Positions 1-33,684 of a stretch of 33,684 nucleotides of DNA are shown one piece after another. Source of the DNA: an uncultured bacterium (GTDB taxonomy: Bacteria; Patescibacteriota; Gracilibacteria; Absconditabacterales; Absconditicoccaceae). The stretch's first letter is position 1; each line of letters begins with the position of its first letter. The position numbers and the translations under genes are program-made. The notes under the pieces were generated by a model. The model was not told where the DNA came from, did not search any database, and was given only the letters and a program-made list of their open reading frames with translations. The stretch lies in contig CAMOEC010000016.1 of assembly GCA_946611795.1 (NCBI GenBank), positions 1-33,684 of the forward strand, in the 5' to 3' direction.

Positions 1-83
1 ACGAAAACCAATTGCATTTATGATTAAAATCAGTATAAAATTCAACTGAACTTTATTTTACTTCCGTAAAGAAGCGTGTTAAA

Positions 84-704
84 ATGCCAAGGAGATTAGT
101 TAAAAACAGAAACATTGAAGTAATTTTATTACAAGATGATAAATATCTTGGAGAAAAATACGAGATTGTTAGTGTTAAACCTATTTTTGCTAGAAATGTA
201 CTTTTACCTCAAAATATTGCTGTATTAGCAGATAAAGCTAATAAGAACAAGTATGAACAAAAGATGCAAGCTGCTGTAGCTGCTAGAGCTAAAAAAGCTG
301 CTGGTCTTGAAGATCTTTTTGCTAAGATGGCTGAAAATGGTGGAGTTAAATTAGTTAGAAAGGTTAATAAAGATAATGTTCTTTATGCTAAGGTAAATGA
401 ATCAGATATTGCTGAAGCTATTAAAGAAACTTACTGAGTTGAGATTGAATCTCATAACTTAAAATTAAAGAAGAAGATTAATGAAGCTGGTAGTTTCACA
501 GTTCCTTTTATTTATAAAGATATGAAAAAGGAAGTTGCTGTAGTAATTGAACCTGAAGCTTGAGAAAAGGTTGAGACTAAAGAAGAAAAGAAAGAAGAAG
601 TTGTTGTAGAAAAGACTAAGGAAGAATTAAGAGCTGAAAGAGAAGCTAAGAAAGCTGCAGAAAAAGCTGAAAAAATTGCTAAGTTGAAGGAGAAATATAA
701 GTAA
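84..704 (+). CDS. rplI: 50S ribosomal protein bL9 with a long charged tail
   Basis: This is the large-subunit protein bL9, which binds 23S rRNA near the L1 stalk. The N-terminal domain is recognisable from VILLQDDKYLG followed by FARNVLLPQNIAV, the equivalent of the family's YARNFLIP stretch. A charged central helix (about residues 55-95) leads into the C-terminal domain. The gene contains two in-frame TGA codons (435-437 and 558-560) that must be read as Gly; under the standard code it would end at residue 117. The product is 206 residues against roughly 150 for typical bL9. The extra 50 residues form a Lys/Glu/Ala-rich tail ending in KLKEKYK. ATG 84 is the natural start, directly before the domain; only AT-rich sequence precedes it, with no ribosome-binding site. 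A hairpin terminator follows the stop. Confidence 0.93.
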
Positions 705-726
705 GATTAGATGATAAAATAAGAGG

Positions 727-753
727 TCCGGAGATAAGCTCTTCGGATTTTTT
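727..753 (+). terminator. Rho-independent terminator after rplI
   Basis: TCCG-GAG pairs with CTC-TT-CGGA around an ATAAG loop (two-base bulge) and is followed by six T. It lies 22 bp after the bL9 stop and separates rplI from the secreted peptidase. Confidence 0.6.
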
Positions 754-808
754 ATTGTAATAAATTTATAAATCCTTATATGGTTATTGTTTTATTTAAA
801 GGTATGTT

Positions 809-1471
809 ATGTTCGGTCTTTTTTTTGTTTGATTGTGATCCATAGCGTTTAATCCTTCTCATGCTATTGATCCAATAGCTTTTCGTTGAGAGGTAACTGT
901 AAGTAAGACATATGCTAATACATCAGATGATGATTCTTTTCAAAAGTTCTTAGATAAAGATCATTTTTTTTCTAAAATAGATTATGGTCCAAGTGATTTG
1001 AAGGCTATTGAATCTGATTTTACTGCTAATAATTCTAGGAAGTTCTTGTTAAGAGAAGAGGCTTGAAAAGCATTCGCTGATATGGCTTGGAATTTTCAAA
1101 ATGATTTTAATTGAAAGAAAAAGCTATCAATTAATACTGCTTATAGATCATATCAGTTGCAGGAATATTTAATGAAGTCATATTGTAATGGCAGAGCATG
1201 ACAATGTGCTTTACCATGAACTAGTGAACATCAGGCTTGATTGGCTGTTGATTTATGAGTTAATGGTAAAAGTATAGATAATGAAAGTTTCCAATGGCTT
1301 CAAAATAATGCTCATAAATGGTGATTCCATAATACTTATCAAAAATGAATTGAAGTGGATGGTCAAATAGTTGAACCTCGGCACTGGAGATATTTATGAG
1401 TAGAATTGGCAACAGAATTATATAATAATAAGCAGAGTTTTGCGGAGTGGTATTATGGGCTTGAAAGATAG
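809..1471 (+). CDS. secreted VanY-type D-Ala-D-Ala carboxypeptidase (peptidase M15)
   Basis: A zinc carboxypeptidase that would trim D-Ala from peptidoglycan stem peptides outside the membrane. Residues 1-19 (MFGLFFVGLGSIAFNPSHA) form a signal peptide. The mature domain has the M15B motif S-E-H-Q-A-G-L-A-V-D, giving the zinc-binding His and Asp, and a final E-P-x-H-W-R-Y carrying the catalytic Glu and third zinc ligand. Many TGA codons are read as Gly. The x in E-P-x-H is CGG (1379-1381); the family has an almost invariant Trp here (EPWH), so CGG may be read as Trp. ATG 809 is in frame with the signal peptide; ATG 804 is out of frame. The product is 220 residues. It could be an accessory wall hydrolase for remodelling or for attack on a host cell; the sequence does not decide. 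Confidence 0.87.
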
Positions 1472-1522
1472 ATATATAAAATTATATTAATTATTACTTT
1501 TAAATTTTTGTTTAATATTTTT

Positions 1523-2173
1523 ATGGCTGAAGAAAAAAATCAAAAAACTAATAAAAATTCAGAAGAAGAATTGAATAAAACTGTTGAAGAATCAACTGTA
1601 GATGATGATTTTTTGAAGGATGAATTAGAAGAACTTCAACAAGCTGAAGATGAAGCAAAAGAGGCTCAAGCAGATTTTGCTCCATTGCTTAATAAAATAA
1701 AAGAATTGGAATCTCAGCTTCAAGAAAAGGATGAGATAGCAAAGAACTCTCAGATTAATTATTTACATTTGAAGGCTGATTTTGATATTTTGCAAAGACA
1801 AACTCAGCAGAAAATTGATAATGCTGAACGTGATGCTGAGATTAAAGTTGTTAAAGAATTACTTCCATTCGTAGAAAATTTAAGAAAATCTTTATTAAAT
1901 CTTACAGAAGAACAACAGTCATCAAGTTTGTGAGAATGAATTCGTATGATGTATGATAATTTTATAAAGAGTTTGGAAAAACTTCATATAAAACCTATTG
2001 AAGCTCTTGGTTTAGAACCAGATGCTCAATTTCATGAACCTGTTAGTGTTCAAGCTGTTGAGGATGAAAATCTAAAATGAAAAATAATTCAAGAATTCCA
2101 ACAAGGATTCGTTTATGAAAAAGATGATGAGGTTATCGTTATCTCACCATCAAGAGTAATTGTATGAAGCTAG
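1523..2173 (+). CDS. grpE: GrpE, nucleotide exchange factor of DnaK
   Basis: GrpE drives ADP release from DnaK. The acidic N-terminal region is followed by a long coiled coil (about residues 50-110: LESQLQEKDEIAKNSQINYL) containing the family's ADFDILQRQTQ equivalent of ADFENYRKR. Then come LLPFVENLRKSL and a C-terminal beta domain with IEALGLEPDAQFHEPVSVQ and VISPSRVIVGS, all typical of GrpE. In-frame TGA codons (for example 1931-1933) encode Gly. The product is 216 residues, a normal length. ATG 1523 is preferred over an in-frame TTG at 1508 because the protein then starts MAEEKNQ. The stop overlaps the stop of the convergent ABC-F gene in a CTAG. No dnaK or dnaJ is in the window. Confidence 0.92.
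2118..2151 (-). terminator. probable ABC-F gene terminator inside grpE coding sequence
   Basis: Read on the minus strand, GATGGTGAG pairs with CTCATCATC (nine pairs, one G-T) around an 11-base loop and is followed by five T (plus-strand A run 2118-2122). It begins 19 bp beyond the ABC-F stop, inside grpE codons for its last 20 residues. The T run makes it look oriented for the ABC-F transcript. Confidence 0.5.
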
Positions 2174-4035
2174 TTAATTATTTCATTAAATCATCTATCG
2201 AATGAATGAAAGACTGTGAGCTTTCATTCTTTTATTACTCGTAAAATTTCTGTTGTTGCTTCAAGAAAATCTCTATCGTGTGATACGATTAAGCTTACTC
2301 CGTTGAAACCTTCTAACATTTCTTTAACTGCTTCTTTTGAGCTTAAATCGAGGTGATTTGTTGGTTCGTCCATTACAACGATATCAGGATGAGCTAAGAG
2401 CATTTTAGCGAGTGCAACTTTTGATCTTTCTCATCATGAAAGAAGTCAGATTTTTTGGTCTGCTTTTTCTTGGTCAATACGTAGTGCTCAAAGATATGCC
2501 ATCATTTCTCTATGTGAAACTCATGGTCATATTAATTCTTCACTGATTGTAGCATTAAAGTCTAAATCATCAGCTATTTGAGAATAGAATCAGATACTAA
2601 TTTTTTCATGAATTCGTATTCATCAGTATAGTGGCTTAATCTCTCAAAGAATAGTTTTTAGAAGGGTAGTTTTTCAAACTCAGTTTTTACCAATAATTCC
2701 TATTCTCATAGCTTTTGTTATTTCAAGTTCTTTTGGAAGTGATACTAAGGTTTTATTTCAGTATCAAACAGAAAGCTCTGAAAGTTTTATTAATGTTTCT
2801 GGTAATCTTCGTTTTACTTGTAAGTTTGGTGCATGTGTTTGAATCTCTTCTTCTGGTGCTGCTAGCTTATCCATTTTATCTAGCATTTTTATTCTACTTT
2901 GAACTTGTGATGCTTTTGTTGATTTATAACGGAATCTTTCAATAAATCTTTCTTGTTGCTGTAGGTATTTTTGTTGTGCTGTATAGTTTTTAAGATATAT
3001 TTCTTCATTTTTTTTCTTCTCTATTAAGTAATCTTTATATCAGCAATAATAAAGATTGAGTTTCTTATTTTTTATTTCTATTGTTTTTGTGAAAGCAGAT
3101 TCTAGAAATTTCCTATCATGTGAAATACAGATTAGTGCTTTATTCCACAACTTACAAAAATTTTCAACGAACATTATTCATTCAATATCTAGATGGTTTG
3201 TTGGCTCATCTAATATAAGGAGATCTACATCTTGAATAAGAAATTTTGCGATTTGAACTTTTGTTTGTTCACCTCAAGATAATTGAGAAATTTTAAAATT
3301 CATTTGTTCATTGCTGAATCAAAAGTATTTCAATATTTCTTTTTGTAGGTCGTATTTTTGGTATGCTTCATTCATAAGCATTCGTTCTATTAATTCTGAT
3401 TGTTCTTCAAGTAGAGCAATTCCATCTCATTCTCCTTTCTCGAGCAATTCTTTTATTTCGTTAAGTCTTTCTACGGTTTTTGTTATTTCAGGAAAGGTAG
3501 TAAGCATTTCTTCAAGTACAGTTCTTTCTCTTGATTCTCGGAATAAGTCTTGTGAAAGAAATCAGATTTTTAAGTCTTTAAGGATTTCTATTTCTCATTT
3601 ATCAGCAAGCGCTGGATTAAGGAGTATTTTTAAAAATGTTGATTTTCCTGCTCCGTTTTTTCCTATGAGGGCTATTTTATCTTGTGGCTTTATTCTAAGA
3701 TCAGTATCCTCGAAAAGTATTGTAGATCATAGTTGTTTATAAAGGCCTTTTATTGTAATAATATAATCAGCAGTTTTTTTATTTGTATAGTTGAAAAGGT
3801 ATCTTGGAATTGAAGCAAGTGAATTCTTTTTATCTGAAGATTCTTCTTGCTCAGTTTCTTCTCGTTCTACTCAGAATTCTTTGCTTAGATATCTTTTTAA
3901 GCTTTTTTCTTTTGTAGCTTCTTTTGTTTTATCAGAAAATTGAACAAGATATTCTAAACATAGTTCTTCAATTTCTTCATAAGAAAATTCTGGATGAAGT
4001 GATTGTATTTTGTTTATGATTTTTTTAAGATCCAT
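2170..4035 (-). CDS. ABC-F family ATPase (translation factor type)
   Basis: A soluble protein with two ABC cassettes of the ABC-F family, whose members act on the ribosome. The first cassette has Walker A (ALIGKNGAGKST), signature (LSGGEQTKV) and Walker B (LLILDEPTNHLD), then a Lys/Gln/Arg-rich linker. The second has its own signature region, VVMDEPTNHLDLSS and SHDRDFLEA. There are no membrane segments. The product is 621 residues, slightly longer than typical because of an N-terminal helical extension of about 75 residues (MDLKKIINKIQ). ATG at 4035 is chosen; an in-frame GTG at 4065 would add ten residues. Five CGA codons occur, at least one (2239-2241) where relatives often have Trp. The stop shares CTAG (2170-2173) with grpE. 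I cannot assign a subfamily such as EttA or Uup. Confidence 0.9.
2204..2233 (+). terminator. grpE terminator inside the convergent ABC-F gene
   Basis: GAATGAAAG (2204-2212) and CTTTCATTC (2221-2229) form a perfect nine-pair stem with an eight-base loop, followed by four T. It lies 31 bp after the grpE stop, wholly inside the last 25 codons of the opposing ABC-F gene. Confidence 0.6.
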
Positions 4036-4168
4036 ATTTTTAAGCAAAAGATTAATTCTAAACACATTTATATTTAACGAATGCTTGTTGTCTTTTCAAG
4101 TAGAAGAGTTGCAAATTGTTGGAAAATAAATACTATCTTTTTGATTCTTTTATTTAGCTTAACGTCTG

Positions 4169-5170
4169 ATGTTCTATCTTTGGCATGAAGTATATGATAA
4201 ACATCATCCGAAGTTTTCTGTTGTAAAATTTCAGGATAAGTTTGGATTGCAGCAGTATGACAAGTATGAATCATTAGATAATGTTATAGCAGATTCTCTC
4301 TGATATCAGAATTATGATCATTATTTTTTATTGGATGATACTAGATTCCATTTTTTTAGGTTTGATATCTATAAAGAATTTTCAGAGGCTTTAAAAATGG
4401 CAGATTTAGATGCTATTGTTTCTGATAGAATTGAATATTTAAAATCTATTACAAAAGAAGAGTTATTATTCCCGTTGATTGATAATATTTATATAGATTG
4501 AGAACCTAAGAAATACTTAATAGGAGAAAAGTGACAAATCTTTTTCCGTTTATATTTTATTTATATCAATAGAAATACCTTATTAGAATTTAATAAGTAT
4601 TATTGAAACGTATTTAATCAGGGAAATGTGTTTTTATGGCCTGAAAGTTTTAAGACTGTGTCTTTTTTGAAAAAAAAGTTGGAAAGAGATTCTTTCCTTT
4701 TGCTTTATATTAAAGAAACTAACTGTAAGGTAGTTGCTGTAGAAGATTGATTTTATAAACAAATAGATCAGATTAATTTCTGAGTTAATAATCTTATGCA
4801 AATGTATAAGGATACTCAAATAGTGAAGTATTGGTATAAAAGTGCAGCTGAAATAGATCAAAATCCATTAGCAAAGAATCTTGTTTTAGAGACAATACAT
4901 TTTTATATAAATCTTCTATGTAAGTGGCTAAATGATTTGAATTTGACAGATAAAGATATTTTTCTTGTTTCATCTATTGTGAAGAATGGAAATTTTATGG
5001 AGGAATTTAATAAAATATATGCGTGATTTCATAACAAATATATTGTTCCGTTTCATCATTCTGAACAATTAGATTTATTTTGAAAACATTGGAATCCTGA
5101 AGAAATGGATTCTTTGATATTCCTTAATTCAAGTAAAATCAAAAAACAATTGATTAAAACAACAGAATAA
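4169..5170 (+). CDS. unrecognised protein, possible degenerate actin-like (PilM/FtsA) fold
   Basis: I do not recognise this family. The 333-residue product is soluble, rich in aromatic and acidic residues, and has no signal peptide or clear membrane helix. In-frame stops upstream at about 4127 and 4157 limit the start to ATG 4169 (MFYLWHEVYDKHH). Residues about 175-215 (SFLLLYIKETNCKVVAV, then INFGVNNLMQ) and about 270-290 (IFLVSSIVKNGNFMEEF) loosely recall the second phosphate loop and the adenosine-binding strand of PilM/FtsA-type proteins. The first phosphate loop is not seen. This is inference from pattern only. The gene stands alone between two minus-strand genes, and its stop lies four bases from the dnaG stop. 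Confidence 0.8.
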
Positions 5171-5174
5171 TATA

Positions 5175-6899
5175 TTAAAGTTCTTTTCTCATAGTTAAGA
5201 GTTGTGATTTTGATTCTGCTGTTACTTTTGGATTTTTTAAGGCTATTTGTAATTCTTTTTGAATTACTGGAAGAAGTGTTTGAATGATATGTTGATATCT
5301 AACATTATTTTCTTCTAGTACTTCAAGTTCTTGATCTCGTCGGAGAGTTAATTCATCTATTTTAGTTTTTTCTTCATCTGTTAAATTATTTTGAAATACT
5401 TTTGTAATCAAACTATCAGATGATTGTGCTAATGATTTACTAAATTCAAGAAATTTCTTTGCTTTTTCAGATTCTTGAAGGTATTTATCAATAAGATTAT
5501 TATATAGAATTGCAGCGTATAGCCATTCTCTCTCCAGTTTGTATTTTTCTGATTCTTTGTCTTCTTGCATACGCTGATTTTGAATAATTTGCATTCTTCA
5601 ATCAGTTGACTTATATCTTTTAAATTGGGTATCGATAATCTCAAATGCAAATCCTAATTTTTTAGCTAATATGTCTTTGTAGTGCTCTTGAATTGTTAAC
5701 GAATTTACGGAGATTATTACATCAAAAAGTGTGTTAATGAGTTTTTGTTTGTCTATTGGTGAAGTCATATCGGAGCTTTTTCTAAGACGATTATAGAGTT
5801 CTACGAATCAGTCTTCTGCTTTTGATAAACACTCATTAAAGATGTTTTTTCAATTTTCTTCATTTGAAATTTCATCTATATCTTTCCATGGTTCAGGTAA
5901 ACTTATGATTTTAGGGAAAAGATTCTGCTGATAAAAGAGTTTTAGAGCTCTCTGTGTCGCTTGTTGTCATGCAAGATCATTGTCAAACATGAGATATATG
6001 TTTTCAGTATATCTTTTTAATATTTTTACATGCTCATTTGTGAGTGCTGTTCATGAAGTAGCAACACCAACAGGTATTCATAATTTTGCTAATCATAGGA
6101 CATCCATTTGTCATTCAACTATGATGATTTTTTCATGTTCTCTTATATTGTTTTTTGCAAAATTTAATCAATAGAGAACTTTTGATTTTTCGAATGCTTT
6201 ATGTTCTGCACTATTTAAATATTTTGGTTTATCTTCTGGATTAATTACTCTTGCTGAAAATCCAATGATATTTCACATTATATCGAAAATAGGGAATGTA
6301 ATTCTTTTCCTAAAGAACGAATAAATTTCACCATTATCATTTTTCTTAGCAAGAGATGCTTCAAGAATGTCGTTATCTGTAAATCATTTAGATCTTAGTA
6401 ATTGAACTAATTCAAGGTATTTTTCTGGAGCATATCAGATTCAGAATTGTTCTATTAAATTATCGGTTAATTTTCTTTTTTCTTTTAGATAGTTTTTAGC
6501 TTCTTGATTATTTGCTAATTGTTCTTTAAAGAAATTTTGAGCTAAGGAATGAAGTCTTTTTATTTTTCATTTTTCATCATTGCTTGCTGCATATTTTTGG
6601 ATATTTGAGTCGTATTTTGTGATGTCTATGTTTTCGATTTTTGCTAGTTCTTTTACAGCATCCCAGAAGTCTATTCTTTCTATTTCTTGTATGAAGGTTA
6701 TAACATTTCCAGCTTTTCAACATCAAAAACATTTAAAAATTTGTTTTGTCGGAGATACGATAAATGAGGGAGTTTTTTCTTTATGAAAAGGACAACATCA
6801 AGCAAAATTGCTTCATGCTTTGTTTAATGGGACATACCTTTGGATTATATCAACAATGTCAGCTGAATCTTTTAAGTCATCAATTAGTTGGTTTGCCAT
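5175..6899 (-). CDS. dnaG: DNA primase DnaG
   Basis: DnaG makes RNA primers at the replication fork. Order of domains: N-terminal CHC2 zinc ribbon (CPFHKEKTPSF, then CFGCGKAGN, residues about 35-65); an RNA polymerase core with FGIGYAP, GFSARVI and the TOPRIM motifs IIVEGQMDVL and MFDNDLAGQ; then a helical C-terminal region of about 150 residues for helicase contact. The length, 574 residues, is normal. Several Gly codons in the zinc ribbon are TGA. A CGA-CGA pair (5337-5342) falls in the poorly conserved C-terminal region, so it does not settle whether CGA is Arg or Trp. ATG 6899 gives MANQLIDDLKD, a normal DnaG start. It is downstream of the pilin-like gene, probably in one transcript. Confidence 0.95.
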
Positions 6900-6958
6900 T
6901 ATACAATTCTTGTAAGATTTGAATCTGTTTTGTTTATTCTATTTATATTTAAGAGATT

Positions 6959-7396
6959 CTAAGAACCTCATGCTGCAAGGAACTGGACGGCTCTAACAAT
7001 TACAATTGATAATGTTACGATTACTAATCCTATTAAAGCGTATTTGAATCAATTTTTTGCTTTGTTACGAAGGCTGCTATTGGCTCATGAGAAAATGTAT
7101 AATAATCATGAAGTTATAAGGGCTATTGTTACAACAGTTCCTATGAAATAAGTAGCAGCATAGATGATATCTTGTATGAATGTCATAACAGATGTCTCGT
7201 TTCCTCATGTTTTACTTTTATGAGACATTCATAATGTATCATAAATATTCATTTTGCTTGTTCAGTTTGCTAGAGTTTCTGTTGTTGCACAAATTCATCA
7301 TGCGCAATTTTCCGCATTTGCTGATACATCTATTGTTAGTCAAAAACTTGTTAAGTATAGCACTGTAACTAGAAATATCTTTGCCAAAAATTTCAT
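6959..7396 (-). CDS. small pilin-like membrane protein (T4SS pilin / TrbC-VirB2 type)
   Basis: A 145-residue envelope protein with a signal peptide (MKFLAKIFLVTVLYLTSFGL, cleavage probably after VSANA), a Cys-containing polar stretch (CAGGIC) and two membrane helices at about residues 76-103 and 117-138, separated by a short basic loop (SSLRNKAKNGFK). This layout is that of VirB2/TrbC-like pilins and of the related small proteins common in candidate phyla. The family call rests on topology, not on a sequence motif. Six or more TGA codons are read as Gly. It is followed after 59 bp by dnaG and preceded by a second small membrane protein. No T4SS ATPases lie in the window. Confidence 0.8.
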
Positions 7397-7417
7397 GTTG
7401 ATATTGTAAGTATAAAA

Positions 7418-7672
7418 TTATTCTGTTTCTATTGTATCTCCAGTTGATTCTTCAGCTATGATTTCAATGTTATTATTTTCTTCTGTTCCTCAATTATCAA
7501 TAGTAACATCTAATCAAGTTGAGTTTGTATCTTCAATATATTCAATATTTTCATTGTTTTCTTGAGTTGTATTTCATCCTAATAGCATAATAGCACTTCA
7601 AAATACTAATGATATGGCGGCAACAATGATTATAAAAAAAGTAATAACTTTAATAAAGGTGTTTTTTTTCAT
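7418..7672 (-). CDS. small single-span membrane protein, acidic exterior
   Basis: An 84-residue protein of unknown function. One hydrophobic segment (about residues 6-32, IKVITFFIIIVAAISLVFG onwards) follows a short Lys-rich start. The remaining 50 residues are highly acidic and Asn/Thr-rich, with repeated short patterns such as NIEYIEDT and NIEIIAEE. This suggests an N-in membrane anchor with an exposed tail, or an uncleaved signal. It lies 21 bp upstream of the pilin-like gene in the same direction, so the two may act together at the envelope. TGA codons encode Gly (for example in LGGNTT). Confidence 0.75.
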
Positions 7673-7745
7673 TTTTTTGTAGATAAGATAAATTTTTTTT
7701 AATCTATTATTTTTGTTTCTAAAATCAATAAGAACATTCATAATC

Positions 7746-7773
7746 TTGAATTTGATAGGAAAAAAACTACAAT
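7746..7773 (+). promoter_or_regulatory. likely promoter of tRNA-Arg
   Basis: TTGAAT (7746-7751) and TACAAT (7768-7773) are separated by 16 bp and end 15 bp before the tRNA. The following membrane-protein gene may be read from the same promoter. Confidence 0.45.
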
Positions 7774-7788
7774 GCTTTTGTTCTTTTT

Positions 7789-7860
7789 GCTCCTGTAGTT
7801 CAATGGATAGAATAGGCCCGTCCTAAGGGTTAGATGCTGGTTCGATTCCGGCCAGGAGTA
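7789..7860 (+). tRNA. tRNA-Arg, anticodon CCU
   Basis: The cloverleaf is complete. The acceptor stem GCTCCTG pairs with CAGGAGT (one G-T pair) and the discriminator is A7860. The anticodon stem is GGCCC/GGGTT with loop GTCCTAA, so the anticodon is CCT, reading AGG. The T arm is GCTGG-TTCGATT-CCGGC. CCA is not encoded. AGG and AGA are the main Arg codons in this window together with CGT; CGA and CGG are very rare, so this tRNA serves the main Arg box. Confidence 0.93.
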
Positions 7861-7912
7861 GATGATATGAAAATATTCTTGTATAAAATATTTTATTTGC
7901 TTTTTGATAGCT

Positions 7913-8305
7913 ATGTGGGGATATATAATATTAGCTGTTCTCATGGGTGCTTGAATCTGATATCTTGTCTTTTATTTTCAATATGAAAAAAGAGATGTTG
8001 TTTCAGAATTGAGAAAAAATTTGAAAAAAGCAAATGATCAACTTATGTCTTTGCAAGATGAAGTTGATGAACTAACAGCTCAAAATGATTTGTTTAGAGA
8101 AAAAACAACTGAGCTTTTAGAGAAGAATGATGAGCTTTCAGATGTTGTTGCAGAACTTGGTAAATATTATGTGCATCTTAAAAAGGCTTCAGAAAAAACA
8201 GCAGAACTATCAAAATATCTTAATGAACCAGATGATGAGATGGAAGAAAAGTTAGAAACTTTGTCTGAAAATGAAAAAAATCAGGTTAAAAATTCTTTCT
8301 TTTAA
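7913..8305 (+). CDS. membrane-anchored coiled-coil protein
   Basis: A 130-residue protein with one N-terminal membrane helix (residues about 3-22, GYIILAVLMGAGIGYLVFYF) and then an almost continuous coiled coil (about 30-110) built from Leu, Glu, Lys and Asp heptads such as LMSLQDEVDELTAQNDLF. The topology would put the coil in the cytoplasm if the helix is N-out. No enzymatic motif is visible. ATG 7913 is chosen because the membrane helix begins directly after it and two TGA-encoded Gly lie in the helix. It sits between the tRNA and the RelA/SpoT gene. A role in division or envelope organisation, as for FtsB/DivIC-like proteins, is only a guess. Confidence 0.82.
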
Positions 8306-8330
8306 AGGTCTTTCCATCTTTAATTTTTCC

Positions 8331-8358
8331 TTGACTATTCACTATTTATTACTATCCT
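8331..8358 (+). promoter_or_regulatory. possible promoter of the RelA/SpoT gene
   Basis: TTGACT (8331-8336), 16 bp spacer, TATCCT (8353-8358), ending 35 bp before the start codon. The -10 box is weak. Confidence 0.35.
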
Positions 8359-8393
8359 TTTTTTTAGTACTCTTTATTATTTCATAAGTAGAT

Positions 8394-10631
8394 ATGGATA
8401 TTAAAGAATTGGATAGTTTTTTTGATTATCAACTGACTTTTGATGAAGATCCTGTTTTTTTAGTAGATGAAATTATTGCTCAGGCTTCTGAGTATTTGCC
8501 AGAGGATCAAATAGAGGAGATTCGTCATTGTTATACTTTTACAAAAGCAGCACATGCTGGAGTTAAAAGATTGTCTGGAGAGCCATATATTATTCATCCT
8601 CTTAAGGCAACTCTTTTTTTGATGGAATTAAAGCCAGATTTGGTTTCGATTCAAGCTTGTATTATGCATGATGTGATAGAAGATACTCCTATTACACGTG
8701 AAGAAATTGCTGCAGAATTCTCAGAAGAAGTAGCTGAAATTTGTGAGGGACTAGTAAAGGTCTCTAAGGTTAGATATCAGTGAGAAGACAGACATTTGGA
8801 AACTATTAAAAAAACATTCCTTGCTATGGCGAAGGATTTAAGAGTTATTTTTGTTAAGTTAGCAGATCGTATTCATAATATTCAGACGCTTCAATACCAT
8901 CCTGAAGAAAGAAAAAGACGTAAAATAGCTGAGGAAACATTGAAAATTTATGTGCCAATTGCAAAAAGACTTTGATTATATCATTTCCAGTTATTGTTGG
9001 AAAATGGCTCTTTTGCTGTTATGAATCCTGAAGAATTTGAAAGAATATTAGATTATTTGAGAAAATATTTTCGTGAGTGAGAAAAGTATACTGAGAAATG
9101 AATTAAGATGCTAACTGCAATGTTACATAAAGAGGGAGTACAAAATTTTGAAGTGAAGTGAAGAATTAAAAGTCCATATAGGATTTATGAGAAATTATCA
9201 AAAAAATATCATGAAACTGATATCTCAACGGTAATGGATTTGTTAGCATTTAGAGTTATTACTGAGAGTGTTGGAGATTGTTATATGGTACTTTGAGTTA
9301 TCCATAAATATTATATACCGTTGATTAAGAAAATTAAGGATTATATCGCTATTCCTAAATTTAATTGATATAAGAGTATCCATACTACTGTGCTATGAAT
9401 GTTCCGTTTCCCTGTTGAAATACAGATAAGGACAAAAGAGATGGATAATGTAGCAGAGTTCTGAGTCGCAGCTCATTTTGCTTATTCTGAAAGTAATGCT
9501 CCGACTATGGTCTCTGAACAGCAGTGAATTTGGATTCAAAAGTTACAAAAGATTGTTGCTGATTATACAGATACTTCTGAAAAAGAAAAATTTAAGTCTC
9601 AGTTAAATATTGAAGTTTTAGATAAGACGATTTTTGTTTATACTCCAAGATGAGATATAAAAGAACTTCCTTCTGGGTCTACAGTTCTCGATTTTGCGTT
9701 TAGCGTCCATTCTTCAATAGGATTAAGATTTAAAAATGCGATAGTTAACTGACAAATAAAACCAATCAGTTATAAGTTAAAAACATGAGATATTATCAAT
9801 ATTAATACGTTTAAGAATAGATATGCTGCTAATAAGCATTGGATTGAATTCTTACGTACTCCATCTGCTAAGAATCAGCTATTAAAATACTTGAAAACAG
9901 CAGAAAGAGAAGCACGTTTAGATGAAGCTATAGATAAACTTAACGATTATCTTAAGGATTTATGATTACCTTCATTCCGTTCTGATAAGGATAAAATTCA
10001 AAAATTATGAGAACCATTGGAGGTTGAAAGAAGAATATTGATGGTTTTAGATAAGCAGGATACTTATGGAAATATTGTAAGAGATGCTTATCCAGATCTT
10101 TTGAAAAATGTTGTTGAAAAAACAGTTATTGAAGATGCTGATGAATTTGAAAAGTGATTAAAAGAGGAAATTACCGCACCAGCTTCTTCTACCTTATCTG
10201 TTGTTGTAGATGATGATAAACATTTGAATTGTATTTTCTGTCCTGAATGTCAGCCTAGAATTTGAGATAAGATTATTGCTAAATCATCTAAGACATGAAT
10301 AAAGATTCATAATATGAACTGTAAGGCATTAAAAACAGTTTCTTACGAATCATTACTTGAAGCTCATTGGGAAGAGGAACCTTCAACTAAATATCGTTTT
10401 GATTTAAAGTTAAAATTCCGTCCTCATGAATTAACAATAGTTGATTTTTTGCAAGTATTTTCACAGTTTAATGTTCCATTGTTAGAAATGTCAATTAAAC
10501 ATACAGATGACTGACTTGTTTATGTTGATTTTTCTTTGCAAATTGATAATCCTGCAAAGATTTCATTTGTATTGAAAGACTTGAAAAAATTCTCTGTTTC
10601 AATAGAAGTTTTAAAGAAAGTTATCAGCTAA
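8394..10631 (+). CDS. relA: bifunctional RelA/SpoT-type (p)ppGpp synthetase/hydrolase
   Basis: A long RSH enzyme that makes and degrades the alarmone (p)ppGpp. The hydrolase domain keeps its HD residues: GEPYIIHPLKA (about residue 64) and HDVIEDT (about 92). The synthetase domain has RIKSPYRIYEKL (about 256), FNGYKSIHTTV (about 324) and VEIQIRT with AAHFAY (about 341-355). The TGS domain starts at about 411 (IFVYTPRGDIKELPSGSTVLDFAF). The conserved Cys zinc-finger region is NCIFCPECQP (about 611) with HNMNCK, and an ACT domain closes the protein. At 745 residues it has the full length of the family. Both active sites look intact, so it should be bifunctional. A complete stringent-response enzyme is notable in a reduced-genome candidate phylum. 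Many conserved Gly residues are encoded by TGA. Confidence 0.95.
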
Positions 10632-10656
10632 TTTATTTTTTTATAAAAACAAAATT

Positions 10657-11244
10657 ATGGAAGAATTGACTTGAGTTATTGAAGATGCACTAAGTTGATT
10701 AGTTGCAACATGAAAGAATGAGATTTTAACAACTGTTAATGTCGTTCAAGAAGTTTCAAATACTCCAGATTTAATTTTACATGTACAAAATTTAGATACT
10801 TGAAGTACTGTAACATCATTTATTTCTCAGTATATCCCTTTCTTTTCTCAATATACAGATACTGAATTCTTTTTTTTCTGCTTAATAGCATTGGTTTGGA
10901 TTATGGTTGTTATATGGGTATTCAGAGATGCTATAGCAAGAAGTAATAGTTGATTCTATCAATTCATATCTGTTTTATTAGTTGTTTTATTAACTCCTAT
11001 TTTTTGATTGCCTATTTATTTGGCATTCCGTCCTTTGGTTTATAAATGGGAGAGAAGATTATGGAGAGAATCTCTTGAGATGGATATTTGTGAATGTCAT
11101 CATTGTTGAGCTCTAAATAAAGAATCATCTCGTATGTGTGTTTGGTGTTGAGAATGTTTGGTTGCTGAATGTAAAGAATGTCATAAGGAATATAATAATT
11201 CTTATGCTTATTGTCCAAATTGTTGAGCACCAAATTTAGAGTAA
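10657..11244 (+). CDS. membrane protein with C-terminal double zinc ribbon
   Basis: A 195-residue protein. Residues about 72-90 (FFFFCLIALVWIMVVIWVF) and 102-122 (FISVLLVVLLTPIFGLPIYL) form two membrane helices. The C-terminal 60 residues carry four CxxC-type knuckles: CHHC, CVWC, CKEC and CPNC, the last as CPNCGAPN. This is the pattern of a double zinc ribbon, probably cytoplasmic and binding two zinc ions. The function is unknown; such ribbons often bind proteins or nucleic acid. It follows the RelA/SpoT gene by 25 bp and precedes the pilus-like protein gene by 25 bp, so the three are probably cotranscribed. Confidence 0.82.
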
Positions 11245-11269
11245 TTTAGAAGAATTGAAAAACTAGAAA

Positions 11270-12508
11270 ATGCTAATATCTATGATTTTGATTGTTATCA
11301 TAATTTCAGTTGCAATGTTATTTGCAATTCTTTCTAGTTTTATTCCATTTTCTAATGCTTATTGAAATATCGTTCAATATAGTTCAGCTTATTATGCTGC
11401 TATGTGAGCCGTTGAGAGAGGTTGCTTAGCAATAAGATATGCATGACCTGGATTTGATGGTGAATCATGATGGAAATATTCAAGTAGTTCGAATAGTTGA
11501 CACTATAATACTTGAAATAATAGTGATTATTTTTTGCCAAAGTTTATTTCATATTGAAATGCTTGAAATACAACGCTTTATTGGAAGGTGAATTCTAAGG
11601 TTAATAGTATTCCGATGCCTTGAGAGTGAGATGTTGATCCTGCATTTACAAATGGTCCTCATTATGATTATAATGCTTTGAATTATAATTCTCCTATTTT
11701 AATTCCATTGTGAAGAGTTTGAGATATCCCTGTAGATAAATATTATTCTGAATATTGAAACTATGATTTGGATAGTGCATTTAATTGAATTACTTGAGAT
11801 TTTAGATTGACTCCATATTTATTTGGAAAAATTGCTGGAGCATCTCAGAGTGATTATGCTAAATTATGTACAAATCATTGTCCGTGAAGTGTAGATCCTA
11901 GTGTTGATATTTCAGCACCAATTGTTGATTGGGTAATTAAATGAGTATATGATGATTGAATTTCTTCAAGGGGTGTTGAGGTTTCGATATTGCCAACAGA
12001 AGCTATTGATGTTTGAGGTACTTATTATGTTCATGAAAGTAGAGATTCAGTAATAAGGAAAAAGCAAATTGGATTTTGAAAAGAGAAAGGAGTTGCAGGT
12101 CCTCAAATTACATTTTCTAGTAACAAACACCCATTACGTAAGACTGATTACTATAATCCAAGAAATGATGGTTGAATTTATGATTTGAATGTAATATCTC
12201 GTGTTTCTGATGATTTGAAAAAAACTAATAATTGAGATTTTATTGATATCTTGAAAGTGATAAAGAATCCTTATATTTCTCTAGAGCTTGTAAATAATTT
12301 ATGGAGTGAGGGTTCATGATTTTCTTCATGGGCTCATCATCTTTATCCTTTTTTGGAATATCGTTTCAAATCTATATGATGATATTTTTCTGATAGATAT
12401 TTTACTATTAAATGAGAATGAAAGGTTTGAAAATATGATGTAAGACTTCAAGTTAAAAAACCTACATTAAAGGACTCATCATTGTGAAATTTTACAATTA
12501 TATTCTAG
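11270..12508 (+). CDS. large secreted protein with pilin-like N-terminus (PilX-like)
   Basis: A 412-residue protein that begins directly with a hydrophobic helix (MLISMILIVIIISVAMLFAIL), then SSFIPFSNAY and the stretch YSSAYYAAMGAVERG. This resembles the start of PilX-type minor pilins and other type IV pilus components that begin with the N-terminal alpha helix. The rest is Gly, Asn, Ser and Tyr-rich with many TGA codons, and looks extracellular and beta-rich. No classic prepilin cleavage site with Gly-Phe-Thr-Leu-Ile-Glu is present. Two Cys at about 200-204 (CTNHC) may form a disulfide. I infer a surface or pilus-tip role. It lies 6 bp before the next secreted protein gene. Confidence 0.8.
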
Positions 12509-12514
12509 TTACAT

Positions 12515-13711
12515 ATGAAAACTCAGTTACAACAATTGTTCTTTTTATCTGTGTTTTGTTTTTTGTGTACAGTATTTGTGTTTTTTGTCCCATGGTGATC
12601 ATCTAGTAATGATGAAGGAGAAGTATCAGGATCTGATTCAAATATAGCGGTAGAGGAAGAGGCTCCTGTTCAAGAAGTTGCTAAGTTCTCTTGAACTTTG
12701 CGTATTGCTATAAAGGAATGAATGCTGAAAAAAGAACTAAGTGATTTTGCTGAATATTTCGAAAATGTTCATTGATGAAAGGTAGAATTTACTCAAATAG
12801 CTTCACCAAGAGATTGGATCTGATTAGATTGATATGATTTGTATCTTTTCCCATATGATCAATTAACAGGTGTGCAATTCTGAACTATTAATTTTCAAGA
12901 AGATATTTCATCATTATTTATTCCACAGTTGAAGGATTTTGTTGAAAAGCATGGAAATATTATCCCATTCTGAATAGATCTTCCTGTGTCTTATTGAATG
13001 AATGAAATTAGTGAATGAATTGATTGACTTGTAATTGCTTCGCAAAATTGGAAACCAGCTCGTCCTGTATGACCATTTAATTTTTGAATTTCTGATAATG
13101 AAGCGACATATGATAATAGTCTTATTGCAAGCCATCAAATTGTTGATTTCATAAAAGTTAATGATATTTGAGCTTTTAGTCAATGGATAGATTTTTCTAC
13201 TCCATCTCAAGAATTACAACAATGATTATTATATTCAGTTCAGTGAAATTCAGATTTATGTAAAAAACATCCACTTAATTGTTTGTTAGAAAAGAATTTG
13301 TTATGAGTTGCTTGGTGATTTGCTTCTGATTATGATTATGAATTTGAGGATATGTTCCCCGCAGCAAAATATCCATATGCTTGAGAATCTCAGTTTGTGA
13401 GATTATATGCTTTAGCACTTGATGCTAATACTGAAAACAGTTCAATGGCATTGCAATTTATCCTTGATTATATGGATTATGCTTTTGCAGAGGATACAAT
13501 ATCTTTATCAAAAGCATTATGATTAGCTCCTGTTTTCCAAAATGAATTTACAAGAGATTGCTATCAAGATGCATGTGGTTTAGAATCTAATTTAAGTATT
13601 CTTGAAGATGGATTTGCTTTGATAAATAGATTTTATAAAGATTCTGTTTTCTGGAAAGTGGTTTCAAAAAAAATTCAACCTAACTTGTATTTGGTTAATA
13701 CTTTATTATAG
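12515..13711 (+). CDS. secreted or membrane-anchored protein resembling an extracellular solute-binding protein
   Basis: A 398-residue protein with an N-terminal membrane helix (residues about 7-27, FFLSVFCFLCTVFVFFVPWG) and an acidic Ser-rich linker. The next part, SGTLRIAIKEGMLKKELSDF then FAEYFENVHGGKVEFTQI, resembles the first lobe of family-1 solute-binding proteins of ABC transporters. The length fits that fold. No permease or ATPase genes are nearby, so import is not supported by context. It follows the pilus-like gene by 6 bp, so a role on the cell surface together with that protein is possible. The fold assignment is tentative. Confidence 0.8.
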
Positions 13712-13747
13712 TTAATTTTATGTTTTTTATATTATAATTATAATAAT

Positions 13748-14035
13748 ATGCGAGAAAACTTTATAGCTTTTATGGCAGAGTATAATGTTGTTGGAATGGC
13801 AATTTGATTGTTAATTTGAGTTAAAGTTTGAGAATTTGTAAAGTCTATTGTAGAAGACTTAGTTACTCCTTTGTTCTTTACTCCTATTTTTAAGAAATTG
13901 AAGATTGAAAAATTAGAAGATCTTTCATGGCATGGAGTATTATATGGAAAGGCTTTAGCTAGACTTATAGATTTCTTGTTAACTGCTTTTATCGTATTCT
14001 TAGTAATTCATTATTTATGAGTAGAAAAGGCTTAG
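13748..14035 (+). CDS. mscL: large-conductance mechanosensitive channel MscL (short form)
   Basis: A stretch-gated channel that releases solutes on osmotic downshock. The 95-residue product has the MscL layout: an amphipathic start (MRENFIAFMAEYNVVGMAIG), a first membrane helix with Gly-rich pore positions (GLLIGVKVGEFVKSIVEDLVTPL, matching the family's VGAAFGKIVSSLVxDIIMP), a periplasmic loop of about 35 residues, and a second helix (FLLTAFIVFLVIHYLGV). Three Gly in the first helix are TGA-encoded. It is shorter than the E. coli protein (136), mainly because the C-terminal helix bundle is missing. The second codon is CGA, so that residue may be Arg or Trp. Confidence 0.8.
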
Positions 14036-14068
14036 TTTAATTATTTTTATATATTGTATAGTAGTGTT

Positions 14069-14449
14069 ATGTTAGGTAAAATGGGTGAATTGAAGAAAAT
14101 GTACGATAAGTACAAGGAACTTCAAAAAGCGTTAAAAAATCTTGTTATTAGAGCAAAAGAATGAGAATATACTGATGAAGATTGAGAAAAAAAGAGTGCT
14201 ATCGTAATCGATATGACTTGAGAAATGAAAGTTAGAGATTTTAAAATTAATGATACTAGTTTATTAGATCCTTCACAAAAAGAAAAGTTAGAAGGATTAG
14301 TTGTTTCAGCTTTTCAAAAAGCTCAAAATAAAGCTCAAGAAGTTGCAGCTGAAAAAACAAAAGAAGTATTATGATTTGATCCAAGCAACCTTGCAGCTAT
14401 GATGTGAGGAGGAAACTGATCATGAATGCCATGAATCCCAGGATTATAG
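14069..14449 (+). CDS. YbaB/EbfC family nucleoid-associated protein
   Basis: A small DNA-binding protein of the YbaB/EbfC family. The N-terminal helix is MGELKKMYDKYKELQKALKNL, followed by a beta sheet with IVIDMTGEMKVRDFKIND and a helix LEGLVVSAFQKAQNKAQEVAAEKTKEVLG, which match the family order. The end is Gly/Met-rich (MMGGGNGSGMPGIPG), as in many YbaB proteins, with most of these Gly encoded by TGA. The product is 126 residues, slightly longer than the usual 105-110. In many bacteria the gene is next to dnaX and recR, but not here: its neighbours are mscL and an exonuclease gene. Confidence 0.88.
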
Positions 14450-14508
14450 GATGAAAAAATTCATTATTAGCTAATTGCTAGTAGGTTTTATTATTCGTTC
14501 TATAATTA

Positions 14509-15504
14509 ATGTATAAGAGATTTTCTATCAATGATTTGACAACAATTCATAATGATTTCATCCCTCATCTTTACGCTTTGATAAAAAGGGAAAGATGTCA
14601 GTGAGCAAATGATTTCTTTAAACTTTGTTTTCGTGATGGAAATGATGTTTATTATTTTTCTCGTTGAGATATTTGTTTTAGAATTTCAAAGAGGAATAAT
14701 GAACTTCATCTTGCTGATGAAATTGATAAAATAGAGGTTGTATTGCCGTTTGATCATAAGTCTGCAATACAATCTCTTATTATTAAATATGTTTCAAAGA
14801 AAGAAAGACAATTCGGGCAGAAGACAATTGAGCAAATCCTTTTGGATGAGTTTAAAACTTGAAAATATTCAACGATTAATGGTAAGCCATATGTAGTTTA
14901 TGATATTGAAACAACTGTTGTTGATGATTTAAAAGCAGCAGAGTTTTTGTTGGCATATGCGATGTATCCTAATGGTGAAAAAATGGATTATCGTCCAATC
15001 ATGAGAGAAAATTTGAGAGATTTCGTTGATGAAATGTTAGCTTTTGATTGATATATTGTTTGATTTAATTCTATATGGTTTGATAATCCAATCTCTGTTT
15101 GGAATGCGTGATATTGAGATAAAGAAATAGAAATTCTTAATGAGAAGAGTATTGATCTTTATATCTTTTTTCAGAAATTGACTAAAAAGAGAATTTGATT
15201 AAATAAACTTTCAGAAGCATTAGTTTGAGTTCAAAAAACATTATCTTCTTGAGCTGAGTGAGAAGTCTTGTGGAATGAATATATGAAGACATGAGATGAA
15301 TCTTTCTTGGAAGAGTTTAAGAAGTATTGTAAAAACGATGTTAGAATGACAGCTCTTGTAATGTTCTATTTCCTTCATTATAAAAAAATATTTATTGATG
15401 ATGAAGAATTTGTTTTTACAATGGATGATTTTTTGAAGAAATCAAATAATTTAGAAGTAGATGATAGTAATCCTTGAAAAGTTAAAGAGCAAACTATTTT
15501 TTAG
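14509..15504 (+). CDS. DEDDy-type 3'-5' exonuclease of the RNase H-like fold
   Basis: A 331-residue predicted exonuclease. Motif I is VYDIETT (catalytic Asp and Glu, about residue 136). Motif II is GFNSIWFDNP (Asp, about 190). Motif III is YCKNDVRMT (Y-x3-D), which makes it DEDDy rather than DEDDh. Residues 1-125 form an unrelated N-terminal domain (MYKRFSINDLTTIH) that I do not recognise. There is no polymerase domain. It could proofread for a separate polymerase or process RNA. It is followed 15 bp later by nrdR. In-frame TGA codons code for the conserved Gly before Phe-Asn in motif II. Confidence 0.82.
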
Positions 15505-15519
15505 TAATTATTTTTTGTT

Positions 15520-15954
15520 ATGAGGTGTCCTAAATGTAAGAATATGGATTCAAAAGTTGTTGATTCAAGAATGATTGAAGAAGGAACAATTATTAGAAGA
15601 AGGAGAGAATGTGAAAGATGCTGACATAGATTTTCAACATTTGAAAGAATTGGAATTACTGAGCTCGTTGTAATTAAAAAGGATGGTACTAAGGAGCTAT
15701 ATGATAGAGCAAAGTTAAGGAAATCGGTTCTTTTGGCTTTCGCTAAGAGACCATATTCTCCTGATGCAATTGATAATTTGATTAATAATTTAGAGATTTC
15801 TTGGCAATCTTCAGGACATGAGATATCTAGTAAGAAAATATGAGATGATATTTTAGCTGCATTAAAAACTATAGATCCTGTTGTTTATGTAAGATTTGCT
15901 TCAGTTTATCAATCATTTGATGGTTTTGAGGACTTTAAGCATTTTATTGAGTAG
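15520..15954 (+). CDS. nrdR: transcriptional repressor NrdR
   Basis: NrdR represses ribonucleotide reductase genes in response to nucleotide levels. The N-terminal zinc ribbon is CPKC (residues 3-6) and CERC (31-34), followed by [10 protein letters not shown], in which the Gly is TGA-encoded. The ATP-cone domain covers about residues 46-136, with the family's [28 protein letters not shown] pattern and [19 protein letters not shown] near the end. At 144 residues it is a normal length. No ribonucleotide reductase gene or obvious NrdR box is in the window, so its targets lie elsewhere. Confidence 0.96.
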
Positions 15955-15987
15955 TGTTATAAATATTTTAAGTGGAAGTTTTTTCTA

Positions 15988-17235
15988 ATGATTTCGTTGT
16001 ATCTCCATATTCCATTTTGTCAGTCAAAGTGTAATTATTGTTCTTTTGTTTCTTTTCCTATATGAGAAAATTCTAGTTTTTTAGATACCTATATTTCTTC
16101 TTTAAAAAAAGAGATTAGGTTTTATGCTGAGGTTCTTAAAGATAAAGGGGTAAAAACTTTGTATTTTTGAGGTTGAACTCCAAATCTATTATGAGCAGAT
16201 ATGCTTATTTCTCTTATTGAAGAGGTCTCTAATAATTTTGATTTAACAAATTTATGAGAATTGAGTTTTGAGTTTAATCCCTATCCTGAATGAGAAATTT
16301 ATGATATTATCAATAAGCTTCAAAAACGTTTTTGAAAAGAGTTCCCAAGAATAAGATTTTCTTTTTGAATTCAGAGCTTTGATAATGAAGTTTTACAGCT
16401 TGCTTGAAGGAAGACTTTGTTTATTTGATTGGTTGATTTTTTAAGATGATTGCAGCCATTGAAGCAAGATAATACGGTTTTCAATTTTGATTTTATTGCT
16501 TTTTGAAAATGGAATAAGAGTAAGAAGGGTAATAGATATTTATGGTCTCCTGCAGCATTAGAATTTTTTAATGATTTTGTAAATTCTTTATTTGCTGATA
16601 GTTTTTCATTATACACATTGGAGTTGATAGGAAATCAAAAGTGGAAAAGTAAGGCAAATGACAAATTAATCACTTGAGAATATTTTTGAACAGATGATGA
16701 GATTTATGAAGAATTTTCTTTGTTAAAAGATATTCTATTAAATGCTGGTTATTCAAGATATGAAATTTCTAATTTTGCTTTAGCGGGTAAATCAAGCATT
16801 CATAATAGAGTTTATTGGAATATGGAAAATTATTTGTGATTATGATTGAATTCTGCTTCTTATTTGAATTGAAATGTTTTGAATAGTGAATTATCAAGTT
16901 ATCTTTGAATTAAAAATATAGAGACATGAGTGAGGTTTAAGAATGTTTCAACTTTAAAAGAATATTGTCTTTGAGAATTCCTTGATGGAAAGGAAACTCA
17001 AAGTCTTTCAAATCAAGATTATTTGATTGAGTCTTTCTTTTTATCTCTAAGAACAGATAAAGGAATTAATGATATCAAAAAATATGAGTCAATCTTAGTA
17101 GATAACTACAAAGAAAAACTTAAGCTTTATAAAGAGGAAGGCTATGTTTTCTTTGATTGAGAAAGTTTAGTATTGAGTGATGAGTGAATGGATGTTTCTA
17201 ATACTATTCTTTCAGAATTGATGAAAGAAATTTAA
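15988..17235 (+). CDS. HemW-like radical SAM protein
   Basis: A radical SAM protein of the HemW (HemN-like) group, cytoplasmic. The cluster motif near the start is IPFCQSKCNYCSF (CxxxCxxC plus a following aromatic). The glycine-rich SAM-binding motif is FGGGTPNLL, with two TGA-encoded Gly. FSFGIQSFDNEVL matches the family's GVQSFDD motif, and YEISNFA then HNRVYWNMENYLGLGLNSASYL match the C-terminal half. Members transfer or bind heme; none has been shown here. The product is 415 residues, typical. No other heme genes are seen. The stop overlaps that of the convergent gene by four bases (TTAA). Confidence 0.87.
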
Positions 17236-19424
17236 GATGTTTTCTTAATTTCGTTTTGTAACCAAATCATTTTACCAAGTTCTTTAAGGTGAACTATACG
17301 GAAGTTTTTATAAAGTGCTGTTTTTTGGTCTGTGTAAAAAGCGATATTTTTGTCTGAATTTTTTCGGTCTGTTGCAAGATTCTTTAGAGAATCAGGAGTA
17401 GTAAATCTTCTTCAATATTTATACGTTGTTGAATCGTGAAGATCTTCAGTATTTATTAATCAAAAGAAACTTTGCTTTCATTTATTAATATAGAGTAGTT
17501 TTTCTTTTTTGATGAAATAGTTGATGATATGCATAATGATTTCATCAAAGAGTTCTGTGTTCTCAGGAGTCCTTTCAAGTAATCATTTTAGAAGGAAACG
17601 TTTTCAGTCGATTTCAAGATACTTGTATCTATCATCTTTTGGTTTTGGTATTATTCATTTTTCTATAGCTTCTTCTTTTTTATCGATGTCATAAGCTATT
17701 GTTTTGATAGTTGTTTCAGTATAACGTCTTACTCTGTTTAATGATATTGATGCTCAGAATTCGATATCTCAAGCCATGTAATTTACTCTTTCAAAGATTC
17801 TTTTTTCAAGTTCAAGGAAACGGTGATTTCACATATTTAAATCGTTTGTTTCTGGATAGAAAGATATTTCTTGATAGAATTTTTCATCGTTATTCTGCTT
17901 TTGTGTCTTTTTTGATTGTGGCTCATCTTTTTCAAATTCAATAATGAGTTTGAAGTCTTTATAGTCACCATTAGCACCTCTTATGATTTCTCAGTTTGAT
18001 AGTTGTAAAGCTTGTTGAAGTCCTGGAGGCATTGTTTTTCAATTTAATTCTCTATATTTGTTTTTAACTGAATCAAGCATAGAACGGTTAGATGCTTTTT
18101 CTCTTAATTTGATTTGATCGTTTCTTTCAACAAAATTTGCTAAAAGTCATCTGATTTGTTCAAGTCATTCATTAGAAACAAAGTCTCATTTTTTAACTAA
18201 TGTAATACTGATAATCTTCTTTCATTTAATATTTTTAAGTTTGTTGAAGTATTCTTTTAGTGTATCAGTAATACTTTGTAATGTTGCTTCTTGATCTCGT
18301 TCTCAATAGTAGGTTTGTCTTAATCAAGATTCGTCTTTAATTTCTGTTGTTCTTCATCCGTGTTTTTGAGTTTTTGATTCTTCTGTTTTAAATCTATGTG
18401 TTTTTAGTGTTCATTTAATTGGAGTAGTTGTCATAAATTCGTTGGCAAGTTTTTCATGGAATGCCTCTTTTTCTGAAGGAACTTTTTTCTTTTTTTCTTC
18501 AGTTTCACTCATATATCTATTCGCTATGTTGTAGAGATTGTTAATGAATAGTTTTCTTGTTCTATACCAGTCTTTACTTCATTTTTCTCCTTCATCATTA
18601 TAAGCATTAAATTTCTTCTCTTCCATAAGATAGATAATTGCTTTTACATATTGGTCTAGAGTTCCAATGAGTGGATTTCAGTGGAAATCTTTTAGTTTAA
18701 GAAAGTAGAAATCTCAATCATGATAGATTTTATGAAATGGAATGTTATTACCATCTACATAATTGAGTGTCTTTGTGAACATATTCGCAATGTGTTCCAT
18801 TCCTTTTTCATTGATTTCTCATGTTTCTTCATTTAGAAAATTATGGTTTGTTTCATATAGAAGATCTGCAAGTGTTAGACAGATTTCAAGATAGAGCTTT
18901 TGTTTTCATTCTGGAGCGTTTTCTTTTGAGTATGCAGTATAGTGATTACGAAATTTATAGAAGATTGTTTTATAAGTGTTTCAATTGGAATCAGCTTTGT
19001 TCTCCAATTTCATTCTTGGCTTTACTATTTTATTTTTAATAAAATCGTAAATAGCGTTCTTATATCTTATTTTATCTTCATCTGAGATTTCTTCTTCGTC
19101 ATCTAGTAATTTGAAAAGTTTCTCTTTTACTGTATTTACACGAAATTTTTCAATATCTCATTGAACTTCTCTTGCACCTTTAGCAGTCGATTCATCAAAT
19201 TCTTTGCTCACTACAATTTTCCAATCTTTATTAAATCTTAATGGTGGAGTTCTAGATTCTCCATTATATCCAGTTTTCATTTTGTGAAGAATAAGCAAAT
19301 TTTGAAGCTCGGAAATAGTTGCATTAATGAAATTATTATGAGCATCTTGATATTGCTTTTCTAAGGTGAGCTTATTTCCTGTTGATTTAACTTGATTTTT
19401 TTTTGGCTCTGGTGCTTTTTTCAT
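17232..19424 (-). CDS. large soluble protein of unknown function (730 aa)
   Basis: I do not recognise this family. The product is highly charged, Lys/Glu/Asn-rich, with no signal peptide or membrane helix. Residues about 1-90 begin MKKAPEPKKNQVK and look helical; a Lys/Glu-rich linker lies at about residues 300-330 (YMSETEEKKKKVPSEKEAF). The region about 430-550 contains GDYKDFKLIIEF, FYQEISFYPE and GNHRFLELEKRIFERV, an order that loosely recalls nucleotidyltransferases of the RelA/SpoT type; this is weak inference. ATG 19424 is fixed by a near-consensus promoter 30 bp upstream. It is a single-gene transcription unit lying against the flow of its neighbours. Two CGA codons occur. It could be lineage-specific. 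Confidence 0.82.
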
Positions 19425-19453
19425 GGTATTAATTATTATTAAATATTTTTATA

Positions 19454-19482
19454 ATTATATTTATAAAATTTATAAATGTCAA
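19454..19482 (-). promoter_or_regulatory. near-consensus sigma70 promoter for the 730-aa gene
   Basis: Read on the minus strand, TTGACA (19482-19477) and TATAAT (19459-19454) are separated by exactly 17 bp. Both hexamers match consensus, and the -10 box lies 29 bp before the ATG. It is the best promoter in the window. Confidence 0.8.
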
Positions 19483-19497
19483 TAATTCGTGAGGTTT

Positions 19498-19528
19498 TTG
19501 ATTTTTATTTTCCTTGTTTTTTTATACT
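19498..19528 (+). promoter_or_regulatory. possible promoter for the tmk operon
   Basis: TTGATT (19498-19503) and TATACT (19523-19528) with a 19 bp spacer, ending 48 bp before the tmk start. The spacer is long, so the -35 box is doubtful; the -10 box is good. Confidence 0.35.
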
Positions 19529-19576
19529 AGAAAAATATGCTTTTTTTAGCTTATTTACTTATTTTTTCAAATCTTT

Positions 19577-20251
19577 ATGAGAAAGGGGTGTTTTATTGTT
19601 GTTGATGGTACTGATTGAAGTTGAAAAAGGACTCAAACTGATCGTTTAGTGGAGAAGTTAAGATGAGAGTGATATGAAGTTGAAAAAATTGATTTCCCTC
19701 AATATGGAAAACCATCAGCATGACCAACTGAGGAATATTTGAGTGGTAAGTTTTGAAGTGCAGATGATGTTACTCCTTATCAAGCATCAATTCTTTATGC
19801 TGTTGATAGGTTCTCTGCGGCTTGAAAAATAAGGAAATGGTTAGAAGAGTGAAAAGTTGTTATTTCAGATCGTTATGTCTCTGCTAATATGTGACATCAG
19901 GCTTGAAAAATAGCTGATTTAAAAGAGAGGGACGAATTTTTGGAATGGTTAGAGAATCTTGAATATTGAATTTTGAATATCCCTAGGCCAGATGTTCAAG
20001 TGTTTCTGTATTTAGATCCAGAAATAAGTAGAAATTTGGCATTAAAAGTTGAAAAACCAAATATGGACAAGTCTAAAGATATTCATGAAAATGATGCTAA
20101 TCATATGAGAAAGGCGAGTGAAGCTTTTCTTTATGTGGCAAAAAAATTTAATTGGATACAAATTGATTGTGCTAGAGATTGAGAGATGAGAACAATAGAT
20201 GATATCGGTGAAGAACTGTATGAAAAAGTTAATGCATCTTTGAATAAATAA
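19577..20251 (+). CDS. tmk: thymidylate kinase
   Basis: Phosphorylates dTMP to dTDP using ATP. The P-loop is VVDGTDGSGKRTQ, in which two of the Gly are TGA, so the enzyme would not exist under the standard code. FPQYGKPSAGP is the equivalent of the family's FPR-Y/GTPIG region, YAVDRFSAAGKI is the DR motif, and ISDRYVSANMGHQAG is the second DRY-S motif. VQVFLYLDPEISR and the closing helical region follow. The product is 224 residues, close to other Tmk proteins. The FPQY version and the DANHM stretch after the LID resemble archaeal/eukaryotic-like dTMP kinases slightly more than E. coli Tmk. It heads a plus-strand run with cell-wall and replication genes. Confidence 0.92.
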
Positions 20252-20319
20252 TATCAATATCTTGAATTTTTTTGGTAAAAAAATAAAGGTATTTCGGTTT
20301 ATAATAGAAATTTTGATTT

Positions 20320-21774
20320 ATGAAAACTTGAGTAAAAATACGATTATTTTGATGAGCTCTAACAATATTTTGACTTTTTGCTGTTTATAGCACTAGTATT
20401 TGGAAATCTTTTGATCAGAGATTGACAGTGAGTGTTATGCAGAATATTGAGACAGTAAAAGCATTTAATACTTTTCTTGATGATACTATTATATCAACAA
20501 CTCAAAGTATTATTGATAAAGTTCAAATCAATAGTGTTGCAACTACAGAGTCGTTGTGAACTGGATGATTTATGTCTTGAGAAAATGCTGCAAGTTGAAA
20601 CAATGAACTTGGAATATCATGAAATTTAGTTCCTACTTTGGATACCTTAAAGAAGGACGGTGATGATCAGGTAAAGTTGGTTGATCAATGAACCAGAAAA
20701 GTTCAATTAAGAAATAATTATGTATTGTTTCGTTCTCAAATAAGAAATCTTATTGTTGCGTTGGTGGCAATCTTTTTTGTTTATTTTATTCCATTAGGTT
20801 GGCTTAAAGAGAAAAAGTTTGTCTATTTCTTTGTGATTTTGACTTTTATATTCCAACTTTTAGTATTCTCTCCTTTGGCGGCTACAAATGGTGAAGCCAG
20901 ATGATGGGTTGATTTATGAGTTTTGCCAAATATGCAGCCATCAGAGTTTTTTAAGGTCTGATATGTTATTTTTATGGCATATTGGCTTACTAAAAGAAAG
21001 GATGATATTAATGAAAAGTGATTTTTGAATAAATTTTTTATTCAGTTTACTATGATTAATTTTTTTGTTCTTACAATTATCCTTTGTATCCCAGATATGT
21101 GAACGTTGTTTATCCTTGCTTTAACAGGAGTTATCATGGCGTGGTATATGTGATTCCCTGTGAAAAAAATTGCGTTCCTATGATTATGTGCTTTATTTGT
21201 TGCAAGTTTTTGAGTTTTTGTTTTGAGTGTGGTAAATCCTGATAATTATGCTTATCATAGAATTAAGACATTCTTTACAACTGATGAACAGGAAAAGAAG
21301 GATATTGAGTTGAAAGATTGATGGCAAATACAACAATGAATTATTGCTATTTGAGCATGAGGTTTCTTTGGTCAATGATATGGTAAGTGACTTCAGAAAA
21401 TGTGACAATTGCCAGAAGCTTATTCAGATATGATTTTTGCAGCTTATTCAGAAGAAATTTGATTCTTTGGAAATATGGTGCTTTTTGCTCTTTATATTGG
21501 TTTATTTATTACAGTATTAAGGCGTATTGCTGAAGTAAAAGATCCTCAGATGAGAGTTCTTTGTGTTTGAATTATTTCTTTGATAACGGTTCAAGTTTTT
21601 GTACATATTTGAGTGAATGTTGAAGTACTTCCTAATACTTGATTAACATTACCTTTTATTAGTCATGGTTGAACAGCGCTTTTGATTAATTTGGTTGAAT
21701 TAATGTTGCTTTATAAAATTCTTAGTACCGTTAAAGAAAGCTCTCCTAGAGAGATTAGAATAGATAATGAATAG
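20320..21774 (+). CDS. SEDS-family peptidoglycan polymerase (FtsW/RodA) with a large insertion
   Basis: A multi-spanning glycosyltransferase that polymerises lipid II. Family hallmarks: GEARGWVDLGVLPNMQPSEF (about 191-210), GWQIQQGIIAIGAGGFFGQG with EAYSDMIFAAYSEEIGF (carrying the catalytic Asp), and NTGLTLPFISHGGTALL near the C-terminus. Most of the Gly are TGA codons. The first membrane helix is about residues 7-28, ending AVYSTS like the family's VYSAS. Between it and the second helix (about 142-160) there are roughly 100 extra residues, Ser/Thr/Asn-rich with a GGFMSGENAASGNN stretch; most SEDS proteins have only a short loop. Length 484. FtsW versus RodA cannot be decided; no cognate PBP gene is next to it. 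Confidence 0.9.
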
Positions 21775-21794
21775 TATTTATATTTTTTGACTCT

Positions 21795-22679
21795 ATGTTT
21801 AAATTTTGATTTGATGAACATCATCTTTTAACTCTTGATATCTTAGATGAAGGATATTCTAAGGAATATTCTTTGTGTCTTTCTTGATATCAGTTTTCAA
21901 GTAAAGATAAAGGTGTGTTAGTATATAATAAAAGAGCTTGGAGGATTGTTCATTTGAAGGAGATAAGCGAGTGAATGCAAGCATGTTTTCTTCAAGAAAA
22001 ATCAATTGAAGGAATAGAATTTAATGTTTCTATGCTTGAAAATGTCTTGGCTCTTTTCCAATGATTTAATGAAGAGACTTGAGAAAAATATCATTATTTA
22101 CCTTTTTATTCTAAGAGCGTTGAATTTTTAGAAAACGATTTAAAAAATTCTTTTTGAATTTCAGTTAAAGTAGCAAAAGAAGCTCAATGAACTTTTGTTA
22201 GATGAATTGAAAAGCCATATATGTTTCCAGATGATTTTTCTGATATAATGAGTCTTATTTTTTGATTAGTAGTTGTTTATTGAAAATTTGATGAGAAGAA
22301 TTGAGAAGTGAGTGCTATAAAAGCACATATTCCATTAGTTTGATGAACACATATAGATGAAGAATTGGATTGATGTTTTAGAGTATTAGCTGAAAAATAC
22401 TGAGTCTTTATTGCTGCTCAAAGAGTTCAAAATTGAGCTAAGAGAGTTTATCAATTCTCAAGTAATGATAGAGAAGTCTTAAAACTATTTGTTGGATGGA
22501 TGAATACGTATTTTAGTGAACAGAATCTTAAGTTAGAAAATTATTTAAAAAAACAAGAAGAGATTAAGGAACAATTAGTTGAATATATTAAGAATGAAGA
22601 AAGCTTGGATATAGAATGAAAAGATGAAGTGCTAGATCTTTTAAATAAGCATGATGTAAAATTTATTAAATGTTTGTAG
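21795..22679 (+). CDS. orphan protein between the SEDS and 5' nuclease genes
   Basis: I do not recognise this 294-residue protein. It is soluble, acidic and rich in aromatics. Residues 1-40 begin MFKFGFDEHHLLTLDILDEGY. A segment at about 150-220 (MSLIFGLVVVYGKFDEKNGE, then FRVLAEKYGVFIAAQRV) has the look of an alpha/beta domain and faintly recalls a LAGLIDADG-type repeat, but the acidic catalytic motif is not convincing. The last 60 residues are a Lys/Glu coiled coil (LENYLKKQEEIKEQLVEYI). The start at ATG 21795 is 20 bp after the upstream stop, and the next ATG is 4 bp after this stop, so it is part of the operon. Confidence 0.78.
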
Positions 22680-22683
22680 TAAA

Positions 22684-23574
22684 ATGAAAAAAATAATGTT
22701 GATAGATTGATCTGGGTTCTTATTCAGGTCATGGTATGCAATTAGTCCAATAATTGATAAGGAATGAAGGAATATTAATGTCGTATTTGGATTTATCCGT
22801 ATGATGTTGAAGCTTGTATTAGAAAAACCTGATTATTTTGTTATTGCTTGGGATTCTCCTGTTAAGACAAAGAGACATGAGGAATATGCTGAATATAAAG
22901 CTAATAGAAGAAAGATGGAGGATGAGTTTAAACAACAAATTCCTATAGTTAAAGATCTTATCGCAGAATTGTGAATTCCTAATTTGGCTTTCCCATGATA
23001 TGAAGCTGATGATATTGTTTATTCATTAGTTGAGAATTTTAAGAATGATAAATGACTAAATTTTCAAGTGTATACTTCAGATAAGGACTTAAAACAATTC
23101 CTAAGTGATAATATTGTTATTGTTGATTCTATGAAAAATCAAACCACTACATTACTTGATTTTTCAAAAGAATATGGGTTTGAACCAGTATTAATTATAG
23201 ATTATCTTGCTTTAATATGAGATCATGCAGATAATGTAAAATGAGTTGAATGAATTGGTCCTAAAAAAGCTTTAAGTTTGGTTCAAAAGTATTGAACTAT
23301 AGAAAATATTTATGATCATCTTGATGAATTAACTCCTGATTTGAGAAGTAAGTTAGAGAATGATAGAGAGTCTGCTTTTTTCTCTAAGCATTTAATTCAA
23401 CTTATGTATGTTGACGATTTGCAGTGAGCTTCTTTGGAAAATTATACGCTTAAAATAGATTTTGATAAGTGGGAAGAAATTTTATTGAAGAAGTGGGAGT
23501 TTAATTCTATGGCTAAGTTGTTTTGAGAAATAAAAAAATCATATACACAACCACAACAATTAGGACTTTTTTAG
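22684..23574 (+). CDS. stand-alone 5'-3' exonuclease / flap nuclease with C-terminal clamp motif
   Basis: A 5' nuclease equal to the N-terminal domain of DNA polymerase I, without the polymerase. The metal-binding acidic residues are visible in MLIDGSG (residues 5-11), AWDSP, GYEADDI and TSDKDLKQF. The helix-hairpin-helix part is DYLALIGDHADNVKGVEGIG, with Gly residues encoded by TGA. YKANRR is the arch region. At 296 residues it is a full 5' nuclease. It ends QPQQLGLF, which matches the bacterial sliding-clamp-binding consensus (QLxLF) exactly at the C-terminus, much as eukaryotic FEN1 carries a PCNA box near its end. It would remove RNA primers and flaps. The gene for the clamp-loader subunit delta follows. 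Confidence 0.9.
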
Positions 23575-23668
23575 CTTTGATATCATATGTATTTTTCTTT
23601 GAATACATTCTTGAAAATCATAGCTAAATAATTACACTTTTATGTAGATTTAAACGTTTGAAACTCTA

Positions 23669-24649
23669 ATGCTTAATTCTGTTTTCTTCTTTACATGAGA
23701 GAATGTATATACCTTAAGACAAGAACTTCATAAATGGAAGACAGCTTTTGTTGAAAAGTATTGAAGTGACAGTCTTTTTGTTTTTAATAGTGAAAATTGG
23801 GATAACTGAGTTGTTAATCAAGCGTTATATGCATGAGGATTATTTGTTAGTAAAAAGTTAGTAATATTAGAAGGAATTCCTAAAGAGTCTAATCAAGATT
23901 GATGAATACCTCAGGATAAAATAGATAAATTTTTGGTAGATTTTGAAAATAATCAAAAGTTTTTAACTGCAGATACTATTGTTGCATTTGTTTCTTCAAA
24001 GCCTGATAAAAGAACAAAGCTTTATAAATGGTTATCTAGTAATGCACAACTTAAAGAGTTCCCTGTTTATAGAGAAGCTAAGGTAAAGACTTTTATAAAG
24101 GAGAATTTAGCTCCATTACAAATATCAGAAGAAGGGATAACTTATTTCTTAGAAAAAATATGATCAGATTTGTTCCGTTTAAGTAGTGAAATAGAAAAGT
24201 TAAAATATGTAGTAAAAGAGTGAGAGGTAACAAGAGAAATGATTGATACCTATTGTTTTTGAATGACTGAAGAAAATGCTTTTTCTGTTTTTGATGCATT
24301 ATTTGAATCACCAAAAAATGCTGTTAAAATGATAGAAAATATGCAAAATGAAGGGAAAGATTGGAATGCTGTTTTACCTCCATTGCAGTGGAGTTTAAAG
24401 GTTATATTAACTATTATTGATTATGCTAATCAATGAATAAGGGATTCAAAAGTTATTGCTGCAGAAAGTAAGTTGGCTCCTTTTACGGTTTCAAAGAATA
24501 TTGGAAATATGGATTTGTATTTATCTCATCAAGGAAAGTTAGAAAATTTATTTAAAACAATTGTTGATGTTGAATATTCAATAAAAACGGGTAAATATCC
24601 AGATACATATTTCTGGTTAACAGTGAAAAAAGCTTTTCTTGGATTTTAG
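23669..24649 (+). CDS. holA: DNA polymerase III subunit delta (HolA-like)
   Basis: The delta subunit opens the sliding clamp in the clamp loader. The N-terminal strand-helix VFFFTGENVYTLRQELHKWK matches the family's YLLyGeE-y-i-ee pattern. KKLVILEGIPKE and DTIVAFVSSKPDKRTKLYKWL fit the usual VvvvenP and vfvs-kpDkRtklyK motifs. ITYFLEKIGSDLFRLSSEIEKL is the conserved Gly-Asp-x-Arg-x-l-x-x-E-leKL helix, and the C-terminal collar domain follows. Length 326, typical. The ATP site is absent, as expected for delta. Sequence conservation in this family is low, so the call rests on the order of motifs. It lies directly behind the 5' nuclease gene. Confidence 0.85.
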
Positions 24650-24669
24650 ATTTGAGAAGAAATTACTAT

Positions 24670-25269
24670 ATGAAGAAATTGATTGTTCTATTTAGTTTTG
24701 TTTTATTCTTATTCCCTGTTTTTGCTGTTGAAAAAAATTTTCAAGAAAGATTGTATTGTAAATTTGCAGATAATTCAGTTAGAGTTTATCTTCTTAAAGA
24801 AGCTGATACTACAAGATGTAATGATTATATTTCTGTTGTTAATGTTTATTTAAAGAAAGAATATAATAGCATTATTCAAATTATGGCTAATCGTAATCGT
24901 TGAGATGATATTGAATATTGGGACAGTTTATATGAGGAGAAAAAAGCTCAGTTTTTGAAACTTTTTTCACAGAGAATGATGATTCAATGAGCGATGGATA
25001 CTTTTGAAAATGAATTATTAGAAAGATGTAAGGAATTAATGTGAGAAACATTAGAGAATAGGAATACTGTGTTGGATGAGCAAATTGTTGTTTTGGAAGC
25101 TGAGTTAAAAGAGAATAGTTATAATGTTAAAGTTGAAAAAGCTTTACAAGAATTAAAATATAAGAAACAAATTGTCGAGAAGATGATAATTGCTGAAGAA
25201 ATGACAAGTTTTTTGGATGCATTTTCAGTTTATTTAACTTTATTTCCATTTAATCAATCATGAAAGTAG
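24670..25269 (+). CDS. secreted coiled-coil protein
   Basis: A 199-residue protein of unknown function with a clear signal peptide (MKKLIVLFSFVLFLFPVFA, cleavage before VEKNF). The mature part holds two Cys (YCKF and RCND) that may form a disulfide, and then long helices rich in Glu, Lys and Leu (about 105-180, such as LLERCKELMGETLENRNTVL). ATG 24670 is preferred over an in-frame TTG at 24652, because it starts the Lys-Lys and hydrophobic core of the signal directly. The last four codons overlap the start of the next gene (25260), so the two are translationally linked. Confidence 0.82.
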
Positions 25270-26054
25270 GAATAGTTTCAAGTTGAATGGAAACTTTGTC
25301 ATTGTTCAGTTTCCTAACACGTTATAATCACGAATATGTTGTTTATTATGATAGTTTACATGCTCCTTATTGAGCAAAGAATTTTGCTACATCTTTAGCT
25401 ATGGTGAAAAAGTGAGTTGATTGGTTAAAAAATGAGTGAGTAGAGAAGATTATTGTCCCTCCTGTTTATGAATTAGCGCTTTTAGAGGAGTGAGAGGATA
25501 AAGTTTTACCATTATTTAAAACTTATTTATTGGAATATGTCTTTAAGTTCTCATTAGTTTGAAAAATAGGAATGATATGAGAATTGGCAGATATTCAGAA
25601 GATTCAGAATTTGGTAGAAAAAGTATCTAAAGAATATGTTTTAACTGAGAATCAAAAGAGTATTAAGAAATTTTCTTATCCTTTTCATTATTGGTGTAAG
25701 GAAGAACATATCTTAAATTGATTATTATCAAAGCTTTCATGGAGATCCTATTTGACGAATTCATTGGTAAAATATGAATTCCGTTATTTTAAAGATGCAA
25801 ATGTTGATACGGTAGTTCCATGTAATTATGCTTATTTTAATGCACAGAGAACACTTTGAAAGCTTTTTAATACTAAGAAAACAAGGTTTCATTGATTGGA
25901 GGTATTAGAGAAAATATTTTGTTTATTGGTTTCTGATGATTCTCAATATTCTGTTTCAATTTATGCTACAGATCAGGTTGAATATTTAAAAAATACAAAA
26001 AGACTTATGCGATTACTTCAGAGATGAAAGTCTGTGGAGATTAAACGACTTTAG
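25260..26054 (+). CDS. glutamate racemase-like protein lacking catalytic residues
   Basis: The order of motifs is that of MurI. MKVGIVSSGMETLSLF matches the family's IGIFDSGVGGLTVL, VVYYDSLHAPYGAKN matches VYLGDTARVPYG, WLKNEGVEKIIVPP matches FLKDKGVDIIVVACNTA, KIGMIGELADI matches KIGVIGTPATV, and NVDTVVPCNYAYF matches IDTLILGCTHYPLL. The catalytic parts are changed: the Asp of DSG is Ser, the first catalytic Cys (ACNTA) is replaced by PPVYE, and the second keeps its Cys but loses the Thr and His (PCNYA). Racemase activity is therefore unlikely. It is 264 residues, a normal length, with no frame break, so it is probably functional in some other way. Two CGA codons are near its end. The start overlaps the preceding gene. 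Confidence 0.75.
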
Positions 26055-26070
26055 TTATTATATTATTCTG

Positions 26071-27039
26071 ATGAAGTGTGCTTTATTAGGATCTTGAAGT
26101 TGGTGAACTGCATTGGCGCAAGTATTATGAAATAATTGAAATATCGCTTGTTTATGGTCTATCCATGAAGAAGAGGTGGAAGCAATTAATTCACATAAAT
26201 CTCCTTGTTTCCCTTGAGTTAAATTGAGGGAGAACGTTTGTTGTTCGTTAGATATAAAAGAGGTTGTTAAGGATTCTGAACTTATTGTTTTAAGTTTGCC
26301 TTCTTTTGCATTAGTGAGCTGATTGGAAAAGTTAAAGGAGTATTATGATTGACAACTTATTATTTTGGCTACTAAATGATGGAGGAGCGATGTCTTTTTG
26401 CCTTTTACAACATTAATTCAAGAAGTATTGTGAAAAGATACTCCTGTAGTGGTTTTATCATGAGCTTCTCATGCAGAAGAAGTTGTTAGAGGAATTCCTA
26501 CTTGAGTAGTTCTTTGTAGTGAGAATAAAGAGTATGCAGAAAAAGCAAAGAGTATTTTTCAGAATAATTGGTTTAGATGCGGTATTTCTTCTGATGTTGT
26601 TTGAATACAGTTGTGTTGAGCGTTGAAGAATGTATTAGCGATTGCTTGTTGATTAGTTGATTGATTAGAATATGGAATAAATACGAAAGCTTTGGTATTT
26701 AGGGAAGGTATAAAGGAAATTCAATTAATAGGAGAAAAAGTATGAATTGATATGGATTCTTTACTTTCTTATGCGTGAATAGGAGATTTATATGTGACTT
26801 GTTCTAGTTCTTTAAGTAGAAATTGGAATGCATGAAATTTGATTGCAAAATGAGAGATTTCATTAAAAGAGAAAAAGTTTAATAATATGGTTTGTGAGGG
26901 GTTGTATATGATTGATATATTAGAGAAATATTCGAAGAGTAGTGATATTTATTGTCCTTTGTTTGAACTTTTGATTGGTATAGTAAAAGAGTGAAAGGAT
27001 GCACGTCCTTCGTTTGAGGAGTTTTTGTTAAAAGTTTAG
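26071..27039 (+). CDS. gpsA: NAD(P)-dependent glycerol-3-phosphate dehydrogenase
   Basis: Reduces dihydroxyacetone phosphate to sn-glycerol-3-phosphate for phospholipid synthesis. The Rossmann motif is LLGSGSWGTALAQVL (residues 5-19), with two Gly as TGA. ELIVLSLPSFAL, LIILATKGW and VVLSGASHAEEV follow in the family's order; GpsA normally has LSGPSFAxEV, so ASHAEEV is a variant. ALKNVLAIACGLVDGLEYG, with the catalytic Lys, then NTKALVFREGIKEI and GIGDLYVTCSSSLSRNWNAG are well conserved. Length 322, typical. It ends the long plus-strand run and is followed by a strong terminator. Confidence 0.93.
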
Positions 27040-27064
27040 GTTGAGATAAATAATTTTGAGATAG

Positions 27065-27092
27065 AAGGAAGATGATTCTTCCTTATTTTTTT
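27065..27092 (+). terminator. strong Rho-independent terminator after gpsA
   Basis: AAGGAAGA (27065-27072) and TCTTCCTT (27077-27084) form a perfect eight-pair stem with a TGAT loop, then A and seven T. It ends the tmk-gpsA run. Confidence 0.85.
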
Positions 27093-27223
27093 GAAGATTA
27101 ACTGCATTGTGGTTTTTTATTATGAATTGTATTATTCTAATAATGTTGCTTCTTTAAAATAGAGTAGAATTAAGACAGTGGGTATGGTTAATGTTAATGA
27201 GATCTGCAGAAAATAAATAAAAC
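27093..27223. other. spacer between two terminators
   Basis: About 130 bp of AT-rich sequence lies between the gpsA terminator and the infB terminator. Only tiny reading frames under 15 codons occur here, with no recognisable product. I see no tRNA or other structured RNA. Confidence 0.5.
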
Positions 27224-27252
27224 AAAAGCTGAGATTTAATTCTCAGCTTTTT
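27224..27252 (-). terminator. bidirectional terminator, mainly for infB
   Basis: AAAAGCTGAGA (27224-27234) and TCTCAGCTTTT (27241-27251) form a perfect eleven-pair stem with a six-base loop. Both sides have runs of A or T, so it can stop transcripts from both strands. It lies 5 bp after the infB stop. Confidence 0.85.
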
Positions 27253-27256
27253 AGTA

Positions 27257-29761
27257 TTATTCTTTTTTGTCTTGAAGTTCATAGAATTCTAAGATATCTC
27301 ATATTTCAATTTTCTTACCAATCTTAACTTTCATTCCACAATCTTCTCATTCTCATACTTCTCTAACTTCATCCTTGTTTCTATGAAGTGATAAGATTTC
27401 TCCGTTAGTAAGAATATCATCACCTCTATATACTCTAAACTTAAGTTTATTTCTAATTTTACCTTCTTTAACAATTCCTCATACTGTCATTTCTCTTGTC
27501 TCAGTATGGAATACTCAAAGAATTTCAAGTTTTCCAACAACAACTTCTTCTTTTTCAACTTCAACCATACCTTGAAGTAGGTTATTAAGATAGTCTGTTA
27601 ATTCATAGATAATATCAAATACTTTCATTTCTATCTTAAGAGATTCTGCTTTCTTTTTAAGAATGGCGTTCATAGAGATATTGAATCAAAGTAGGATAGC
27701 TTTAGAAGCTTGAGCAAGTGAAAGATCACTTTCTCAGAAATATCATACATCACTATGAACTACTTTTATTGTAACGTTCTTAGGTAAAGCAATACCTTCA
27801 ACAGCTTGTTTTAATGCTTCAAGAGATGAAGATCCATCAGCTTTAAGAATAAGTCTTAGTTCTGATACTTTTGATTGGTCTCAAGCTTTAAGTTGTGATA
27901 AGAATTGTTGAAGAGCTCAATCATTAGATGATTTAGATTCTTTTTCTTTAATGAATTCAATTCTAGTGTGTGCTTCTTTTTCATTATCAACGACTTCAAC
28001 GATTCTTCCAGGTTCAGGTAATTCAGTAAATCAAAGAATTTGTACTGGTTCTCATCATGTAATTCTAGAAACATTTTTACCTAACCAGTTCTGCATTCTT
28101 CTTACTTTACCATATGTATTGTAAGCTACGATAATATCTCCATTCTTTAATGTTCCTGTAAGGACAATAAGACTTGCTACAACTCCTTGTTTAGGGTCTT
28201 TATAAGCATCTACAACAACTCATACTGCTTGTCTATCAGGATTATATTTTAATTCGAGCATTTCTGCTTGAAGAAGAATATATTCAAGAAGAAGATCTAT
28301 TCCTTGTCCTGTTTTTGATGATACTCAAACAAAAGGAGTGTCTCCTCACCAGTCTTCAGGAGTAAGTCAACATTTAGCAATATCTGCTTTGATTTCATCC
28401 ATATTATGTCCTGGTTTATCTATCTTTGTAACAGCAATAATAATAGGTACTCCTGCTGATTTAGCATGGTTGATAGATTCAATAGTCTGAGGCATAACAC
28501 TATCGTCAGCAGCAACAACGATAACAGCAATATTTGTTAGCTTTGCACCTCTTGCTCTTAGAGAGGTAAAGAGTTCGTGTCCTGGAGTATCAATAAAGGT
28601 GATTTGTTTTCAGTTATAATTAACCATAGAGGCTCAGATTGATTGACTGATACCTCAAGCTTCTCCTCATGCTACACTTGTTTTTCTTAAGTAATCAAGA
28701 AGTGAAGTTTTTCAGTGATCTACATGTCCCATAACAGTAACGATAGGAGCTCTTTCAATTTGTTTTTCAGCTTCTTTATCAATATCAAGAATCTTTTGAA
28801 GATCTCATTCCATAAAACTTTGAACATCAAGAGCTGCTTCTTTCTTTTTAAGCGCTACTCATAATTCATCAGCAATAATAGAAGCTGTATCAAAATCTAG
28901 ATTAGCATTTAATCATGTCATAATACCATTTCCAATAAGTTTTTTCATGACATCTGGAAGAGGTACTCAGATTTTTTCTGAGAATTCTTTTACAGTAATA
29001 TGTTCATCAATTGTTACTTCAGTCTTTTTGACCAAGTGATCAGAAGTTGTTGCTTCTTTATGAACCTTAGCAGCTGGTGTTGGTTTAGGATTATTATCCT
29101 TTTCAACTCTTTTCTCTTGTTTCTTAAATGGTTTATTCTGCTTAGGTTGATTGTTATTATTTCAGTTTTGTTGTTTTGCAGCTAAATGATCAGCAAAGAA
29201 TTCTAATCCACTTTCTTTCTTTTGAGGTTTTTCTTTTGGTTTATAGGTACTTTGTTCTATAGAAATATTACCTCATGTTTTTTGTTTATTTTTGAATTCT
29301 TTTTTATGATTATTATTCTCTTCTTTTTTCTCTGGTCTTGGTTGTGCTCTTTGAATAACTTTAGCATTTGGAGCAGAGAATGAGATTTCTTCTTGTGTTG
29401 GTTCTTCTTTTCAGAAAGTAGGAATCTCGATATTGTGAAGTTGTAATTCATCTTCTTCTGTTTCGATTGTAGTTGTTTCTTCTTGTTTTCAGAAACCTAA
29501 TCCTGATAGGAATCCTCATCAAAAACCAATTTCACCTGATTTTAGAATCTTACTATCATCAGTCTTTTTAGCTGATGGAACATCTTTCTTAGGTGTTTTT
29601 TTAGGTAGTTGATCTACAACATATTTGATTTTTTCTAGATTTGCATCAGAAACAGTAACAACTTTTGAAGTGATTTTTTTACCCATAACTTTTTCATACA
29701 CTTTTCAAAATGTTGCTTCATCAATGTTAAGATCTTTAATTACATCTACAATACGAGGCAT
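27257..29761 (-). CDS. infB: translation initiation factor IF2
   Basis: GTPase that brings initiator tRNA to the ribosome. The 834 residues divide into a charged N-terminal region of about 250 residues (Lys/Glu/Asn/Gln-rich, low complexity), an IF2-N domain ([20 protein letters not shown], about 255-305), the G domain, and C-terminal beta-barrel and tRNA-binding domains. G-domain motifs: GHVDHGKTSLL (G1, about 345), GGISQSIGAS (G2), DTPGHE (G3) and AVTKIDKP (G4, with Thr in place of the usual Asn of NKxD). The start ATG 29761 gives [11 protein letters not shown]. Many family Gly residues are TGA. It is a single transcription unit with its own promoter and terminator. Confidence 0.95.
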
Positions 29762-29823
29762 AAATTTTTTATTAAATTTAAAATTTTGTAACAACTTGAG
29801 GCTAAAGATAAAGAATTCGCTTT

Positions 29824-29853
29824 ATTTTACAAGAGAAAACTAAAAGAAAACAA
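29824..29853 (-). promoter_or_regulatory. possible infB promoter
   Basis: On the minus strand, TTGTTT (29853-29848) and TAAAAT (29829-29824) with an 18 bp spacer; TG directly before the -10 box would make it an extended type. About 60 bp upstream of the ATG. Confidence 0.4.
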
Positions 29854-29945
29854 CGATTTTTCGCTTTTTATTCTGTTAATATTGAGGAAGAAGCTTTGAG
29901 ATTTCTTTATAAATTTTGAGTTTTGAGAATAAAATACGTGAAAAT

Positions 29946-29973
29946 TTGCATAATTATAAATTTGGATTATGAT
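29946..29973 (+). promoter_or_regulatory. possible promoter of the 30009 gene
   Basis: TTGCAT (29946-29951) and TATGAT (29968-29973) with a 16 bp spacer, 35 bp before the start codon. Moderate match; the 29854-29945 stretch between it and the infB promoter shows nothing else. Confidence 0.4.
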
Positions 29974-30008
29974 TATTGTAAACTATTTTAACTTGTAAGT
30001 TATTAATA

Positions 30009-31322
30009 ATGACTGCTACAGAAACTATGCATAATACTGAAAGTACAGAAGCACAATCTCAGTCTCAAGAAATGCAAGAATTGAAAAGACAATTAGAAGA
30101 GACAAAGAAACTACTTGAAGAAACTAGAAAAGAGTTGGATGCTTTGAAAAAAGGATGACAAACAGATCCATCAGCTGCACCAACAGAAGCTCCTAAGGTT
30201 ACTGTTCAATCTTTTTCTTGAGAATCAGAAATTGATACTGAGCTTTATGGATGGAACAGAGGAGAGAAAATTACAAAGAAAGAAGTTCTTGATGTAGTAA
30301 ATGCGCTAAAAGAACCATTTAATAAAGAAATTACAGATTTTATTAAATCTAATAATATTGAAGGATTGCAAAAGTATCTTAATCAAAAAATTAAAGAATG
30401 AAAAATTGATGTTGATTGATTAAAAGCTGCTTTGAAAGCTAAAAAAATTAGATTCGATGGTGCTATTTTGGAAGATGGAAAATTTGGTCCTCAAACATTA
30501 GAGACCATTAAATTTATTCTCCAACAACAAGAAGAAAAACCAGAAAAACCAGAAAAACCAGAAAAGCCAGAAAAGCCAGATAAACCTGATGATAAGGAAA
30601 AAGAAAAGAAAAGACCGGATTTGAGCTGGATTCCACAAGAAATGTCTGCAGTAATGAAAGATATTAAGGACACTAATATTTTAAAGAATTGGTCTCCTGA
30701 AAGAAATATTGGAGAAGATAACTTTAATGTAGATGTTGATAAGCATGTTATTTCTATTACAACATGGGGTACTTCATTAAATAGTCCTGAAAGAGCTCAT
30801 GTTCCTGGAAATAGATGTGAAATTAACTGGGATACAGGAAAAATTACTGTTGTATGTAATAATAGAAAATATGAAATGCCAATCCATATAGAAGGATTTA
30901 AACTTACTGATTGATTCCCTGATGGAAATGACATTAATAATAGAGAAAGAGTAAGAGCTTTCGCAACTATTGGTAATTTAATGAATCAATTGAAAGCACA
31001 TGCAGTATTTAATGGAAGTGGAGCTATTGAAGAAGCTTCATGAACATTGGAGTTAAATGATAGTGCATTAGGATTGCAAGATACAGATCTTGTAAGTCTA
31101 AGTACCTTTAACAAAATAAATAACAAATATAGTCATTTATGAGTTAAATTTGATAAAGAAACAAAGGTACAAACAGCTTCATTATTAACTGCTATGAAAT
31201 TGGATCTATGAAAAATTCAATGGGACCCTGATATTGAAAGTAGCTCTATGTTTAGGCAAGATCCACTTGATGATGAACATAAAAAATGGGTTAAACATTA
31301 TTCTCAAACATATTGAAGATAA
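30009..31322 (+). CDS. protein with coiled coil, peptidoglycan-binding-like motif and Lys-Pro-Glu repeat
   Basis: A 437-residue protein. It has no signal peptide: it starts MTATETMHNTESTEAQ and runs into a coiled coil (about 20-50, QELKRQLEETKKLLEETRKE). Residues about 140-175 contain GAILEDGKFGPQTLETIKFI, which resembles the G-x-F-G-x-x-T-x-x-A-x-x-x-F-Q core of PG_binding_1 domains. A Lys-Pro-Glu repeat (residues 177-194) links it to a C-terminal half (about 215-437) of unknown fold. That part holds HVISITTWGTSLN and RAHVPGNRCEINWDTGKI, then RERVRAFATIGNLMNQLKA, and is Asn/Asp-rich. The gene stands alone behind its own promoter. If it acts on the wall, its export route is not evident; an internal structural role is equally possible. 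Confidence 0.82.
30537..30590 (+). repeat. in-frame nine-base repeat encoding Lys-Pro-Glu/Asp
   Basis: Six tandem units (AAACCAGAA with AAG/AAA and GAA/GAT variants) encode KPE four times and KPD twice. They form a rigid charged linker between the peptidoglycan-binding-like part and the C-terminal half. Confidence 0.9.
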
Positions 31323-31331
31323 GATAATTTA

Positions 31332-32012
31332 TTATTGAGGTGGTTGGATGAGTTTCCAATCACCTTTTTTTAATCAATCTAGATTCCGGTTAGCTATTCT
31401 TATTCTTTTTAGATAGATGACTTTATTGTTGATGGATTCTAACATCCTTTTTACTTGATGATATTTTCATTCTGTGATGGTAAGAAGGATCTTTTTGTCT
31501 TCAAGTTTTTTTACCTTTGCAGGTTTTGTTTTATAACCATCATCTAGAATAACTCATTTTTCTAATTTGATACAATCTTCATCTGAAATTTCTTTTTCAA
31601 GATGAACTTCATATTCCTTTTCTTTATCTCGTTTAGGAGAAATAACTTGGTGGATGAATTGGCCATCATTTGAGAGAAGTAGGAGTCATTCGGTATCGAC
31701 ATCTAATCTTCATGCAACGTGAAGAAGATTAACATAGGGACATGATAGCATTTGTTTTTTATAACTTGGATATCAAAATTCATCTTCATCTGATGAGATA
31801 TATCCAGAGGATTTATAAAGGATAGCATAAATGTTTTCTAAAACTTCTATTTCTTGTCATTTATAGGTTATTCTATCTCATTCTTTTATTTTAATATCTG
31901 ATTTTTTAGCTATTTCTCAATTAAGTAAAATTTCTCCTTTTTTACATGAAAGAGGAGCTTCTCTTCTACTTAAAAGTCATAAATTTGCTAAATATTTATC
32001 AAGTCTTTGCAT
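31332..32012 (-). CDS. RsuA/RluB-family 16S/23S rRNA pseudouridine synthase
   Basis: Converts a uridine in ribosomal RNA to pseudouridine. An S4-like N-terminal domain is present (MQRLDKYLANLGLLSRREA, residues 1-60), then the catalytic motif HVAGRLDVDTEGLLLLSNDG with the invariant Asp of GRLD. KEKEYEVHL, TEGKYHQVKRM and IYLKRIRI follow, and the C-terminus is LDGLKKGDWKLIQPPQ, matching the family's Lx-L-x-x-GEWR end. Length 226. In this family the Gln-Val-Arg-Arg-Met motif is normal; here it is QVKRM. One CGG (31386-31388) is at a position usually hydrophobic, and one CGA is after SPK. The substrate site cannot be told. The C-terminal codons also form the terminator hairpin of the convergent gene. 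Confidence 0.88.
31338..31371 (+). terminator. terminator of the 30009 gene inside the pseudouridine synthase gene
   Basis: AGGTGGTTGGA (31338-31348) and TCCAATCACCT (31355-31365) make an eleven-pair stem (one G-T) with a six-base loop, followed by six T. It lies 16 bp after the stop of the plus-strand gene, inside the last 13 codons of the minus-strand gene. Confidence 0.8.
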
Positions 32013-32013
32013 T

Positions 32014-33459
32014 TTATTCTCTTGAAATTAATTTTACGAAAGTATCTGTTGGAACTTCTACATTACCAATTGCTTTCATTCTCTTTTTTCCTTCTTTTTG
32101 TTTTTGAAGGAGTTTTCTTTTTCTACTAACATCTCATCAGTAACATTTAGCAAGGACATCTTTTTTTACTGCAGCAATATTTTCACGAGCTATGATTTTA
32201 TTTCATAGTCCTGCTTGAAGAGGAATTACAAAAAGGTGCTTTGGTATAAGTGTTTTAAGTTTTTCTACTACTTCACGTCAAAGATAATATGCTTTATCAT
32301 TATGAACTATCCATGTTAATGCCTCAACTTTTTCATTATTGATAAAGATATCAAGTTTTACTAAATCATCTGCTTGATAACATTTGAATTCGTAGTTCAT
32401 TGTTGCATAACCTTTAGTTGATGATTTTAAACGGTCATAAAAATCAACAATGATCTCTCACATAGGGAGTTCATAATGCCAAACAACTCTTGTTTCATCA
32501 AGATATTCCATATGCTTTAATTTTCATCTGTATTCTTGGCAGAGCGCCATTATATTTCATGCGAATTCTTCTGGTCAAACTATTTCTACATTAGAGATTG
32601 GTTCAAGAATTTCTTCTACCATTCCTTGGTCAATCATATCAGATCAAGATTTAACTACAATTCGTGATTTTAGAATTTCTCATAGTTTTGTAAAACGAGG
32701 ATTTTCAAGCATTGTTCAGAAAATTCCTTCAGCGTGTTCAAAAATAGCTATTTCTTCAGGAGTAAGTTGATAATTTTCTCTTTTTAGAATCTCATGATAG
32801 AGCCCTGTTTGAACTAATCCTTTTATATTCATCCCTGTTTTAATAAGAGGAATTGAAAGGTTTTTTGATTTAACAAGATACATTACTGTTGGTATTGTGA
32901 AAATGGTATCAAGTCAGTATTCACGGAATAGTCTTTCTTTGATAATGTCCATATGAAGCATTCATAGGAATCAACAACGGAATCCTAATCAGAGAGCTTT
33001 TGAATCTTCCATTTCATAAGTTACAGCACTATCATTGAGAGAAAGTTTTTCTAGGCTATCTTTAAGTTTATCATATTCTGTTGAATCGATTGGATAAACT
33101 CAAGCATACACATATGGAGTTACTTTCTTAAATCCTGGAATAAGATATTGATTGTATTTTCAGGCTTCTTCTAGTTTAGTTAGCTTTGTTTTGATGATAG
33201 TATCTCAGATTTGAACATCTCTTACTGATTTTTGTCAGGTTACGATGTACCCTATTTGTCATTCATCAAGAGATTTGTCTGCATGGTATTCTGGAGTAAA
33301 ATGTCCTACTTCTGTTGGTTGAAAAGATTTTTCAGAGTGAATAAGATAAACTTCTTCTCAAGCAGAAAAAGATCAATCAACAACTTTTACGTATGCTAAT
33401 ACTCATTTATAAGGGTCAAATACTGAGTCGAATATAAGTGCTCTTGATATATTTTCCAT
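32014..33459 (-). CDS. lepA: EF4/LepA-like protein lacking the GTPase domain
   Basis: The 481 residues match LepA from domain II onward. [22 protein letters not shown] equals the family's [41 protein letters not shown]-like [34 protein letters not shown], the FDRLKSTSRGYA-like [13 protein letters not shown], and the LepA-specific end [20 protein letters not shown] with [13 protein letters not shown] are all present. The G domain (about 190 residues with P-loop and NKxD) is absent: the frame has a stop four codons upstream of ATG 33459, and no frame in the 225 bases left in the window resembles it. An insertion (about residues 195-275) makes up for the length. It lies one base upstream of the pseudouridine synthase start, so the two are cotranscribed. 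Confidence 0.9.
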
Positions 33460-33565
33460 TGATGTCTTTTATTTAAATATGTGAAATTATCCTAAAGAAA
33501 TGCCTTTATTTTTCAATAGATGAAAACCTTATGAAGTATTATTAAATTTTTGCTTAAATAAAAAC

Positions 33566-33593
33566 TTGCAATTATTGATAATTTTGATATAAG
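33566..33593 (+). promoter_or_regulatory. possible promoter of the gene at 33640
   Basis: TTGCAA (33566-33571) and TATAAG (33588-33593) with a 16 bp spacer, 46 bp before the ATG. The other half of the 33460-33565 spacer must hold the lepA promoter on the minus strand, but I see no clear one. Confidence 0.4.
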
Positions 33594-33639
33594 CGGTAAA
33601 TAGTAAGTTTAACTTTTATTTTCTTATATTAGTTGGATA

Positions 33640-33684
33640 ATGCTTTTTAATTTTCAGTCTTTCATTGATGAAATGAGAGAAAAG
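33640..33684 (+). CDS. start of a gene cut by the window end
   Basis: Fifteen codons (MLFNFQSFIDEMREK) with no stop run to the end of the window. The ATG lies behind a plausible promoter and is divergent from lepA. Too little is present to name a product. Confidence 0.45.
   Translation, partial: MLFNFQSFIDEMREK

What the first reader, a model, noticed from the sequence alone, without database searches (positions are those of the whole stretch)
1379..1381. CGG at the invariant Trp of a VanY-type peptidase: evidence for CGG = Trp
The M15 peptidase motif is E-P-[CGG]-H-W-R-Y. In this family the residue is nearly always Trp (EPWH), next to the catalytic Glu and a zinc-binding His. An Arg would be odd in an otherwise perfect site. 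CGG occurs only twice in the coding sequence of this window, by my hand scan. The other CGG (31386-31388, pseudouridine synthase) is at a position that is usually hydrophobic. I recall that reassignment of CGA/CGG to Trp has been reported for Absconditabacterales by codon-alignment screening.
Basis: partly seen in the sequence, partly recalled or inferred. Interest (0 to 1): 0.8.

Follow-up and report, generated by a model that had tools for sequence, protein, structure and literature searches.

The report
CGG and CGA codons mean tryptophan
In this uncultivated bacterium the codons CGG and CGA, which mean arginine almost everywhere else, are read as tryptophan; this is a real departure from the universal code, but it was already published in 2021 for the bacterial group this genome appears to belong to.

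Summary
CGG at 1379-1381 sits at the invariant Trp of a VanY/M15 peptidase (EP[CGG]HWRY); reading it as Trp raises the Pfam VanY score from 68.2 to 76.8 bits. In a 356-kb sample of the genome, CGA/CGG codons align to Trp at 42 sites and to Arg at 3, while AGA behaves as Arg (662 against 2). In the same-genus genome G002, 34 of 40 unambiguous partners of these codons are TGG. The tRNAs with anticodons CCG and UCG carry tryptophan identity elements (A/G1:U72, G73, no A20); Arg-type tRNAs found are UCU, CCU and GCG. One TrpRS was found, and no RF2. In 15 related genomes the peptidase's two Trp positions hold TGG, CGA or CGG interchangeably, while the neighbouring Arg is never CGA or CGG; another family of the class uses CGA as Arg. 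This is the code reported by Shulgina and Eddy (2021) for Absconditabacteria. It is real, well supported and already known. A possible small addition: tRNA relationships hint that CGG changed before CGA.

The parts
1379..1381 (+). CGG codon read as Trp (W191 of the VanY-type peptidase)
   Evidence: W gives +8.6 bits to PF02557; TGG at this site in same-genus genome G002; CGA here in family members G011 and G096
809..1471 (+). M15/VanY-type peptidase gene (TGA=Gly, CGG=Trp), 220 aa
   Evidence: PF02557; motifs SEHQAGLAVD and EPWHWRY intact when CGG=Trp
31386..31388 (-). second CGG codon, pseudouridine synthase (IRIAN[CGG]NLDGL), read as Trp
   Evidence: aligned to TGG in G002 (LRIGD[TGG]NLDGI)
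31629..31631 (-). CGA codon read as Trp, pseudouridine synthase (VISPK[CGA]DKEKE)
   Evidence: aligned to CGG in G002 and to Tyr in G139
32662..32664 (-). CGA codon read as Trp, LepA-like GTPase (EILKS[CGA]IVVKS)
   Evidence: aligned to TGG in G002 (EILRP[TGG]IVVKS)
20341..20343 (+). CGA codon, FtsW/RodA-like protein (TGVKI[CGA]LFGGA), read as Trp
   Evidence: CGA at the same site in G002; meaning inferred from the genome-wide code
13751..13753 (+). CGA codon 2 of MscL-like channel (M[CGA]ENFIAFM), inferred Trp
   Evidence: for position; Trp meaning inferred from the genome-wide code, not tested at this site
7788..7861 (+). tRNA-Arg(CCU), true arginine tRNA (has A20)
   Evidence: ARAGORN; D-loop AATGGATA

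Best explanation
The genome uses the Absconditabacteria-type genetic code: UGA=Gly, and CGA and CGG both = Trp. tRNAs with anticodons UCG (reads CGA and, by wobble, CGG) and CCG (reads CGG) carry tryptophan identity elements and are presumably charged by the single tryptophanyl-tRNA synthetase. Arg is decoded by tRNAs UCU, CCU and GCG. CGG at 1379-1381 is therefore an ordinary synonymous alternative to TGG at the invariant Trp of a VanY-type peptidase. Shown: codon positions, codon-to-residue alignment statistics, tRNA genes with their identity elements, one TrpRS, an RF1-type release factor as the only match to the RF2 model. Inferred: charging of these tRNAs with Trp, and exclusive Trp insertion in vivo.
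For: Site-level tally in 356 kb of this genome: CGA 37 sites with Trp partners, 2 with Arg; CGG 5 and 1; controls AGA 2 and 662, CGT 0 and 111, TGG 201 and 2. Likelihood of Trp over Arg +350 bits for CGA and +40 for CGG, Trp the best of 20 residues (sites hit in several genomes are counted more than once there). Same-genus G002: partners of CGA are TGG 32, CGA 12, CGG 4, Arg codon 1. tRNA-CCG has A1:U72, G73, U20; tRNA-UCG has G1:U72, G73, U20; Arg tRNAs UCU, CCU and GCG have A20. The 9 CCG and 7 UCG tRNAs recovered from the window's family are all Trp-type, while those of all other families except f14 are Arg-type with A20. Peptidase site in 15 other family members: TGG, CGA or CGG at both Trp positions, never CGA/CGG at the Arg. 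Family f22, with CGA at the Arg of HWRY, is the contrast. Codon usage CGA 21 and CGG 3.5 per 10,000 lies inside the published range for Absconditabacteria.
Against: Three CGA/CGG sites align to Arg and 15 to other residues; these could be substitutions or alignment noise. CGG has few independent sites (7 informative). Charging of the tRNAs was not tested, so some ambiguous Arg insertion cannot be excluded. The organism's name could not be read from the tools.
Confidence: 0.96

Rival explanations
1. CGG is still Arg; the peptidase simply has a Trp-to-Arg substitution or is degraded.
For: A single site can always be a substitution; 3 CGA/CGG sites in the sample align to Arg.
Against: 42 sites align to Trp; the tRNAs with CCG/UCG are Trp-type; family members place CGA/CGG at the two Trp positions of the same motif, never at its Arg.
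Confidence: 0.02
2. CGA/CGG are ambiguous, inserting Trp mostly but Arg (or another residue) at some rate.
For: Charging specificity is inferred from identity elements only; the published report also leaves ambiguity open.
Against: CGA aligns to Trp about as often as TGG does in the same-genus comparison (84% against 87%).
Confidence: 0.08
3. Sequencing error or assembly artefact: the true codon is TGG.
For: The genome is a draft of 81 contigs.
Against: 158 CGA and 26 CGG codons in sampled genes, with Trp-type alignments, the same pattern in independent genomes, and cognate tRNAs.
Confidence: 0.01

Closest known systems
Absconditabacteria (SR1) code, Shulgina and Eddy 2021 (PMC8629427): UGA=Gly, CGA and CGG=Trp
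   Same: Same three reassigned codons, same tRNA complement (GCG for Arg; UCG and CCG with Trp identity), low G+C, rare CGG and slightly commoner CGA
   Different: No difference found; taxonomic name of this genome not confirmed
Gracilibacteria with CGG=Trp (same paper)
   Same: UGA=Gly and CGG=Trp; family f14 here (closest to the two named Gracilibacteria peptidases) shows it: CGG 15 Trp to 1 Arg, Trp-type tRNA-CCG
   Different: f14 has almost no CGA (17 in about 64,000 codons) and no UCG tRNA was recovered from it; the window's genome uses CGA as Trp
CGG=Trp in Anaerococcus and in a clade of Bacilli (order RFN20) (same paper)
   Same: Same sense of CGG reassignment
   Different: CGA stays Arg there, no UGA=Gly, unrelated phylum
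NCBI translation table 25
   Same: UGA=Gly
   Different: Table 25 leaves CGA/CGG as Arg, so proteins of this group translated with it carry Arg at these Trp codons

Membership tests
Absconditabacteria genetic code (UGA=Gly, CGA/CGG=Trp) | UGA read as Gly, with tRNA-Gly(UCA) and no RF2 | tested here: met
   TGA aligns to Gly at 573 of 732 positions against G043; UCA tRNA with G1:C72, C2:G71, G3:C70, U73; only match to the RF2 model is below its cut-off and reads as RF1; the genome is about 90% complete
Absconditabacteria genetic code (UGA=Gly, CGA/CGG=Trp) | CGG aligned to conserved Trp | tested here: met
   5 Trp sites, 1 Arg, 1 other
Absconditabacteria genetic code (UGA=Gly, CGA/CGG=Trp) | CGA aligned to conserved Trp | tested here: met
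   37 Trp sites, 2 Arg, 14 other
Absconditabacteria genetic code (UGA=Gly, CGA/CGG=Trp) | tRNA-CCG and tRNA-UCG with G73, not A20, A/G1:U72 | tested here: met
Absconditabacteria genetic code (UGA=Gly, CGA/CGG=Trp) | Trp charging and incorporation in vivo | not testable with these tools
   Needs biochemistry or proteomics
Absconditabacteria (taxon) | Placement of the genome in order Absconditabacterales | not testable with these tools
VanY / M15 peptidase (PF02557) | SEH..GLA.D and E.WH motifs, score above cut-off | tested here: met
   76.8 bits against cut-off 25; motifs intact

The most novel reading that the evidence does not exclude
The reassignment happened in two steps: CGG became Trp first in a common ancestor of the Gracilibacteria-like family f14 and the window's family, using a Trp-type tRNA-CCG still kept by f14 and by two genera of the window's family; CGA followed only in the window's family, when a Trp-type tRNA-UCG arose and later supplied a second tRNA-CCG lineage.
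Probability: 0.3. Interest if true: 0.4.

Novelty: already known. Interest (0 to 1): 0.25.

Why it matters
Sense-codon reassignments in bacteria are very few, and this genome is a clean confirmation of one of them, with about a fifth of Trp codons now CGA or CGG. In practice, gene annotations of this group made with table 25 put Arg at many invariant Trp positions, and tRNA finders label the two Trp tRNAs as Arg.

Tried and rejected
A first codon tally contained spurious antisense reading frames that inflated Leu partners of CGA and Trp partners of AGG; keeping only the best-scoring of overlapping frames removed this, and the idea that the Leu excess meant a further ambiguity in family f22 was dropped. 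The one scan of named genomes used patterns with standard Trp and Gly codons, so it found almost only other phyla; it served to check that the Trp is invariant (80 of 80), with the caveat that one of its two patterns contains that Trp. Overall identity of the UCG/CCG tRNAs to other tRNAs did not settle whether they descend from tRNA-Arg or tRNA-Trp; the tree of 72-base tRNAs is only suggestive.

Full report
Observation. Bases 1379-1381 read CGG, codon 191 of a 220-residue ORF at 809-1471 that is open when TGA is Gly. The context is VEP[CGG]HWRYLG. The protein matches PF02557 (VanY) at 76.8 bits when the codon is Trp and 68.2 bits when it is Arg, and solved D-Ala-D-Ala carboxypeptidases align Trp to it (EPWHYRYVG, EPWHIRYVG).

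The same site in relatives. Among 15 further members of the window's family, the Trp before the His is TGG, CGA or CGG, the Trp after it is TGG, CGA or CGG, and the following Arg is never CGA or CGG. Examples: EP[CGA]HWRY in G011 and G096, EPWH[CGA]RY in the same-genus G002, EG[CGG]H[CGG]RY in G118. In family f22 the reverse is seen: EPWHW[CGA]Y and EPWHY[CGA]Y, where CGA fills the Arg position. Reading by the new code makes W191-H-W-R-Y invariant in a 16-sequence alignment. In 80 relatives from other genomes, mostly other phyla, the residue is Trp in all 80 (one of the two search patterns contains this Trp, so the set is not wholly unbiased).

Codon meaning across the genome. ORFs from 356 kb of this genome were compared with about 400 kb each of G002 (same genus), G043 (same family), G139 (family f14) and G075 (family f22), with CGA and CGG masked on both sides and overlapping antisense frames removed. 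Counting each site once: CGA 37 Trp, 2 Arg, 14 other; CGG 5 Trp, 1 Arg, 1 other; AGA 2 Trp, 662 Arg; CGT 0 Trp, 111 Arg; TGG 201 Trp, 2 Arg. Against G002 alone, CGA pairs with TGG 32 times, with CGA or CGG 16 times and with an Arg codon once. In the window, the CGG in the pseudouridine synthase (31386-31388) and the CGA in the LepA-like GTPase (32662-32664) both align to TGG in G002. G002 and G043 give the same result for CGA; G139 gives CGG=Trp (15 Trp, 1 Arg) with CGA almost unused; G075 gives CGA and CGG=Arg.

Decoding machinery. The genome holds tRNA-CCG (C37) with A1:U72, G73 and U20, and tRNA-UCG (C36), just upstream of tRNA-Trp(CCA), with G1:U72, G73 and U20. By the rules used in the 2021 study these are tryptophan acceptors. 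True Arg tRNAs are UCU, CCU and GCG, all with A20. Nine CCG and seven UCG tRNAs of the window's family are all of the Trp type; the UCG and CCG tRNAs recovered from families f5, f6, f7, f8, f10, f16, f19, f21, f22 and f23 are of the Arg type (A20; A73 in all but one); six CCG tRNAs of f14 have A1:U72 and G73, the Trp type. One TrpRS and one TyrRS were found. The tRNA-Gly(UCA) has the glycine identity elements, and the only match to the RF2 model is below its cut-off and reads as RF1.

Most likely mechanism. CGA and CGG are read by tRNA-Trp(UCG) and tRNA-Trp(CCG), charged by the one TrpRS; Arg is confined to AGA, AGG, CGU and CGC. Charging is inferred from identity elements and was not tested. 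About a fifth of Trp codons in the sampled genes are CGA or CGG.

Comparison with what is known. This is the code described for Absconditabacteria by Shulgina and Eddy (eLife 2021, PMC8629427): UGA=Gly, CGA and CGG=Trp, with CGG below 7 per 10,000 codons in all but one species and CGA below 37 in all. This genome has 3.5 and 21. The same paper notes CGG=Trp in some Gracilibacteria, which matches family f14: the two named Gracilibacteria peptidases found here are closest to f14. A 2026 paper (PMC13092985) takes the code as established for Absconditabacterales. The name of the window's organism could not be obtained, so its membership in that order is inferred.

Possible small addition. In a tree of 72-base tRNAs with the anticodon masked, the UCG tRNAs and most CCG tRNAs of the window's family form one group (support 0.96; the family's tRNA-Gly(UCA) also falls inside it), while the CCG tRNAs of two of its genera (G102, G118) group with those of f14 (0.88). 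This fits a two-step history, CGG first and CGA later, but the sequences are short and no species tree was made.

Noticed in passing
L110 (G139:C4), L323-L327: Family f14 (Gracilibacteria-like): CGG=Trp with Trp-type tRNA-CCG carrying encoded CCA, and CGA almost absent (17 of about 64,000 codons).
   Followed up: partly
L111-L130 (G075), L068, L072: Family f22 of the same class reads TGA as Gly but keeps CGA and CGG as Arg, with an Arg-type tRNA-CCG.
   Followed up: partly
L018 1355-1573: tRNA-Trp(UCG) lies about 75 bases upstream of tRNA-Trp(CCA) in the same orientation; in G002 the two genes are on different contigs.
   Followed up: no
L328, L329 (G118, G102): tRNA-CCG of two genera of the window's family resembles those of f14 and not the CCG/UCG tRNAs of the rest of the family.
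   Followed up: partly
L010 967-1040: ARAGORN labels the UGA-decoding tRNA as tRNA-SeC; its acceptor stem (G1:C72, C2:G71, G3:C70, U73) is that of the known tRNA-Gly(UCA).
   Followed up: yes
L007/L008 and L033/L034: tRNA-Phe(GAA) and tRNA-Ser(GCT) each appear twice near contig ends, probably assembly ends and not true duplicates.
   Followed up: no
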